Position numbers and translations under genes: made by a program
The notes under the pieces: generated by a model
What the model was told of the DNA's origin: nothing
The model's input: only the letters and a program-made list of their open reading frames with translations
The model's database searches: none
Assembly (NCBI RefSeq): GCF_000189775.2
Contig: NC_015555.1
Span: 1,871,001-1,935,000 of the forward strand
DNA from: Thermoanaerobacterium xylanolyticum LX-11
Lineage (GTDB): Bacteria; Bacillota; Thermoanaerobacteria; Thermoanaerobacterales; Thermoanaerobacteraceae
DNA: 64,000 bases
Reading direction: 5' to 3'
In this document: positions 1 to 64,000 of the stretch, piece after piece
How the letters are laid out: each line of letters begins with the position of its first letter
How positions within the stretch are numbered: position 1 is the stretch's first letter

Positions 1-593
1 TCATCATCTGCCCCCATAACAAGTAATTCTACTTTTTCTTCTGGAAGTTTATATACAGTTTTTAAAAAATCGACTCTTGCAGGTAGAACACCATAAAACC
101 TAGTAGTATATGGCTCTATCAGTTGAGCACAATACCGCCATATCACTTTATGTAAAATATTCCTAGATAAAAAATTCCTAGCACTATTAGAAAAGTCAGC
201 ATGATTATCCACTACTACTTTAACTCTTCTATTTTTACGAAGATACTTAACAACTTGGTATATGTCAAGAAATTGAAGTCCATGTATGAAAATAAAATCT
301 GGTTTTTCTAGTTCTAATTTTTCATATGTACCTTGGTATAATCGTAATTTCTCAACTACATTATTTAATATGAATTTTATAAATGGAATTCTTATAATTT
401 TAACTCCATTTTCCAGAAAATACTCTCCAGGACTTACTTTCTCATACCCTACATTATTTTTACTATTGATAAAAATCGATGTAATTACAGTCACATCATG
501 TCCTGCAATTTTGTGATATTTAGGTATAATATTATCTTGATAGTTCCAATTGTCATTATATGATCCAGCTAAGCATATATGTACTATTTTCAT
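1..593 (-). CDS. Glycosyltransferase family 4, N-terminal part (runs off window)
   Basis: The frame opens at an ATG at 593 and stays open to the window edge, giving 197 codons. The protein begins with the MKIVHICLAGSYND-type strand of GT-B enzymes, has the typical GHDVTVIT stretch, and reaches GADD at the edge, where the C-terminal sugar-nucleotide domain normally begins. It would transfer a sugar from a nucleotide donor to a lipid-linked or growing glycan on the cytoplasmic face of the membrane. It follows the GT2 gene by 5 bp and is the last visible gene of the minus-strand polysaccharide cluster. Sugar specificity cannot be read. The missing half lies beyond position 1. Confidence 0.85.
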   Translation of the reverse strand, partial: MKIVHICLAGSYNDNWNYQDNIIPKYHKIAGHDVTVITSIFINSKNNVGYEKVSPGEYFLENGVKIIRIPFIKFILNNVVEKLRLYQGTYEKLELEKPDFIFIHGLQFLDIYQVVKYLRKNRRVKVVVDNHADFSNSARNFLSRNILHKVIWRYCAQLIEPYTTRFYGVLPARVDFLKTVYKLPEEKVELLVMGADD

Positions 594-598
594 AATTT

Positions 599-1486
599 TC
601 ACCTATTCCTATTATTAAGAAGATATTTTTTTTCAATTTTAAATATTATCCAAGGAAATACATATAAAAATTTTGAAATAATCTCGATAAAATTCTCATC
701 TAATTTATTTTCTAAATTATTTAATAATTTATATAAAACTGAACAATAGCAAAATGCTATTTTAATAAAAATACTTAACTTTATTTTGCAATTAAATATT
801 TTATCAGTCTTGATTTTATCCCATATATCTGCTCTAGCTTTAATTTGTGAATAAGCCATTAATGCTGAATTAGAACCTCTAATTCTCACTTTCACAAGAG
901 GTTGATGTATTGCTAAAAGTTTATATTTAATAGAAACTTGTAACCAAAGCATTGAGTCCTCGCCATATTTCATAGTCTCATCAAATCGAATATTAGGATT
1001 ATCAATAAATATACACTTTCTCATAACTACACTGGGCGTTGCAATTGGACTTGATATAATACATAAAGGAAATATATCTCCATTAAAATTTGATACATCA
1101 ATTATTTTTTCTTTTTTACCAAGCCCAAAAGTTACATAATTAGTATGAGACCACCATGAATTTTTTTCAATCATCATAGATATTTGCAGCTCAAGTTTAT
1201 TTGGCATCCAAACATCATCAGCATCTAAAAATGCAATATATTCACCTTTACTTAACTTAATTCCTACATTCCTTGCAGCTGCAGCACCTTTATTTTCCTG
1301 ATAGACATATGTTATCTTTGAACTATATCTCTCTAGAAATTCAGAAATTTTTTCTGGAGAACCATCATTTACAATAATAATTTCTATATTTTTATATGTC
1401 TGAGCCAAGACACTTTCTGTCGCTTCAATTAGCCAGTCTACTCTACTATAAAATGGTATTACGACACTCACTAATGGTTCATACAT
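599..1486 (-). CDS. Glycosyltransferase family 2
   Basis: The 295-residue protein has a GT-A fold signature: VSVVIPFYSR at the N-terminus, VNDGS at 39-43, and the metal and nucleotide binding FLDADD at 86-91. GT2 enzymes are inverting transferases that build repeat units on undecaprenyl pyrophosphate at the inner membrane face. The C-terminal third is hydrophobic and basic, suggesting peripheral membrane contact. The gene abuts capG with no gap and precedes a GT4 gene by 5 bp, so it is part of one minus-strand operon. Donor and acceptor are unknown. Confidence 0.88.
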   Translation of the reverse strand: MYEPLVSVVIPFYSRVDWLIEATESVLAQTYKNIEIIIVNDGSPEKISEFLERYSSKITYVYQENKGAAAARNVGIKLSKGEYIAFLDADDVWMPNKLELQISMMIEKNSWWSHTNYVTFGLGKKEKIIDVSNFNGDIFPLCIISSPIATPSVVMRKCIFIDNPNIRFDETMKYGEDSMLWLQVSIKYKLLAIHQPLVKVRIRGSNSALMAYSQIKARADIWDKIKTDKIFNCKIKLSIFIKIAFCYCSVLYKLLNNLENKLDENFIEIISKFLYVFPWIIFKIEKKYLLNNRNR

Positions 1487-2617
1487 TCAGTTTTTCCCCC
1501 ACACCACTCTATTCACATAATCTGTATAAGACAATATTATTCTAAGAACTTTTTCAGATACATTAGGCATACTATAATCAGCTACTCTTCTTAAAGTGTC
1601 TTTTTGCTGTGTCTCTAATATCTCTAGTCCCTGCAAAATTCTTTCTTTTTCAAGTCCAACCATCATAACTGCTGCTTCTTCCATTGCTTCTGGTCTTTCA
1701 TGAGCTTCTCTAATGTTGAGTGCCTTAAAACCAAGTATTGAAGATTCTTCACTTATTGTTCCACTATCGCTTAGAACTGCCTTTGAATTAATTTGAAGTT
1801 TAACATAGTCATTGAATCCAAGAGGCTTCATAAGTGATATCAGCGGATTAAATTCTATTTCTTTTGATTCAATCATTTTTCTTGTCCTTGGATGCGTACT
1901 AAATATAATTGGCAATTTATAAATATCTGCAATTGTATTTAAACTATCTACTAAATTTAAAAAGTTCTTCTCTGAATTTATATTTTCTTCCCTATGTGCT
2001 GATACTACAAAATATTGCCCCTCTTTTAAATTTAATCTTTCTAGGACATTTGATTTTTCAATATCTTCTTTTCTTGAATTTAAGACTTCAAACATTGGAC
2101 TTCCAGTTTTTATAATTCTATCTGATGGAAAGCCTTCTCTTATTAAATATTCTCTTGCAATATCACTATAAGTTAAGTTTATATCCGATATATGATCCAC
2201 TATTTTTCTATTAGTTTCTTCAGGTACTCTTTGGTCAAAACATCTATTTCCAGCTTCCATATGAAATATTGGTATTTGCCTTTTTTTAGCCGCTATCGCA
2301 GTAAGACAACTGTTTGTATCTCCTAACACCAAAAAAGCATCTGGTTTAACTTCTTCTAAAATAGGATCTATCTTTATTAGAATATTTCCTATAGTTTCTA
2401 TTGCTGTTCCAGTAGCTGCATTAAGAAAATAATCTGGTTTTTTTAATTTGAAATCTTTAAAAAATACTTCATTTAATTCATAGTCATAGTTCTGCCCAGT
2501 ATGTACTAATATATGTTCAATTGCCTCTGATTCTTCTAATTTGTTTATGACAGCAGATAATCTTATAATCTCAGGTCTTGTCCCAACTACCGTCATGACT
2601 TTTAGCTTCTTCATCAA
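1487..2617 (-). CDS. capG: UDP-N-acetylglucosamine 2-epimerase-type enzyme (CapG/FnlC/WbjD)
   Basis: The 376-residue protein has the non-hydrolysing UDP-GlcNAc 2-epimerase fold: GTRPEIIRLS near residue 12, SAHREEN near 206 and SDSGTISEE near 283. WecB makes UDP-ManNAc. The CapG/FnlC/WbjD branch performs the last 2-epimerisation of UDP-L-FucNAc synthesis. The immediate neighbours are capF and capE, so the FucNAc role is favoured by context; family sequence alone does not exclude a WecB role. The start at 2617 is one base before the capF stop codon region, which indicates translational coupling. Confidence 0.85.
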   Translation of the reverse strand: MMKKLKVMTVVGTRPEIIRLSAVINKLEESEAIEHILVHTGQNYDYELNEVFFKDFKLKKPDYFLNAATGTAIETIGNILIKIDPILEEVKPDAFLVLGDTNSCLTAIAAKKRQIPIFHMEAGNRCFDQRVPEETNRKIVDHISDINLTYSDIAREYLIREGFPSDRIIKTGSPMFEVLNSRKEDIEKSNVLERLNLKEGQYFVVSAHREENINSEKNFLNLVDSLNTIADIYKLPIIFSTHPRTRKMIESKEIEFNPLISLMKPLGFNDYVKLQINSKAVLSDSGTISEESSILGFKALNIREAHERPEAMEEAAVMMVGLEKERILQGLEILETQQKDTLRRVADYSMPNVSEKVLRIILSYTDYVNRVVWGKN

Positions 2618-3727
2618 TTAAACCTCCAAATAATATGTATCTGGCTTTTCAGGATTAAATGCTTCATTTGCCCACATAATAGTTACTAAATCAGTATCAC
2701 CCACATTTTCAATGGAATGAGTATAACCTGTAGGTATATCTACAACTTGTAGCTTTTCTCCACTAACTTTGTATTCTATAATTTCGTCCGAATCTACTTT
2801 CCTAAAACGAATTATTCCTTTACCACTTACTACTAAGAATTTCTCATTTTTTGTATGGTGCCAGTGATTCCCTTTAGTAATTCCCGGTTTTGTTATATTT
2901 ATTGAAAGTTGTCCTCTATCTGGAGTCCTTATAAACTCTGTAAATGAACCTCTATCATCACAGTGCATATTTAAATCATACGAAAACTCATTTTCCGGCA
3001 AAAAGCTTAAATATGTGCTATAAAGTTTTTTAATTAATTCATTATCCATGTTAGGAATACTCAAATCTTTTCTGCTTTTTTTAAAGCTTTTTATTGTTTC
3101 TGCTAAATCTCCTAATTTAATCTTATGTACTACTGGAACATAGCAATATTCTCCATTTCTAGTTTCTCTGCCTTCTAATGCTCTTATAAATTCATCTAAA
3201 ACATCATCTATATAGCATAAAGTAAGTTCTGTCTCTGGATCATTAATTTGTATATCTAAACCTCTTGCTATGTTATAGCAATATGTTGCTACAACTGAAT
3301 TATAATTAGGTCTGCTCCACTTCCCAAAAAGATTTGGTAATCTATATACTAAAACTTTTGCTCCTGTTTCTTTGCTATAGTTAAATAATAATTCTTCTCC
3401 TGCTCTCTTACTTTTGCCATATGGATTATCTAATTCCGCTTGAATAGATGAGGTGATTAAAATTGGTGCTTTATTATTATGCTTTTTTAATAAATCCAAA
3501 AGTTCTGATGTAAAGCCAAAATTGCCTTCCATAAATTCTTTTTCATCTTTAGGTCTATTTACCCCTGCTAAATGAAATACAAATTCACAGTCTTTTGTAT
3601 ATTCATCAAGAAGTGATTTATCTGTATCATTATCAAATTTATATATATTTTTATATCTTTTATTATTAAGCTCTGCTATAAGATTTTTGCCAACAAAACC
3701 TCTTACACCTGTAACAAGAATTTTCAT
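2618..3727 (-). CDS. capF: CapF-type bifunctional reductase/epimerase for UDP-L-FucNAc
   Basis: The 369-residue protein joins two domains. The N-terminal Rossmann SDR has TGVRGFVGKN near residues 6-15 and a reduced PYGKSKRAGE active-site region. The C-terminal cupin (from about 255) has metal-ligand pattern HWHHTKNEKF. This exact fusion is typical of CapF/FnlB/WbjC, which epimerises at C3 (cupin) and reduces C4 with NADPH (SDR) during UDP-L-FucNAc formation in the cytoplasm. It lies between capE and capG in pathway order. Length and both motifs are normal for the family. Confidence 0.92.
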   Translation of the reverse strand: MKILVTGVRGFVGKNLIAELNNKRYKNIYKFDNDTDKSLLDEYTKDCEFVFHLAGVNRPKDEKEFMEGNFGFTSELLDLLKKHNNKAPILITSSIQAELDNPYGKSKRAGEELLFNYSKETGAKVLVYRLPNLFGKWSRPNYNSVVATYCYNIARGLDIQINDPETELTLCYIDDVLDEFIRALEGRETRNGEYCYVPVVHKIKLGDLAETIKSFKKSRKDLSIPNMDNELIKKLYSTYLSFLPENEFSYDLNMHCDDRGSFTEFIRTPDRGQLSINITKPGITKGNHWHHTKNEKFLVVSGKGIIRFRKVDSDEIIEYKVSGEKLQVVDIPTGYTHSIENVGDTDLVTIMWANEAFNPEKPDTYYLEV

Positions 3728-3746
3728 GGCTATTCCTGCCTTTCAA

Positions 3747-4796
3747 TTATGATAATTTAGTAACTGCTGCTTCTTTGGCAGCGTGCCACTTTTCTAATTC
3801 TTTTTTAATATAATCAAGTTTTAATAGTTTTTCTTTAATTTGTTCTACATTTAAAATTTCTGTGTTATTTGAATTGTATTCTATTTCCGTCGAGAGTTTT
3901 ACATCTCCTTCAACAAAATACTTATCATAATTTAAATCTCTATTGTCTGCAGGAACTCTGAAGTAATTGCCTAAATCCTCAGCATGTAAGTATTCTTCTT
4001 TTGTTAATAGTGTTTCATATAGTTTTTCACCATGTCGTGTACCAATTATTTTTATTTCATTATCAGCATCAAATAATTCTTTAATTGCTTGTGCTAAGTC
4101 ACCTATAGTTGATGCAGGAGATTTTTGAACCATTATGTCTCCACTTTTAGCATGCTGAAAAGCAAATATAACTAGCTCCACAGCTTCATCAAGACTCATT
4201 AAAAATCTTGTCATTTTAGGATTAGTTACTGTTATTGGCTGTCCACTTTTAATTTGTTCAACAAATAGAGGAATGACAGAACCACGAGATGCCATAACAT
4301 TGCCATATCTTGTGCCACAAATAACCGTTCTATCTGGTGATACAGTTCTGGACTTTGCAATAAGCACTTTTTCCATCATAGCTTTTGAAATGCCCATCGC
4401 ATTTATTGGATAAGCTGCCTTGTCTGTAGATAAACATATAACCTTTTTAACACCATATTCTATAGCTGCTGTTAGAACATTATCTGTTCCTATAACATTA
4501 GTCTTTACGGCTTCAAGTGGGAAAAATTCACATGATGGTACTTGTTTCAATGCTGCTGCATGAAATATATAATCTACTCCATGCATTGCATTTTTTACAG
4601 AAGCTATATCTCTAACATCACCTATATAAAATTTAATCTTATCATTTTTATATAACTTTCGCATATCATCTTGCTTTTTCTCGTCACGAGAAAAAATACG
4701 AATTTCTTTTATATCAGTATTTAAAAATCTCTTAAGTACAGCATTTCCAAAAGAACCAGTACCTCCTGTTATTAATAAAGTTTTATCTTTGAACAT
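3747..4796 (-). CDS. capE: CapE-type UDP-GlcNAc 4,6-dehydratase/5-epimerase
   Basis: The 349-residue extended SDR has ITGGTGSFGNA at residues 9-19 (NAD(P) binding), STDKAAYP, and an NAMGISKAMMEK catalytic segment. The tyrosine of the usual YxxxK is replaced by methionine, which is the known CapE/FnlA hallmark. It starts UDP-L-FucNAc synthesis by dehydrating and 5-epimerising UDP-GlcNAc. The related FlaA1/PseB pathway is a possible alternative, but the capF and capG neighbours argue against it. It follows the WbuB-like transferase by 2 bp. Confidence 0.92.
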   Translation of the reverse strand: MFKDKTLLITGGTGSFGNAVLKRFLNTDIKEIRIFSRDEKKQDDMRKLYKNDKIKFYIGDVRDIASVKNAMHGVDYIFHAAALKQVPSCEFFPLEAVKTNVIGTDNVLTAAIEYGVKKVICLSTDKAAYPINAMGISKAMMEKVLIAKSRTVSPDRTVICGTRYGNVMASRGSVIPLFVEQIKSGQPITVTNPKMTRFLMSLDEAVELVIFAFQHAKSGDIMVQKSPASTIGDLAQAIKELFDADNEIKIIGTRHGEKLYETLLTKEEYLHAEDLGNYFRVPADNRDLNYDKYFVEGDVKLSTEIEYNSNNTEILNVEQIKEKLLKLDYIKKELEKWHAAKEAAVTKLS

Positions 4797-4798
4797 TT

Positions 4799-6010
4799 TT
4801 AAGCCTCCATATTTGTTAATTCATGTTCTAATATAGACATAAATCTTTCTTTACTATAGTTTTCAAAATAATATTTTCTAGCATTCATTGCCATATTATC
4901 TTTTTTATCATCATTGCAAAATTCTAATATCAAATCAGCTAGCCCTTTATAATCTTCCGCTTTACAACATAAACCGCAGCCAGCTTGTTCTATAACACGT
5001 TTCGTTTCTCCATTAATAGAACCAATAATAGGTTTTCCTGCTGCCATATAAGTTTGAACTTTTCCTGGTAATGTATATGATAAAATCTTATTATCTTTTA
5101 ATGTAACTAGCATGGCATCAGCCATTCCATAGAATTCCGGCATCTCATCAAGTGGACGTCTGCCATAGAAAATTACATTAGAAAGTTTTAAATGGTTAGC
5201 AAGTTGCTTGCAATCATCTAACTTTGAACCATCGCCAACTATATGAAACAATATATTAGAATATTTTCGTAACTCATTAGCTGCTTTAATTATTGTTTCA
5301 ACACTTTGCATATCACCAATATTGCCTGCAAAGACAAAATTATATTGCTTACTATCATCTTGAACCGCACTATAACCAGATGACTCATTTTCGTTTTGAA
5401 TAAACAAATCTTCTGCATATTGTGGTAAGTGTTTTATCTCGATATTAGTTATTTCAAGTACATCTTTAAAATAATCTTTAAACATGCTGGAAGTAACCAA
5501 TATGGTATCCGCTGAATAATAAATCCATTTTGAAATATTATAAAATATTTTATAAATTATTGAATCTTCTTTAATTCCTCCTGCTGCTAAACTGTCAGGC
5601 CATAAGTCTAAACAATAGAGTAACATCTTTTTATGATGCTTTTTTTTATATGCTATAGCCGGAATTCCCATCATGACAGGTGAAAGCTGATTTACTAAGA
5701 TAACATCAAATTCTTCCTTTATAAATAATGCCTTTAAAGTTGCTGATATAGTATAACTAAAATAATTTAAAAATAATTTTAGCTTACTTTTTCCCCTACC
5801 TATTTCAAAACATCTAATAACTTTAACACCATTTATTATTTCATTCCTTTTCTTCCCATGACGATAATCGTCAAGTATATAGCCCTCTGGATAATTAGGA
5901 AGACCTGTCAAAACTGTTACATTATGACCACTTTTTACAAGGCTTTCACATATGTCTGTTATTCTAAATGGCTCAGGATAATAATACTGGCATACAACTA
6001 ATATATTCAT
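4799..6010 (-). CDS. Glycosyltransferase family 4, WbuB-like (probable FucNAc transferase)
   Basis: The 403-residue GT-B protein has VVCQYYYPEP at the N-terminus, VLTGLPNYPEG near residue 34, and a C-terminal FAGNIGDMQS nucleotide-sugar domain with LVTLKDN and LPGKVQTYMAAGKPI. This is the WbuB-type pattern. In E. coli O26 and related clusters wbuB stands beside the fnlABC (capEFG-equivalent) genes and adds L-FucNAc. The same neighbourhood here suggests that it uses the UDP-L-FucNAc made by the next three genes. This assignment is by context and family, not shown by the sequence alone. Confidence 0.85.
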   Translation of the reverse strand: MNILVVCQYYYPEPFRITDICESLVKSGHNVTVLTGLPNYPEGYILDDYRHGKKRNEIINGVKVIRCFEIGRGKSKLKLFLNYFSYTISATLKALFIKEEFDVILVNQLSPVMMGIPAIAYKKKHHKKMLLYCLDLWPDSLAAGGIKEDSIIYKIFYNISKWIYYSADTILVTSSMFKDYFKDVLEITNIEIKHLPQYAEDLFIQNENESSGYSAVQDDSKQYNFVFAGNIGDMQSVETIIKAANELRKYSNILFHIVGDGSKLDDCKQLANHLKLSNVIFYGRRPLDEMPEFYGMADAMLVTLKDNKILSYTLPGKVQTYMAAGKPIIGSINGETKRVIEQAGCGLCCKAEDYKGLADLILEFCNDDKKDNMAMNARKYYFENYSKERFMSILEHELTNMEA

Positions 6011-6015
6011 ATCAA

Positions 6016-6285
6016 TTATGCACCTACATTACTCTTAACTGTTTTTAAATATTCATCAACTTCTATTTTCAAACCTTCTTCAAATGTCATTGGTCTATAT
6101 CCAAAGTCTCTTTTTGCAGCATCATGAGAAAAACTTCTATCTTCGCCCATACGCTGTACTTTTTCTATATAATCTACTTTTCCAAAAGTACATACCTTAA
6201 GGCATCTTGCCAAAAATACTCCTAACCCTAAAGGTACACTAATAAAAACTGTTCTCTTATTTAAATTTTCACTTATTAAACTCAA
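6016..6285 (-). pseudogene. C-terminal fragment of NAD-dependent sugar epimerase, cut off by IS200 insertion
   Basis: About 88 codons encode the C-terminal end of an NAD-dependent epimerase/dehydratase, recognisable by SHDAAKRDFGYRPMTFEEGL, where the closing helix of these enzymes lies. The open frame starts at a TTG inside the IS right end and enters native sequence at about 6280 (LISENLNK). There is no good ribosome binding site for it. Together with the 6878-7522 fragment it would make one gene of about 300 residues if the insertion were removed. Confidence 0.85.
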
Positions 6286-6331
6286 CCACCACCTGCTAAA
6301 GCAGGTGGGTTGGATATGCCGCTTAAGCAGC

Positions 6332-6772
6332 TTAAAACTCGCCTAAAGTAAAATTATCATTCTTTTGATTTTCTTCTATGTCTTGATTTTGTATATACTC
6401 TATTATCACTTCATCTGTTACATTGCCACTACTTGCTGCAAAATATCCTCGTGCCCATAAATGTTGTCCCCAAAATTGTTTGTTAAGCTCCTTATTCTCC
6501 ATTAGCAGCTTTCTCGAACTATATCCTTTTATATATTGCACTAGCTTACTTACTGACAAATGTGGTGGTGCCGACACTAGTATATGTATATGATCTTTTG
6601 ATACATGTCCTGATAATATTTCTACTTCATTATTTTTGCATACCATTCTTATTAGTTCTCTTGTCCTTTCAGCTATTTTCCCAACCAATACCGGTTTTCT
6701 ATATTTTGTTATCCATACTATATGATATTTTAGATCATATGTAGCATGTGACGACTTTCTATAATTTTGCAT
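6332..6772 (-). CDS. tnpA: IS200/IS605-family Y1 transposase TnpA
   Basis: The protein is 146 residues from the ATG at 6772, a usual length for TnpA. The HUH motif HIH is at residues 61-63 and the catalytic tyrosine sits in EVIIEYIQNQ at residue 126; GHLWA-type and YHIVWITKYR family motifs are present. The enzyme cuts and joins single-stranded DNA at hairpin ends, usually at the replication fork. An upstream GTG at 6781 is in frame, but the GAGGTG ribosome site favours the ATG. All catalytic residues are intact, so the element may be active. Confidence 0.93.
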   Translation of the reverse strand: MQNYRKSSHATYDLKYHIVWITKYRKPVLVGKIAERTRELIRMVCKNNEVEILSGHVSKDHIHILVSAPPHLSVSKLVQYIKGYSSRKLLMENKELNKQFWGQHLWARGYFAASSGNVTDEVIIEYIQNQDIEENQKNDNFTLGEF

Positions 6773-6778
6773 ATTTAT

Positions 6779-6807
6779 CACCTCTAGTTTATTTTTTACT
6801 AGAAGTG
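6779..6807 (-). promoter_or_regulatory. Hairpin burying the tnpA ribosome binding site
   Basis: CACCTCTAGT (6779-6788) pairs with ACTAGAAGTG (6798-6807), 10 bp with one G-U pair. The GAGGTG Shine-Dalgarno of tnpA lies within the 3' arm of the transcript. IS200 elements are known to restrict transposase translation by this kind of stem. Confidence 0.75.
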
Positions 6808-6844
6808 ATTATTTATTTTTATTCGTTGACCTAAAGGTTTCAGC

Positions 6845-7522
6845 TTAAGCTGAGGGATTTAACCCCATTATACAGACATTAAACATCTCTAACATTGATA
6901 TTGGTTTATCACCAGATAATATATAATCACCATTCATTATATTTGAACTTGTAAGTACCTGATAATAAGCCTTACCGAGATCTCGCCCATTAACAGGTTG
7001 AAGTAAGTTTTTTCCATGATCAATAACTGGAAATAATCTTAGTTTATCAACCATCTTTATAAAAACGATCATATTCTTGTCATTTATGTATCCATAAATC
7101 ATTGTAGGTCTAAGATATATAAGACCAATTGATGAATTACTTTGCTTGATAATTTTATCGATAGTTTGTTCAATTTCTTTATATTCCTTTGATGCACTTT
7201 TATATTTTGAATAAATACCTGTTGTGTGAACTAATATTGCTCTCTTCACATTATTCTTTACTGCTGCTTTAATTATGTTTACTGAATAAAAAATAGAAGC
7301 TATATGTAGTACAGTATCTACGCCAGCCATAGCTTTGTCAATAAATTCTTGATCATTTAAGTTGCCAACAACTTTCTCAATATTAAGTCCACTGCTATCT
7401 ATTAATGAAGTATCAGACGTTTCTCTAACAATGCAACGGATAGGACCTTCATATTTATTTTTAATAAGTTCTTGTAAAAAATATTTTCCACTATGACCTG
7501 TAATGCCCGTAACTAATAGCAT
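6845..7522 (-). pseudogene. N-terminal part of NAD-dependent sugar epimerase/dehydratase, interrupted by IS200
   Basis: The frame is 225 codons; about 213 of them (7522 down to about 6878) are native and the last dozen are IS sequence ending in a stop. The Rossmann motif LVTGITGHSGKYF is at residues 3-15 and the substrate-side RPTMIYGY motif is near 148. The SDR active site appears as LVHTTGIYSK. It would have made a nucleotide sugar for the polysaccharide. The C-terminal lobe now lies beyond the IS at 6016-6280, so the product is probably non-functional. The insertion also sits between the sugar transferase and the rest of the operon, so it may reduce downstream transcription. Confidence 0.88.
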
Positions 7523-7535
7523 TTTTTCACCTCAA

Positions 7536-8168
7536 CTATGTAGACTTGCTAGCTGATTTTTCATTATCAATTTCTAATCTTCCAGTCCCGCCTTCGACAA
7601 CTCCGTCACTCTTAATAACATTTATGATTGTTTTAAAGAAGCATTTAACATCCATCCAAAAGCTCAACTTCTCAACATATTCTCCATCGAGTTGTGCCTT
7701 AATTTCAATGGGCAGTTCATCTCTACCATTTATCTGTGCCCAACCAGTAAGACCTGGTCTAATATCATTAGCGCCATACTTATCTCTTTCTTCTATTAAA
7801 TCATATTGATTCCATAAAGCAGGACGAGGTCCAATAATACTCATTTCACCTTTTAAAATATTTATCATCTGCGGTAACTCATCTAAGCTTGTCTTTCTAA
7901 GAAACTTACCAACATTAGTAATCCACTGGTCAGGATTTTCTAACATATGTGTTGGTATATCCTTGGGAGTATCCACTCTCATAGTTCTAAACTTTAATAT
8001 ATTAAAATAACTCTTATGAATTCCGACTCTTTTTTGTTTAAATAACACTGGACCCTTAGAGTCGATCTTAATTGCAATGATTAAAATCAAAAATATTGGA
8101 GAAAGAATGATTAGCCCTAATAATGAAAGGATTATATCTATCAATCTTTTTATTTTTAAATAGAGCAT
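7536..8168 (-). CDS. Undecaprenyl-phosphate sugar phosphotransferase (priming transferase)
   Basis: From the ATG at 8168 the protein has 210 residues. One N-terminal membrane helix (about residues 8-35, RLIDIILSLLGLIILSPIF) is followed by the catalytic domain with KILKFRTMR-like NILKFRTMRVD and RPGLTGWAQINGRDEL. This is the polyprenyl-phosphate hexose-1-phosphate transferase family that starts repeat-unit assembly. A longer frame begins at 8231, but the GGGGG ribosome site at about 8172-8178 selects 8168. It is the first gene of the polysaccharide operon in this window. Confidence 0.93.
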   Translation of the reverse strand: MLYLKIKRLIDIILSLLGLIILSPIFLILIIAIKIDSKGPVLFKQKRVGIHKSYFNILKFRTMRVDTPKDIPTHMLENPDQWITNVGKFLRKTSLDELPQMINILKGEMSIIGPRPALWNQYDLIEERDKYGANDIRPGLTGWAQINGRDELPIEIKAQLDGEYVEKLSFWMDVKCFFKTIINVIKSDGVVEGGTGRLEIDNEKSASKST

Positions 8169-8320
8169 TTTACAACCCCCAATAATATCAAAGTACAATA
8201 TAAATATTTTAGGCAAAATATTTATATTCATTAATTAATAATTTATTCCGCATATCTCTAATATTATTATCCTAAATTATGATTTCGTATAATTCCCTTT
8301 AATATTTTTTATAAAAAATA

Positions 8321-8338
8321 AAAGGCTTAATTACCTTT
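8321..8338 (-). terminator. Weak intrinsic terminator after the nuclease gene fragment
   Basis: AAAGG (8321-8325) pairs with CCTTT (8334-8338); on the minus strand the stem is followed by TTTTATTTTTTAT. The stem is short. Confidence 0.5.
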
Positions 8339-8344
8339 ATCGAT

Positions 8345-8671
8345 CTAATTATTATTAAAGTATTTTTCTAAGTCCTCTATCTTATTAATTTCAAATATAT
8401 TGTCTGCTATTTGAAGCAATGTTTTCTCATCTGCATCTTCAATTAACCTTAAATACTTTTCAGGTACATCATCAAACTTCTTCTTCAATAATCTTATGAC
8501 GAGATTTTCCATGCCTTTTTCAATACCCTTTTCAATACCTTTTTCCATGCTTTTTTCCATACTCTTTTTTAATTCTTCCTCAGTATATATTTTGAAGTTT
8601 GCTTCTTTTAAATTGTTTATTACATATTTCATCTGCTCTTCACTTAATCTGTCTGCATACATCTTAATCAC
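8345..8671 (-). pseudogene. Duplicated C-terminal fragment of PD-(D/E)XK nuclease-family gene
   Basis: The 108-codon frame matches the last third of the 9699-10637 protein almost residue for residue (KMYADRLSEEQMKYVINNL, VIRLLKKKFDDVPEKYL, DNIFEINKIEDLEKY). DNA similarity continues upstream of its ATG to about 8710, but a C6 tract at 8671-8676 replaces CCTCC in the intact copy. That one-base gain puts the upstream part out of frame and makes a stop. The fragment has five four-residue units of the (S/G)(M/I)EK type where the parent has three. It is best read as a decayed paralogue tail. Confidence 0.8.
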
Positions 8672-8753
8672 CCCCCGAAACTATACCCGGATCTATTCTA
8701 AATGCCGTCTCTAAGCTTATTGTTTCGTCATAAATATCCATGCACAAAAAAAT

Positions 8754-8772
8754 AAAAGGTTGATTACCTTTT
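8754..8772 (-). terminator. Intrinsic terminator after Rpn-family gene
   Basis: AAAAGGT (8754-8760) pairs perfectly with ACCTTTT (8766-8772) around a 5-nt loop. On the minus strand it is followed by ATTTTTTT. Confidence 0.7.
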
Positions 8773-8773
8773 T

Positions 8774-9664
8774 CTAATTTTCATTAAAGTATTTATCTAG
8801 GTCTTCTATCTTTTTTATATCAAAAATATTCTCGCCTATCTTTTCTAACTTATCTATATTTAACTCATACATTCTTTTTACATACAATTCCGGTATTTTG
8901 TCAAATTTTTTATTTAAAAGTTTAATTATTAATTCAACCTTTCCTTCAATTTTGCCTTCAGTCTTTCCCTCTTGTATCAACATTTCGGCTATCTTAGTCA
9001 TTCTTATCGCTCCTTTCAATTTATTTTTATATTCCTCAGTCAAAAATTTATCACTTATCCCTATTAATGCACCAATCATATACGTCTTTTCATCTTCATC
9101 TTCTATTTTTTTCGCAAGTTCTACCGCATCTATTGCCATTTCATCACTGCTTTTTTTGCTCCCCATAAGTGGTAAAAATATTAAGTTCAATTTATCTATA
9201 TCTGTCAGTTGTAATTTACTTTCAATTTTTTCGTTTAATTCTTTATATATTTTATCACCATCATATTTTACTAAAAATACTTGATCTACTTTATATATTA
9301 TTGATCCAATGTCTAATCTACCAATCGCTTCTTCTATCTTACCAGAATATATTACAACAGTTCTTATTGCTCTCTCATATTTATTATACAGTCTTGCATC
9401 ATACTGCAAAAATCTCTTTATATCAGCTTTTTTATTTGTCGTTTGAAATTCCATATGCAGCAATGTGTCATCTTCCAAAAGAAATATAAAATCCAGCCTA
9501 TCTTCCTTAACTTCAATTGATGGTAAATTTGCAGGTATAACTGTCACTATTTTAGGTACATTTATTCCATAAAACTTAAGCGATTTATCTTTAAATTCTT
9601 GTGCCATTGATTTTAATATTATATCGTTATTCTGATAAGATATATCTAAATTATTATCCTTCAC
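8774..9664 (-). CDS. Rpn-family PD-(D/E)XK nuclease / putative transposase-like protein
   Basis: The 296-residue protein has a restriction-like core: RLDFIFLLEDDTLLHMEFQTT near residues 57-77 supplies the D...E-x-Q pattern of the Rpn/PDDEXK_2 group. A basic region (KRFLQYDARLYNKY) and the C-terminal low-complexity GKTEGKIEGKVE followed by LLNKKFDKIPELYVKRMYELN are also family-like. Members are described as recombination-promoting nucleases or orphan transposase-like proteins; no defined role is known in Clostridia. It is 34 bp from the related gene at 9699 and shares a similar C-terminal tail design with it, so these are divergent relatives in one locus. Confidence 0.75.
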   Translation of the reverse strand: MKDNNLDISYQNNDIILKSMAQEFKDKSLKFYGINVPKIVTVIPANLPSIEVKEDRLDFIFLLEDDTLLHMEFQTTNKKADIKRFLQYDARLYNKYERAIRTVVIYSGKIEEAIGRLDIGSIIYKVDQVFLVKYDGDKIYKELNEKIESKLQLTDIDKLNLIFLPLMGSKKSSDEMAIDAVELAKKIEDEDEKTYMIGALIGISDKFLTEEYKNKLKGAIRMTKIAEMLIQEGKTEGKIEGKVELIIKLLNKKFDKIPELYVKRMYELNIDKLEKIGENIFDIKKIEDLDKYFNEN

Positions 9665-9698
9665 TCTTTTTCTCCTCTATATTACACTATCAATAATG

Positions 9699-10637
9699 TT
9701 AATTTACAATATATTTTTCTAAGTCTTCTATCTTATTAATTTCAAATATATTATCTGCTATTTGAAGCAATGTTTTCTCATCTACATCTTCAATTAACCT
9801 TAAATACTTTTCAGGTACATCATCAAATTTCTTCTTCAATAATCTTATGACGAGATTTTCAATACCTTTTTCCATGCCTTTTTCCATACTCTTTTTTAAT
9901 TCTTCCTCAGTATATATTTTGAAGTTCGCTTCTTTTAAATTGTTTATTACATATTTCATCTGCTCTTCACTTAATCTGTCTGCATACATCTTAATCACCT
10001 CCGAAACTATACCCGGATCTATTCTAAATGCCGCCTCAATTAATCTTATTTTATTGTCGTATTCTTTTGCTTCATTTATACTTGATATTACTTTCTCTAT
10101 AGCATTTCTAAAGTGCATGTTATTTGACAAAACCATCAATGGATAATTTTCTTCTACGTTTTCTAACTCAGATAATACTATTATCTGTACCGGTATCCAT
10201 TCATTATCTATATAATAAACACCACTATCTGAATTGTCTAATTTAATTTTATGTTCTGTTAAAAATGATATGAGCTTTTTGGGAAGATTGTTACATACAA
10301 ATGTCAGTGTTAATTCATCTATCTTTATGTCATCAACTTCTTTTCGTGATTTATCGTAAGCATTCATTATTGATTTATATAGATATACATAGCCTAATCC
10401 CTTGAAATAATCATCTATTGATACATAATCATCAGGAGATTTGTATTCTATTATATTGTATCTTTTAAATATCTGTCCTACTCTCTTATTAATTTTTACA
10501 TCTTTTTCTTTTTTTATTATTATGACATCTATTCTTAAAGGCTCTTTTGATAGATATTCTTCTTGTTTTATTTCAACTTTTTCATCTTTTAGCTCTTCTT
10601 TTATGGCTGTTACAAAATCGCTGTGCCAATCATTCAT
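9699..10637 (-). CDS. PD-(D/E)XK nuclease-like protein with EK-rich tail
   Basis: The 312-residue protein has RIDVIIIKK near residues 31-39 and NIIEYKSPDDYVSIDDYFKGLGY near 61-83, which match the D...E-x-K catalytic layout of a PD-(D/E)XK nuclease. The middle is uncharacterised. The tail has the repeated SMEK/GMEK/GIEN units and the FDDVPEKYL segment also seen in the 8345-8671 fragment. The start at 10637 follows a GGAG about 13 nt upstream, so a second in-frame ATG does not arise before it. Function is unknown; Rpn-type DNA cleavage is an inference. Confidence 0.65.
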   Translation of the reverse strand: MNDWHSDFVTAIKEELKDEKVEIKQEEYLSKEPLRIDVIIIKKEKDVKINKRVGQIFKRYNIIEYKSPDDYVSIDDYFKGLGYVYLYKSIMNAYDKSRKEVDDIKIDELTLTFVCNNLPKKLISFLTEHKIKLDNSDSGVYYIDNEWIPVQIIVLSELENVEENYPLMVLSNNMHFRNAIEKVISSINEAKEYDNKIRLIEAAFRIDPGIVSEVIKMYADRLSEEQMKYVINNLKEANFKIYTEEELKKSMEKGMEKGIENLVIRLLKKKFDDVPEKYLRLIEDVDEKTLLQIADNIFEINKIEDLEKYIVN

Positions 10638-10663
10638 TTTATTTTCTTTCTCCTTAAATTATA

Positions 10664-10813
10664 TCACATTTCCCTCAAAATAGGTATAGCTTCGCCATAC
10701 GGACACCAGTGAATAAATTCACCGCCTCCGCTTATAAAGCTTCTATGATCACCAGTAATATTTATGAGTGCCGAAACATCAGCATAAATGTTACTGGATA
10801 TTATTACTACTTT
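10664..10813 (-). other. Open stretch of 49 codons, possible gene remnant
   Basis: Between the nuclease gene and pdxT the minus strand is open from just after a TAG at 10814-10816 to a TGA at 10664. The translation looks protein-like (NITGDHRSFISGGGEFIHWCPYGEAIPI) but has no start codon with a ribosome site. I do not recognise the family. The rest of 10638-10907 shows nothing else. Confidence 0.3.
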
Positions 10814-10907
10814 CTATTTATTCGACATAAAATTTGAAAATCCTTCTTTTACTATCAAAATTTTTAATGAAATTTTAAAGTATGCAAAATATAAAGTAAG
10901 GCTGTAT

Positions 10908-11474
10908 TTAATGCAGCCTTAAAAAATACTTGTAAAAGCTTAAGTCATTCGTCAGCTCTGGATGAAATGATGTAGCAAAAAGGTTTCCTTCCCTTGCAGC
11001 CACTATTTTCCCATTGTATCTAGATAGCACCTTTACATTTTCTCCTACATCTTCAATATAAGGCGCTCTTATAAACACTGCATCTATTTTATCTTTTGAT
11101 ACGTCAGGCATACTAAGTTTTGCAGTAAAGCTATCAAGCTGACTTCCATACGCATTTCTGCGCACTTTTATGTCCATAATGCCAAGATAAACTTTATCAT
11201 CATTTACTATGTGTTTAGCCATCAATATCATACCTGCACACGTTCCCCATATTGGCACACCCGACCTGTAAAGATCTACTATGGTATCTTTTAAGTCAAA
11301 GTCATTAAGCATTTTTCCTATGGCAGTGCTTTCCCCGCCAGGTAATATAAGTGCATCTATGTTTTTCAAAGTTTCTTTATCTTTTGCCTCTACGGGTATT
11401 ATACCATTTAATCTTTTTAGTTTATCTACATGTTCTTTTACAGAACCTTGTATAGCAAGAACACCAACTCGCAT
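10908..11474 (-). CDS. pdxT: Pyridoxal 5'-phosphate synthase glutaminase subunit PdxT
   Basis: The 188-residue class I glutamine amidotransferase has its nucleophile in IWGTCAGM (Cys79) and the partner pair in SFHPEL (His171, Glu173). It releases ammonia from glutamine and channels it to PdxS in the 12+12 PLP synthase complex. The start is set at 11474 (MRVGVLAIQG) because AGGGG sits 8 nt upstream; an in-frame ATG at 11495 lies inside pdxS. The gene directly follows pdxS, so the two subunits are co-expressed. Confidence 0.96.
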   Translation of the reverse strand: MRVGVLAIQGSVKEHVDKLKRLNGIIPVEAKDKETLKNIDALILPGGESTAIGKMLNDFDLKDTIVDLYRSGVPIWGTCAGMILMAKHIVNDDKVYLGIMDIKVRRNAYGSQLDSFTAKLSMPDVSKDKIDAVFIRAPYIEDVGENVKVLSRYNGKIVAAREGNLFATSFHPELTNDLSFYKYFLRLH

Positions 11475-11475
11475 T

Positions 11476-12354
11476 TTACCAACCCCTAGTTGCATATAGG
11501 TCTTTTTCTGAAAGATCCCTTATGTCGATGCTATTCATTGCTTCGCCTAATCCTTCTGATACTTCTGCTATTATCTCTGGTTTGTCGTAATATGTGGTAG
11601 CTTTTACAATTGCTTCAGCACGCTTTTGAGGGTTCTCTGATTTAAATATGCCTGAACCTACAAAGACTCCATCTGCTCCAAGCTGCATCATCAGCGCAGC
11701 GTCTGCAGGCGTTGCAATCCCCCCTGCTGCAAAATTCACAACTGGCAGTCTCCCGTTTTCTGCTACATATTTTACTAATTCATAAGGTGCTTGCAATTCC
11801 TTTGCCGCTGCCATAAGCTCTTCTTCACTTAGAGTCGTAAGCTTTTTGATTTCAGCATTGATAGTCCTCATATGCCTTACTGCCTCAACTACATTTCCTG
11901 TGCCTGCTTCACCTTTAGTTCTTATCATTGAAGCACCTTCGCCAATTCTCCTTAATGCTTCGCCTAAGTTTCTTGCACCGCAAACAAATGGTACTTTAAA
12001 CTGCCACTTGTTTATGTGATATGATTCATCTGCAGGTGTCAGCACTTCACTCTCATCGATGTAATCTATCTTCAAAGCTTCCAAAACCTGTGCTTCCACA
12101 AAATGTCCTATCCTGACTTTTGCCATGACAGGTATTGAAACAGCTTCTTTTATCGCTTTTATTATCTTTGGATCTGACATCCTTGCTACGCCGCCATGTG
12201 CCCTTATATCAGCAGGTACCCTTTCAAGTGCCATTACCGCAACTGCACCAGCTTTTTCTGCAATTACAGCCTGTTCAGGCGTTGTAACATCCATTATGAC
12301 TCCACCTTTTAGCATCTGAGCCAGGTTTTTATTTAACTCATATCTTTCATTCAT
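11476..12354 (-). CDS. pdxS: Pyridoxal 5'-phosphate synthase subunit PdxS
   Basis: The 292-residue TIM barrel builds PLP from ribose 5-phosphate, glyceraldehyde 3-phosphate and ammonia. The imine-forming lysine is in MAKVRIGHF (Lys79) and the phosphate loop in [31 protein letters not shown]. Length and sequence are standard. It is the first gene of pdxST, behind a sigma-A promoter at 12405-12433. No PdxR/MocR gene is adjacent. Confidence 0.97.
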
Positions 12355-12404
12355 TGTACTTATTCCCCCTATTCAATATATAACAATTTTATTAATTTAA
12401 ATCA

Positions 12405-12433
12405 ATTGTATCTATTTAATGCAAACATGTCAA
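12405..12433 (-). promoter_or_regulatory. Sigma-A promoter of pdxST
   Basis: On the minus strand TTGACA (12428-12433) is 17 bp from TACAAT (12405-12410), 50 bp before the pdxS start. Confidence 0.75.
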
Positions 12434-12451
12434 TCAGTACAATATGGATAC

Positions 12452-12475
12452 AAAAAAGGATACATCACTGTATCC
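12452..12475 (-). terminator. Terminator overlapping the stop codon of the O-antigen ligase-like gene
   Basis: GGATACA (12458-12464) pairs with TGTATCC (12469-12475), 7 bp with the TCAC loop formed by the stop codon itself. The minus strand continues into TTTTTT (12452-12457). Confidence 0.8.
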
Positions 12476-14972
12476 CCTTCAATACTTCTTTTGAATTTTG
12501 TATTATTTGCTTTGTAACATCCGTCATAGGTTTTGGCTCTTCTGACTTTGAATTAGCCTTATTAAACAAGTTTTCAACATCTACAGCCTTTTCAAGATAT
12601 TCTTTCGCTTTTGCTTTATCATTGTTTTGCAGGTAAAACATCCCGACTTTGTTATAGGCATCTGCCAATTGCTGATAATTTTCTGGTCTTAAAGGCTGTA
12701 CATCGACGGCTTTTTTAACATACTTAAGCCCATTATCTATCTGCCCATGTGATAGATAGAATGCTCCAAGCTGTGCTAAAAGCTGAGAGTTAAACGGCTC
12801 TAAATCAACCGCTTTTTGTTCTTGGGTCATTGCCTCTTGATAAGTTGCCGCATCTTTTGTCTGGTCAGCTATACTTGCCAATGTCTGGCCATAAGACATC
12901 CTGTACTTTGCATTCCATGGATCATAAGAAACAGCACTTTTGTAATACTGCATTGCCTGAGGTATATTGTTAGTCTTTGCAAATTGGTCTCCTTTCTCTG
13001 CATATCTCAATGCAGTCGAAAGTGAGAAAGACATAAATACGACAACTATACCGACTATCAAAACACCGAAACTGTAGTATCCAGTGTATGATTTTTTCCC
13101 TTTCGCGGCAGCTATATTTTTATGTGCCTTACCTATGCTTATGCTGTTTATTATACCGATAAGGGAATATAGGGCTATTGTCACAGCAGACAGCGAAAGG
13201 TCAAAATCCATAGCGGCATGGGCATATATGCTCAATATGCCTACCGTAGCTGCTGCCAATAGTATACTTTCATCTATATCTATCTCAGCCTTATAAAGCT
13301 TTATAACAGACAGTATCAACATCACCAAGAAGAATATCATCGCTGCAGCTCCGACTAAACCAGTATCAAGCAAGACCTGCATGAAATAGTTATGTGTCTG
13401 CGTCGTCCAATACAGGTATGACTGATATTTGAAGTAAAGTGACGCCCAAGCACCTCCACCTGCACCAAAAAGCGGATAGTCTTTAAAAATCTTAAATCCA
13501 TCTTTGTAAAACTGCATTCGCTCAGAACTGCTGTGGCTTGTCAAGCTTATGTCTTGTATCCTTGACGCCACATTTTCAGGAAGGTATTTATATTTAAGCA
13601 TTATATTTTGTACAGCACTTGGATCATTCTTAGGATAAATGTACGCCTTGTCAAATGTGACAGAAGTACCTTTAAAGTAGTTTGTAAAAGTAATGGCTAA
13701 TCTTTTCGTATCTTTCAAAGTAGAAAATTCTATCGTCTTTTCACCACTGAAAGCCTCTTTATCGTACACATCTTTTATCTTTGTAGGCTGATCAAGGTCA
13801 TTTCTGCTTTCTATGGTAATATCGTACGCCCAATCTTTATTATCATCATTCTTTGATATGACATCGTACTTCAACACATATATTCTATCCGCATCGACGT
13901 CGACAAATCTTATGACGCTTTTACCGCTATCCGCTTCGTTTTGGCTATGACTTAGTGTAAGTGGCACTTCCGTTGTCAATACCATATAACCCGCTACAGT
14001 TGATAGCACACCCACAATGACGATTATGGATATGCCTATTTTTAAGCTTATCTTGTTTACAACTTCAACCAAAAAACTTACAATGTACGTGAATAATAAT
14101 GCTAAGATGCATCCTACAAGTATCCACATAACCAAATTGTGAGGCTTTGGTCCATTTACGACAGAGTTAAATTTAAGTATTGGCAACGCTGACGCTATGA
14201 TTACACCTATCAGGTAAACGAATGGCTCTACCCTTTTCCCTTTTGGCATCATTATTATAAGGAACAAGAACAGAAACGGAAACATCACCCAAGCGCCTCT
14301 GGATAATGTAAAAACATAAGCATAAAGCTGCATAAAAGCTTCTACTCCATAAAGTGCTTTTAAATACCTGTTTTTTGTGTACGATATGAGTGCAAAATTT
14401 ACAAGCAAAAACGCCATCAAAAACGATGCAGCAGTATTGGCGTATTGAAATGTGGAATTAATCCTTCCTCCAACCCATGAACCATTGTAATTAACATATC
14501 CCGCTGCAGACAAAAGACCTACGAAAGCTACTCCAAATGAGCTTAAAACGAGTACATTCAAAAGTATCCATATTTTTTTCTTGTCATTGGCAAGTCTGCT
14601 GACCAAAAAATATACAAACACATAATCAACGTACTTTAATACTTCCCCTATTGCAGATCTTATATTTACAGCAAAAAACGTAGAGATGAGATATGCTCCT
14701 ATTATTGATATTGCGGCATAATCCAGTCTTTCAGAAATTATCGGCTCTTTTTTTATAATCTTCATCAATGACCATATTACGACCACAACTGAAGTAATGC
14801 ATATAGTAGGTAAAAACTCATTGTCAAAGTACATACCGCGAAAATACGGCGGTAAAGCCACCAGAAGAAGCAACGATATGTAAAATACAACATTTATCGC
14901 GTTTATGTAATTTGTGCTTCTTTTAGAAACATTAATGGTGACCTTGTTCTTTTTTGCTGCTTTTTGTGCCAT
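12465..14972 (-). CDS. O-antigen ligase-like (Wzy_C) membrane protein with C-terminal TPRs
   Basis: The 835-residue protein has about twelve hydrophobic segments through residue 640. It carries the Wzy_C/WaaL signature QTHNYFMQVLLDTGLVG near 530 and a large extracytoplasmic insert (about 340-500). The C-terminal 665-790 holds tetratricopeptide repeats (YYKSAVSYDPWNAKYR, AVDLEPFNSQLLAQLGAFY, AVDVQPLRPENYQQLADAYNKVG). Such proteins attach or polymerise lipid-linked glycans outside the membrane, or glycosylate surface proteins. A Gram-positive lacks LPS, so the acceptor here is unknown; an S-layer or cell-wall glycan is possible. It is not in the polysaccharide cluster at 1-8168, but it could act on its product. 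Confidence 0.85.
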   Translation of the reverse strand: MAQKAAKKNKVTINVSKRSTNYINAINVVFYISLLLLVALPPYFRGMYFDNEFLPTICITSVVVVIWSLMKIIKKEPIISERLDYAAISIIGAYLISTFFAVNIRSAIGEVLKYVDYVFVYFLVSRLANDKKKIWILLNVLVLSSFGVAFVGLLSAAGYVNYNGSWVGGRINSTFQYANTAASFLMAFLLVNFALISYTKNRYLKALYGVEAFMQLYAYVFTLSRGAWVMFPFLFLFLIIMMPKGKRVEPFVYLIGVIIASALPILKFNSVVNGPKPHNLVMWILVGCILALLFTYIVSFLVEVVNKISLKIGISIIVIVGVLSTVAGYMVLTTEVPLTLSHSQNEADSGKSVIRFVDVDADRIYVLKYDVISKNDDNKDWAYDITIESRNDLDQPTKIKDVYDKEAFSGEKTIEFSTLKDTKRLAITFTNYFKGTSVTFDKAYIYPKNDPSAVQNIMLKYKYLPENVASRIQDISLTSHSSSERMQFYKDGFKIFKDYPLFGAGGGAWASLYFKYQSYLYWTTQTHNYFMQVLLDTGLVGAAAMIFFLVMLILSVIKLYKAEIDIDESILLAAATVGILSIYAHAAMDFDLSLSAVTIALYSLIGIINSISIGKAHKNIAAAKGKKSYTGYYSFGVLIVGIVVVFMSFSLSTALRYAEKGDQFAKTNNIPQAMQYYKSAVSYDPWNAKYRMSYGQTLASIADQTKDAATYQEAMTQEQKAVDLEPFNSQLLAQLGAFYLSHGQIDNGLKYVKKAVDVQPLRPENYQQLADAYNKVGMFYLQNNDKAKAKEYLEKAVDVENLFNKANSKSEEPKPMTDVTKQIIQNSKEVLKGIQ

Positions 14973-15158
14973 ATCGATTCTCCTTTATATATTTTATAAA
15001 AATGCACAAGTAATCTTATTCGACAAAAAAACTTAATTTCCTTCTTTTGAAATCATTTAACAAAATGCAGTGTGAAAAAAACTTCATCTTTATCCAATCA
15101 CCATTTCCAATTGATAGAATATAATAAACTGAAATCAAATTAAATAGGAGGTATTCAC

Positions 15159-16175
15159 ATGAGAAGCAGAAAATTACTTATTTTCACTCTTATACTCATA
15201 TTTGTACTTACATCTTTCTTATTTACCGGTTGCAAAGCAAAAGAGCAAAAGCTTACAAAGATAAACTTTATTGAAACCGTACATTCGATTTTTTACGCAC
15301 CATATTATGTAGCAGTCAATAAAGGCTTTTTCAAAGAAGAAGGACTGCAATTAGAGATAACAACCGCACAAGGCTCCGACAAAGCTGCAACAGCAGTTGT
15401 ATCAGGTCAAGCTGACATTGGGCTTCAAGGTCCAGAAACAACTGTCTATGTGTACAAGGAAGGAAAACAAGATTACCTCGTAAATTTTGCACAGCTTACA
15501 AAAAAAGACGGTTCTTTCTTAGTTGGGAAAAAACCAGAGCCTAATTTCAAGTGGGAAAATCTAAAGGGCAAAAAGATAATAGGCGGAAGACCTGGTGGAA
15601 TGCCGGAAATGACTCTCGAATATATACTGAAAGAGCATGGTATAGACCCTAAAAAAGATGTAAATCTCGTAACGAATCTTCAATTTACAGCGACAGCAGG
15701 TGCTTTTATGAGATCAGATGCAGACTACGTAGCACTTTTTGAGCCAACTGCATCACAAGTGGAAAGTGAAAAAGGCGGATACATCGTGGCATCTGTAGGT
15801 GCCGCTGGACACGATGTGCCTTATACAACATTTAACGCAAGAAAAAGCTATATAAAAGAGCATCCTGACATCATCCAACACTTCACGAATGCAGTTTACA
15901 AAGGCATGCTATACGTGCAATCTCATTCATCAAAACAAGTAGCTGAAGACATAAAGTCTTTTTTCCCAGATACTGATATTAATATAATAGCAAAGGTAAT
16001 CGACAGGTATAAAAGCATAGATGCATGGGGCACTACACCACAGATGAAGCCATCAGATTTTGATGCTCTTCAGAATGTCTTATTAAACGCTGGTGAGATT
16101 GATAGCAAAGTAGATCCAAATGCTTTAATCGACAACACTTTCGCCGATAAGGCTGTCGCAACCATAAAGAAATAG
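15159..16175 (+). CDS. ABC transporter substrate-binding lipoprotein (NMT1/THI5-like)
   Basis: The 338-residue protein has a lipoprotein signal (hydrophobic 5-22, lipobox LFTGC with Cys25), then the NMT1/SsuA-type fold: FYAPYYVAVNKGFFKEEGL, TAVVSGQADIGLQGPE, KKIIGGRPGGMPEMTLEYILKEHG. Relatives bind thiamine pyrimidine precursors, sulfonates, taurine or nitrate. The ligand cannot be decided here because no THI or SSU riboswitch or enzyme gene is adjacent. AGGAGG precedes the ATG. It heads an operon with an ATPase and a permease. Confidence 0.88.
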   Translation: MRSRKLLIFTLILIFVLTSFLFTGCKAKEQKLTKINFIETVHSIFYAPYYVAVNKGFFKEEGLQLEITTAQGSDKAATAVVSGQADIGLQGPETTVYVYKEGKQDYLVNFAQLTKKDGSFLVGKKPEPNFKWENLKGKKIIGGRPGGMPEMTLEYILKEHGIDPKKDVNLVTNLQFTATAGAFMRSDADYVALFEPTASQVESEKGGYIVASVGAAGHDVPYTTFNARKSYIKEHPDIIQHFTNAVYKGMLYVQSHSSKQVAEDIKSFFPDTDINIIAKVIDRYKSIDAWGTTPQMKPSDFDALQNVLLNAGEIDSKVDPNALIDNTFADKAVATIKK

Positions 16176-16181
16176 TATTGT

Positions 16182-16205
16182 GGGGACAACCGAAAGATTG
16201 TCCCC
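16182..16205 (+). promoter_or_regulatory. Intercistronic stem-loop between binding protein and ATPase genes
   Basis: GGGGACAA (16182-16189) pairs perfectly with TTGTCCCC (16198-16205) around an 8-nt loop. No T-run follows, so it is not a terminator. In such operons a stem here often protects the 3' end of the binding-protein mRNA so that it is made in excess (inferred). Confidence 0.6.
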
Positions 16206-16241
16206 TGTAAGTATGCTTAAATATGACAGGAGGTGCATCTG

Positions 16242-16988
16242 GTGAGGAAAGTAATGGTTGAGCTTTCAAACATATCTTTAAACTATCATACGATAAAAGG
16301 CGAAACAGAAGCTATAAAAGACGTATCATTTAATGTGTGTGAAGGTGAATTCGTAGGTGTCATAGGACCTTCCGGATGCGGCAAATCCACACTTTTATCC
16401 ATAATAGCCGGCCTTTTAAAGCCGTCAAAAGGAAGTGTCGTTGTAAACGGTAAGGTCGGATACATGCTTCAAAAAGATCATCTTTTTGAATGGAGAAACA
16501 TCATGCAAAACGTCCTTTTAGGTCTTGAGATACAAGGTGCCGTCAATGAAAACTCTATAAAAAACGTAGAAGACCTTTTGGAAAGATATGGATTATCCGA
16601 TTTTAAATACCATTACCCTAACCAAATATCTGGCGGAATGAGGCAGAGAGCAGCACTAATCAGGACATTGGCCTTAAAACCAGACATCATGCTTCTCGAT
16701 GAGGCTTTCTCAGCCCTTGACTATCAAACTAGGCTTGCAATATCTGATGAAGTGTGGACTATTTTAAAAAATGTCAAAAAGACAGCAGTCATAGTCACAC
16801 ACGACATCTCTGAAGCCATCGCAATGTGCGACAGAATCGTCGTCTTGTCTAATAGACCTGCGGTCGTAAAAAACATATATGAGATACATCTTACGTGTGA
16901 CAACCGGTCACCTATAGGATGTAGAAAAGCACCTGAATTTAAAGAATACTTCAACGAAATCTGGAAGGAGCTCGATGTTCATGTATGA
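16242..16988 (+). CDS. ABC transporter ATP-binding protein (nitrate/sulfonate/taurine type)
   Basis: The 248-residue ATPase has Walker A GPSGCGKST, Q-loop YMLQKDHLF, signature ISGGMRQRAALIR (in the usual LSGGQ position), Walker B IMLLDEAFSALD and the switch VTHDISEA. It drives uptake with the preceding lipoprotein and the next permease. The AGGAGG at 16228-16233 overlaps a GTG at 16233, so the GTG at 16242 is the better start; the first ATG at 16254 is too far from the site. Its end overlaps the permease by 14 bp. Confidence 0.92.
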   Translation: MRKVMVELSNISLNYHTIKGETEAIKDVSFNVCEGEFVGVIGPSGCGKSTLLSIIAGLLKPSKGSVVVNGKVGYMLQKDHLFEWRNIMQNVLLGLEIQGAVNENSIKNVEDLLERYGLSDFKYHYPNQISGGMRQRAALIRTLALKPDIMLLDEAFSALDYQTRLAISDEVWTILKNVKKTAVIVTHDISEAIAMCDRIVVLSNRPAVVKNIYEIHLTCDNRSPIGCRKAPEFKEYFNEIWKELDVHV

Positions 16989-17790
16989 AGTATCGCAAAA
17001 CATCTCAAAAGAGCATATAGAATTTTTAAAAAAAGTGAAAAGAAAAAATCTAGCCATCAAAATCACTCAACTATCCATACTCATTGCTTTTTTTGCCTTA
17101 TGGGAAATAGCAGGAAGGCTAAAGCTTATAGATCCGTTTTTATTTAGCCAACCTTCTCGCATGATAAAAACCATCATAAACTTAAGCGAAGACGGCTCAC
17201 TTTTTACGCATATATGGGTCACATTAAGCGAGACGCTTGTCGGATTTGCTCTTGGAACATTTTCTGGCATAGTGATAGCCGTATTGCTTTGGTGGTCTAA
17301 CTTTGCCTCAAAAGTTGCAGAACCATACCTGATCGTCTTGAATAGCCTACCTAAAATCGCATTAGGACCGATATTTATAGTCTGGATGGGCAATGGCGAA
17401 GCACCTATTATAACGATGGGTCTGGCCATATCGCTGATTGTGACTATTATAAGCCTTGAGACAGGGTTCAAACAAGTGGACGAAGATAAGATAAAACTTC
17501 TAAAGACGTTTGGTGCCACCAAATTTCAAATACTTACAAAATGCATATTGCCTGCCAGTATCCCCACTATCATGTCTGCCATAAAAATCAACATGGGTTT
17601 GTCTTGGGTCGGTGTCATAACAGGAGAATTTTTGGTATCAAAAGCGGGATTAGGATACCTTATCGTCTATGGAGGGCAAGTATTTAAGTTAGACATAGTA
17701 ATGACAAGCGTTCTTATACTGTCTATCCTGGCCGCACTTATGTACGTACTATTAGTCTACATCGAAAAGAAAATCATAAAGTGGCAGTAA
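16975..17790 (+). CDS. ABC transporter permease (SsuC/TauC/NrtB type)
   Basis: The 271-residue membrane protein has six predicted helices and the EAA loop KLLKTFGATKFQILTKCILPASIP, which docks the ATPase. TFSGIVIAVLL and GLSWVGVITGEFLVSKAGLGYLIVYGGQ are typical of the BPD_transp_1 subfamily for sulfonates, nitrate and thiamine precursors. The first ATG (16975) is only 4 nt from AAGGAG; the ATG at 16981 is also possible. It ends the three-gene importer operon before a terminator. Confidence 0.92.
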   Translation: MFMYEVSQNISKEHIEFLKKVKRKNLAIKITQLSILIAFFALWEIAGRLKLIDPFLFSQPSRMIKTIINLSEDGSLFTHIWVTLSETLVGFALGTFSGIVIAVLLWWSNFASKVAEPYLIVLNSLPKIALGPIFIVWMGNGEAPIITMGLAISLIVTIISLETGFKQVDEDKIKLLKTFGATKFQILTKCILPASIPTIMSAIKINMGLSWVGVITGEFLVSKAGLGYLIVYGGQVFKLDIVMTSVLILSILAALMYVLLVYIEKKIIKWQ

Positions 17791-17798
17791 TTTATATC

Positions 17799-17829
17799 AT
17801 GCACCGCTTATGCTGGTGTATTTTTTTTT
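17799..17829 (+). terminator. Intrinsic terminator of the ABC importer operon
   Basis: TGCACC pairs with GGTGTA (one G-U pair) around CGCTTATGCT-type loop sequence, followed by nine T (17821-17829). Confidence 0.75.
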
Positions 17830-17876
17830 ATTATGTGCTAAAATATCTTTATGAAAATAATTCGAGGTGATACTAT

Positions 17877-19514
17877 ATGAAGATAGCATTGGCACAATTG
17901 AATCCAACCGTTGGAGATATAAAAAACAATTGCGAAAAGATAATCATGAATATAAAAGAGGCTAAAAAAGCCCAGATGGATCTCATAGTCTTTCCCGAAT
18001 TGTCTATAATCGGATATCCTCCAAAGGACCTGCTATACAACCCTGATTTTTTAGAAACTGCAGATAGAATGCTTAATGATATTCTCTTACCTGAGACAGA
18101 AGGCATCGGTGTCATTGTAGGAACCGTTACAAGAGATGAAGAAAAAGACTACTTGCTTCACAACTCAGCACTTCTCCTTTACAACGGCAAAATTGTAGGA
18201 CAAGCAGATAAAACCCTTTTGCCAAATTACGATGTATTTGACGAGCAAAGGTATTTTGAACCAGCTAAAAAGCGCGCTTGCATAGATTTTAAAGGAGTGC
18301 GGCTTGCAATTAATATATGTGAAGACATTTGGAACGACAAGGATTTCTGGGAGAGGCCAAGGTACGATATTGACGTATTAGAAGAGCAGTACAGCCTAAA
18401 TCCAGACATTTTTATAAATATTTCTGCATCACCATACAATCTTGGAAAGCATGAATTAAAAGTCAAAATGGTAAAGCAAATATCAAAAAAATACAAGCTG
18501 CCTCTTATATACGTAAATCAAGTAGGCGGCAATGACGAGCTGATTTTTGATGGAAACAGCTTCGTAATAAATTCAAATGGCGAAAGAGTGGTAAATCTTA
18601 AGGCTTTTTGCGAAGATCTCGCTTTTATCGATACTGATGAGCTTGAATATCTTGCGCCTCTTAAAGACATAAATGAAAACATATCGTGGGTTCACGATGC
18701 GCTGATTTTAGGGCTTAGAGATTATTTTAGAAAGACCGGCTTTAAAAAGGCAGTGGTAGGCTTAAGCGGCGGGATTGACTCTGCTGTCACATGCGCCCTT
18801 GCAGTAAAAGCATTAGGGCGTGAGAATGTACTTGGTGTATCTATGCCGTCTCGTTATTCCTCAGAAGGTAGCAAAGACGATGCAAGAGACCTGGCACAAA
18901 ATCTCAATATTGAGTATAGGGTAATACCTATTGAAGATGTCTTTAAAAGCTATATATCTATTTTTAATAAAGATGGCAATATTGTAGGTGACCTTGCAGA
19001 AGAAAATCTGCAAGCCAGAATAAGAGGCAATTATCTCATGTTCATATCAAATAGAGAAGGTCACATGGTCCTGACAACCGGAAACAAATCAGAAATAGCT
19101 GTAGGATACTGCACACTGTATGGTGACATGAGCGGTGGACTTGCTGTAATATCTGATGTTCCAAAGACAATGGTATATGAGCTTGCAAAATATATAAATA
19201 GAGAAAATATCATCATTCCAATATCCACTATAGAAAAGGCTCCATCAGCCGAACTTAGGCCAAATCAAAAAGACACAGATTCTCTGCCACCGTACGAGAT
19301 ACTGGATGATATATTAAAGCTGTACATAGAAGAAGATAAATCGATAAGTGAGATCGTATCAAGAGGCTATGATGAAGCATTGGTAAAAGATGTGATAAGA
19401 AAGGTAAATAGCGCCGAATACAAGAGAAAGCAAGCAGCACCAGGTCTCAAAGTCACCACAAAAGCATTTGGCGTAGGAAGGCGAATGCCAATTGCACAAC
19501 GTTTCAGACCATGA
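17877..19514 (+). CDS. nadE: Glutamine-dependent NAD+ synthetase
   Basis: The 545-residue two-domain enzyme makes NAD+ from deamido-NAD+, ATP and glutamine. The N-terminal nitrilase-fold glutaminase has the catalytic triad in FPELSIIGYPP (Glu41), DKTLLPNYDVFDE (Lys112) and NICEDIW (Cys148). The C-terminal synthetase has the P-loop GLSGGIDSA (SGGIDS 297-302) and TTGNKSEIAVGY. Length fits the short bacterial form. GAGGTG lies 7 nt before the ATG. A TGC-TAAAAT extended -10 is visible at 17833-17841 upstream. Confidence 0.97.
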   Translation: MKIALAQLNPTVGDIKNNCEKIIMNIKEAKKAQMDLIVFPELSIIGYPPKDLLYNPDFLETADRMLNDILLPETEGIGVIVGTVTRDEEKDYLLHNSALLLYNGKIVGQADKTLLPNYDVFDEQRYFEPAKKRACIDFKGVRLAINICEDIWNDKDFWERPRYDIDVLEEQYSLNPDIFINISASPYNLGKHELKVKMVKQISKKYKLPLIYVNQVGGNDELIFDGNSFVINSNGERVVNLKAFCEDLAFIDTDELEYLAPLKDINENISWVHDALILGLRDYFRKTGFKKAVVGLSGGIDSAVTCALAVKALGRENVLGVSMPSRYSSEGSKDDARDLAQNLNIEYRVIPIEDVFKSYISIFNKDGNIVGDLAEENLQARIRGNYLMFISNREGHMVLTTGNKSEIAVGYCTLYGDMSGGLAVISDVPKTMVYELAKYINRENIIIPISTIEKAPSAELRPNQKDTDSLPPYEILDDILKLYIEEDKSISEIVSRGYDEALVKDVIRKVNSAEYKRKQAAPGLKVTTKAFGVGRRMPIAQRFRP

Positions 19515-19533
19515 TTTAAGGGAGGCTTAAATA

Positions 19534-20400
19534 TTGTCTAAAAAATTAAAAAGCGATATAATGCTACTTTTAGTAACTGTCATCTGGGGGTCTACATTTG
19601 TCGTAGTAAAAAACGCTACAAGCATATTGCCAGTTTATAATTTTTTATTTTTAAGATTTTCCATAGCACTTATCATTCTTGTCATTATGTTTGGCAAGAG
19701 GCTGCTTCATATTGATAAAAATACATTTGCAGTCTCTATCATTGTAGGCATAATGCTTTTTTTGGGCTATGCATTTCAGACACTTGGCTTAAAATACACG
19801 ACTGCTTCAAAGTCTGGCTTTATTACTGGATTTAATGTGGTGCTTGTGCCTATATTGGAAGCATTTTTCTTAAAAGCTAAATTGTCAAAGACATCATGGT
19901 TAAGCGTATTATTAGCACTTGGCGGGTTATTTCTCATGACAGCTAATATTGACTTGAAAATTAACTTTGGAGACTTTCTAACCCTCCTTTGTGCCGTATC
20001 TTTTGCGTTTCAGGTAGTCTTGATAGCAAAATACGCGCCATCAGTTGATACAATATCATTTGCAATAATTCAGATATTCGTCGTAACACTATTAAGCGGA
20101 ATTCTTTCATTTGTATATGAGAAACCTACAATACCAACTGATAAAACCGTTTGGTTTGCCCTAATATTGACAGGTATATTTGCAACGGCGTTTGCATTGG
20201 CAGTTCAAAATACGATGCAGGCAAATACATCAGCCACGCATGCTGCCATCATATTCTCTTTAGAACCAGTTTTTTCAGCCATAACTGCTTATTTAGTATC
20301 TGGAGAAATCATGACATTGCGATCCATCATAGGAGGATTTCTCATGATAACAAGCATGATTCTATCTGAAATGCCGTCTAAAGATAATTTAAGGGCTTAA
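19534..20400 (+). CDS. EamA/DMT-superfamily permease
   Basis: The 288-residue protein has ten hydrophobic helices in two five-helix EamA repeats (VTVIWGSTFVVVKNAT at the start, FSLEPVFSAITAYLVSGE near 243). Members export or exchange metabolites such as amino acids; the substrate cannot be read here. The start is a TTG at 19534, 9 nt after GGGAGG, 19 bp past nadE, so the two are probably cotranscribed. Confidence 0.88.
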   Translation: MSKKLKSDIMLLLVTVIWGSTFVVVKNATSILPVYNFLFLRFSIALIILVIMFGKRLLHIDKNTFAVSIIVGIMLFLGYAFQTLGLKYTTASKSGFITGFNVVLVPILEAFFLKAKLSKTSWLSVLLALGGLFLMTANIDLKINFGDFLTLLCAVSFAFQVVLIAKYAPSVDTISFAIIQIFVVTLLSGILSFVYEKPTIPTDKTVWFALILTGIFATAFALAVQNTMQANTSATHAAIIFSLEPVFSAITAYLVSGEIMTLRSIIGGFLMITSMILSEMPSKDNLRA

Positions 20401-20412
20401 AAAGCCCTTTTT
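20391..20412 (+). terminator. Intrinsic terminator after the EamA gene
   Basis: AAGGGCTT (20391-20398) pairs with AAGCCCTT (20402-20409), loop AAA, then a T-run. It overlaps the stop codon of this gene and the end of the convergent gene. Confidence 0.8.
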
Positions 20413-21868
20413 AATATGGTTTTATTACTTCACCTGACTTTGCATCTATTAAGCTTGATTCAACAGGGTCGTCCACTGTATAAACCGGTATTATGCCATT
20501 TGCAGTTTTGTAGTATTTCAGTGAAAAATTGCATGCTTTTAAGTATTTAATTGTAACTTCATCTTGTTTCATAATGTTGACAGGCTTTGGATAAAGTATA
20601 TCGTAGTTTTTGTAAGTATATGCAGATATGTTTCCATCTCCATCAACATCTACTGTTATGCCATTGTTTATGAAAGGTATGTTGTAATGTTTTAGTGGGA
20701 AGACAAAGTGGTACCCATAGATACTTTCATTTTTCTGATTTGCATTGTTAAATCCAAAATCAATGTACGGTAATAGCTCTTTAAAATTTTCTCTTACAAA
20801 TGATTCCGCTTTATTGAGAGCTGTTTCCCGGGAAATTGATAAATTGAAACCGCTTTTAGTGCTTTTTAAAATATCAACTACATTTCCGGTATCTGCATTT
20901 ACAGCAACGTGCAAATATCCTATTCCATTTAGTTTATTCCATGAGAATGTCCATACTTTTAAATTAAGCCCACCGTATTTTTCCATGTAAGCTGTATCTT
21001 TTAATTCATAATCGCTTCCTGCATATTTTGCTGCTACCTTAAATGCTTCATCTTTGTCTACAGATACTTTGCTTAATACAGGCTCCACATCCATTTTAAT
21101 ATCTGCATTGCTTGGAGCACTTAGCTTTACTGCGTTTCCATTTATATCTATTATATCGCCTGTATACGCATTTATCATGTATTGAGGCGATGGTAAAACA
21201 TATACAAGTTTTACATCGCCTTTATTTCTACTGTAAATTACCGTATAGACCAATCTAGGTTTTAGATATTCTTTAAAAAGCTTTGTAGCCTCATTTATAT
21301 CGATCACGTTTTTCAGTGTAGGCAAGTCCCCATCTGTCCAATCATATGTGTAATGAGTGACTAAACCTGTTTTTTTATCTACAGAAACATTTATTGTATC
21401 GTACAGAAACACAATGCCATTTTCTTCTCTTCTCCATTTAAAGCCGTATTCATTGTAGCTATCATTTTTGTAATTTGCATCGTACTTGTACTTGCCTAAA
21501 TTCTTAGGTCGCACTTTATCTAAAAATTCTTCTGCTATCTTTTTCGCATCGTTTCGCTTTATATTCTTGTTGCCTTTAAAATCGCTTATAAAATTGTACC
21601 TTATTATTTCACCTGTCGTAGCGTCTACAGTGACAGTGGTATTCTCAAAAACGTCATTTTTTGTGTAGCTTAAGATCCATACAGAGTCTTTATTTGTAAA
21701 TTCTCTGTATTGAATATTCTCACTGTCGTATTTTATGTCTCCTAATTTTTCTTTCACTATAGATATGGCTTCTTCTTTTGAAATAACAGTTGAATTTTCG
21801 GTGGCATAAACATTAAATATTCCTGTCAAAATTATGAATGCAAATACAGAAGCTATTAATTTTTTCAT
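20411..21868 (-). CDS. Secreted protein with repeated YcdB/YcdC-PepSY-type domains
   Basis: The 485-residue protein has a signal peptide (MKKLIASVFAFIILTGIFNVYA), then three or four repeats that begin with an ISKEEAISIVKEKLGD-like helix and contain VDATTGEI/VDKKTGLV/VNADTGNVV strands. This is the YcdB/YcdC (PepSY-like) architecture of extracytoplasmic Firmicute proteins. PepSY domains are thought to modulate peptidases or cell-wall processes; the role here is not known. It is downstream of atpC, with its ribosome site locked in the hairpin at 21877-21944. Confidence 0.8.
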   Translation of the reverse strand: MKKLIASVFAFIILTGIFNVYATENSTVISKEEAISIVKEKLGDIKYDSENIQYREFTNKDSVWILSYTKNDVFENTTVTVDATTGEIIRYNFISDFKGNKNIKRNDAKKIAEEFLDKVRPKNLGKYKYDANYKNDSYNEYGFKWRREENGIVFLYDTINVSVDKKTGLVTHYTYDWTDGDLPTLKNVIDINEATKLFKEYLKPRLVYTVIYSRNKGDVKLVYVLPSPQYMINAYTGDIIDINGNAVKLSAPSNADIKMDVEPVLSKVSVDKDEAFKVAAKYAGSDYELKDTAYMEKYGGLNLKVWTFSWNKLNGIGYLHVAVNADTGNVVDILKSTKSGFNLSISRETALNKAESFVRENFKELLPYIDFGFNNANQKNESIYGYHFVFPLKHYNIPFINNGITVDVDGDGNISAYTYKNYDILYPKPVNIMKQDEVTIKYLKACNFSLKYYKTANGIIPVYTVDDPVESSLIDAKSGEVIKPY

Positions 21869-21870
21869 AT

Positions 21871-21944
21871 AAAAACACCTCCACTATTTTCTCCTATTTA
21901 GATTTTGGTCTAAATAGGATATTTTTATACACAATGGTGGAGGT
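21871..21944 (-). terminator. atp-operon terminator that contains the ribosome site of the next gene
   Basis: An outer 11-bp stem (21877-21887 with 21934-21944, one G-T pair) encloses a perfect 11-bp inner stem (21892-21902 with 21909-21919). On the minus strand the 3' arm reads AGTGGAGGTG and is followed by TTTTT (21871-21875) and then ATATG. It begins 6 nt after the atpC stop. The structure can act as a terminator, and it hides the Shine-Dalgarno of the YcdB-like gene. Confidence 0.7.
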
Positions 21945-21949
21945 AAATT

Positions 21950-22363
21950 TTATATATTTTTGTATTTTTTTGCAATCGTCATTCTAACGAGGGCACGCCT
22001 CAATGCTGCCTTAGCGAGAAAATATTCTTTTTGGCTTTTCTTTTGCCTTAGCCTTTCTTCAGCTCTCTCTTTAGCTGCTTCAGCCCTTTTTATGTCTATC
22101 TCTTCAGGCCATTCTGCAGCATTAGCCAGTATTACGACATTGTCCTGCTTTACTTCCATAAAGCCATTTGAAATGCTGGCTTCTTTCCATTCGTTGTCGT
22201 TTTTTATCTTAAGTGTGCCAATTCCTAATGCGACAGTCATCGGAATATGACCTTTTTGGACTCCTACTTCACCAGCACTTGTAGTAACAATGATTTCCTC
22301 CACATCGCCATCGTAGAATTTGCGATATGGAGTCAATACTTCGAGGTGATACTTATTGTCCAT
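21950..22363 (-). CDS. atpC: F-type ATP synthase epsilon subunit
   Basis: The 137-residue protein has the N-terminal beta-sandwich (YHLEVLTPYRKFYDG, GEVGVQKGHIPM) and a C-terminal two-helix domain (AAKERAEERLRQKK). It couples rotor to catalytic head and restrains ATP hydrolysis in F1. The ATG at 22363 is 6 nt after GAGGTG and is preferred over the GTG at 22372. It is the last gene of the atp operon. Confidence 0.95.
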   Translation of the reverse strand: MDNKYHLEVLTPYRKFYDGDVEEIIVTTSAGEVGVQKGHIPMTVALGIGTLKIKNDNEWKEASISNGFMEVKQDNVVILANAAEWPEEIDIKRAEAAKERAEERLRQKKSQKEYFLAKAALRRALVRMTIAKKYKNI

Positions 22364-22373
22364 GTTATGCACC

Positions 22374-23771
<1,398 letters not shown>

Positions 23772-23793
23772 TCAATTTAAAAATTTTTAAAGC

Positions 23794-24651
23794 CTAAACG
23801 GATGAACCTCCGATTATCTCAGAAAGCTCTTGCGTTATAGAAGCCTGCCTCAATCTATTGTACTCTAATGTGTACTTCGCAATCATCTTGTCAGCATTTG
23901 ATGTAGCTCCATCCATCGCAACCATCCGCGAAAAGTGTTCTGATGCAAAAGCATTTACCAAAAAGCTATACACCAGACCTTTGATGTACTCAGGAACCAA
24001 AAGGTTAAAAACCTTTGTCGGCGATGGATCGTATATCATATCGCTTAGAATTTTGACATCTTTATCGCTGTTGAAATTCTTTATATCTAAAGGCAAGATT
24101 TTTACTGTTTTTACAATCTGCCTTAGACCAGCCATCTCAGTGTAAACAACGTAAATATCGTCTATTATTCCTCTGTCGTATATATCAACTAATAAATCAG
24201 ATATCTCACCTGCTGCTGATGTGGTAGGATTTTGAGCTGTGTATAAAAATTCCACATCCACATTGTAACCTTTCTCAAGAAAATAGCTGCGGCCAACTTC
24301 GCCAATGACCATCAGATTCTGCGTATCACCATCTATGACTTCTTCTGCTTTTTTTATGACATTGTGGTTGTATCCACCGCACAATCCTTTGTCACCAGTT
24401 ATGACAATTACTGCCTTTTTCCTTGTGCCTTTTGCTTCATGCTGTCTTTCAAAATAATGTGAAGTTGCTTCACCGCTATGAATAAGTATATCTTCCATAG
24501 TTGATTGTATCTTTTCATAGTAAGGTCTCACGTTGTCCAGCATAGTTTTTGCTTTTCTAAACTTTGCGGCTGATATGAGATTCATAGCTTTTGTGATTTT
24601 GCGGGTCTCTTTTACGCTTTTTATCCTGAGTTGAATGTCTCGCTTTCCCAT
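23794..24651 (-). CDS. atpG: F-type ATP synthase gamma subunit
   Basis: The 285-residue central stalk protein has the N-terminal IQLRIKSVKETRKITKAMNLISAAK helix, VITGDKGLCGGYN in the middle, and the closing ATSNADKMIAKYTLEYNRLRQASITQELSEI helix that turns within the alpha/beta hexamer. Its ATG overlaps the atpA stop (ATAATGG context) and it uses an AAAGGTG site inside atpA, so it is translationally coupled. Confidence 0.97.
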   Translation of the reverse strand: MGKRDIQLRIKSVKETRKITKAMNLISAAKFRKAKTMLDNVRPYYEKIQSTMEDILIHSGEATSHYFERQHEAKGTRKKAVIVITGDKGLCGGYNHNVIKKAEEVIDGDTQNLMVIGEVGRSYFLEKGYNVDVEFLYTAQNPTTSAAGEISDLLVDIYDRGIIDDIYVVYTEMAGLRQIVKTVKILPLDIKNFNSDKDVKILSDMIYDPSPTKVFNLLVPEYIKGLVYSFLVNAFASEHFSRMVAMDGATSNADKMIAKYTLEYNRLRQASITQELSEIIGGSSV

Positions 24652-26171
24652 TATGCATCACCTTTCGATGCGTATTTGCTCTTGTACTCCTCAATAGCCG
24701 CCTTCAACTTTTCAATCGTATCATCTTCTAATTTTCCTGTCTCCCGTATAGTTTTCTTTATATCAGGATGATTTATGTCAATAAACTCCAACAAATCTTT
24801 TATGAACTTCTTAACATCTTGAAGCTCCACATCCATAAGGTACTTATTCATTACTGTGTATATCATTATAACCTGATCTTCCATTGAAATAGGCTGATAC
24901 CTTGACTGCTTTGTTATCTCAACAATTCTCTCACCTTGTCTTAACAAATCAAGGGTAGATTTGTCCAGATCAGATCCAAACTGTGCAAAGACCTCTAACT
25001 CCCTGTACTGCGACAGTTCCAATCTCATTCTTCCAGATACTTTTTTCATGGCTTTTTTCTGAGCAGCACCACCGACACGTGATACCGAAAGACCCACATT
25101 TATGGCAGGCCTTATACCTGAATAGAAAAGCTCTGACTCAAGATAAATCTGACCATCTGTTATTGATATGACGTTTGTAGGAATGTAAGCTGAAATATCG
25201 CCTGCAAGTGTTTCTATTATCGGCAATGCCGTAATCGAGCCGCCACCCATGTCGTCGGATAGCTTAGCCGAACGTTCCAAAAGCCTTGAATGGAGGTAAA
25301 ATACATCTCCAGGATATGCCTCTCTTCCTGGTGGCCTTCTCAAAAGAAGCGAAATCGTCCTATATGCCACAGCATGTTTTGATAGGTCGTCATAGACTAT
25401 GAGGACGTCTTTTTTGTCGTACATAAAGTGTTCTGCCATCGCACAGCCTGCATATGGTGCCAAATATTGAAGCGCTGCTGAATCACTGGCAGTAGATGCT
25501 ACTACTGTCGTATATGACATAGCCCCAAACTTTTCTAATGTATTTACAAGTCCAGCAATAGTCGAAGCTTTTTGTCCAATTGCAACGTATATACAGTAGA
25601 CACCTTTATCTTTTTGATTTATTATAGTATCTACCGCTATAGCAGTCTTTCCTGTCTGCCTATCTCCTATTATGAGTTCCCTCTGACCTCTGCCTATCGG
25701 AATCATAGCGTCAATTGCCAAGATACCTGTCTGCAACGGTGTATCGACAGACTTTCTCTTTATTATAGGTGGTGCTGGATACTCCACAGGCCTTGTGCCA
25801 TCACTTTTTACAGGGCCTTTCCCATCCAAAGGCTGACCTAATGGATTTACGACTCTGCCTAAAAGGCCATATCCAACAGGTACTTCCACAACTTTTCCTG
25901 TTCTTTTTACTATTGTACCTTCTTTGATAGATTCAGGATCCCCTAAGACAATTACACCTACGCTATCTTCTTCAAGATTCATCACCATGCCGTATACGCC
26001 ACTCTCAAACTCTACCATTTCGCCGTATATGGCTTCATCAAGACCGTATATCTTCGCTATGCCATCTCCGGCTGTTATAACACGCCCTACGTCCTCTGTT
26101 TTAATAGCAAAATCAAAATTCTTTATTTTGTCTTCCAGAATTGATGTGATTTCTTCAGGTTTTATATCCAT
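24651..26171 (-). CDS. atpA: F-type ATP synthase alpha subunit
   Basis: The 506-residue non-catalytic nucleotide-binding subunit has the P-loop [11 protein letters not shown], the [18 protein letters not shown] beta-barrel segment, and the [32 protein letters not shown] signature. The frame opens at 26210, but MDIKPEEI at 26171 follows an AAGGTG site and matches the family N-terminus. Confidence 0.97.
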
Positions 26172-26199
26172 ATATTCACCTTCTATTTTTAAAGTCTTT

Positions 26200-26733
26200 T
26201 CAGCTTGCACTTACTAGATTTTTAAGCATAGTTTCAAGTTTTCCTTTTATAGAGCCATCAATAACTTTATTTCCTATTAAAATCTTCAATCCACCCAGTA
26301 TAGACTCATCAACTGTAGGATTCAAATTGACTGTTTTTTTGAAATTCGACTCCAATCTGCTCTTAATAGCGTCAAGTGTCTTTGAGTCCAATGGGTGTGC
26401 AGAGATTAATGTGGCATTTATGATGCCTTTGTAATCTAAATACAATTTCTCATATTCATTAAAAATCTCCTGAAAGATGTGTTCCCTGTGTTTTGATATG
26501 ATCAATTTTATAAAATTTATGACTTCTTTATCATAACCATTCAAAATATCATCTATCAAGCGCATCTTTTGCTTGATATAGATACCTCTTGTTGTAATAA
26601 TTTTGTATATTTGTCTGTTTTTTAACATTTCAGATATGCTTTTAAGCTCACTGTAGTATTTTTCTATGCTGTCATTTTCTATTGCTGCGTTAAAAAGAGC
26701 ACGTGCATATTTTTTTGCTATTACTTGTTCCAA
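26200..26733 (-). CDS. atpH: F-type ATP synthase delta subunit
   Basis: The 177-residue peripheral-stalk protein begins with the typical [13 protein letters not shown] and ends with [29 protein letters not shown]. It links F1 alpha to the b subunits. It starts with TTG at 26733 after GCAGGTG and overlaps the atpF end by 13 bp. Confidence 0.94.
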
Positions 26734-27209
26734 GATGCACCTGCCTCCTTAACCACCTCGTTGATGATCTTATCGTCATCGATGTTGATATTGCCAATAG
26801 CCTTTGATGCAGCTTCTATTATAAGGTGCGACAAGCTAACCCTAAGATCGTGCATAGCTTTTATCTTCTCAGTTTCAGCTTCTTCTTTTGCCCTTTCTAT
26901 TATGGCTTTTGCTTCTATGTTAGCCTCTTCTATAATCTTTTCTGCCTTTTCTTTTGCATACTTTTCTGCTCTGTCGATGATAGCCTTCCCTTCATCATCT
27001 GCTTTTTTCAATATTTCTTCGTATTGTGCTTTTAATTCGTTAGCTTCATGAACCTTTCTATCTGCTTCATCCAGAGAATTCTTTATCCTCTGTGACCTTT
27101 CTTCCATGAATTGTGTAACTGGTTTAAACAAAAACTTTCTCAATATCAAATACAAGACGACAAGATTTATGATGGTGAAAATAAAAGTATACGGATTTAT
27201 AAGGCTCAA
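26721..27209 (-). CDS. atpF: F-type ATP synthase b subunit
   Basis: The 162-residue protein has one N-terminal membrane helix (FIFTIINLVVLYLILRKF) and then a long charged coiled coil (from KPVTQFMEERSQRI to about 140). Two copies form the stator stalk. It starts with a TTG after GAAGGT. Confidence 0.94.
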   Translation of the reverse strand: MSLINPYTFIFTIINLVVLYLILRKFLFKPVTQFMEERSQRIKNSLDEADRKVHEANELKAQYEEILKKADDEGKAIIDRAEKYAKEKAEKIIEEANIEAKAIIERAKEEAETEKIKAMHDLRVSLSHLIIEAASKAIGNINIDDDKIINEVVKEAGASWNK

Positions 27210-27231
27210 TTTATTACCTTCTTTCGTATCA

Positions 27232-27474
<243 letters not shown>

Positions 27475-27544
27475 TTAATTTTAATTACATTTTTTGTTAA
27501 AATTTTAAATCATCAGCTAAATCGCTTTAAATTAAATTATATTA

Positions 27545-28201
27545 CTATTCAACTGCTTCTTCAATATAAAGCATCGTCAAAAATACAAACACCACCATCT
27601 GCAGTGCACCATCGAATAAGTCAAAGTATATGCTGAATATGGCTGGTACGACTATTGGTACTACTTTGCTTATTAAGCCCATGATAATAAAGGCTGCTAT
27701 GATGTTGCCAAATAACCTGGCTGCAAGTGACAGTGGTCTTGTAAACATATCAAGAATTTTCATTGGGAAAAAGAATGGCATCGGTTCAAAAAATGATTTT
27801 GCATAGCCTTTCAAGCCTTTAGCCTTAATCGAAGCGATTATGACGACTATGATAGACATGATTGCCAAAGCTGAGGTTGCGCTTAAGTCTTTTGTAGGAG
27901 GTGTCAAACCAAATAAATCGATAGTGTTTGCAAGTATCAGATACAAGGCAACAGTCCCTAAGTACGGCGCAAATGATGCCCAGTACTCTCCTAATGCATC
28001 TTTTGTGAAAGAGTTTAAGCCATCTATGATAGTCTCAACAAAATTCTGCACTCCAGTAGGAACTTGATTCCAACCTCTGGTGACTATGAGAGAAGCTATC
28101 GTCAATATGGCCATTATTATCCATGTAACTACGACTGTAGTTGTGACAGGAATGCCTCCAAGTATGGGAATTGTAAACACTACCGATTGTCCTATTTCCA
28201 C
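27545..28201 (-). CDS. atpB: F-type ATP synthase a subunit
   Basis: The 218-residue membrane channel protein has the essential arginine in PLSLAARLFGNIIA and closing helices GALQMVVFVFLTMLYIEEAVE. It forms the ion half-channels next to the c ring. It starts with GTG at 28201, 8 nt after AGGGG. It is the first gene of the operon; no atpI is found upstream. Confidence 0.96.
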   Translation of the reverse strand: MEIGQSVVFTIPILGGIPVTTTVVVTWIIMAILTIASLIVTRGWNQVPTGVQNFVETIIDGLNSFTKDALGEYWASFAPYLGTVALYLILANTIDLFGLTPPTKDLSATSALAIMSIIVVIIASIKAKGLKGYAKSFFEPMPFFFPMKILDMFTRPLSLAARLFGNIIAAFIIMGLISKVVPIVVPAIFSIYFDLFDGALQMVVFVFLTMLYIEEAVE

Positions 28202-28234
28202 TTATATCACCCCTTTCGCTCATTGATAAATACA

Positions 28235-28263
28235 ATTATAATACTTCATGATGTAAATTTCAA
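28235..28263 (-). promoter_or_regulatory. Sigma-A promoter of the atp operon
   Basis: TTGAAA (28258-28263) is 17 bp from TATAAT (28235-28240) on the minus strand, about 34 bp before the atpB GTG. The remaining 28264-28445 is AT-rich, with only a weak GGC/GCC stem. Confidence 0.8.
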
Positions 28264-28445
28264 ATCCTATTTTCATGCAATAATTTAGCATGAATTTTTT
28301 CTCTTTATCATTATTCGCTTATTTACTTATATATGCTTAATCAAAACAAAAATTCCGGCTTTTTCGCCTCATCCATTATATCGTCAATCATTTTATATAC
28401 TTTAATATTTATTGTTATTAAAATCAATAATTTTATTAAAAAATT

Positions 28446-29048
28446 TTACTCAATTGTCGTACCATTGGCTTCAACAATTGAATCTAAGTAGGTGTAGACA
28501 TCATCTACACCTGCCTTTTTTAGTGAAGAAAATGGTATGATCTTCTCCTTATCAACCGAAAGCGTATCAGATATGACTTTCAAAGACATCTGCATCTCAT
28601 ATCTTTTCAACTTGTCTGACTTTGTAGCAACTACTTGAAAATTTATATTTCTATTTTTTAAGTAGTTAACCATTAAGACATCGTCATCTGTAGGTTTATG
28701 CCTTATATCAACCAACATTATAGCACCTACCAAGTATGCTGATGTATTTAAGTACGTTTCAATGTTTATAGACCACTGCTTCTTAAGCTCTTTTGATACT
28801 TCTGCATAGCCATAGCCAGGAAGATCAACTAAGTAGAAAGTATTGTTAACAATGTAGAAATTAATACCTTGTGTCTTTCCAGGTTTTTGACTTACCCTTG
28901 CAAAATTGTTTCTATTTACTATTGCATTTATAAAAGATGACTTTCCTACATTGGACCTGCCTATTACTGCAATTTGCTTAAGTCCATCATTTGGATACTG
29001 CGTCTTGTTGTATGCTGAAACCTTAAGTTCGATAGACTTTACCTTCAT
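28446..29048 (-). CDS. engB: Ribosome biogenesis GTP-binding protein EngB/YsxC
   Basis: The 200-residue GTPase has G1 GRSNVGKSSFI, G3 DLPGYG, G4 TKSDKL and G5-like IPFSSLKKAG. It assists 50S subunit assembly. Its first codons overlap the lon stop by 4 bp, the usual lon-engB pair in Firmicutes. Confidence 0.95.
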   Translation of the reverse strand: MKVKSIELKVSAYNKTQYPNDGLKQIAVIGRSNVGKSSFINAIVNRNNFARVSQKPGKTQGINFYIVNNTFYLVDLPGYGYAEVSKELKKQWSINIETYLNTSAYLVGAIMLVDIRHKPTDDDVLMVNYLKNRNINFQVVATKSDKLKRYEMQMSLKVISDTLSVDKEKIIPFSSLKKAGVDDVYTYLDSIVEANGTTIE

Positions 29049-31369
29049 ATTTGTTCATCACCTACTAACGACAATTTTAAAACTTCGTCTATGTTTGATA
29101 CAAATTTAAATTCCATTTTCTTCTTGACGCTTTGTGGTATCTCATCTAAATCCCTTTTGTTGCCTTCAGGTGCAATTACTTTAAAAATGCCTGCTCTATG
29201 CGCCGCCAACACTTTTTCCTTTAAGCCACCTATCGGCAAAACCTTACCAGTAAGAGTTATCTCACCTGTCATGGCAATATCGCCTTTTACAGGAACTTTC
29301 TTTATTGCAGATACCATAGCAGTTACCATTGTTATACCTGCTGATGGACCATCTTTCGGTATCGCACCTTCAGGCACATGTATGTGAATGTCTAAATTTT
29401 TGTAAAAATCGCTATCTATCCCCAAAGCATCTGCATTCGATCTTATGTAGCTAAAACCTGCTTGTGCTGATTCTTTCATCACATCTCCCAACTGACCTGT
29501 TAGTGTAAGTTTCCCGCTTCCAGGCATCGTGGTCGCTTCAACTGTAAGTGTGTCACCGCCAACTCTCGTCCACGCAAGTCCTGTCACCATGCCTACTTTA
29601 TCTTTTAGATTGGCCTTATCTACCCTGTATATTGGCTTTCCAAGGTACTTTTGCAGGTTTTTCTTGCCTACTTTTATAGACTTTTCTTTATTTTCTACTA
29701 TAGCTTTTATGGATTTTCGCACGACTTTTGCAATGTTTTGCTCAAGCGACCTTACACCAGCTTCTCTGGTGTACTCAGATATTATACCTACGATTGCCGA
29801 ATCTTGTATCTTTATGATGTCTTCATTAGCACCGTGCTCTTTTAAAATTTTTGGAATCAAATACTCTTTAGCTATGTTCAACTTTTCTTCTTCAGTATAT
29901 CCAGAAATGTATATGACTTCCATTCTATCTAAAAGCGGAGCCGGTATCGTATCAAGTGTATTTGCTGTTGTTACAAATAACACTTTCGACAGATCGAATG
30001 GCAAATCTATGTAATGATCTCTGTACGTAGAATTTTGCTCTGGATCCAAGACTTCCAGCATGGCCGATGCCGGGTCACCTCTAAAATCAGAGCTCATTTT
30101 ATCGATCTCATCAAGAAGAAACACCGGATTCTTTGAACCTGCAATCTTCAATGAATTAATTATGCCGCCTGGTATGGCGCCGACATACGTCCTTCTGTGA
30201 CCTCTTATCTCGGCTTCATCTCTTACTCCACCCAATGACAGCCGCACAAATTTTCTGTTCATGGCTCTTGCAATTGACTTTCCTAAAGAAGTCTTACCTA
30301 CTCCTGGAGGCCCTACAAGGCACAAAATAGGGCTTTTCATCTTCTCGTGGAAACTTCTCACGGCCAAAAACTCTAATATTCTCTCTTTGACTTTTTTTAA
30401 TCCATAGTGATCTTCATTTAATATTTTCTCAGCTCTTTTTATATCAAGCACATCTTTCGTTTCTTCATTCCACGGAAGGTCCAAAAGCCAATCGATGTAC
30501 GTCCTTATGACAGAAGCCTCTTGATAGCCTGGCCCCATCCTGCTTAACCTTCTTAATTCTTCTCTCGCTTTTTCCTTTACATAATCAGGCAAATCCTTTG
30601 ATTCGATTTTTTCTTCATACTCGTCTATTTCTTGATCAATCTCGTCAGCTTCACCAAGTTCTGCCCTTATTGCCTTTAATTGTTCTCTTAAATAGTATTC
30701 TCTTTGACTTTTGTCTATCTGCTTGTGAACCCGCATGTTTATCTTTTTCTCAATTTCCAGTATATCAAGCTCTTTTAAGATAAATCCTAATAATTTTTCC
30801 AACCTTTCTCTCGGATCAAAGCACTCTAAAAGCTCTTGATTCTTGTCTTGATTTAAGCTTAAATGTTCTGCTATTACGTCAGCTAACCGCCCAGGTTCTT
30901 CAATCGTTACAACATTATAAATGCTATCCAAAGGTATTTTTGATGAAATGCTTATATATTCTTCAAAAGCTGATGTTACACTTCTCATCAATGCTTCTAA
31001 TTCGCTGTCTTTCTCCACCTCTGAATCTATCTTCTCTAAAACTTCCACTTCATAAAAACTTTCATCGCTAATAAGATTTTTTAACTCTGCTCTGGAGATG
31101 CCCTCAACTAAAACTCTTACGACTTCTCCTGGAAGTCTAAGCATCTGTTTTACTTTCGTTATTGTGCCTACTCTATATATATCATCTATTGAAGGTTCGT
31201 CTATATCAGCTTGTTTTTGCGTAACCAAAAAGACGAGTTGGTTTCTAAGCATTGCTTCTTCAATAGCTTTAACGGATTTTCCCCTTCCTACATCAAAGTG
31301 CATGACCATGTACGGGAACACTGTTATGCCTCTTAGTGGAACCATCGGTAATATGTATTTCTTGTCCAT
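29045..31369 (-). CDS. lon: ATP-dependent protease LonA
   Basis: The 774-residue protein has the N-terminal substrate domain (ILPMVPLRGITVFPYM), AAA+ with Walker A GPPGVGKTSLGKS and Walker B VFLLDEIDKM, and a C-terminal protease with the Ser676/Lys719 dyad in PKDGPSAGIT and GGLKEKVLAA. It degrades misfolded and regulatory proteins. The frame opens at 31417, but the GAGGTG site selects 31369. Confidence 0.97.
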   Translation of the reverse strand: MDKKYILPMVPLRGITVFPYMVMHFDVGRGKSVKAIEEAMLRNQLVFLVTQKQADIDEPSIDDIYRVGTITKVKQMLRLPGEVVRVLVEGISRAELKNLISDESFYEVEVLEKIDSEVEKDSELEALMRSVTSAFEEYISISSKIPLDSIYNVVTIEEPGRLADVIAEHLSLNQDKNQELLECFDPRERLEKLLGFILKELDILEIEKKINMRVHKQIDKSQREYYLREQLKAIRAELGEADEIDQEIDEYEEKIESKDLPDYVKEKAREELRRLSRMGPGYQEASVIRTYIDWLLDLPWNEETKDVLDIKRAEKILNEDHYGLKKVKERILEFLAVRSFHEKMKSPILCLVGPPGVGKTSLGKSIARAMNRKFVRLSLGGVRDEAEIRGHRRTYVGAIPGGIINSLKIAGSKNPVFLLDEIDKMSSDFRGDPASAMLEVLDPEQNSTYRDHYIDLPFDLSKVLFVTTANTLDTIPAPLLDRMEVIYISGYTEEEKLNIAKEYLIPKILKEHGANEDIIKIQDSAIVGIISEYTREAGVRSLEQNIAKVVRKSIKAIVENKEKSIKVGKKNLQKYLGKPIYRVDKANLKDKVGMVTGLAWTRVGGDTLTVEATTMPGSGKLTLTGQLGDVMKESAQAGFSYIRSNADALGIDSDFYKNLDIHIHVPEGAIPKDGPSAGITMVTAMVSAIKKVPVKGDIAMTGEITLTGKVLPIGGLKEKVLAAHRAGIFKVIAPEGNKRDLDEIPQSVKKKMEFKFVSNIDEVLKLSLVGDEQI

Positions 31370-31408
31370 AAAGTCACCTCTTTTGCCTATTTGCCTTATG
31401 ATAAATAT

Positions 31409-31436
31409 ATTATACATTAAAACATTCTAATCTCAA
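31409..31436 (-). promoter_or_regulatory. Sigma-A promoter of lon-engB
   Basis: TTGAGA (31431-31436) is 16 bp from TATAAT (31409-31414), 39 bp before the lon ATG. It lies just beyond the stop codon of the LonB-like gene. No HrcA CIRCE or CtsR box is seen. Confidence 0.7.
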
Positions 31437-31439
31437 AAG

Positions 31440-32300
31440 TTAAAAGATCACACTTTTCAAATCATCTGCAGTTATCTCATCTCTCCCATGCTTTAGCGCT
31501 TTAATAGCCAGATGTTGAAGCATACCTATAGCATCTTCTCCATTTTTTGCAGCATCAGCAATTTTTATACACACTTCATCATCAACATAAAACATTCCCT
31601 TGTTGGCAGAATTTTTGATTATATCTGCCAATACTCTTTTATCGTATTCCTTAAATTGAATGATTTCGCATAAATCTAGCAATTCATCTGGTAAAAGTGC
31701 AGAATCATCTACATTAACAGCAAGACGAAAATCTGCCGGAAATCCTTCTTTTAAAAAGCGTTTCACATGATCTGAAACATTTAAAATCAATCTGTCTTCA
31801 TAGTACACTTTTTTCGATTTCATCACATCTAAAAGCTTTAAAATATTGTTTGATGTCAAGTTTTCTAAATTATCAATGTAGAGAATCCCATTATTCGCCC
31901 TTGTGACAAGCCCTATTTTTATTTTTTTTATCTTACGGGAGCCAAAATCTATTTCAAATACATATCCAAACAATGAATCGCGAATAAAATCATCATTGTA
32001 CTTTTTATCAGGGTAGTATTCAACGAACTCTCCGCTTTTAAAGAAGCTTTCTTCACTACTTTTAACCTCTTTAAAGCACGTTCTTAAAATATCTCTTTTC
32101 CACGTACCACCTGGACCAGTTAATATCATGCTTTTAGGATTTTGGCTCCGCAAATTATTTAATATTTTTAGTACAGCTTCATCTTGTCCCAAAATATCAT
32201 CAACTTTTTGCACTCTGCACTTTTCTTTAAGAGGTTCATCAAGATGCATTTGAATGAATTTTTGCCTCTCTTCATATGTCATTTCAATATTTTGTGTCAT
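31440..32300 (-). CDS. Degenerate LonB-like AAA+ protein without protease domain
   Basis: The 286-residue protein sits where many Clostridia keep lonB, between clpX and lon. It matches the LonB ATPase half: DDILGQDEAVLKIL, SMILTGPGG, GILYIDNLENL and KEGFPADFRLAVN. The Walker A reads GPGGTWKR in place of GPPGVGKT, and Walker B ends in DN instead of DE. The sensor-like ALLPDELLDLCEIIQF and a C-terminal helical lid are kept, but there is no Ser-Lys protease domain. It may be a non-catalytic adaptor or a pseudo-enzyme in sporulation. There is no internal stop, so it looks maintained. Confidence 0.75.
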   Translation of the reverse strand: MTQNIEMTYEERQKFIQMHLDEPLKEKCRVQKVDDILGQDEAVLKILNNLRSQNPKSMILTGPGGTWKRDILRTCFKEVKSSEESFFKSGEFVEYYPDKKYNDDFIRDSLFGYVFEIDFGSRKIKKIKIGLVTRANNGILYIDNLENLTSNNILKLLDVMKSKKVYYEDRLILNVSDHVKRFLKEGFPADFRLAVNVDDSALLPDELLDLCEIIQFKEYDKRVLADIIKNSANKGMFYVDDEVCIKIADAAKNGEDAIGMLQHLAIKALKHGRDEITADDLKSVIF

Positions 32301-32301
32301 A

Positions 32302-32348
32302 AAAAACCTCCTTCTACATCTGATATTATGTGATAGAAGGAGGTTTTT
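32302..32348 (-). terminator. clpX terminator that contains the ribosome site of the LonB-like gene
   Basis: A perfect 15-bp stem (32302-32316 with 32334-32348) encloses a 17-nt loop. On the minus strand the 3' arm is TAGAAGGAGGTTTTT, so the GGAGG and the U-run are both inside it, and the ATG follows at 32300. It begins 13 nt after the clpX stop. Confidence 0.8.
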
Positions 32349-32361
32349 ATATACTTACTAA

Positions 32362-33636
32362 CTACGATACAGACTCAGATTTCTTGACTCTCTTTTTTGT
32401 CTTTTGGGACTCTGAATAAACAATCGTAGGTGGAGCATTGTTCAATACTGTTTCTTCCGTTATGATGCACTTCTCAATATTATCGCTGGATGGTATCTCA
32501 TACATCACATCAAGCATAAGCTCTTCAAGTATTGACCTTAATCCTCTCGCACCAGTCTTCCTGTCTATTGCCTTTTGAGCAATAACGCTTAGGGCTTTTT
32601 TGTCAAATTCAAGTTTCACCCCATCCAATTCAAACAGCTTTTCATACTGCTTTGTCAACGCATTTTTAGGCTCTGTCAGTATTCGTATCAAAGCATCTTT
32701 ATCAAGAGAATCAAGTGTCACAACAATCGGAAGCCTTCCGATAAACTCTGGAATAAGTCCAAATTTCAAGAGATCTTCAGGCATTATATTCTTTAAGATT
32801 TCACCTATTTTCTTCTCCTGTTTGCTTTGAATCTCTGATCCAAATCCTAATGACTTTTTGCCTATCCTGGATTCTATTATCTTTTCAATGCCATCAAATG
32901 CACCGCCAACAATGAACAAGATATTCGTAGTATCAATCTGTATGAATTCTTGATGAGGGTGTTTCCGTCCACCTTGAGGCGGAACATTTGCCACAGTACC
33001 TTCCAAAATTTTTAAAAGTGCTTGCTGTACACCTTCACCAGAGACATCCCTCGTAATCGACGGATTCTCTGATTTTCTGGCTATCTTATCAACCTCATCA
33101 ATGTACACAATGCCTTTTTCTGCCTTTTCTATGTCGTAATCTGCCGCCTGAATAAGCTTAAGAAGGATGTTCTCCACATCTTCACCTACATAACCCGCTT
33201 CCGTAAGTGATGTAGCATCTGCTATTGCAAACGGCACATTAAGCATCCTTGCTAATGTCTGTGCAAGAAGCGTCTTGCCAGAACCAGTAGGGCCTAACAT
33301 GAGAATATTGCTTTTTTGAAGCTCAACATCGTCAGATTTTACTCTGCTATTGATCCTCTTGTAATGGTTGTAAACCGCTACTGCCAACGCTTTTTTCGCT
33401 TTGTCTTGACCTATTACATACTGGTCAAGAAACTCTTTTATCTCCTTTGGCTTCGGAAGTTCACCTATCTCTACATCGATATTTTCTTCAAATTCTTCAT
33501 CGATGATTTCTTGGCAAAGCTCTATACATTCGTCACAGATATATACGCCTGGACCGGCAACTAATCTTTTTACCTGATCCTGTGACTTCCCGCAAAAAGA
33601 GCACTTCAACTGTTTTTGATTATCATATTTAGCCAT
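32362..33636 (-). CDS. clpX: ClpXP protease ATPase subunit ClpX
   Basis: The 424-residue unfoldase has a zinc-binding domain (Cys12, 15, 34, 37), Walker [10 protein letters not shown] (115-122), Walker [10 protein letters not shown] with Glu181, the [18 protein letters not shown] region, and the ClpP-contact IGF-type loop as KSLGFGSE. It unfolds tagged substrates and feeds them to ClpP. It follows clpP by 20 bp in the tig-clpP-clpX operon. Confidence 0.97.
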
Positions 33637-33656
33637 TTTTTCACCTCTTCCGGGGC

Positions 33657-34241
33657 CTATTTTCTCTTAACTAATATCTCATCAATGAGCCCATAAGCTT
33701 TTGCTTCTTCTGGATCCATGAAAAAGTCCCTTTCTGTATCTCTTTCAATTTTTTCTAATGGTTGTCCAGTCCTCTCAGACAATATCTTATTTAGTTTTTG
33801 TTTCATTTTTATAATTCTCTCAGCGTGAATCTTTATGTCTGTAGCTTGACCCTGCGTGCCTCCTAATGGCTGATGTATCATTATCTCGCTGTTTGGCAGC
33901 GAAAATCTCTTGCCTTTTGCGCCTGCAGCAAGTAAGAAGGCACCTGCCGATGCTGCCATACCGACACACATCGTAACAACATCAGGTTTTATATACTGCA
34001 TCGTATCGTATATAGCGAATGCAGATGTTATAGAACCACCAGGGCTATTTATATAAAGCCAAATATCCTTATCAGGATCTTCTCCCTCTAGAAACAAAAG
34101 CTGAGCAACGACGAGGCTTGCTGATACGTCGTTTATCTCTTCTCCTAAGAAGACTATCCTGTCTTTTAAAAGCCTTGAGTATATGTCGTAAGAGCGCTCT
34201 CCTCTATTTGTTTGCTCTACAACTATAGGCACTAAGCTCAT
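33657..34241 (-). CDS. clpP: ATP-dependent Clp protease proteolytic subunit ClpP
   Basis: The 194-residue serine protease has its catalytic triad at Ser98 ([11 protein letters not shown]), His123 (MIHQPLGG) and Asp172 ([11 protein letters not shown]). Fourteen subunits form the degradation chamber. It follows tig by 4 bp, so the trigger factor and protease are cotranscribed. Confidence 0.97.
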
Positions 34242-34245
34242 ATTA

Positions 34246-35544
34246 TCACTCCTCTTTATCTATAATTTTACTATTCTCAAAAATAAAGTCAATCGTCTTA
34301 AAGTAGACTATATCGTCTTTTATATTGTTTATCTGTGACTCAGTCAGCTCTTTCTTCAAATCTTCTAATTTTACATTGTAATTTGTTGCCATTTCACTAA
34401 GTCTTTTATCTACTTCTTCATCTGTAGCAGTTATATTCTCTATTTTACCTATCTTATCGATGACTAACTGCGTCTTAACTCTCAAAGCTGCATCATCGTG
34501 CATTTCTTTCCTCAAGTCTTCTTCTGTCTTTCCTGTTATCTCTAAGTATTTATCAAGATCCAATCCTTGATATCTGAGATTGTAATCGAGATCTCTTAAA
34601 GATATGTCAATTTGCCTATCTACCATTATTTCTGGTATGTCAACTTTAGAATTCTCTACAACTGCTTTTACTACATTTTCTTTCATTTCTTCTTTAGCGC
34701 TTAAATCATACTGTTCTTGCAATTCTCTCTTTATGTCTTCTTTCAATTCATCTAAAGTATCAAACTCGCTTACGTCTTTTGCAAAATCGTCATTTAACTC
34801 TGGCAATTCTTTGTGCTTTATTGAAAATATCTTTACTTTAAATACTACATCTTTTCCCTTTAACTCTTCAGCCCTGTAGTCATCAGGGAATTTGACATTT
34901 ACATCAAACTCCTCATTAACGTTATGTCCAACGATTTGCTCTTCAAATCCAGGAATAAATGTCTTAGAGCCTAACTCTAATGAGTAATTGTCGCTTTTGC
35001 CGCCTTCAAACGGTACGCCATCTAAGAATCCTTCAAAGCTTATGTCAACTATATCGCCCATCTGAGCTGCTCTGTCTTCCACTGGTACTACTCTCGCATT
35101 ACTCTGTCTCATCTGTTCAAGTCTATTATTAATATCTTCGTCTTTAACATTATACTCTACTTTTTTGACTTCTATACCCTTGTACTGTCCAAGCTCTACA
35201 TCAGGCAATACTGGCACTACTGCCTCTATAATTAAATCTTGGCCTTTTCCAATCTGTAAAATGTCAATTGTTGGATTATCTATCGGCTCAAGCTTCAGAG
35301 TATCAATCGCTTCTTGATATGCATCCGGAAATACATGCTCTATAGCATCTTCATAAAGCACACCTTCACCATAGTACCTTTCTATGATAATCCTCGGAGC
35401 CTTTCCGCGCCTAAAACCCGGTATGTTAAATCTACCTACATTTTTTTTGTATGAAAAGTTTAATCCTTCTTCAAATTTTTCCTTTGGAATATTTAACTCG
35501 ATTGTTGCAACACTGTTCTCTATTTTTTTAAGATTACTGCTCAT
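34246..35544 (-). CDS. tig: Trigger factor (ribosome-associated chaperone)
   Basis: The 432-residue protein has the ribosome-binding loop [13 protein letters not shown] near residue 45, the FKBP-type PPIase domain (about 160-245; [42 protein letters not shown]), and the helical C-terminal chaperone arms. It meets nascent chains at the ribosome exit. The ATG at 35544 is about 10 nt after AGGAGG; the earlier ATG at 35565 lacks one. Confidence 0.96.
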
Positions 35545-35590
35545 TAAGTAAATCCTCCTATTCATTTGTTTGCGTTAATAACTTCTATTT

Positions 35591-35618
35591 ATTATATCAT
35601 AAAAATTATTTTAAGCAA
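35591..35618 (-). promoter_or_regulatory. Promoter of tig-clpP-clpX
   Basis: TTGCTT (35613-35618) is 16 bp from TATAAT (35591-35596), which also has an extended TGA just upstream, 47 bp before the tig ATG. Confidence 0.65.
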
Positions 35619-35665
35619 ATGTCTATACTTTATTTTATCATTTTCTAACATAAATGAAACTATTT

Positions 35666-36577
35666 TTATACGTCTTTAAAGCGCAATTCTTTTGTCATCA
35701 TGTCATATCCGACAACGCTATTTTCAAATACATCCTTAGCATACTTTAGATATTTGTCTGGATTTTTTAATGATGGGCTAAAATGAGTCAGCCAAAGCTC
35801 TTTCACGTTAGCTTCTTTTGCCACTAAAGCTGTCTCTAAAAACGTGGAATGGTACTTTTTTATCGCTTTTTCTTCATCTAGCGGATCGCCGTACATTCCT
35901 TCTCCAATGAAAAGATCGCTATTCTCAGCAATTTTTATAAGATCTTTTGTAGGACGAGTATCAGTAGAATAACTTACTTTTAAGCCTTTTCTGTCTTCAC
36001 CTAATACCATTTGAGGTGTGAAGATTACACTGCCGTCTTTTATAATGCTTTCGCCGTGCTGAAGTCTATGCCAGTACTCTAATGGTATGTTTAATTCCCT
36101 TGCTTTTTTTGCATCAAATTTCGGAAGCCTTTTAACTTCGAAGCTGTAAGCAAAGCACAATGATGTATGTTGAACCACGACATTTTTCACTGTTATTTCC
36201 CCGACATTTAAGGAATATCCATCTTTTAATTCAGTATATTCAATTTCAAACGGTATCTCCACAAAAAGAACATTTAAAAGATTTTTCAATACGTCTATTC
36301 CTTCAGGGCCCATTAAATTAAGCTTATTTTTCCGTTCTTGGTTTATCATCTGATATATTATGCCAGGAAGTCCCATAATATGGTCTGCATGGTAATGCGT
36401 GAAAAATATCGTATCTATATTTAAAAAGCCCCACCCTAATTTTTGAAGCGGAACTTGCGTGCCTTCACCGCAGTCCACCAATATAGATACACCACCATAC
36501 CTCAATATGAGTGAAGATAGGTTTCTGCCAGGTACAGGCATCATACCTCCTGTACCCAATAAGCATACGTCAAACAT
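35666..36577 (-). CDS. rnz: Ribonuclease Z
   Basis: The 303-residue metallo-beta-lactamase-fold enzyme has FTHYHADHIMGLPG (zinc motif HxHxDH), the flexible-arm region, and later ligands in STDTRPTKDLI and LTHFSPS. It cuts the 3' trailer from tRNA precursors. It follows nfo by 25 bp on the same strand. Confidence 0.96.
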   Translation of the reverse strand: MFDVCLLGTGGMMPVPGRNLSSLILRYGGVSILVDCGEGTQVPLQKLGWGFLNIDTIFFTHYHADHIMGLPGIIYQMINQERKNKLNLMGPEGIDVLKNLLNVLFVEIPFEIEYTELKDGYSLNVGEITVKNVVVQHTSLCFAYSFEVKRLPKFDAKKARELNIPLEYWHRLQHGESIIKDGSVIFTPQMVLGEDRKGLKVSYSTDTRPTKDLIKIAENSDLFIGEGMYGDPLDEEKAIKKYHSTFLETALVAKEANVKELWLTHFSPSLKNPDKYLKYAKDVFENSVVGYDMMTKELRFKDV

Positions 36578-36602
36578 ATAAAGTCCTCCGGATCGTCAAA
36601 AA

Positions 36603-37436
36603 TCAACCATTGTAAAGGCTTCTTAAGAATTTTATTTCCTCTCCGTAGCCTTCAAGGTCATTGGGCGTCTCCAATATGAATGGCAGATGTTTTAAACTTG
36701 GATGATTTATGACTCTTGCTATAGCATCTATCCCTATATAACCTTTACCAATTTTTTCATGCCTATCTTTATGGCTTCCTCTCGGATTTTTGCTGTCATT
36801 TAAGTGTATAGCAAAAAGTTTATCTAACCCTATGATCTTGTCAAATTCCTCTAATACGCCGTCAAGATTATTTACTATATCATAACCCGCATCATAAACA
36901 TGGCATGTATCAAAGCACACACCCATTTTCTCTTGCAATTCTACTCTGTCTAAAATCTGTTTTAATTCTTGAAATGTCTTTCCTATTTCTGAGCCTTTTC
37001 CTGCCATAGTCTCTAAAAGCACGATTGTAGACTGATTTGGCTTTAATATTTGATTTAACATATTTGCCGTATACTCTATCCCTGTATCAACGCCTTGCTT
37101 CACATGGCTCCCTGGATGAAAATCGTAAAGATTACCTGGGAGATATTCCATCCGCATAAGATCGTCTGCCATGACTTCTTTAGCAAACTCTCTCGTCCTA
37201 TCGTCAGGTGATGACGGATTTAGAGTATATGGTGCATGTGCGACAACTTTAGAAAAATTATTTTTATTCGCAATTTCTACAAATGAATTGCAGTCATTTT
37301 TATCTATATCCTTTGCCTTGCTTCCCCTTGGATTTCTCGTAAAAAATTGCAGCGTATTGGCATCAAGCTTTAACGCTTCTTCCGCCATAGCCTTATATCC
37401 ATTTGAAACCGATAAGTGACATCCTATATATAACAT
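36603..37436 (-). CDS. nfo: Deoxyribonuclease IV (apurinic/apyrimidinic endonuclease)
   Basis: The 277-residue TIM barrel has the zinc ligands in [48 protein letters not shown] and [25 protein letters not shown]. It incises DNA at abasic sites in base excision repair. The GGAGG at 37440-37444 selects the ATG at 37436 over 37457. Confidence 0.96.
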
Positions 37437-37482
37437 AAATTTCCTCCTAAAATACATTCAAAAGACAGAGGTCTTTTTCTTC

Positions 37483-37511
37483 ATTATAATATATGACTGC
37501 AATTTCTCCAA
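37483..37511 (-). promoter_or_regulatory. Sigma-A promoter of nfo-rnz
   Basis: TTGGAG (37506-37511) is 17 bp from TATAAT (37483-37488). A short AAAGAC/GTCTTT stem at 37461-37477 lies in the leader. Confidence 0.65.
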
Positions 37512-37553
37512 ATAAAAATCCAGTGAAATAACTGTATTTACAACAAGCCACTG

Positions 37554-38570
37554 TTAAAACCTATACCTTAAAAAATTTTCTACAAAGTAATCAATGGCTT
37601 TTAACTTTCCTTTGACTTTTAGCTTTATGCCGGCTTTTTTACACAAATCGTCTAATAAATTTAATACATAGTCATCTCTTACAATGATAGTATCAGGTTT
37701 ACCATAATTTAAAATATAATTAACCGTCATACCAAATATGATTTCCATCTCGTTATCGTCTGGGAAAATAAAATCCTGATCTACTATAAGTCCTGATGTG
37801 CTTTCTGCTAAAATACATAATCTCTCCATGACAGGAACATCGTATTTTTCATCTCTTATAGCACCAGTCAAATAAGCTATGTCGACTTCTATTTTGCTTT
37901 TATTGGCTTCTTGTCTATTAATCCTTTCTACAAGCAATTCATCCTGTAAAACAAGCTGTGGATAGTCAGGCTCAGGTAAAAGAATTGGTGCTTCTTGATT
38001 AGTCCACAAGTTTTTCGTTTTATTGTACATGCGAAGTAGAGTATTGCCTTTTTCAAAATTAACTTTCACATTTCCATCAACATAATCTTTAAGCGCTTCA
38101 AATAAATGCTTAAAAACTTCCATTTCAAATAAGACCTCTTCTTTATCTAATAGATATGGCACATAACCTTTTTTAAACGAATGAAAATAAATCCAATTGT
38201 TTTTGCCGCGGAATTTAAGCCCCAAATCTTTTACAAGCTTTAACTCTTCTTTTGTCAATTCTTCCCTATTCCCAAAATGGCACATAAGCACATTATCGTC
38301 TTGAAACCTTATTTTTTGTATATCAGGTATATCATCTCTTTTAGCCATCGTGTAAAAATTGTTCATTGCATCAAATCCCATATAAGTACCAATGCCGAAA
38401 AATTCTCCACCTTTGCCCATTATGCTGCAGTAGACAGGTTCCTCCGCACCGGGCAGTAACATTGTTATTATATCCATATCATATAAATACTCCCATGGCT
38501 TTAACTCTTTTATTTTGTTCGCAACATCGTACAACTCTTTCCATTCATCTAAAGTAGCTTCATTTCTCAT
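37554..38570 (-). CDS. Uncharacterised protein, DUF6930/DUF7309-type
   Basis: The 338-residue soluble protein has no signal peptide or membrane helix. It has an N-terminal region (LYDMDIITMLLPGAEEPVYCSIMGKGGEFFGIGTYMGF) and a C-terminal one (DVAYLTG-like VDIAYLTGAIRDEKYDVP and KPDTIIVRDDYVLNLLDDLCKKAGIKL). This matches what I recall of Clostridia proteins annotated with DUF7309 and DUF6930. No catalytic motif is evident. GGAGG lies 10 nt before the ATG at 38570. Its function is unknown. Confidence 0.75.
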   Translation of the reverse strand: MRNEATLDEWKELYDVANKIKELKPWEYLYDMDIITMLLPGAEEPVYCSIMGKGGEFFGIGTYMGFDAMNNFYTMAKRDDIPDIQKIRFQDDNVLMCHFGNREELTKEELKLVKDLGLKFRGKNNWIYFHSFKKGYVPYLLDKEEVLFEMEVFKHLFEALKDYVDGNVKVNFEKGNTLLRMYNKTKNLWTNQEAPILLPEPDYPQLVLQDELLVERINRQEANKSKIEVDIAYLTGAIRDEKYDVPVMERLCILAESTSGLIVDQDFIFPDDNEMEIIFGMTVNYILNYGKPDTIIVRDDYVLNLLDDLCKKAGIKLKVKGKLKAIDYFVENFLRYRF

Positions 38571-38727
38571 TATTCTTAAACCTCCATAGTTTTTAATCAA
38601 ATTCTATTTTGTATTTTTTAATAATTCCTCTTTCCAAAATGTCAAGTACAGTAAAATCAATGTCAGCTCTTTTATTAGAACCTATCCTCTGAAATTATGA
38701 ACACATAGAAGAACATTCTCCAACTTT

Positions 38728-40086
38728 CTATACTTTTTTATTTGTCAACAGAACCACCGTCTCTATGTGATATGTGTGAGGAAACATGTCAACACATTTT
38801 ACCTTTTCCACTTTGTACTGCCTCTGTATCAGCATTTTCAAATCCCTAACAAGTGACACAGGATTGCATGATACGTAAATTATCTTTTCTGGGTTTAATT
38901 TTATGATGTCCATTACAGCTTTTGGATTTACTCCAGGTCTTGGAGGATCTAATACGACCACATCTGGCTTATCATTTATCTCTTTTATCCTTTGTGCGAC
39001 GTCGCCTGCTATAAACTGTATATTATTAAGCCCGTTTAATCTAGCATTTTCTCGTGCAGCATCGACGGCTTCTTCAACAAGTTCTATGCCTACGACTTTT
39101 TTAGAAAGTGGTGCCATTATCATTCCTATAGTTCCTGTGCCACAGTACAAGTCAAATAAAATTTTATTGGATATATCACCTGCAAATTCCCTTGCTACAC
39201 TATAGAGTCTCTCGGCACCTTTTGAATTAGTTTGAAAAAATGAAAATGCGCTTATCTTAAATTTAAGGCCCAGTATTTCTTCCATTATATAGTCTCTGCC
39301 ATATAGCACTTCAAGTTTTTCACATTTAACCGCATCAGAATAGCTATCATTTACGGTGTGCAATATACCGACAAGTTTTCCTTTTAATTTTATATTTTTA
39401 AGCTCACTTGCCAGTTTACTAAAATCATGTTTTTTCTGGGATGTTGTAACGATATTTATGAGAATTTCACCTGTATTTGCCGCTTTTCTAATGACTAAGT
39501 TTCTCATGTAGCCTTCGTGTGTCTTTATATTATAGTGTGGCAAGCTGTGCTGTTTTGCATAATCCAAAACATTTTTTAAACATGCGATAAAATCGCTGTC
39601 AACAATCCTGCAGTCCTCCGTCGTTATAATGTCATAATACCGCCCTTTTATGTGAAGTCCTAATTGCATTATACCATTATCATCTATTCCAAATGTGTAC
39701 TCCATCTTGTTTCTATACGAAAAAACATCAGGACTTCCTACAATCCCTAAAAACTCAAAACCTTTTATTCCTGCTTCATCAAGAAGGCTTTTTACATAAT
39801 CTTCTTTTAATTTTAATTGATCTTTATAATTTATATTTAAATATGCACAGCCGCCACATTTACCAAAATGATTACATACATTATCATGTTCCAAAGGTGA
39901 TCTCTCGATTATATCTACAACATCTGCCTCAATTCCCTTACCTATTATTCTTTTTATTTTTGCCTTTACCTTTTGTCCTTTAATGGCACCTCTCACTTTA
40001 ATAATACTGTCATCTAAATATGATAACCCGTAACCTTCTAAATTCATATCATCTATATTAATTATTATTTCTTCGTTTTTCTTCAT
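38728..40086 (-). CDS. rlmD: 23S rRNA (uracil-5-)-methyltransferase RumA/RlmD
   Basis: The 452-residue enzyme has an N-terminal TRAM domain (MNLEGYGLSYLDDSIIKVRGAIKGQKV), the Fe-S cysteines in CNHFGKCGGCAYLN, SAM motif LFDLYCGTGTIG, VVLDPPRPG, and the nucleophile in YVSCNPVSLVRDL. Firmicutes often carry several paralogues (RlmCD, TrmFO-like roles), so the exact uridine is not certain. It is a single gene, on the opposite strand to cotJ. Confidence 0.9.
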   Translation of the reverse strand: MKKNEEIIINIDDMNLEGYGLSYLDDSIIKVRGAIKGQKVKAKIKRIIGKGIEADVVDIIERSPLEHDNVCNHFGKCGGCAYLNINYKDQLKLKEDYVKSLLDEAGIKGFEFLGIVGSPDVFSYRNKMEYTFGIDDNGIMQLGLHIKGRYYDIITTEDCRIVDSDFIACLKNVLDYAKQHSLPHYNIKTHEGYMRNLVIRKAANTGEILINIVTTSQKKHDFSKLASELKNIKLKGKLVGILHTVNDSYSDAVKCEKLEVLYGRDYIMEEILGLKFKISAFSFFQTNSKGAERLYSVAREFAGDISNKILFDLYCGTGTIGMIMAPLSKKVVGIELVEEAVDAARENARLNGLNNIQFIAGDVAQRIKEINDKPDVVVLDPPRPGVNPKAVMDIIKLNPEKIIYVSCNPVSLVRDLKMLIQRQYKVEKVKCVDMFPHTYHIETVVLLTNKKV

Positions 40087-40230
40087 ATCGCATTACCCCT
40101 AACCTATTTATATACAATATATATACCATACAAAGTAAAATACGTCAAAACAACCTGCATCCGCATTTTATCACACAAATATATATTTATGAATATTATA
40201 TATTGAAAACATTAAATGGAGGTTTTATAT

Positions 40231-40413
40231 ATGTATGAGTATAATGGATTTTATATACAAAGTTATGATACAGGACAAAAAGGCTTAGCCGAAGCCTATA
40301 TACCAATACAAAGGTATGTATCATCGTATCCTCCTGAACAAGGTTTAAGGCGTGGAACGATTTTCCCAGAATTAGATAAGCCTTACAATGAGGAAAAATC
40401 AAGGGGGTACTGA
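40231..40413 (+). CDS. cotJA: Spore coat-associated protein CotJA
   Basis: The 60-residue protein has LAEAYIPIQRY and YPPEQGLRRGTIFPELDKPY, the CotJA signature. It is part of the inner spore coat. GGAGG at 40218-40222 overlaps an upstream ATG at 40216, so the ATG at 40231 is the start. It begins the three-gene cotJ operon, normally transcribed by sigma-E in the mother cell; no clear sigma-E promoter could be set. Confidence 0.93.
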   Translation: MYEYNGFYIQSYDTGQKGLAEAYIPIQRYVSSYPPEQGLRRGTIFPELDKPYNEEKSRGY

Positions 40414-40415
40414 CA

Positions 40416-40676
40416 ATGGACGCAAATCAAGTGGCTCTCATTAAAAAAATAATGGAATTGGATTTTGCTTGTATTGACTTAAATCTCTACCTTGACACAC
40501 ATCCTGATGACCAAAAAGCATTAAGAGATTACAACTACTATAGCCAACAGTCAAGATCTCTAAAGACGCAATATGAGCAGCTTTACGGTCCATTGATGTC
40601 TTTTGGCGAAGTACCTTCGCAATGCAACAGATTTAGGTGGGTAGATGACCCATGGCCATGGGAAAACCAATATTAA
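40416..40676 (+). CDS. cotJB: Spore coat protein CotJB
   Basis: The 86-residue protein has the DLNLYLDTHPDDQKALRDYNYY and YGPLMSFGE-to-WVDDPWPWE pattern typical of CotJB. It starts after GGGGG and 3 bp past cotJA. Confidence 0.93.
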   Translation: MDANQVALIKKIMELDFACIDLNLYLDTHPDDQKALRDYNYYSQQSRSLKTQYEQLYGPLMSFGEVPSQCNRFRWVDDPWPWENQY

Positions 40677-40688
40677 AGAGGTGATACT

Positions 40689-41261
40689 ATGTGGGTGTAT
40701 GAAAAGAAGTTAGAATATCCTGCAAATGTATGTAAGCCAGACATTAAGATGGCCAAATTTTTAATTGCACAGTATGGTGGACCAGATGGCGAATTAGCTG
40801 CAGCGTTGAGATACCAGACTCAAAGATACACAATGCCTACAGGGCAAGCAAAGGGAACATTGACAGATATATCCACAGAGGAATTCGGTCACTTAGAAAT
40901 AATCGCTACATTGGTCTTTAAACTGTTAAAAGGCGTACCAGTAGAAGAGCTTAGAAGAGAAGGCCTCGGAGAACAGTACACAGAACACGATAGAGCTCTT
41001 TTTTATAGCGATACGACAGGAATGCTTTGGACAGCAGCGTACATTCAAGCAAAGGGTGATGTAATCGCAGATCTTCATGAAGACATGGCAGCAGAAGAAA
41101 AGGCAAGAGCAACGTATGAACACCTTATAAATCTTACAGATGACCCTTGTGTAAAAGATACATTAAGATTTTTAAGAGAAAGAGAAATTGTACACTTCCA
41201 GAGATTTGGAGAGACTTTGGATCTGGTGCAAGAACACTTAAGAAGCAAAAAGATATTTTAA
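40689..41261 (+). CDS. cotJC: Spore coat protein CotJC, manganese-catalase family
   Basis: The 190-residue protein is a ferritin-like four-helix bundle. It has the metal-ligand spacing of Mn catalase: LSTEEFGHLEI-type DISTEEFGHLEIIATLV and REREIVHFQRFGE, with ELAAALRYQTQ upstream. It is laid down in the spore coat and may remove peroxide. It ends right at a terminator. Confidence 0.94.
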   Translation: MWVYEKKLEYPANVCKPDIKMAKFLIAQYGGPDGELAAALRYQTQRYTMPTGQAKGTLTDISTEEFGHLEIIATLVFKLLKGVPVEELRREGLGEQYTEHDRALFYSDTTGMLWTAAYIQAKGDVIADLHEDMAAEEKARATYEHLINLTDDPCVKDTLRFLREREIVHFQRFGETLDLVQEHLRSKKIF

Positions 41262-41281
41262 AAGCCGGGATACCCGGCTTT
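41261..41281. terminator. Bidirectional terminator between cotJC and metH
   Basis: AAAGCCGGG (41261-41269) pairs perfectly with CCCGGCTTT (41273-41281), 9 bp with an ATA loop. It overlaps the stop codons of both convergent genes. Confidence 0.85.
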
Positions 41282-43688
41282 AATTTATTTCACTAAACAC
41301 CTTATCTGCTATCCTTACAGCTTCTTGTGCGTTTGAGCCATAGTAATCAGCTCCAATTTTCATCGCATAATCCTTTGTAAGTACGGCACCGCCTACCATG
41401 ATTTTTATATCATATTTTTCTCTTAATATTTTAATGGTCTTTTCCATATTATTTAGCGTAGTTGTCATCAGGGCGCTAAGCCCTATCAGTTTCGCATTTG
41501 TCCTCTTAACTTCATCTGCAATTTTAGACGGTTTGACATCCTTTCCAAGATCTATAACTTCATAGCCATAATTTTCAAGCAACACTTTTACTATATTTTT
41601 ACCTATATCGTGTATATCGCCTTCAACTGTTGCCAGTATTATTTTACCCTTTGAGCCCATCCCTTTAGGCATTTTTTCCTTTAAAACCTTAAAAGCACTT
41701 TCAACAACTTCAGCAGAATTTAAAAGCTGTGGAAGAAAATATATCCCTTTGTCATACTTATCTCCTACATCTTTAAGTGCAGGTATTATCGTATTGTCTA
41801 CTATGCTTAATGGTTCTACGCCTTCATTAAGTATTTCCAACACTAATCTATCTATATCAGCCTTTTTGCCTTCTAATATATCTCTGTAAAGCACCTCTCT
41901 TGCATTACTATCTGTTTTTTTCTCTACAGATAATACTGATGTCTTATTTATCCCATCATCTTTCTTATATGTATTTATGTATCTTTCGCATCTTTTATCC
42001 CTTGATGATAAGACCATCGAAGCATTCAATATATCCATTGTTATCTTATCATTTGGATTGACTATAACAGCATCTAAACCGTATGATATCGCCATCGCAA
42101 GAAATGCAGTATTTATAAGTTGCCGCTCAGGCAATCCATAAGATACATTGCTAAGTCCTATGACCGTACTTACTCCAAGCTTAGACTTAACAAGTTTGAT
42201 GGCTTTTAATGTTTCAATTGCTGCTGTCTGCTCAGATGACACTGTAAGAGCAATACAATCAATTATTATATCCTCCTTTGGTATTCCATACTCTAAAGCA
42301 GCTTTTACAATCTTCTCAGCGTTTCTAAGTCTTTCATCTGCATCTTTAGGAAGACCATCATCACTTATTGTAAGTCCTATAACACTTGTACCGTATTTTT
42401 TGACAATAGGCAACACTTCTTGTAAACTTTTCTCTTTTGCACTGACAGAATTTATAATAGGCTTACCTCTGACTATCCTAACTGCTTTTTCAATCGCCCT
42501 TACATTGCTACTGTCTATCTGCAATGGTACGTTGACGATGTTCTGTACCTGTGAAACGATTCTAGGCATCAATTCCTCTTCGTTTATACCAGGCACACCG
42601 ATATTCACGTCAAGTACGCTTGCCCCAAGCTTTTCCTGCGATACAGCTTCGTCGTAGATCAGATTAAAATTTCCTTCTTTGATAGCTGCACTTAATTTCT
42701 TCTTTCCTGTAGGATTTATCCTTTCGCCGATTACACACACAGGATAATCGCTACCTATGAAAACAGTCTTTGTATTTGATGAAACTGCTGTGTATTCTTT
42801 CACGGCAGTTTTTTTCTCTGTGTCATGTATCTCAGCTTTCAAAAGCTTAATAAATTCTGGAGTTGTCCCACAACAACCACCAACAATAGATGCTCCACAT
42901 TCTAAAAGCTTTTTTGTCTCGACGGCAAATTTCTCTTTCGTAATGTCGTAAAGAGTCAATCCATCCTCTAAATGAGGCATTCCTGCATTTGGCTGCGCCA
43001 AAATTGGTATCCTTGAAACTTCAGCCATCTTCTTCACTATGTCTGCCATCATGTCAGGTCCCGTAGAGCAATTGACACCTATGGCATCAAGGCCAAGCCC
43101 TTGAAGACTTACTACTGCTGTAACAGGGTCTGTCCCCATAAGCGTCCTTCCATCTTCTTGAAACGTCATGGTACAAATTACCTTTAAATTAGCATTTTCC
43201 TTTACAGCGAGAATAGCCGCCTTCGCTTCTAATATATCTGACATAGTCTCAATAAGCGCCAAATCGGCACCGGCTTTTTCCCCTTCTACAGCAACCTCTG
43301 CAAAAGCATTATAAGCCTCGTCAAATGTCAGCTTGCCAAAAGGCTCCATCAGTTCGCCAATAGGTCCCATAGAAAGAGCAACAGCTTTATCACCAGCAGC
43401 TTTTCTGGCTATCTGCACTGCACTTTTGACTATTTCAGGCAATTTATCCGAAAGATTGTAGGATCTTAATTTTATCCTATTAGCGCCAAATGTATTTGTC
43501 TCAATAACATCTGCCCCTGCATCTATATACGACTTGTGGATTTCGTACACAATATCTGGATGTAAAAGATTGTAATATTCTGGGCATTCTCCTGTTTTAA
43601 GTCCTTTTTTCTGAAGCATAGTGCCCATTGCTCCGTCAAAGACGATTATGCTATTCTTTAAATTCTTAAAAATATCCAATTGCAACAT
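41280..43688 (-). CDS. metH: Cobalamin-dependent methionine synthase, short form
   Basis: The 802-residue protein has a homocysteine domain (1-290) with zinc ligands Cys207, Cys272 and Cys273, a pterin-binding domain (about 310-570; GERINPTGKKKL), a cap, and a B12 domain with DIHDIG at 691-696 (His693 binds cobalt). It makes methionine from homocysteine and methyl-THF. It lacks the C-terminal SAM/reactivation domain of E. coli MetH, as in many Clostridia, so a separate reactivation protein is expected. It is 13 bp after metF. Confidence 0.95.
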   Translation of the reverse strand: MLQLDIFKNLKNSIIVFDGAMGTMLQKKGLKTGECPEYYNLLHPDIVYEIHKSYIDAGADVIETNTFGANRIKLRSYNLSDKLPEIVKSAVQIARKAAGDKAVALSMGPIGELMEPFGKLTFDEAYNAFAEVAVEGEKAGADLALIETMSDILEAKAAILAVKENANLKVICTMTFQEDGRTLMGTDPVTAVVSLQGLGLDAIGVNCSTGPDMMADIVKKMAEVSRIPILAQPNAGMPHLEDGLTLYDITKEKFAVETKKLLECGASIVGGCCGTTPEFIKLLKAEIHDTEKKTAVKEYTAVSSNTKTVFIGSDYPVCVIGERINPTGKKKLSAAIKEGNFNLIYDEAVSQEKLGASVLDVNIGVPGINEEELMPRIVSQVQNIVNVPLQIDSSNVRAIEKAVRIVRGKPIINSVSAKEKSLQEVLPIVKKYGTSVIGLTISDDGLPKDADERLRNAEKIVKAALEYGIPKEDIIIDCIALTVSSEQTAAIETLKAIKLVKSKLGVSTVIGLSNVSYGLPERQLINTAFLAMAISYGLDAVIVNPNDKITMDILNASMVLSSRDKRCERYINTYKKDDGINKTSVLSVEKKTDSNAREVLYRDILEGKKADIDRLVLEILNEGVEPLSIVDNTIIPALKDVGDKYDKGIYFLPQLLNSAEVVESAFKVLKEKMPKGMGSKGKIILATVEGDIHDIGKNIVKVLLENYGYEVIDLGKDVKPSKIADEVKRTNAKLIGLSALMTTTLNNMEKTIKILREKYDIKIMVGGAVLTKDYAMKIGADYYGSNAQEAVRIADKVFSEIN

Positions 43689-43701
43689 CTCCTTATGATG
43701 A

Positions 43702-44604
43702 CTACAATACTTCTTCTATATCATTTTGTCTCATGTTCTTTACGCCATTTACAATGTCAACAACTATATCTGTCTTGCCAAGTGGCATAATATGAACACC
43801 ACCTACTTTATCTTTTATCTTGTTTATAAATTCTATTGCAATTTTTATCCCTTCACCTTTTTCACCGTCTTTTAACCTGTCTATTATTTTTTCAGGTATC
43901 TCGATGCCAGGCACCTTTTCGTTCAAGTTTAAAGCCATCTTATAGCTTTTAAGGGGTAGTACCCCTACTAAAACTGGAATATCAAATTGCTTTACAGCAT
44001 CAAGAAATCCGTATAAAATCTCCTCATCGTAAACAGGCTGAGTCTGTATGAAAGATGCTCCACTTTCTATTTTCGTCTTTAATTTTTCTATTGATTCAGG
44101 TCTTAAATCATTTGGATTTGCTGTTGTTCCTATGCAGAAATTTGTAGATGATTCTAATTTATTTCCACTGTAATCAAATCCATCATTTAGCGACTTTGCT
44201 ATCTTCACAAGACCTACAGAATCTACGTCGTACACGCCTGTTGCCTGTGGCACATCACCTCGCTTTGGATCGTCTCCTGTAAGGGCAAGGATATTTCTAA
44301 CTCCAAGAGCATATGCACCCAAAAGCTCTGCTTGAAGACCAATAAGATTTCTGTCCCTACATGTTAAGTGAAATATGGTTTCTATGTTTAGATGATTTTG
44401 CAAAAGATGCGCCAATGCAATAGGGCTCATTCTCATATTTGCCATAGGACAATCAGTTATATTTAAAGCATCTGCTATTCCATATAATTTTTTCGCTTCT
44501 TCAATAGAATTTGAAATATCAGCTCCTTTTGGCGTCGATATCTCCACAGTTATGACAAATTGCTTATTTTTAAGCTTTTGACACAAATTTTCAGAATTTT
44601 GCAA
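43702..44604 (-). CDS. metF: Methylenetetrahydrofolate reductase family protein
   Basis: The 300-residue TIM barrel has VTVEISTPKG near residue 18, TDCPMANMRMSP, LTGDDPKRGD, and GASFIQTQPVYD. It reduces methylene-THF to methyl-THF, the methyl donor for MetH. It is the first gene after the SAM-I riboswitch, and the two genes complete the methyl branch of methionine synthesis. A GGAGGGG site precedes the ATG. Confidence 0.93.
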   Translation of the reverse strand: MQNSENLCQKLKNKQFVITVEISTPKGADISNSIEEAKKLYGIADALNITDCPMANMRMSPIALAHLLQNHLNIETIFHLTCRDRNLIGLQAELLGAYALGVRNILALTGDDPKRGDVPQATGVYDVDSVGLVKIAKSLNDGFDYSGNKLESSTNFCIGTTANPNDLRPESIEKLKTKIESGASFIQTQPVYDEEILYGFLDAVKQFDIPVLVGVLPLKSYKMALNLNEKVPGIEIPEKIIDRLKDGEKGEGIKIAIEFINKIKDKVGGVHIMPLGKTDIVVDIVNGVKNMRQNDIEEVL

Positions 44605-44623
44605 AACGGCCCCTCCTTAAAAT

Positions 44624-44649
44624 AAAAAAACTCTTCGCCAAAAGAAGAG
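44624..44649 (-). terminator. Regulated terminator of the SAM riboswitch
   Basis: CTCTTC (44631-44636) pairs with GAAGAG (44644-44649); on the minus strand seven T (44624-44630) follow. It lies right after the aptamer. Confidence 0.85.
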
Positions 44650-44658
44650 ATATTTTTG

Positions 44659-44753
44659 CTCCCATCTTTCAGCGATATGCTGCTGGAATTGGCACCGTGA
44701 TATCCGGTTGCCGAGCTTCATAGGGCCAGTCCCTCCGCTACTCTTGATAAGAG
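44659..44753 (-). ncRNA. SAM-I (S-box) riboswitch controlling metF-metH
   Basis: P1 is CTCTTATC (minus strand, 44753-44746) with GATGGGAG (44666-44659), including two G-U pairs. The core has AGCGGAGGGACTGGCCC, then GAAGCTCGGCAACCGG and GGTGCCAATTCC, then GAAAGATGGGAG, as in the canonical S-box. When SAM is high the aptamer closes and the terminator at 44624-44649 forms, turning off methionine synthesis. Confidence 0.95.
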
Positions 44754-44779
44754 TTTACTATATTAATTTATTAAATTAT

Positions 44780-44808
44780 ATGATACCGTCCTCTGGTACA
44801 ATTGTCAA
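44780..44808 (-). promoter_or_regulatory. Sigma-A promoter of the metF-metH riboswitch transcript
   Basis: TTGACA (44803-44808) is 17 bp from TATCAT (44780-44785), about 27 bp upstream of the aptamer. Confidence 0.75.
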
Positions 44809-44902
44809 TGAAATATTTGTTGAAATGTTAAAATTACTTAGGCTTTTTGCTTAGATATTTTAATTTTTGATAAAATGCAAATCATATATATGAGGTGATT
44901 TT

Positions 44903-45832
44903 ATGAGGTACAGAAAAATTGTAGAACCAGTAGTAGCAATAGCATCTGGCCCTGATGAGATACAAAACTTAAATACCGCTTTAAACTTATTACCTTTGCA
45001 AAATCTAATCGAAGCAGGCAATACCGTTGTAATAACGCCGAATTTCGTTAAAAGCAAGCCTCCTCAAAGCGGTACGATAGTAGGACCAGATACGTTGAGA
45101 GCCCTTATAAGATACGTAAAATCCAAAAATCCTGGCAGGATTGTTATTGCCGCTGGCTCTGGTGGAGATCCTACACCTAAAGTTTTATCTGACAATGGAT
45201 TTGATAAAGTCATTTCAGAAGAAGGCATCGAATTTGTAGATTTAAATTATGGCCCTTACGTAGAATTGCTGCTGGACGACTGTCTTTTAAAATCCACAAA
45301 AGTAAATGAACTTTATGAAAAAATGGATGTACTAATTTCATTCACTCAAATGAAAATGCACGAAGAAGCTACAGTATCGCTTGGAATCAAAAACATAGCT
45401 TTAAGCTGGCCTCCCGCAGAAATACATGGATTTCCCAAAAAAAATTTAGGCATACACGATGACCTTCACAATTTCATAAGGGCCATGGTTGAAAAAATAT
45501 CTATAGATCTTACAATATTAAGCGGTCAAGAAGCGATGATAGGCACAGGGCCATCAGAAGGAAAGCCTATCAATGCAAACATGATAATAGCAGGAACAGA
45601 TCCTGTAGCAACAGATACAGTAGGTGCCAGAATGTTCGGACTTATGCCTCAAGGCGTCAACTACTTGTTTCAATGTGCTAAAAGAGGTGTAGGTACGGGT
45701 GAGCTTAAAAACGTCACTATTAAAGGCATACCATTACAACAAGCCGAACTGAATTTCTCTACGCTGGCATATGGCTATGGCATCGCCCTAGATTCAAGCG
45801 GAATAAAGCAAATGGTACCCGGTAAAGCTTAA
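44903..45832 (+). CDS. DUF362 domain-containing protein
   Basis: The 309-residue protein has the DUF362 layout: VVITPNFVKSKPPQSGTIVGPDTLRALIRYVK near residue 43, VIAAGSGGDPTPK, MKMHEEATVSLGIKNIA, and GTDPVATDTVGARMFG. Relatives are linked to [Fe-S] or unusual nucleophile chemistry; some have ferredoxin domains, but this one has none. The function is unknown. A TTGCTT-18-TAAAAT promoter with TGA extension is possible at 44847-44876. Confidence 0.85.
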   Translation: MRYRKIVEPVVAIASGPDEIQNLNTALNLLPLQNLIEAGNTVVITPNFVKSKPPQSGTIVGPDTLRALIRYVKSKNPGRIVIAAGSGGDPTPKVLSDNGFDKVISEEGIEFVDLNYGPYVELLLDDCLLKSTKVNELYEKMDVLISFTQMKMHEEATVSLGIKNIALSWPPAEIHGFPKKNLGIHDDLHNFIRAMVEKISIDLTILSGQEAMIGTGPSEGKPINANMIIAGTDPVATDTVGARMFGLMPQGVNYLFQCAKRGVGTGELKNVTIKGIPLQQAELNFSTLAYGYGIALDSSGIKQMVPGKA

Positions 45833-45834
45833 AG

Positions 45835-45856
45835 GATAAGGGTTTACTCCCTTATC
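45835..45856. terminator. Bidirectional terminator
   Basis: GATAAGGG (45835-45842) pairs with CCCTTATC (45849-45856), loop TTTACT. The flanks are AAAG and TTTATCTTT, and it serves both convergent genes. Confidence 0.8.
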
Positions 45857-45857
45857 T

Positions 45858-46655
45858 TTATCTTTCAAAGATGCTTTTTAGGTATTCAATGCCTTCTTTT
45901 AAATCATCAATATCTTTATAGTTGTTTCTGTAGATTTCCATTATAATAGATCCAGTGTAATCCAATTTTTTTAACTCTCTATTAAGCTTTGCAAAATCAA
46001 ATGTTCCTCTGCCTGGAAGGTACAGATTGCCCCAATCATCGTAATCGCATAAATGAACATTGATAAGTTTATCACCCATTGATTTTAAGTATTCAAATGG
46101 GTCTTCCTTGCTTTTCATCGCCTGCTTTATATCTAAGGTGAAATAAACATTTCTGCTTTTCACAGACTGTTTTATTGATGTAGCAAATTCCGGATACGAA
46201 AACCAGCACCAATAGACATTTTCCCAAGAAAATTTAATCCCATATTCTCCTGATGTATCAGCTATATAATCCACATATTTCGCAATCTTGTCAAAATCAA
46301 TATTAGGCGTCGTGTCCTTTTTAACGGCAGGTCCGTGAAAAACGTAAATCTTTGCCTTAAGTATCTTTGCTGCTTTCAAGACTTTAATGAGCATCTTTGA
46401 GGCATCGTTCCTTTGCCTTTCAGTTGCTGAAAAAAGCTGCGGTTCAAATTGAGTTCCTATCGCATGTACTGAATTAACTTCAATGCCGTATCTATCTAAA
46501 TCATCCCTCATAGCTTTGCAATAATCTTCATCATATTCGCTGTAAGATTCCAAAAAAACTTCCACATTTTTTATGCCTATTTCAGCTATTATCGGTATTG
46601 TCTTCTCAGTAAGAAATTCAGGATAAAAACAAGCCGTAGATATGCCTACTTCCAT
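45858..46655 (-). CDS. Sugar phosphate isomerase/epimerase (AP-endonuclease-2 TIM barrel)
   Basis: The 265-residue protein has IPIIAEIGIKNVEVFLESYSEYDEDYC, HGPAVKKDT, IKFSWENVYWC, FTLDIKQAMKSKEDPFEYL and INVHLCDYDDWGNLYLPGRGTFD. The metal ligand set (E, D/H, H, E) is that of xylose-isomerase-like barrels. Its substrate is unknown. The ATG at 46655 is close behind GGTG and is preferred over 46676, which lies in the leader. Confidence 0.85.
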   Translation of the reverse strand: MEVGISTACFYPEFLTEKTIPIIAEIGIKNVEVFLESYSEYDEDYCKAMRDDLDRYGIEVNSVHAIGTQFEPQLFSATERQRNDASKMLIKVLKAAKILKAKIYVFHGPAVKKDTTPNIDFDKIAKYVDYIADTSGEYGIKFSWENVYWCWFSYPEFATSIKQSVKSRNVYFTLDIKQAMKSKEDPFEYLKSMGDKLINVHLCDYDDWGNLYLPGRGTFDFAKLNRELKKLDYTGSIIMEIYRNNYKDIDDLKEGIEYLKSIFER

Positions 46656-46713
46656 TTCATCACCATCCAAAAACAATTCTCACATATTATATTATACACA
46701 AAACCTTTCTGAC

Positions 46714-46740
46714 AAAAAAAGATATGCCAATCGGCATATC
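46714..46740 (-). terminator. Intrinsic terminator of pgi
   Basis: GATATGCC (46721-46728) pairs with GGCATATC (46733-46740), extended by flanking A/T pairs. The minus strand ends in TTTTTTT (46714-46720). Confidence 0.85.
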
Positions 46741-46748
46741 TTTCATAA

Positions 46749-48104
46749 CTATCTTTTTAGTCTTTTTTCCAATTCCTCTTTTTCTTTTTCATAACCAGGT
46801 TTGCCTAAAAGTGCAAACATGTTTTTCTTGTACGCTTCAACACCTGGTTGATCAAACGGATTGACGCCATTTAAATACCCGCTTATTCCACAAGCCATCT
46901 CAAAGAAGTATACAAGGTATCCAAAATTGTAAGCTGATATCTCAGGCACATTCACAATTAGGTTAGGCACTCCGCCGTCATTGTGAGCAAGCACTGTCCC
47001 TTCGAAAGCTTTCTTGTTTACGAAATCAACTGTCTTACCCGTCAAGAAATTAAGCCCGTCTACATTATCCTTGTCTTCATTTATCGTTATTTCTTTAAGT
47101 GGCTTTTCAACATTTATGACAGTCTCAAATATTATCCTGCTACCATCTTGAATAAATTGTCCCATTGAGTGTAAATCTGTTGAAAAATCCACTGATGCCG
47201 GATAAATACCTTTATGATCTTTTCCTTCACTTTCACCAAAAAGCTGTTTCCACCACTCTGAAAAATAGTGAAGTCTTGGCTCATAGTTGACTAAAATTTC
47301 AACAGATTTACCTTTTCTGTAAAGAGCATTTCTTACAATAGCATACTGCATACTTAAATTTTCTTTGATATACGGCTTTTTGAAGACTATAGATGCATCG
47401 TACGCACCTTTCATCATTTCATCGATATCTATACCTGAAGCCGCTATAGGAAGCAGACCTACAGCCGTTAAAACCGAGTATCTTCCACCTACATCATCAG
47501 GAATCACAAATGTCTCATATCCTTCTTCATCAGCCAGTTTTTTAAGGGCACCTTTCGCTCTATCCGTCGTAACATATATCCTTGACTTTGCTTCTTCTTT
47601 TCCGTATTTTTTCTCCAGGAAATCTCTGAAAACTCTAAAAGCTATAGCTGGTTCTGTAGTAGTGCCAGATTTCGATATTACATTTATAGAAACATCTTTT
47701 CCTTCTAATATTTCTAATAAATCTTGAAGATATGTAGAGCTTATGCTGTTTCCTGCAAAGTATATCTCTGGCGCTTTTCTAACAGATTGCGGTAAAACAT
47801 TGTAAAATGAGTGTGTAAGCATCTCAATCGCTGCTCTTGCACCTAAATATGAACCACCAATACCGATAACCACAAGTACATCTGAATCTGATTTTATCTT
47901 CTCTGCAGCTTTTTTAATGCGAGCAAATTCTTCCTTGTCATAATCTTTAGGCAAATCAACCCATCCAAGGAAATCGCTTCCCTGGGCTGTCTTATTAAGC
48001 ACCATATCTAATGATAGAAGCGCTTGCTTCTCAAGATATGATATTTCGTGCTCATTGACAAAATTTAGCGCATTTGAATAATCAAAGTTCAATACATTTG
48101 TCAT
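46749..48104 (-). CDS. pgi: Glucose-6-phosphate isomerase
   Basis: The 451-residue enzyme interconverts glucose 6-phosphate and fructose 6-phosphate. It has the [17 protein letters not shown] phosphate loop, [33 protein letters not shown] (active-site region) and [15 protein letters not shown]. Length and motifs are those of the Gram-positive type. GGAGG precedes the ATG. Confidence 0.97.
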
Positions 48105-48136
48105 ATGTAAACCTCCAATCTTTTTTTACATCTCAT

Positions 48137-48165
48137 ATTTTATACCATATGATACATATTATCAA
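48137..48165 (-). promoter_or_regulatory. Probable sigma-A promoter of pgi
   Basis: TTGATA (48160-48165) is 17 bp from TAAAAT (48137-48142), 33 bp before the ATG. Confidence 0.6.
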
Positions 48166-48168
48166 GCT

Positions 48169-48666
48169 TTAGCTGAGAAACATATCGTTTGCAATCATCT
48201 TGCCTGTATGTGTCTTGAAATTTTTCTCAATAATATTTGCCACATTTTCTTTATCCTCGTACAATTCGTCTTCTTCGATGTTGACTAAAAGATCTGATTC
48301 CCATATTATCTGAAAATCAATCCCATCATTTTTAGACGCCGTATGGTGTCCACCTATAATGTATGCAACTCTATCTATAATATCCTCATCTTCATTATTT
48401 TTTAGCATTATCTCTCTTGCAATCGGCGGTCCTTCTATTTCCTGATATTTGCCGGATGAACTACCGTACTTTTCCTCAGCCTTTTTGATACCAATATCGT
48501 GCAAAATTGCGCTTATGTATATAACCTTTTTCGTTTTTTCATCTGCAATATGCTCACCATAAGCAATTCTATCAGCATAATTAAGCACTTTCAATGCGTG
48601 ATTTATTCTTTTTAAATCTGAACCATAGTATTCTTTAAGCTCAACAATGTATTTAAGCCTTGACAT
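48169..48666 (-). CDS. HD-domain phosphohydrolase
   Basis: The 165-residue protein has the HD-superfamily metal ligands: H in RINHALKVL, HD in AILHDIG and H in YIIGGHHTASKNDG, plus IWESDLLVN. It is likely to hydrolyse a phosphate ester or nucleotide; the substrate is unknown. It ends only 32 bp before the pgi -35 and could be a separate unit. A G-rich GGGGGGAG site is upstream. Confidence 0.85.
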   Translation of the reverse strand: MSRLKYIVELKEYYGSDLKRINHALKVLNYADRIAYGEHIADEKTKKVIYISAILHDIGIKKAEEKYGSSSGKYQEIEGPPIAREIMLKNNEDEDIIDRVAYIIGGHHTASKNDGIDFQIIWESDLLVNIEEDELYEDKENVANIIEKNFKTHTGKMIANDMFLS

Positions 48667-48749
48667 AATCTCATCTCCCCCCTTATCTTTTCTTTAATTA
48701 TTATTTTTGCATAATGATAGTTTACCGTCAATAAACATTTCGTTAAATT

Positions 48750-48777
48750 TTGAAATTAATTTTATAGTGGTTATAAT
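48750..48777 (+). promoter_or_regulatory. Sigma-A promoter of the nitroreductase gene
   Basis: TTGAAA (48750-48755) is 16 bp from TATAAT (48772-48777), 19 bp before the ATG. Confidence 0.75.
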
Positions 48778-48796
48778 ATAGATGGAGGTGTTTTAA

Positions 48797-49294
48797 ATGG
48801 ATGCAATAGAAGTATTAAAACAAAGAAGATCTGTTAGAACTTTTGAAGATAAACCGATACCAAAAAATATTTTAGAGGACATCATCGACTGCGGAAGATT
48901 AGCTCCATCAGGAAACAACGCTCAACCATGGCATTTTGTGGTTGTCACTGATAAAGAGACTCTAAAGTTTATATCAGAGAAGGCTACATACGGCAAATTT
49001 ATAAAAGATGCGGCAGCATGCGTCGTAGTATATTGCGAGAAAGACAATAGACATCATCTGGAAGACGGATCGGCGGCAACAGAAAACATCATGTTAGCAG
49101 CAAAGGCACACGGCATTTCTTCATGCTGGGTCGCTGGATATGACCGCAGTTATGAAAATGACATTAATGAGCGTCTAAACGTTCCTTCTAATCTAAGGAT
49201 GATTTCCATCATTCCATTAGGATACAGTCAAGACAATCCAGCCCCAAGAAACAAAAAATCATTGCAAGACGTAATCCATTGGGAGAAGTTTTGA
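48797..49294 (+). CDS. Nitroreductase-family FMN protein
   Basis: The 165-residue protein has the FMN-binding RRSVRTFEDKPI at residues 10-21, GRLAPSGNNAQPWHFVVV, and GISSCWVAGYDRSY; short length is common in Clostridia. It may reduce nitro groups, quinones or flavin using NAD(P)H. It is a one-gene unit with its own promoter and terminator. Confidence 0.9.
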   Translation: MDAIEVLKQRRSVRTFEDKPIPKNILEDIIDCGRLAPSGNNAQPWHFVVVTDKETLKFISEKATYGKFIKDAAACVVVYCEKDNRHHLEDGSAATENIMLAAKAHGISSCWVAGYDRSYENDINERLNVPSNLRMISIIPLGYSQDNPAPRNKKSLQDVIHWEKF

Positions 49295-49319
49295 TATCTA
49301 ACTTCTGTATAATTTTATT

Positions 49320-49342
49320 AAGCCTGGTAATAGCCCAGGCTT
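49320..49342 (+). terminator. Intrinsic terminator after nitroreductase
   Basis: AAGCCTGG (49320-49327) pairs with CCAGGCTT (49335-49342), loop TAATAGC, followed by TAATTCTTTT. Confidence 0.8.
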
Positions 49343-49413
49343 TAATTCTTTTAAAATTTTTTTATAAGTGATAAAATTAAATTATAGAATATTTTGTGAA
49401 AGAAGGGGTAATA

Positions 49414-50640
49414 TTGGAAACTGCAGTTAAACGATTTTTAAGGTACGTAAAATATGAAACGACATCAGATGAAAACTCTTCGAAATGTCCCAGCACAGAA
49501 GGGCAGATGGCTTTTGCAAAAGTTTTATCTGACGAATTGAAATCCATAGGACTTGAAGACGTATCTGTTGATGAAAATGGCTATGTAATGGGCACCATAT
49601 TATCAAACGTTGACGAAGAAGTACCCGTAGTAGGATTTATAGCCCACATGGATACAAGCCCTGATATGTCAGGAAAAAATGTAAATCCTCAGATTATAGA
49701 AAACTATGATGGAAATGATATAGTCCTAAACAGAGATCTTAATGTAGTCTTGTCGCCAAATGATTTCCCTGAATTAAAGCAGTACGTAGGAAAATCATTG
49801 ATTACAACAGATGGAACGACTCTATTAGGTGCCGATGACAAAGCAGGCGTTGCAGCAATCATCACAGCTTGTGAATATCTTATTTCACACCCTGAAATAA
49901 AGCATGGCACGATAAAAATATGCTTTACACCAGATGAGGAAATTGGAAGAGGTGCTGATAAATTTGATGTAGAAAAATTTGGAGCAGACTTTGCGTATAC
50001 CATCGATGGTGAAAGCATTGGACAGCTAGAGTACGAGAATTTTAATGCAGCTTCAGCCAAAATAACCATACACGGCAGAAACGTCCATCCAGGTATGGCA
50101 AAAGGCAAAATGAAAAATTCAGTGTTGATTGGAGTAGAACTTGCTTCCATGCTTCCACTTGAAGAAACACCTGAGAATACAGAGGGATATGAAGGCTTCT
50201 ATCATCTGACCAATTTTGACGGAAATGTAGAAGAAACCCACATGCAATACATAATAAGGGATTTTGACAAAGAAAACTTTGAAAACCGAAAAAATTACTT
50301 GATAAATTTAATTAGCAACTTAAATGAAAAATACGGTGAAAACACTGTTGAAATAGACTTAAAAGACCAATATTACAACATGAGAGAAATAATAGAAAAG
50401 GATATGAGGATAATCGATATTGCAGTAAAAGCCATGGAACTAGCTGATGTCAAACCTAATGTTTCCCCAATAAGAGGAGGAACAGATGGTGCAAGGCTTT
50501 CATACATGGGCCTCCCTACTCCCAATATTTTCACCGGCGGTCACAATTTCCACGGCAGATACGAATACATACCTACTTTTGCTATCGAAAAGGCTGTGGA
50601 GGTAATATTGAATATTGTAAAACTTGTAGCAGAAGGATAA
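49414..50640 (+). CDS. pepT: Peptidase T (tripeptidase)
   Basis: The 408-residue M20B metallopeptidase has zinc ligands in FIAHMDTSPD, LLGADDKAG, CFTPDEEIGRGAD and the closing NIFTGGHNFHGRYE. It removes N-terminal residues from tripeptides. The frame opens at a GTG at 49396, but AAGGGG at 49403-49408 serves the TTG at 49414, which gives the usual family length. Confidence 0.94.
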   Translation: METAVKRFLRYVKYETTSDENSSKCPSTEGQMAFAKVLSDELKSIGLEDVSVDENGYVMGTILSNVDEEVPVVGFIAHMDTSPDMSGKNVNPQIIENYDGNDIVLNRDLNVVLSPNDFPELKQYVGKSLITTDGTTLLGADDKAGVAAIITACEYLISHPEIKHGTIKICFTPDEEIGRGADKFDVEKFGADFAYTIDGESIGQLEYENFNAASAKITIHGRNVHPGMAKGKMKNSVLIGVELASMLPLEETPENTEGYEGFYHLTNFDGNVEETHMQYIIRDFDKENFENRKNYLINLISNLNEKYGENTVEIDLKDQYYNMREIIEKDMRIIDIAVKAMELADVKPNVSPIRGGTDGARLSYMGLPTPNIFTGGHNFHGRYEYIPTFAIEKAVEVILNIVKLVAEG

Positions 50641-50644
50641 TTTT

Positions 50645-50668
50645 AAAGGGCCAATAACTGGCCCTTTT
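50645..50668. terminator. Bidirectional terminator between pepT and hydrolase
   Basis: AAAGGGCC (50645-50652) pairs with GGCCCTTT (50660-50667), loop of 7 nt, flanked by T and A runs. Confidence 0.85.
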
Positions 50669-51440
50669 ACCTTAATTTCTCTTTCAAAAAAGTTACAGAC
50701 TCATCTATGGCTCTTTTTTCCCAATCAAGCCTATTAAAAGTATGATCTGAACCGTCTATTGATACTCTATGACCTTTTTCTTTATAAACTGTCTTTAAAA
50801 TCTCCTCAGATACAGTGTATGGAACAGCTTCATCTTTAGTACCATGAATTATAAGTACATCTTTGTCAAATCCTTTTGCAGATTGGAAAATATCGATATT
50901 AACTATATCGGATACAAATCCTTTCCCTAAGGCAAGACCTCCTATGTCCAAAAATCCATGTTGACTAAGCAAATTCCCTGCTTCGCTTTGAGATTGGAGT
51001 ATAACTATATCTCTCATGTTAAAAGCAGGAGCCCATAACACTAATGATTTTACTATGTTTTTGTACTCATTTGCAATAATTGCAGCTATAGCACCACCCA
51101 TGCTAAGTCCTAATATACCTATATTATCAATATCTGTAGCTGGGTAGTTTTTGATAAATTCTACTATATTTCTTGCATCTTCTAATTCACCGCTGAATGT
51201 CATGTCTACAAAATCTCCGTCGCTTTCTCCAGAACCATAAAAATCAAATCTGACGCTACCAATGCCTACCTTTTCCAGCTCCCTCGACAATTTTACAAAT
51301 ATGAAATGTGACTCCACTTTGTTACCAGTAAAGCCGTGAAATATAGCTATCATTGGTACTTTTCCGCTTGCACTATTAGGAATGTGCATCATACCTCTCA
51401 ATGTCTTAGATCCATACGTCAGTTCAACTGGTTTTTGCAT
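50667..51440 (-). CDS. Alpha/beta hydrolase (esterase/peptidase-like)
   Basis: The 257-residue alpha/beta hydrolase has the oxyanion HGFTGNK motif, the nucleophile elbow GLSMGGAIA (Ser near 114), the aspartate region LIIHGTKDEAVPY (about 204) and histidine in GSDHTF (about 235). It resembles feruloyl-esterase-like or cinnamoyl esterase enzymes of gut and plant-degrading bacteria; the substrate is not determined. Its upstream DNA holds the dyad at 51467-51509 and then the IS110 remnant. Confidence 0.88.
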   Translation of the reverse strand: MQKPVELTYGSKTLRGMMHIPNSASGKVPMIAIFHGFTGNKVESHFIFVKLSRELEKVGIGSVRFDFYGSGESDGDFVDMTFSGELEDARNIVEFIKNYPATDIDNIGILGLSMGGAIAAIIANEYKNIVKSLVLWAPAFNMRDIVILQSQSEAGNLLSQHGFLDIGGLALGKGFVSDIVNIDIFQSAKGFDKDVLIIHGTKDEAVPYTVSEEILKTVYKEKGHRVSIDGSDHTFNRLDWEKRAIDESVTFLKEKLR

Positions 51441-51466
51441 AACATCACCTCTCTCGTATAATATGA

Positions 51467-51509
51467 TTTGTAATCAACTAAAAAGATCGATCTTTAAAAA
51501 GATTACAAA
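51467..51509. repeat. Nested perfect dyad upstream of the hydrolase gene
   Basis: TTTGTAATC (51467-51475) is repeated inverted as GATTACAAA (51501-51509), and a 14-bp palindrome AAAGATCGATCTTT (51482-51495) lies at its centre. It is 27 bp upstream of the hydrolase start. It may be an operator or a stem in the leader RNA. Confidence 0.6.
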
Positions 51510-51567
51510 ATTTAATTGAACCTTGATAATTGAATATTGTTTTTTAATTTCGTTATTATTAGCTCTC

Positions 51568-51711
51568 TCAAGTGCCACTTGATACTTATGCATACATCGC
51601 ATAACTACTATCTATGTTTGGAATGATGGATTGTCAAGCCCGAACGCAGTGAGTTTATTTTAGGCTTGACTATACATCGGCCAAACATATAATCTTCTAT
51701 ACGATGTATGC
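51568..51711 (+). ncRNA. Candidate structured RNA of the IS110 left side (bridge-RNA-like)
   Basis: A 15-nt palindrome (51568-51582) precedes a nested stem. GCATACATCG (51590-51599) pairs with 51702-51711, ATGTTTGG (51614-51621) with 51681-51688, and GTCAAGCC (51633-51640) with 51663-51670. Two internal loops lie between them (14/13 nt and 11/10 nt). IS110-family elements encode a bridge RNA with two guide loops in this position. The loop sequences were not matched to target or donor sequence. Confidence 0.4.
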
Positions 51712-51768
51712 TGGATCGCTGCATTTTGCATTTGTAGTACACGAATTCCCTCTTTCTTCTTCAGGTTG

Positions 51769-52040
51769 TCTCTGTTAAACTATTTTTAGAATTTGGTTTC
51801 AGGGTCGCTCTGAAAACCTCCTGAAGACCCTACTTTAGGGTACTTCTCGTCTAAGACTGCACCCCTGGGATTACTCGTTTAGTTCTGACTCGCTTGCTGT
51901 CCATATCATACTCTTCCGTATGTTTCAGCATCCATACGGTGTATCCTATGAGTATTGATATAGTTCTGATATCGCGAGGCTGTTTCTCGGTAATCTGTCA
52001 GGGATTAACCTGGTACTGGTTCTCAATTTTTTTAATGAAA
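51769..52040 (+). other. Further hairpins just upstream of the IS110 transposase
   Basis: CTTCAGG (about 51769) pairs with CCTGAAG (about 51823); ACCCT pairs with AGGGT (about 51828-51842); CCGTATG pairs with CATACGG inside a longer ATATCATACTC/GAGTATTGATAT stem (about 51905-51965). The region has no supported ORF. Confidence 0.4.
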
Positions 52041-52052
52041 GGAGGAATTTAC

Positions 52053-53287
52053 GTGCCCAGTACTTTATTCGTCGGTATAGACGTAAGCAGTCAATCTAAT
52101 TCTGTTTTCTTTATTGATCAAGATGGCAATAACCTCATTAAGAAACCTTTTTCGGTTTCTAATGATATCCCAGGTGCTTTGTATCATCTCTGAGGTGATT
52201 TCTCATGCTAACGCTATTAATGCTTCCTGTGTCAAAATTGGTATGGAAGCCACTTCTCATTATGCATGGCACCTCCATCTTCACCTGGTTTCTTCTCCTG
52301 ACCTGGCACCTTTTAACCCTAAATTCTTTGTTATGAATCCAGGTGTCGTCAAGGGTTTTAAAAAGGCTTATACCTATTTGCCTAAAACTGACGATTTTGA
52401 TGCCAGAATCATTGCTGATTGTGTCAGATTCGGTAGGGTAAACCCTACTCCTATGCCTGACTTTAGGTATGCTGCGCTACAGCGCCTTACTCGTTTTAGA
52501 TACCATCTGGTACAAACTATATCCAGTGAAAAGAGCAGAGCTTTGAACCTCCTTTATCTCAAGTTCTCTTCATATAAGGAAGACTGTCCTTTTAGCGACG
52601 TCTTTGGCTCAGCATCTACTTCTGTTTTTGATTCTTTTACTCCTGATGAGATCGCTGTTATGCCTGTGGAGGAACTTGTAGATTTTGTCTTGAGTCATGG
52701 CAACAATAGATTGAAAAATCCCGAAGAAATTGCTAAGACACTTAAGTCTGCTGCTAATAGGGCATATCGTCTTAATCCTGACATGTGCGATACTGTTAGC
52801 ATGACTTTGACCATGACTCTTGAAAATATCAGATTTCTTGAGTCACAACTTAAAAAAACTTGACAAAGAAATCTCTAAACAGCTTAATGGCTTTCACCAA
52901 ACTCTGACTACTATTCCAGGTTTCGGTAATGTACTAGCCGCAGGCCTTGTGGCTGAGATTGGCGATGTTAAGCGGTTTAAAAATGAATGCGCTGTAGCTA
53001 AATTTGCAGGCCTCGTGTGGAATAAATATCAATCTGGCAACTTTAGTGCTGAAGATACCTCTTTAGCTAAGTGCGGTAACCAGTATTTAAGGTACTATCT
53101 TGTAGAAGCAGCTAATTGCGTAAGGATACACGCAAAAGAATATGCTGATTTCTACTGCAAGAAGTACAATGAGGTTACAAAACACCAGCATAAAAGAGCC
53201 CTCGTCTTAACGGCACGTAAGCTTGTAAGACTGGTCTTTGCTATGCTGAGTAAAGGCCAAATCTACCAACCAGGAGGTAATGGATAG
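52053..53287 (+). pseudogene. IS110-family DEDD transposase, broken by two frameshifts
   Basis: The GTG start at 52053 follows AGGAGG. The first frame gives LFVGIDVSSQ (Asp10) and stops at 52193; the next (from about 52170) gives VKIGMEATSHY, KTDDFDARIIAD and the coiled middle, and stops at 52863; the third (from about 52850) gives IPGFGNVLAAGLVAEIGDVKRF and the C-terminal SVRxR-like end. The second break is at an A7 run (52852-52858) where six A would restore the frame. All four acidic residues survive across frames. The copy is likely inactive, or it was once active through slippage. Confidence 0.85.
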
Positions 53288-53463
53288 ATTTAATAAGTAT
53301 TTTTAACTGAATATACTCTAAGTTCCTTCCATTATTATCCAATTTATGGTAGGTTTATTAAGTGTTGCCTTTTTTAGAACTTTTGAGGCCTTTATTTTTC
53401 AAGGTTCCAAAAAATACTACTTGACATTTCACCGCTTGTCTTTTTTCTAAATTATACCATAAG

Positions 53464-54132
53464 TTATATAAAATTAAAAATTTCATCAATGCTTACGATG
53501 TTAACTTCATTGCAAAACAAATCACTTTCAGCACATACAGCCATTTTGTAGTCATCGTCTACGCAATACTGTTTAAAATGATATTTGTTATCTTTCTCGC
53601 TTAAAAGCTTAATCTCATCACCAATTTTTATAGTGAAAGAACTTAACGGTATATGAAGTCCCACTCCTAACGTCTTTACATAGCTTTCCTTTAAAGTCCA
53701 AAGAGTAAAAAAATAATCTATTTTATCCGGCGCCCTCATCATGTCTTCAAACTCATCGCGGGAAAAAAAACGTTTAGCCACATTCAAATTGACATCTCTA
53801 ATTTTTTCAACGTCTACGCCAAGGTTTTTTCTATCAACGGCTACAGATACCCATTGGCATGAATGAGATATGCTGAAAAATATGCTTTTATCCTTCAAAA
53901 AAGGCTTCCCATATTCATTATTATAAATTACAACATCCTCATTATTTAATCCAAATTTTTCAATCAATATAATCCTAAACATCATATCTGCCAAAAGCGT
54001 CCTTACAGCATCTTCACGCTTTTTAATCTTGTTCACCCTTCGTCTCTTTTCTTCTGAAGCAAAAGCTAACAGTTTACTGTATTCATCTTCTTCAATATCT
54101 CTCGTTACTTTTATAGCGTACACCTCTACCAT
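53464..54132 (-). CDS. sfp: 4'-phosphopantetheinyl transferase (Sfp type)
   Basis: The 222-residue protein has the Sfp-type motifs YGKPFL, ISHSCQWVSVAV, GVDVEKIRDV and FTLWTLKESYVKTLGVGL. It transfers the phosphopantetheine arm of CoA to carrier proteins. It begins at the ATG at 54132, whose GGAGGAG sits inside the helicase end. No NRPS or PKS is visible nearby, so a fatty-acid or unlinked target is likely. Confidence 0.9.
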   Translation of the reverse strand: MVEVYAIKVTRDIEEDEYSKLLAFASEEKRRRVNKIKKREDAVRTLLADMMFRIILIEKFGLNNEDVVIYNNEYGKPFLKDKSIFFSISHSCQWVSVAVDRKNLGVDVEKIRDVNLNVAKRFFSRDEFEDMMRAPDKIDYFFTLWTLKESYVKTLGVGLHIPLSSFTIKIGDEIKLLSEKDNKYHFKQYCVDDDYKMAVCAESDLFCNEVNIVSIDEIFNFI

Positions 54133-56471
54133 TAAAAACTCCTCCAAAAACTATCAAGATGAAATCCTAAATTGCTTTGATTCACCTTTGTATAAGGAAA
54201 CCATTCTTTAGGAAATATCCTAATGTAATTTTTTTGCAAAAATCTTTCATCTATAAGCAAAATTATTCCCTTATCTTCTTCCGTTCTTATGACACGTCCT
54301 GCTGACTGCAAGACTTTGTTAAAGCCTGGATAAAGGTAAGCAAATTCATAGCCCAGTCCATATTTCCTTTCAAAATAATCTCTAATTATATCCCTTTCAA
54401 GACATATCTGAGGTATACCTACACCTATTATTATGGCGCCTATCAAACGATCTTTTGTCAAATCGATGCCTTCTGAAAAAACACCACCCAGTACACAAAA
54501 GGCCAAAACACCATTTTGACCGTCCTCAAACATGCGCAAAAAATCATCTTTTTCATTTTCTTTCATTGTGCTTTTCTGCTTAAGTAAATAGCCTGTACTT
54601 TTCTCCTTGTAAATCTCATACACCATGTTTAAATATTCATAAGATGGAAAATATACAATATAATTTCCATTTTCCTTTGACACTGTTGTATGTATATATC
54701 CAACTATTTCCTCCAAAGTTTTTTCTCTATCCTTGTATTTTGTAGACACATCATCCGCAATAAGTATCATCCGGTTTTTAGTTTCAAATGGCGAATCAAG
54801 ACAAACACCATAATCTTCTCGGCTACCACCTAATAAAGACATATAATACGTTATAGGAATAAGTGTAGCCGAAAAAAACACAGTGCTTCGCACTTTTCTA
54901 AGCGTTTCACTAAGCAGCTTAGAGGGATCTAAGCAAAATAATTTGAATTTTAAGTCGTCGCTTTTTTTCTCAACATAAGTCGTATATAACTCATCGTACA
55001 TATCAGAAACTTTAAGATACCTAATCACTTCAAAATACAGATCAATGATGGCATCTTTAACAAATGACTTTCTTTCATTTGAAAGAAACGATTCCACTTC
55101 TCCTATAAATTGTCTTAAATATCCATTTAGATCACTAAATATCTCATCTGTGACAAAGTAGCCTTTTTCACCACATCTTTTCTTCAATTTAAGAAATATT
55201 GAATTGATTTTTGACAATACCTTTTCAAGCTTGATGCTTTCACCCTTAATCTCTTTCTTTAACGACAAAAAATCTTTTTTGAATAATTCCGCTGAAAACA
55301 TCTCTCTCGATCTATCCACCAAATTGTGCGCTTCATCTACGAGAAGTGTAAAATCAGTTTTGTCTTGAAAGAACCTTTTAAGTCCCACATTTGGATCAAA
55401 GACGTAATTGTAATCGCATATTATAACATCTGACCACAAAGATAAGTCCAGTGAAAGCTCAAATGGGCATACCATATGCTTTTGAGCATACTCTTCAATT
55501 TTTGAACGATTAAAATTATCTTCATTCAAAAATATATCCATTATAGCATCATTTATCCTATCATAATGGCCTTTTGCAAACATACATGCTTCAGGCGTAC
55601 ATTCGGTTTTTTCATTAAAGCATATTTTCTCTTTAGCGGTTAAAACCAATGTTTTTACTTTAAGCCCTTTGCTTCTCAGTGTATTAAATGTTTCCTCTGA
55701 CACCGTTCGGGCTATCGTCTTTGCAGTAAGGTAAAATATTTTTGAAGTTAATCCTTTTTTCATCGCCTTCAAAGATGGGAAAATTGTAGATATGGTTTTC
55801 CCTATCCCTGTTGGAGCTTGAACAAAAAGTTTTTTCCCACTTTCAATAGATTTGTAGACAGATGCCATAAGCTTTTTTTGCCCTTTTCGAAAATCTTTAT
55901 ATGGAAAATCAATTTTTTCTATGGAACTGTTTCTTTCCTTTATCCAATTGTATAACATGCTTGCCCAATTGTAATACTTCTTAATAAGGTCATCAAAAAA
56001 AGTTTTTAGCTCATCTATAGAATACGTGTATCTCAAATATTTAATCTCGTCATTATCGATTTGATAATACGTAAGTTGAACATCTATGGTAGTCAAGTCA
56101 TTTTGAATTGAATAAATGTATGCATAACATTTTGCCTGCGCTAAATGCAGAGGATTGTAGTATCCATCTATTTCACCTAAATTGGCACTCGTAGTCTTTA
56201 TCTCATCAATTGTTACATTGCCATTATCTACAATGATGCCGTCTGCGCGACCTTCTACAGCAATGATAAACTCATCAAATTCTCTTTCGTACTTTAACGT
56301 TACTTCTTTTTTGTAATTCTCATCTTTAGAACTTTGAATTTTTTTGTGAATCTTTGTGCCTTCTAATGCCCTTAAATTGCTGCCACCAAAAAATTCATTG
56401 TTTAAATCTCCACACCTCAATATGAATTCAACCAAGTCTCTGACTGAAATCTTTATCTTTTCTTTAACCAT
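54132..56471 (-). CDS. DinG/XPD-type helicase with N-terminal PD-(D/E)XK domain
   Basis: The 779-residue protein starts with a nuclease-like domain (about 1-180; GRADGIIVDNGNVTIDEIKTT and HLAQAKCYAYIY, the Cas4/RecB core D..E-x-K). The superfamily 2 helicase follows, with Walker A APTGIGKT, the Fe-S cysteines in CFNEKTECTPEACMFAKGHYD and MVCPFE, DEAH in LLVDEAHNL, and motif VI GRVIRTEEDKG. Related proteins unwind 5'-3' during repair. The downstream sfp overlaps it by one base. Its role is inferred only from family. Confidence 0.88.
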   Translation of the reverse strand: MVKEKIKISVRDLVEFILRCGDLNNEFFGGSNLRALEGTKIHKKIQSSKDENYKKEVTLKYEREFDEFIIAVEGRADGIIVDNGNVTIDEIKTTSANLGEIDGYYNPLHLAQAKCYAYIYSIQNDLTTIDVQLTYYQIDNDEIKYLRYTYSIDELKTFFDDLIKKYYNWASMLYNWIKERNSSIEKIDFPYKDFRKGQKKLMASVYKSIESGKKLFVQAPTGIGKTISTIFPSLKAMKKGLTSKIFYLTAKTIARTVSEETFNTLRSKGLKVKTLVLTAKEKICFNEKTECTPEACMFAKGHYDRINDAIMDIFLNEDNFNRSKIEEYAQKHMVCPFELSLDLSLWSDVIICDYNYVFDPNVGLKRFFQDKTDFTLLVDEAHNLVDRSREMFSAELFKKDFLSLKKEIKGESIKLEKVLSKINSIFLKLKKRCGEKGYFVTDEIFSDLNGYLRQFIGEVESFLSNERKSFVKDAIIDLYFEVIRYLKVSDMYDELYTTYVEKKSDDLKFKLFCLDPSKLLSETLRKVRSTVFFSATLIPITYYMSLLGGSREDYGVCLDSPFETKNRMILIADDVSTKYKDREKTLEEIVGYIHTTVSKENGNYIVYFPSYEYLNMVYEIYKEKSTGYLLKQKSTMKENEKDDFLRMFEDGQNGVLAFCVLGGVFSEGIDLTKDRLIGAIIIGVGIPQICLERDIIRDYFERKYGLGYEFAYLYPGFNKVLQSAGRVIRTEEDKGIILLIDERFLQKNYIRIFPKEWFPYTKVNQSNLGFHLDSFWRSF

Positions 56472-56546
56472 CGCATCAAGTCCTTTAACACATCTATGGA
56501 AATAGAAAATTTCTCAAATTGAATTATAACATAAATTCATTTAAGA

Positions 56547-56555
56547 TGGTATAAT
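56547..56555 (+). promoter_or_regulatory. Extended -10 promoter of the Rsm22-like gene
   Basis: TGG immediately precedes TATAAT (56550-56555). No good -35 is present at 17 bp, and the ATG is 38 bp downstream. Confidence 0.45.
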
Positions 56556-56592
56556 ATATAAGTAAATACGCATAGAAAGGGCTGTTCTTTTG

Positions 56593-57555
56593 ATGGAAAT
56601 ACCAGTAGACCTTTTAAATGGCATAGAAGAAGAATCAAATAAGATACCTATAAATAAATTGATTTCTTTAGTTTCTGACATTTCTAATCGTTACAGAAAT
56701 ACTGATGACAAGCACATTTCTTCATACGAAGAAGCCATTGCATACATCTCATACAGGATGCCTGCTACATTTGCAGTCATATATGCAGTTTTAAAAGATA
56801 TAAAAGATATATGCAGTAATATTAATCCAAAATCAATTTTAGATGTAGGCGCAGGACCAGGTACTGCAATGTGGGCAGCAACCTCAATATGGAATGATAT
56901 TGAACAAATAACGCTTTTGGAAAAAAACAAGAACATGATAAAAATTGGCAAAAATCTATCAGCAAATTCAAACAATAGTTCTATTAAGAATTCTATTTGG
57001 TTGGAAGCTGACTTAGAAAATTTATCTGAACTGCCTAAACACGATATAGTCATTGCGTCGTATTCCATCGGTGAGCTAAATGAAGATGTTCAGAGTAAAA
57101 TAATAAAAAAACTGTGGGAAAGTGCTGCTAATGATATACTGATTATCATAGAGCCAGGAACTAAAATCGGCTTTTCTATAATAAAAAGAGCCCGGGAAAC
57201 TCTGATATCACTTGGTGCGCATGTAATCGCCCCGTGTCCACACGCTAATGAATGTCCAATAAATGATAATGACTGGTGCCACTTTTCGTCTCGTGTACAG
57301 AGGACAAGCATACACCGAAAAGTCAAAAACGGCCAGCTTCCATACGAAGATGAAAAATTCTCGTACATATGTGTATCAAAAAAACATTGCAATATGATAA
57401 AAAGCAGAATCATAAGACATCCGCAGATAAGAAAAGGCCACATAATATTAGATTTGTGCACAAAAGATGGCATCAAGAAAGTCACAGTCAAAAAAAGCGA
57501 TGGAGATATTTATAAGAAATCCAGAAATTCGAAATGGGGTTCTGTTTTTGAGTGA
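56593..57555 (+). CDS. Rsm22-family SAM-dependent methyltransferase
   Basis: The 320-residue protein has SAM motif ILDVGAGPGTAMWAA, YSIGEL, and a CPHANECP...DWCHFSSR cysteine cluster that binds an Fe-S cluster in mtRsm22/Rsm22 relatives. Rsm22 proteins are linked to small-subunit ribosome assembly. The four cysteines are intact, so it may be Fe-S dependent. The frame opens at 56590 with TTG; the ATG at 56593 is used here. Confidence 0.85.
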   Translation: MEIPVDLLNGIEEESNKIPINKLISLVSDISNRYRNTDDKHISSYEEAIAYISYRMPATFAVIYAVLKDIKDICSNINPKSILDVGAGPGTAMWAATSIWNDIEQITLLEKNKNMIKIGKNLSANSNNSSIKNSIWLEADLENLSELPKHDIVIASYSIGELNEDVQSKIIKKLWESAANDILIIIEPGTKIGFSIIKRARETLISLGAHVIAPCPHANECPINDNDWCHFSSRVQRTSIHRKVKNGQLPYEDEKFSYICVSKKHCNMIKSRIIRHPQIRKGHIILDLCTKDGIKKVTVKKSDGDIYKKSRNSKWGSVFE

Positions 57556-57562
57556 AATATGA

Positions 57563-58462
57563 TCAAATGCACTTTTCTTTTATAATGTCTTTATCATCTA
57601 TTTTGCTGCACAATAGTGGTGCATTGACATCATAGCTTTTGGTATTGGCATTTACTATACTTTTACTGTAATTTGCATAGCAATAGATGCACCCATGCAT
57701 ACACATATTATAAGCGCCGATGTCAATGCTATATGCACAACCACATGCTTTCCTTTGATTTTTGTCTTTTGTCTCTTTGATTTTGCGGCCGGAAATTTCC
57801 TCAATCAAATGGGGATCGATGCATCTGCCATGCTCTATTCCAAATTGAGATAAATCTATGTCTTCTGCGCATGTCTCAATTTTTAAGGAATACGCCTTAG
57901 AAATTTCTCCAAGCCTCCTGCCTATCCTTATTTTATCTTCATCGCTAATGTCAAAAGCGCCTATATTCTTAAGGCCTTTCTTTACTTTAGGATAAAAATC
58001 CACAAAGCTTATGATACATTTTGATGTATAACCTTGAAGCTTCGATGCCAATACTTCAAAATATTTATAGTGATATTCCTCGCTAATAGCTTTGGTTATA
58101 ATGATAGGGTCATACCTCCAGATGACCCTATTGAGTCCTATTTTATCTGACAATCTCCTAAATGTATCAATTATTTCTGATTTCTTTGGGACATTTTTCT
58201 CAATCTTGTTGTCATAAGGATTCAATGTAAACTGAAAATAGTATGGATAGCTATCAATAATATTAAGATTATTGATCATATTTGCAGGATTTTTACTCCA
58301 AAACACAAAACAATCTACTGCATCAAGAGACAAAGACACCTTGCTTACTTGATGATAATTAAATGGGTTTCTGACTAAAACATAACCTTCTTTGATCCTA
58401 TTATAAAACCAATCGCTGTAAAATGCAGGTATGTCTGTCCTTCTACTGACACTTATTATCAT
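57563..58462 (-). CDS. DUF1848 protein with C-terminal CX3CX2C
   Basis: The 299-residue protein begins SVSRRTDIPAFYSDWFYNRI and has FVFWSKNPANMI and VIWRYDPIII as expected for DUF1848. It ends with CGCAYSIDIG and C254-x3-C258-x2-C261, a spacing that radical-SAM enzymes use, but near the C-terminus. It could bind a 4Fe-4S cluster. Its function is unknown. Confidence 0.88.
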   Translation of the reverse strand: MIISVSRRTDIPAFYSDWFYNRIKEGYVLVRNPFNYHQVSKVSLSLDAVDCFVFWSKNPANMINNLNIIDSYPYYFQFTLNPYDNKIEKNVPKKSEIIDTFRRLSDKIGLNRVIWRYDPIIITKAISEEYHYKYFEVLASKLQGYTSKCIISFVDFYPKVKKGLKNIGAFDISDEDKIRIGRRLGEISKAYSLKIETCAEDIDLSQFGIEHGRCIDPHLIEEISGRKIKETKDKNQRKACGCAYSIDIGAYNMCMHGCIYCYANYSKSIVNANTKSYDVNAPLLCSKIDDKDIIKEKCI

Positions 58463-58523
58463 ACATTGACCTTCCTTTTTATAAAGACCACTGTGATATA
58501 TGGATGACTAATATCCGCCAAGA

Positions 58524-58796
58524 TTAACAACAGCCTGATGATGCATCATCATGAATCGCTAGTTCTCCATTCTCAACTGTTATTGTCACAGATTCAGCTC
58601 TTTTTCTTACATCATCTTCCATTAAAACTGAGATGCCGTTGATAGAAACAGGTTCATCGCCATCCTCCAGTTTACCTAAGTAAAACACAAGAGAAGTTCC
58701 ACAGCAAGATTTTTGCAATGTTGCTTTTAAGCAGTCACAATCATTTGAGACAAATGCCTCTTCAAGAATTTTTTTTGCTTCATCAGTAATTATCAT
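58524..58796 (-). CDS. HesB/IscA-like small protein of the arsenic operon
   Basis: The 90-residue protein has the IscA-like fold (MIITDEAKKILEEAF, ISVLMEDDVRKRAES) but with cysteines as DCDCLKA, SCCGTS and a C-terminal SSGCC. The classic IscA pattern CxnCGC is rearranged, so metal rather than Fe-S handling is possible. It follows arsA by 72 bp. GGAGG precedes the ATG at 58796; a longer frame starts at 58811. Confidence 0.7.
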   Translation of the reverse strand: MIITDEAKKILEEAFVSNDCDCLKATLQKSCCGTSLVFYLGKLEDGDEPVSINGISVLMEDDVRKRAESVTITVENGELAIHDDASSGCC

Positions 58797-58868
58797 TCTT
58801 ATTACCTCCAATTTATTTTTAATAATCTTCTATTTTAATAATCTTCTATTAATTTTCTTGCTTTTTCT

Positions 58869-60614
58869 TTAAGCTAGTAAAGCTTTCAATTTTTCACCTT
58901 TTATTTCATCAGGGCTCCAGGCAATAACCGCAAAATGTCCATTAGTATATGCAGCAACTTTGTTAATCCATTCAATTTCATTACTTGCTTTTGCTAATAG
59001 TATTTTATTACTTGTTCCAGTTTTATATAGTGATGAATTTATAATCCACCACTTATTGTTTATGCCAGCACGTCTCAAATCTTCCTCTAATCGCATTGCT
59101 TCATATACAGGTGTAGCCTCAGGCAAAGTTACAATTATGACTTCAGTTTCATCAGCATTGTGAAGTCTAGGCAACAATTTTTTGGCTGATTCTGGAACTT
59201 CTCCATTTGAACGTTCAATTTCGTGATTGTAGCTTTGAGCAGATTCAAGTAAGAGAAGTGTATGGCCAGTAGGTGCCGTATCAATGACTACAATCTCATT
59301 TTCAGCTTTATCAACTATTTCAGCAAACGCTCTAAATACAGCTATCTCTTGAGTACAAGGTGATCTTAGATCCTCCTCAACATAAGCTAAATCCTCTTCA
59401 GACATAGTTTCTCTTGCTTTGGAAAGCACTTCTTCCTGATACTTTTTGAGCTCTGCTTGCTCGTCAATATAGCTGATACTGATGCCATCAGTCTCAGAAA
59501 TGACATATTTCAAATGTGCTGCAGGATCTGTCGTTGTGAGATGAACTTTTCTGCCTTTTTGCGATAATCCTAATGCAATTGCGGCTGATATTGTCGTTTT
59601 CCCTACACCACCTTTGCCCATTGTAAATATTGCTTTCTTATTATTGGTATAGAGATCCTCGACGACATCCTTAAGCCCAGGAATTGACTCTACTTCGATT
59701 TTTTCTTTACTCAAAGTCAAATTATCTTTATTTAGCATCGCCCTAACATTATCTATGCCTATGATATTATACCCTCTTAAAGGCACTATATAGGTAACAA
59801 TCGATTTTAACCCTTCCGGCATTTTAGAAAGTATTTTTTGCTGTTTTAGAAATAAACTTTCTGATATTTTGTCATCATAAGATGTCATAACGCCATTAAT
59901 AATCAATATTTGATTTTCTACGCCTATATTCCCAAGCTCATTCGATGCTCTTTCTGCTTCTGCCAAAGGTACTGTTTCAGGACGTGAAACAAGAATAAGC
60001 ATCGTTAGTTTTCCATCAGTTAAGGTTTTAACAGCTTTCTTATACACCTCTTTTTGACTTTCAAGCCCTGAAAGTTGACCTAAACATGATGTACCATGTG
60101 TATTCTCGCTAATGAAATTACTCCACGCAGAAGGAAGTTGTAACATCCTAATCGTATGACCTGTAGGCGCAGTATCAAAAATAATGTAATCATATCTTGT
60201 TTGAATCTCTTTATCAGTTATAAATTTTGAAAACTCATTAAATGCCGCAATTTCAATAGTACATGAACCGGAAAGTTGTTCTTCCATATTTTTTAAAACA
60301 TCGTCTGGAAGAATCCCTCTGTATGGACTTATTACACTTTCTCTATATTCTGTTGCAGCTTGAACTGGATCAAGATTAGCAACAACAAGATTTGGTACTT
60401 CTTGAATCGAAACACCTTTATTGTCAAGTTTAGTATTAAAAACATCCTGCAGATTGGAAGCTGGGTCAGTACTGATTAAAAAAACATTTTTCCCACTATC
60501 AGCTAAAGCAACGGCGGTAGCACATGCAACTGAAGTTTTTCCAACACCACCTTTACCTGTAAAAAACATATATTTAGTCAAATTTATATTTTGCAGATTA
60601 AAATATTGAATCAT
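58869..60614 (-). CDS. arsA: Arsenical pump-driving ATPase ArsA
   Basis: The 581-residue protein has two halves, each with a deviant P-loop GKGGVGKT (20-27 and 333-340) and the switch FDTAPTGHT/IDTAPTGHT. The arsenite-binding cysteines are kept: Cys118, Cys177 and Cys420. ArsA hydrolyses ATP to power arsenite export by ArsB; neither arsB nor acr3 is visible here. It begins 41 bp after arsD. Confidence 0.95.
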   Translation of the reverse strand: MIQYFNLQNINLTKYMFFTGKGGVGKTSVACATAVALADSGKNVFLISTDPASNLQDVFNTKLDNKGVSIQEVPNLVVANLDPVQAATEYRESVISPYRGILPDDVLKNMEEQLSGSCTIEIAAFNEFSKFITDKEIQTRYDYIIFDTAPTGHTIRMLQLPSAWSNFISENTHGTSCLGQLSGLESQKEVYKKAVKTLTDGKLTMLILVSRPETVPLAEAERASNELGNIGVENQILIINGVMTSYDDKISESLFLKQQKILSKMPEGLKSIVTYIVPLRGYNIIGIDNVRAMLNKDNLTLSKEKIEVESIPGLKDVVEDLYTNNKKAIFTMGKGGVGKTTISAAIALGLSQKGRKVHLTTTDPAAHLKYVISETDGISISYIDEQAELKKYQEEVLSKARETMSEEDLAYVEEDLRSPCTQEIAVFRAFAEIVDKAENEIVVIDTAPTGHTLLLLESAQSYNHEIERSNGEVPESAKKLLPRLHNADETEVIIVTLPEATPVYEAMRLEEDLRRAGINNKWWIINSSLYKTGTSNKILLAKASNEIEWINKVAAYTNGHFAVIAWSPDEIKGEKLKALLA

Positions 60615-60655
60615 GAAATTTTGCCTCCAAAATTAATTATTTGCATTTTTTTCTT

Positions 60656-60979
60656 TTATTCATCGAAAAAACTGACAGGAATATCAAGAAAATGTGCGAG
60701 TTCTTCATTTGTTGGATATCTACCTGTTATTACAACTTCTTCATCTACAAGCGTGAAAGGCAACTCGTTGACACCTTTTTCGTTAATCATTCTATTTACA
60801 ATTTTATTAGTCATAAACTTCATTGGAGAGTTTGTTAAATTATATCGTTCTATTTCTACGCCTTTTTTCTTCAATTTATTTAATACAGTTGATATTCTCA
60901 ACAATTCAGGATTAACACTAACACCACAAAGGCCAGTAGGGCAACACATTGCTGGTTCATAAATTGTTATTTTCCTCAT
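60656..60979 (-). CDS. arsD: Arsenite metallochaperone ArsD
   Basis: The 107-residue thioredoxin-fold protein has EPAMCCPTGLCG with Cys12, Cys13 and Cys18, the As(III)-binding set that ArsD passes to ArsA. It is the first visible gene of the operon and follows its promoter at 61079-61107. Confidence 0.95.
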   Translation of the reverse strand: MRKITIYEPAMCCPTGLCGVSVNPELLRISTVLNKLKKKGVEIERYNLTNSPMKFMTNKIVNRMINEKGVNELPFTLVDEEVVITGRYPTNEELAHFLDIPVSFFDE

Positions 60980-61078
60980 TTAAAACATCTCCTTGCGTAA
61001 TTATTTAATTAAGCATATATTAGAACTCATAACAATATCGGTGTAATTTCGCATTATTACATGCTCATTTACTCATAT

Positions 61079-61107
61079 ATAATAACATACAAAGATCCAT
61101 TCGTCAA
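61079..61107 (-). promoter_or_regulatory. Sigma-A promoter of arsD-arsA
   Basis: TTGACG (61102-61107) is 17 bp from TATTAT (61079-61084). The start region reads ATGAGTAAATGAGC, a possible ArsR/SmtB-type site. No arsR gene is in view. Confidence 0.65.
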
Positions 61108-61207
61108 TAACTTTTCGTAAAAATAGTTCTTTTTAATCTAGTCAATTAATGCTTCTTTCTCGTTTTTGAAATTCGCTTGTCGAATCTGAATCTATAAAAA
61201 TTTTATA

Positions 61208-61221
61208 CTCAAACTTCGCAC
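61208..61221 (+). repeat. Left terminal inverted repeat of the IS4 element
   Basis: CTCAAACTTCGCAC, preceded by TTTTATA (61201-61207), the target duplication copy. Confidence 0.8.
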
Positions 61222-61271
61222 TTATAAAAGTAGCTCTGTACCTTGATAATTCAATATTATTTGGCTATAAA

Positions 61272-61341
61272 ATAGCATGAGACCTCCATTTTTGGTATAA
61301 TTGAATTATCAAAAAATAAACCAATTGGAGGCTCATGCTAT
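61272..61341 (+). promoter_or_regulatory. IS4 hairpin that hides the ribosome site, with an internal extended -10 promoter
   Basis: 61272-61281 plus 61283-61288 pair with 61326-61341 in a 16-bp stem with one bulged A. The 3' arm contains TGGAGG and reaches into the ATG at 61340. The loop holds TGG-TATAAT (61293-61301). Transcripts from outside form the stem; transcripts started at the internal promoter (near 61308) lack the 5' arm. Confidence 0.75.
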
Positions 61342-62713
61342 GAATAGTATAACACAAAATTACCAAATTGATAATAAGGTTTCTACTTCGATTAAAAGTT
61401 TCTTCAAAAAATATAGAATTTCGGCTGCTTTAAGGTTATCGAATGCTTACAAAAGCAAGGGTATTCCCGTTATTTCTATTTTCGAGTACTTATTCTGTAT
61501 GATCTTTACCAATAGATCTATGTATATGAATATGCTAATGGGTACAAATCAGGTTGGTTTTAAGAAAGACACGGTTTACAGATTCTTAAACTCTATTCAT
61601 ATTAATTGGATTCGGTTTACCACTTGGCTTAGTGCACAGATTATAAATGAGACAATTACTGGGTTAACAAGTGACAAACGCGTAAATGTTCTTATTGTTG
61701 ATGACTCTTTATTCGAACGCTCTAGCTCTAAAAAAGTAGAACTACTAGCAAAAGTATATGACCATGCTAAGAAAACATACAAATATGGCTTTCGCCTACT
61801 TACACTCGGATGGTCAGATGGAAATACTTTTATCCCAGTCAATGGATGTCTTTTATCTACTGAGAATCAAAAGAATCGTATCAATGAAGCTATACCTGTG
61901 GACAAGCGTTCCGCCGGGTATTTAAGAAGGAATCTATCCCAAACTAAAGCAACAGCCGTAGCTCTGGAATTAATAAAGACCGCTAAAAAAGCAATGATTC
62001 CAGCATCTTATGTATTGTTTGACACTTGGTTCTGTTCTCCCTCTTCTTTGATTGCTATTAAAGAAATAGGCTATGATGTTATTGCAATGGCAAAGAAAAC
62101 ATCAAAGATGCATTACCTATATAATGGAATAATGCAGCCGTTAACAGAAATATACAAGCAGAACAGAAAAAGAAGAGGCAGGTCTAGATACCTGTTATCC
62201 GTGGAAGTTTCCATTGAAAAAGACGGAAAATCTATTCCTGCTCGAATTGTATTTGTCAGAAACAGGAATAATCGAAAAGACTATCTGGCACTTATTACCA
62301 CGGATATGAACCTTAACGAGGACGAAATCATTCGTATATACGGGAAGCGCTGGGATATAGAAGTCTTTTTCAAAGTGTGTAAATCATACTTGAAGCTCAG
62401 CAAGGAATGCAATTCATTATCTTACGATGCGATGACAGCACATACAGCAATCGTATTTACCAGATACATGATGCTTGCACTAGAGAACCGTCGATCATCA
62501 GATTTACGAACAATGGGAGAGATATTTTACTACATACAGGATGAAATGTCCGATATTACGCTGATTCAGGCTTTTCATCTACTTATGCAAGTATTCATAG
62601 ATACAATAACAGATAAACTATCGTTATCTTCAGAACAGCTGGACCAATTACTTGATGCTTTTATGGCTGCGATTCCCAAAGAACTTAAGGAAAGACTTCC
62701 GAAGTGTGCATAA
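61340..62713 (+). CDS. tnp: IS4-family DDE transposase
   Basis: The 457-residue protein has a DDE core: Asp in NVLIVDDSLFE, Asp in VLFDTWFCSP, and the Glu in the IS4 signature Y-x2-R-x3-E-x6-K (YGKRWDIEVFFKVCK, about residue 350). Length and the intact motifs suggest an active enzyme. The upstream TTG at 61301 is in frame but has no ribosome site; GGAGG selects 61340. Confidence 0.93.
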   Translation: MNSITQNYQIDNKVSTSIKSFFKKYRISAALRLSNAYKSKGIPVISIFEYLFCMIFTNRSMYMNMLMGTNQVGFKKDTVYRFLNSIHINWIRFTTWLSAQIINETITGLTSDKRVNVLIVDDSLFERSSSKKVELLAKVYDHAKKTYKYGFRLLTLGWSDGNTFIPVNGCLLSTENQKNRINEAIPVDKRSAGYLRRNLSQTKATAVALELIKTAKKAMIPASYVLFDTWFCSPSSLIAIKEIGYDVIAMAKKTSKMHYLYNGIMQPLTEIYKQNRKRRGRSRYLLSVEVSIEKDGKSIPARIVFVRNRNNRKDYLALITTDMNLNEDEIIRIYGKRWDIEVFFKVCKSYLKLSKECNSLSYDAMTAHTAIVFTRYMMLALENRRSSDLRTMGEIFYYIQDEMSDITLIQAFHLLMQVFIDTITDKLSLSSEQLDQLLDAFMAAIPKELKERLPKCA

Positions 62714-62781
62714 TTGTGTAAATTACTATTACTTTTTTCTGGCAAAGCATTAAGTTTTCAAGGAACAGAGTAATTATTTAT

Positions 62782-62795
62782 GTGCGAAGTTTTAG
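62782..62795 (-). repeat. Right terminal inverted repeat of the IS4 element
   Basis: This is the inverted copy of the left end, followed by TTTTATA (62796-62802). Confidence 0.8.
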
Positions 62796-62812
62796 TTTTA
62801 TATATAAAATAC

Positions 62813-62844
62813 TTGACTTTGGTATTAGTATAATACTATATAAT
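62813..62844 (+). promoter_or_regulatory. MerR-type promoter with dyad in a 20-bp spacer
   Basis: TTGACT (62813-62818) and TATAAT (62839-62844) are 20 bp apart. The dyad GTATTA (62822-62827) - GTA - TAATAC (62831-62836) is centred in the spacer. An unusually long spacer with a central dyad is the hallmark of MerR-family control. It starts 18 bp after the IS4 right end. Confidence 0.65.
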
Positions 62845-62900
62845 AAGTGTAGTAGTGCAGAATAATCTTGTTTTTACAAGGATAATAGGAGGATTAACAA

Positions 62901-63776
62901 ATGGATGCAATTGAATTGTTAAAGGATAGGAGAAGCTGCAGAAATTTTTTGGATATTCCCATAGACGATGACGTTTTAAATGACATATTAGAAGTTGGTT
63001 TAAATGCCGCCAGCGGAGGCAATACTCAGCCATGCACTATAATTAAGATAAGGGATAAAGTTAAAAAGTCAAAGCTTAAAGATTTGCTTGGACAGAATTT
63101 TATTGAAAAATGCGACACTGTCTTAGTATTTCTTTTGGATTTTTATAAGCAAAAAAGATGGTGCGAAATAAGTATGGCACCTTATGGGCGGAATAGATCT
63201 TTTTTGGAATTTATAATCTCTTTAGAAGATGTAATGTGTGTTGCACAAAGCATTGAATGTGCATGCACTTTAAAAGGTATAGGCAGTGTTTACTTAGGTA
63301 CGCCAAATCTACGCTATGAGGAAATAAAAGAGCTTTTAGAATTGCCAGAGCTTACTATACCTGTATTAGCTATGTGCCTTGGGAATGTAAAAGGTAAAAT
63401 AAATTCCAGAAAAAAGCTTCAAAAAGATGCAGTCATTTTTGACGATAAGTACAAAAAATTAAGCGATGACGAAATTGAAAGATATTATGAAGAAAAATAC
63501 CAAAACAGCAATACGTACATAAATGACAAAAACAGCTATTTGATAGATGATCTTTACAGAATCGCTTCAATGGTTAACGGAAAGAACTTTGCAGACAAAG
63601 TAAAAGCAAATGTTGAAAAAAACGGTTATATAAATCCAGCACAAAAATTATTTGGCCTTCATTATAATCCTACGGAAATGATAGGTATGAATCAATGGAT
63701 ATGGAACTTTTTCAAAGAACAAGGCTTTGATTTTTTAGATGATACATTTCATGTAGACCGACTGGATGTAAAATAA
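62901..63776 (+). CDS. Nitroreductase-family protein with C-terminal extension
   Basis: The 291-residue protein has the FMN-binding DRRSCRNFLDIPIDD at 8-22, ASGGNTQPC, and ACTLKGIGSVYLG (about 130), then about 110 extra residues (YYEEKYQNSNTYINDKNSY...FFKEQGFDFLD) not seen in simple nitroreductases. The family reduces nitro groups, flavins or quinones; this substrate is unknown. GGAGG is 7 nt upstream of the ATG. The gene after it lies outside the window. Confidence 0.85.
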   Translation: MDAIELLKDRRSCRNFLDIPIDDDVLNDILEVGLNAASGGNTQPCTIIKIRDKVKKSKLKDLLGQNFIEKCDTVLVFLLDFYKQKRWCEISMAPYGRNRSFLEFIISLEDVMCVAQSIECACTLKGIGSVYLGTPNLRYEEIKELLELPELTIPVLAMCLGNVKGKINSRKKLQKDAVIFDDKYKKLSDDEIERYYEEKYQNSNTYINDKNSYLIDDLYRIASMVNGKNFADKVKANVEKNGYINPAQKLFGLHYNPTEMIGMNQWIWNFFKEQGFDFLDDTFHVDRLDVK

Positions 63777-63967
63777 TTAGTATTTACCTATGATTCCACT
63801 GCAAAAAGTCTTTATTTAAACTCCTTCTTTAGGTTTATTAATACAATCTATTTGAAAATATATCCATTTTTAAAAGCCTGCAGTCTTATTTACGTCCTAT
63901 TTTCGTTGCAATTTTTTATTCTATTGATTTCTTTTATCTATGTCTGTGAAACAGGTATGCCAAAATA

Positions 63968-63988
63968 AGTGGCATCCTTTACCACTTT
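63968..63988. terminator. Possible hairpin near the window end
   Basis: AAGTGG (63968-63973) pairs with CCACTT (63983-63988). The T-run after it is interrupted. Nothing else is seen in 63777-64000. Confidence 0.3.
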
Positions 63989-64000
63989 TGTCCTCTTTTC

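Follow-up and report, generated by a model that had tools for sequence, protein, structure and literature searches.

Layout of the clpX/LonB-like junction

The window, the whole 64,000-nt stretch of the Thermoanaerobacterium xylanolyticum LX-11 genome analysed here, contains clpX, a LonB-like gene, lon and a small GTP-binding-protein gene in that order, all on the minus strand. An inverted repeat lies between clpX and the LonB-like gene (junction, minus strand: AAGTATATAAAAACCTCCTTCTATCACATAATATCAGATGTAGAAGGAGGTTTTTTATG), and the entire Shine-Dalgarno (SD) sequence of the LonB-like gene falls within its 3′ arm. The features of the junction are as follows.

32362..33636, minus strand: clpX (NF003745/TIGR00382), from which read-through RNA would come; stop codon at 32364-32362
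32302..32348, minus strand: SD-sequestering hairpin, based on sequence, fold, shuffles and conservation with altered stem letters
32348-32334, minus strand: 5′ arm AAAAACCTCCTTCTA, 15 perfect pairs with the 3′ arm, 0 mismatches
32334..32348, minus strand: anti-SD ACCTCCTTCTA in the 5′ arm, spacer of the predicted promoter and upstream of its predicted start
32333-32317, minus strand: hairpin loop of 17 nt, from sequence
32316-32302, minus strand: 3′ arm TAGAAGGAGGTTTTT, containing the whole SD GGAGG
32307..32311, minus strand: GGAGG, the SD for LonB-like translation, within the 3′ arm
32348..32354, minus strand: predicted -35 region GTATATA, with a 17-nt spacer from TATATA to CATAATA; a weaker match than the -10 box
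32324..32330, minus strand: CATAATA, a predicted -10 box of forespore type, in the loop and on invariant columns; CATACTA in genome G005
31440..32300, minus strand: LonB-like AAA+ gene, 286 aa; ATG at 32300-32298

On the minus-strand sequence the stem comprises 15 Watson-Crick pairs and one inner U-G pair. Six T precede the LonB-like ATG, including one extra T beyond the 3′ arm at 32301, and part of this T-rich sequence is paired to the A-run in the 5′ arm. The initial annotation had described a hairpin of 15 perfect pairs with GGAGG in its 3′ arm and T-rich sequence before the ATG; each of these points holds, on the minus strand. Because the stem begins 13 nt after the clpX stop codon, a ribosome terminating there should, given its usual footprint, not keep the hairpin open.

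This is the longest SD-containing stem before a start codon found by a both-strand scan of the 64 kb (16 pairs). SD stems of 16 or more pairs did not occur in 30 dinucleotide shuffles, in which 15-bp stems arose at 0.13 per window, and the fold has a z-score of -3.5, with 0/200 shuffles as good.

The LonB-like protein is a LonB derivative that is non-proteolytic and probably no longer an ATPase. It matches TIGR02902 with 126 bits (cut-off 723 bits) at positions 42-329 of 531; the match ends with the AAA+ part, and the Lon protease domain is absent by both profile and alignment. The name LonB-like therefore suits the AAA+ part but not the missing protease domain. Alignment across the genus and genome G009 further shows degenerate Walker A and B motifs (GPGGTWKR and IDN vs GPPGVGKT and IDE), and in all these genomes the reading frame is unbroken despite the lost Walker residues and missing protease domain.

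Conservation of the hairpin

Of the Thermoanaerobacterium genomes, 8/9 carry the LonB-like gene, as does one genome from a second genus, and two genomes from a different family of the same order have full-length lonB; at every one of these loci an SD hairpin lies at the start codon. A LonB-like protein search of genome contigs recovered the locus in T. saccharolyticum NTOU1. We also looked for close relatives lacking the hairpin, a possibility raised in the initial annotation, and found the hairpin present in close relatives. It is retained even in several congeners whose LonB-like proteins share just 46-57% identity with that of the window. The loci of the genus are closely related, so their agreement partly reflects descent.

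Stem letters change while pairing is kept. An A-U pair is exchanged for G-C in G005 (AAAAAGCCTCC/GGAGGCTTTTT) and for G-U in G003, the letters are largely different and still paired in G009 (ATGAAACCTCC/GGAGGTTTCAT), and G021 and G023 pair CACCTC with GAGGTG. Across eight lonB junctions from three genera, the invariant columns cluster in the loop (CA.ATA.TAT), and the stem varies yet remains paired.

SD pairing in read-through and promoter-derived RNA

Folding gives the LonB-like SD of the window a pairing probability of 0.98 in read-through RNA vs 0.27 in RNA that begins at the predicted start, and found no stable fold of the latter (32318-32260). At the nine loci in and near the genus the corresponding values are 0.98-1.00 and 0.26-0.62. 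Among 59 lonB loci with a callable promoter, mean SD pairing is 0.74 from upstream vs 0.50 from the predicted start, and several of the predicted short RNAs free the SD only incompletely. These foldings, and the conservation of the pairing, bear out the initial proposal that the SD is buried in clpX read-through RNA.

Part of the contrast between long and short RNAs is an effect of length, and we therefore shuffled the upstream part as a control. SD pairing in and near the genus is 0.987 vs 0.689 with the upstream part shuffled (maximum 0.80 of 40), and at the other 50 lonB loci 0.692 vs 0.620 (maximum 0.661 of 40). For the nine loci in and near the genus, at most one of the 40 shuffles equalled the observed read-through values. 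Pairing exceeds 0.8 at 21/50 of these outside loci, vs 12.5 in shuffles. As modelled by folding, SD burial beyond the genus is real but comes from a subset of loci such as G040, G150, G097, G302 and G366, and folding gave a further example in G132, G289, G334 and G394, with CTTTCCGGATAAAC/GTTTATCCGGAAAG stems. Many lonB genes in the wider set lack SD burial, so the arrangement is not universal.

A predicted forespore promoter inside the hairpin

We scored promoter boxes against the B. subtilis consensus, which is approximately TGAATA-17/18-CATACTA for sigma-G and GYATA-15-GGNNAYAMTW for sigma-F. The sigma-F spacing is 15, but 14 at sigG (PMC5942855). With the predicted -35 region upstream and the -10 box in the loop, the anti-SD arm doubles as the promoter spacer. 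The -35 region is kept as GTATATA or ATATATA within the genus; its match is loose, as a 17-nt spacing lacks the consensus G, which is found only at 19. We also tried a sigma-E reading of the promoter and rejected it, as the -10 fits but a -35 is absent at 13-15 nt.

CATAATA by itself is a common word (23 copies in this AT-rich window), and we therefore examined lonB promoters more widely, in 80 lonB junctions drawn from the phylum, with the promoter searched up to 150 nt upstream. Complete sigma-F promoters are found at 29/80 of these clostridial junctions (shuffle mean 0.08, maximum 1) and the sigma-F -10 alone at 44/80, vs 1.0 in shuffles. Loci in and near the genus have a sigma-G-type promoter in 8/11 cases, vs 0.06 in shuffles. 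The sigma-F enrichment marks lonB, judged by sequence, as a conserved forespore gene in Clostridia, and on the same basis the predicted promoter of the genus is a sigma-G-like form of this conserved forespore promoter. B. subtilis lonB is itself reportedly under sigma-F control, and the references of PMC3174212 include a title to this effect.

Proposed silencing of read-through by promoter choice

We consider it probable, on these models, that the hairpin silences read-through from clpX and that the forespore promoter inside it yields a translatable mRNA. Specifically, we infer read-through, a translation block, use of the internal promoter and the identity of its sigma factor, which would combine as follows. 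Polymerase arriving from clpX would produce a transcript whose anti-SD arm pairs with the LonB-like SD, and the buried SD would leave the gene untranslated in growing cells; in Thermoanaerobacterium, the T-run may also end part of the clpX-derived transcripts. During sporulation, a forespore holoenzyme of the sigma-G or sigma-F type would use the GTATATA and CATAATA boxes flanking the anti-SD arm and start transcription close to where the 3′ arm begins, at about 32317, giving a leader of about 17 nt. Such an mRNA would have no 5′ arm and a largely free SD, so that the LonB-like gene would be translated in the forespore only. Since transcription is predicted to start downstream of the 5′ arm, the switch would consist in the choice of promoter and not in a refolding RNA.

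An unlikely alternative is that the element combines a terminator with an SD mask, with no internal promoter, and allows low LonB-like expression from the clpX promoters. Within the genus the stem is followed by six T and is the sole terminator candidate after clpX, and TTTT after the SD is kept at 8/9 loci in and near the genus. It is lost in G009, however, and present at only 7/50 other clostridial lonB loci, so termination is an add-on at most. A terminator scan with a loop limit of 8 did not list the site, where a U-run is present and the loop is 17 nt, a large size whose unfavourable effect on an efficient intrinsic terminator speaks against this reading. It also leaves unexplained why the invariant part is the loop, why the loop matches a forespore -10 and why sigma-F promoters are so strongly conserved at lonB. 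The conserved feature is SD burial and not the U-run; termination may add to the effect within the genus, but the initial view of the element as primarily a terminator is, given the lost T-run and the long loop, not well supported.

Less likely again is a conditional RNA switch, with the hairpin of a clpX-lonB transcript opening in response to heat, a ligand or a protein. SD hairpins are the usual output device of such switches, and the organism appears from its genus assignment to be a thermophile. Yet the stem (about -20 kcal/mol) has no competing fold that we could see, no aptamer or Rfam match was found at the hairpin (the sole Rfam match in the window is a SAM riboswitch), and a promoter box is the better fit to the invariant loop. 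Finally, a DNA operator for a transcription factor, with the RNA fold incidental, would accord with a long palindrome overlapping the predicted promoter but is very improbable, as stem letters vary across genera and families with SD pairing kept, which is unexpected for one protein's operator, and the G-U change in G003 keeps RNA pairing while breaking DNA symmetry.

Recurrence at other sporulation loci

The nesting of a predicted promoter in an SD hairpin, our preferred reading of the lonB junction, recurs elsewhere, as the initial annotation had suggested for the layout of the hairpin: at spoIIQ and further junctions and, for the SD hairpin, at the gene following atpC. The SD of Thermoanaerobacterium spoIIQ, which follows spoIID, pairs with the arm CCTCCTTTGGTATA, and a complete sigma-F promoter (GTATA-14-GGTTAAAATA) overlaps this stem in 9/9 genomes of the genus (L222-L230). 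Modelled SD pairing in these nine is 0.96-1.00 in read-through RNA vs 0.15-0.48 from the predicted start. Genome G022 has the same order in other letters (GTATA, anti-SD, GGTTATACTA, SD; GTATAAACCTCCAACAAATGGTTATACTACCTGTTGGAGGTGG), as does G013. By these predictions spoIIQ is an independent instance of the promoter-in-SD-hairpin layout. Three other sister-genus genomes (L232-L234) have a strong T-run hairpin directly upstream of the spoIIQ -35, and SD burial in them is weak (0.39-0.59). An SD hairpin and a classical terminator-like hairpin are apparently alternative stops for spoIID read-through.

Further junctions came from a motif search and serve as examples and not as a count; their upstream genes were named by eye, and the survey of the window's own genome was pattern-based. 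Each has an SD hairpin and sporulation-like boxes.

Own genome: mgsA-like gene followed by an M23 protein gene in the spoIVFA position
G047: spoIIR-like gene followed by ymxH
G045: spoIID-like gene followed by yabP
G021: PBP-like gene followed by sigK
Other genomes: cotJA, ymxH and spoIID/LytB homologues

Phylum-wide, the motif CCTCC..CATAMTA..GGAGG occurs in 148/398 genomes and its permuted form with CTAAMTA in 69/398, an excess that we regard as no more than suggestive, since background frequency is not the same for the two words. Several of the fetched sites had no gene behind them. We also looked at sigG of the genus for a hairpin of the B. subtilis type, which is absent there.

These cases raise the tentative possibility, which we hold to be rather less than even, of a general insulation rule in endospore-forming Clostridia, by which a gene of one sporulation regulon that stands behind a gene of another has its promoter nested in a hairpin burying the SD of read-through RNA. 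Such a rule would keep compartment specificity without a terminator, and lonB, spoIIQ, the spoIVFA-like gene, ymxH, yabP, sigK and cotJA would be instances of it. Spore genes are packed closely against neighbours that belong to other compartments, which leaves scant space for terminators. A nested promoter would let one short sequence block leaky read-through at translation while permitting full expression once the proper stage is reached. Should the layout prove recurrent at lonB, spoIIQ and the other loci, it would offer a simple, searchable signature predicting sporulation promoters and starts in unstudied spore formers.

Relation to known systems

The initial annotation knew of no standard name for such an element, but precedents exist in T4 gene e, B. 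subtilis sigG and IS200. For T4 gene e (and likewise soc, 49 and I-TevI), a long early RNA buries the SD with an effect of about 100-fold, and late promoters in the DNA of the 5′ strand give a late mRNA that lacks this strand and is well translated (PMC3014915). The predicted lonB arrangement is alike in burying the SD in a long RNA and placing the promoter within the 5′ strand, whereas the T4 case is a phage one, uses a gp55 late promoter and was shown experimentally.

At B. subtilis sigG (spoIIIG), a hairpin of 20+ bp was proposed to block read-through from spoIIG, and transcripts that start at PsigG, a sigma-F/sigma-G promoter, are unable to fold into it (PMC5942855). There too a sporulation gene stands behind another gene and would escape a read-through hairpin by its own promoter; lonB differs in the gene and class, in the housekeeping gene clpX upstream and in the T-run after the stem. 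A separate, small RBS hairpin of five pairs at sigG forms in the promoter's own transcript (PMC5942855). It lowers the translation of a forespore gene by burying the SD, as is predicted for the lonB hairpin, but the transcript of the lonB promoter should itself escape burial. Were the recurrence described above to hold, the isolated remark on sigG would become a general, directly testable design.

The IS200 transposase leader combines an SD hairpin with termination of impinging transcripts (PMC3196728). It shares SD burial, and possibly the stop for incoming transcripts, with the lonB hairpin, but uses two separate stem-loops, and a developmental promoter in the loop is not described there (PMC3196728). 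The mechanism is thus already known, and its recurrence at clostridial sporulation genes appears to be undescribed: neither the lonB and spoIIQ arrangements nor the recurrent feature is described in the searchable literature, whose partial coverage makes this weak evidence of novelty.

Other SD hairpins

The initial annotation had also pointed to a similar hairpin after atpC, and this case stands: the SD of the following 485-aa gene is paired (ACCTCCAC/GTGGAGGT) within a larger structure as strong as the one after clpX (z-score -5.1 in the window). It is conserved in 9/9 genomes of the genus, with the same layout and nearly unchanged. The gene behind it is YcdB/YpeB-like.

21876-21945, minus strand: core of the atpC-case SD structure, with an inner 11-bp hairpin; nested double hairpin at 21870-21953

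A sigma-F-like GGAGAAAATA precedes this SD, but a -35 is lacking at the right distance, and we do not claim a promoter here.

Three further observations concern SD-containing structures. The IS200/IS605 transposase gene in the window (6332-6781) has an SD hairpin at 6777-6809 on the minus strand (12 bp, z-score -7.3), which is the known IS200 arrangement. The SAM riboswitch (RF00162) at 44659-44753 on the minus strand has an SD-containing stem just downstream, at 44610-44649. Lastly, an SD hairpin (CCTCCTTTGAAAAAAATAAATATAAATTAAAAAAGGAGG) that recurs in at least five Thermoanaerobacterium genomes belongs to the gene of an unknown 66-aa protein at locus L122 (G000:C1:316822).
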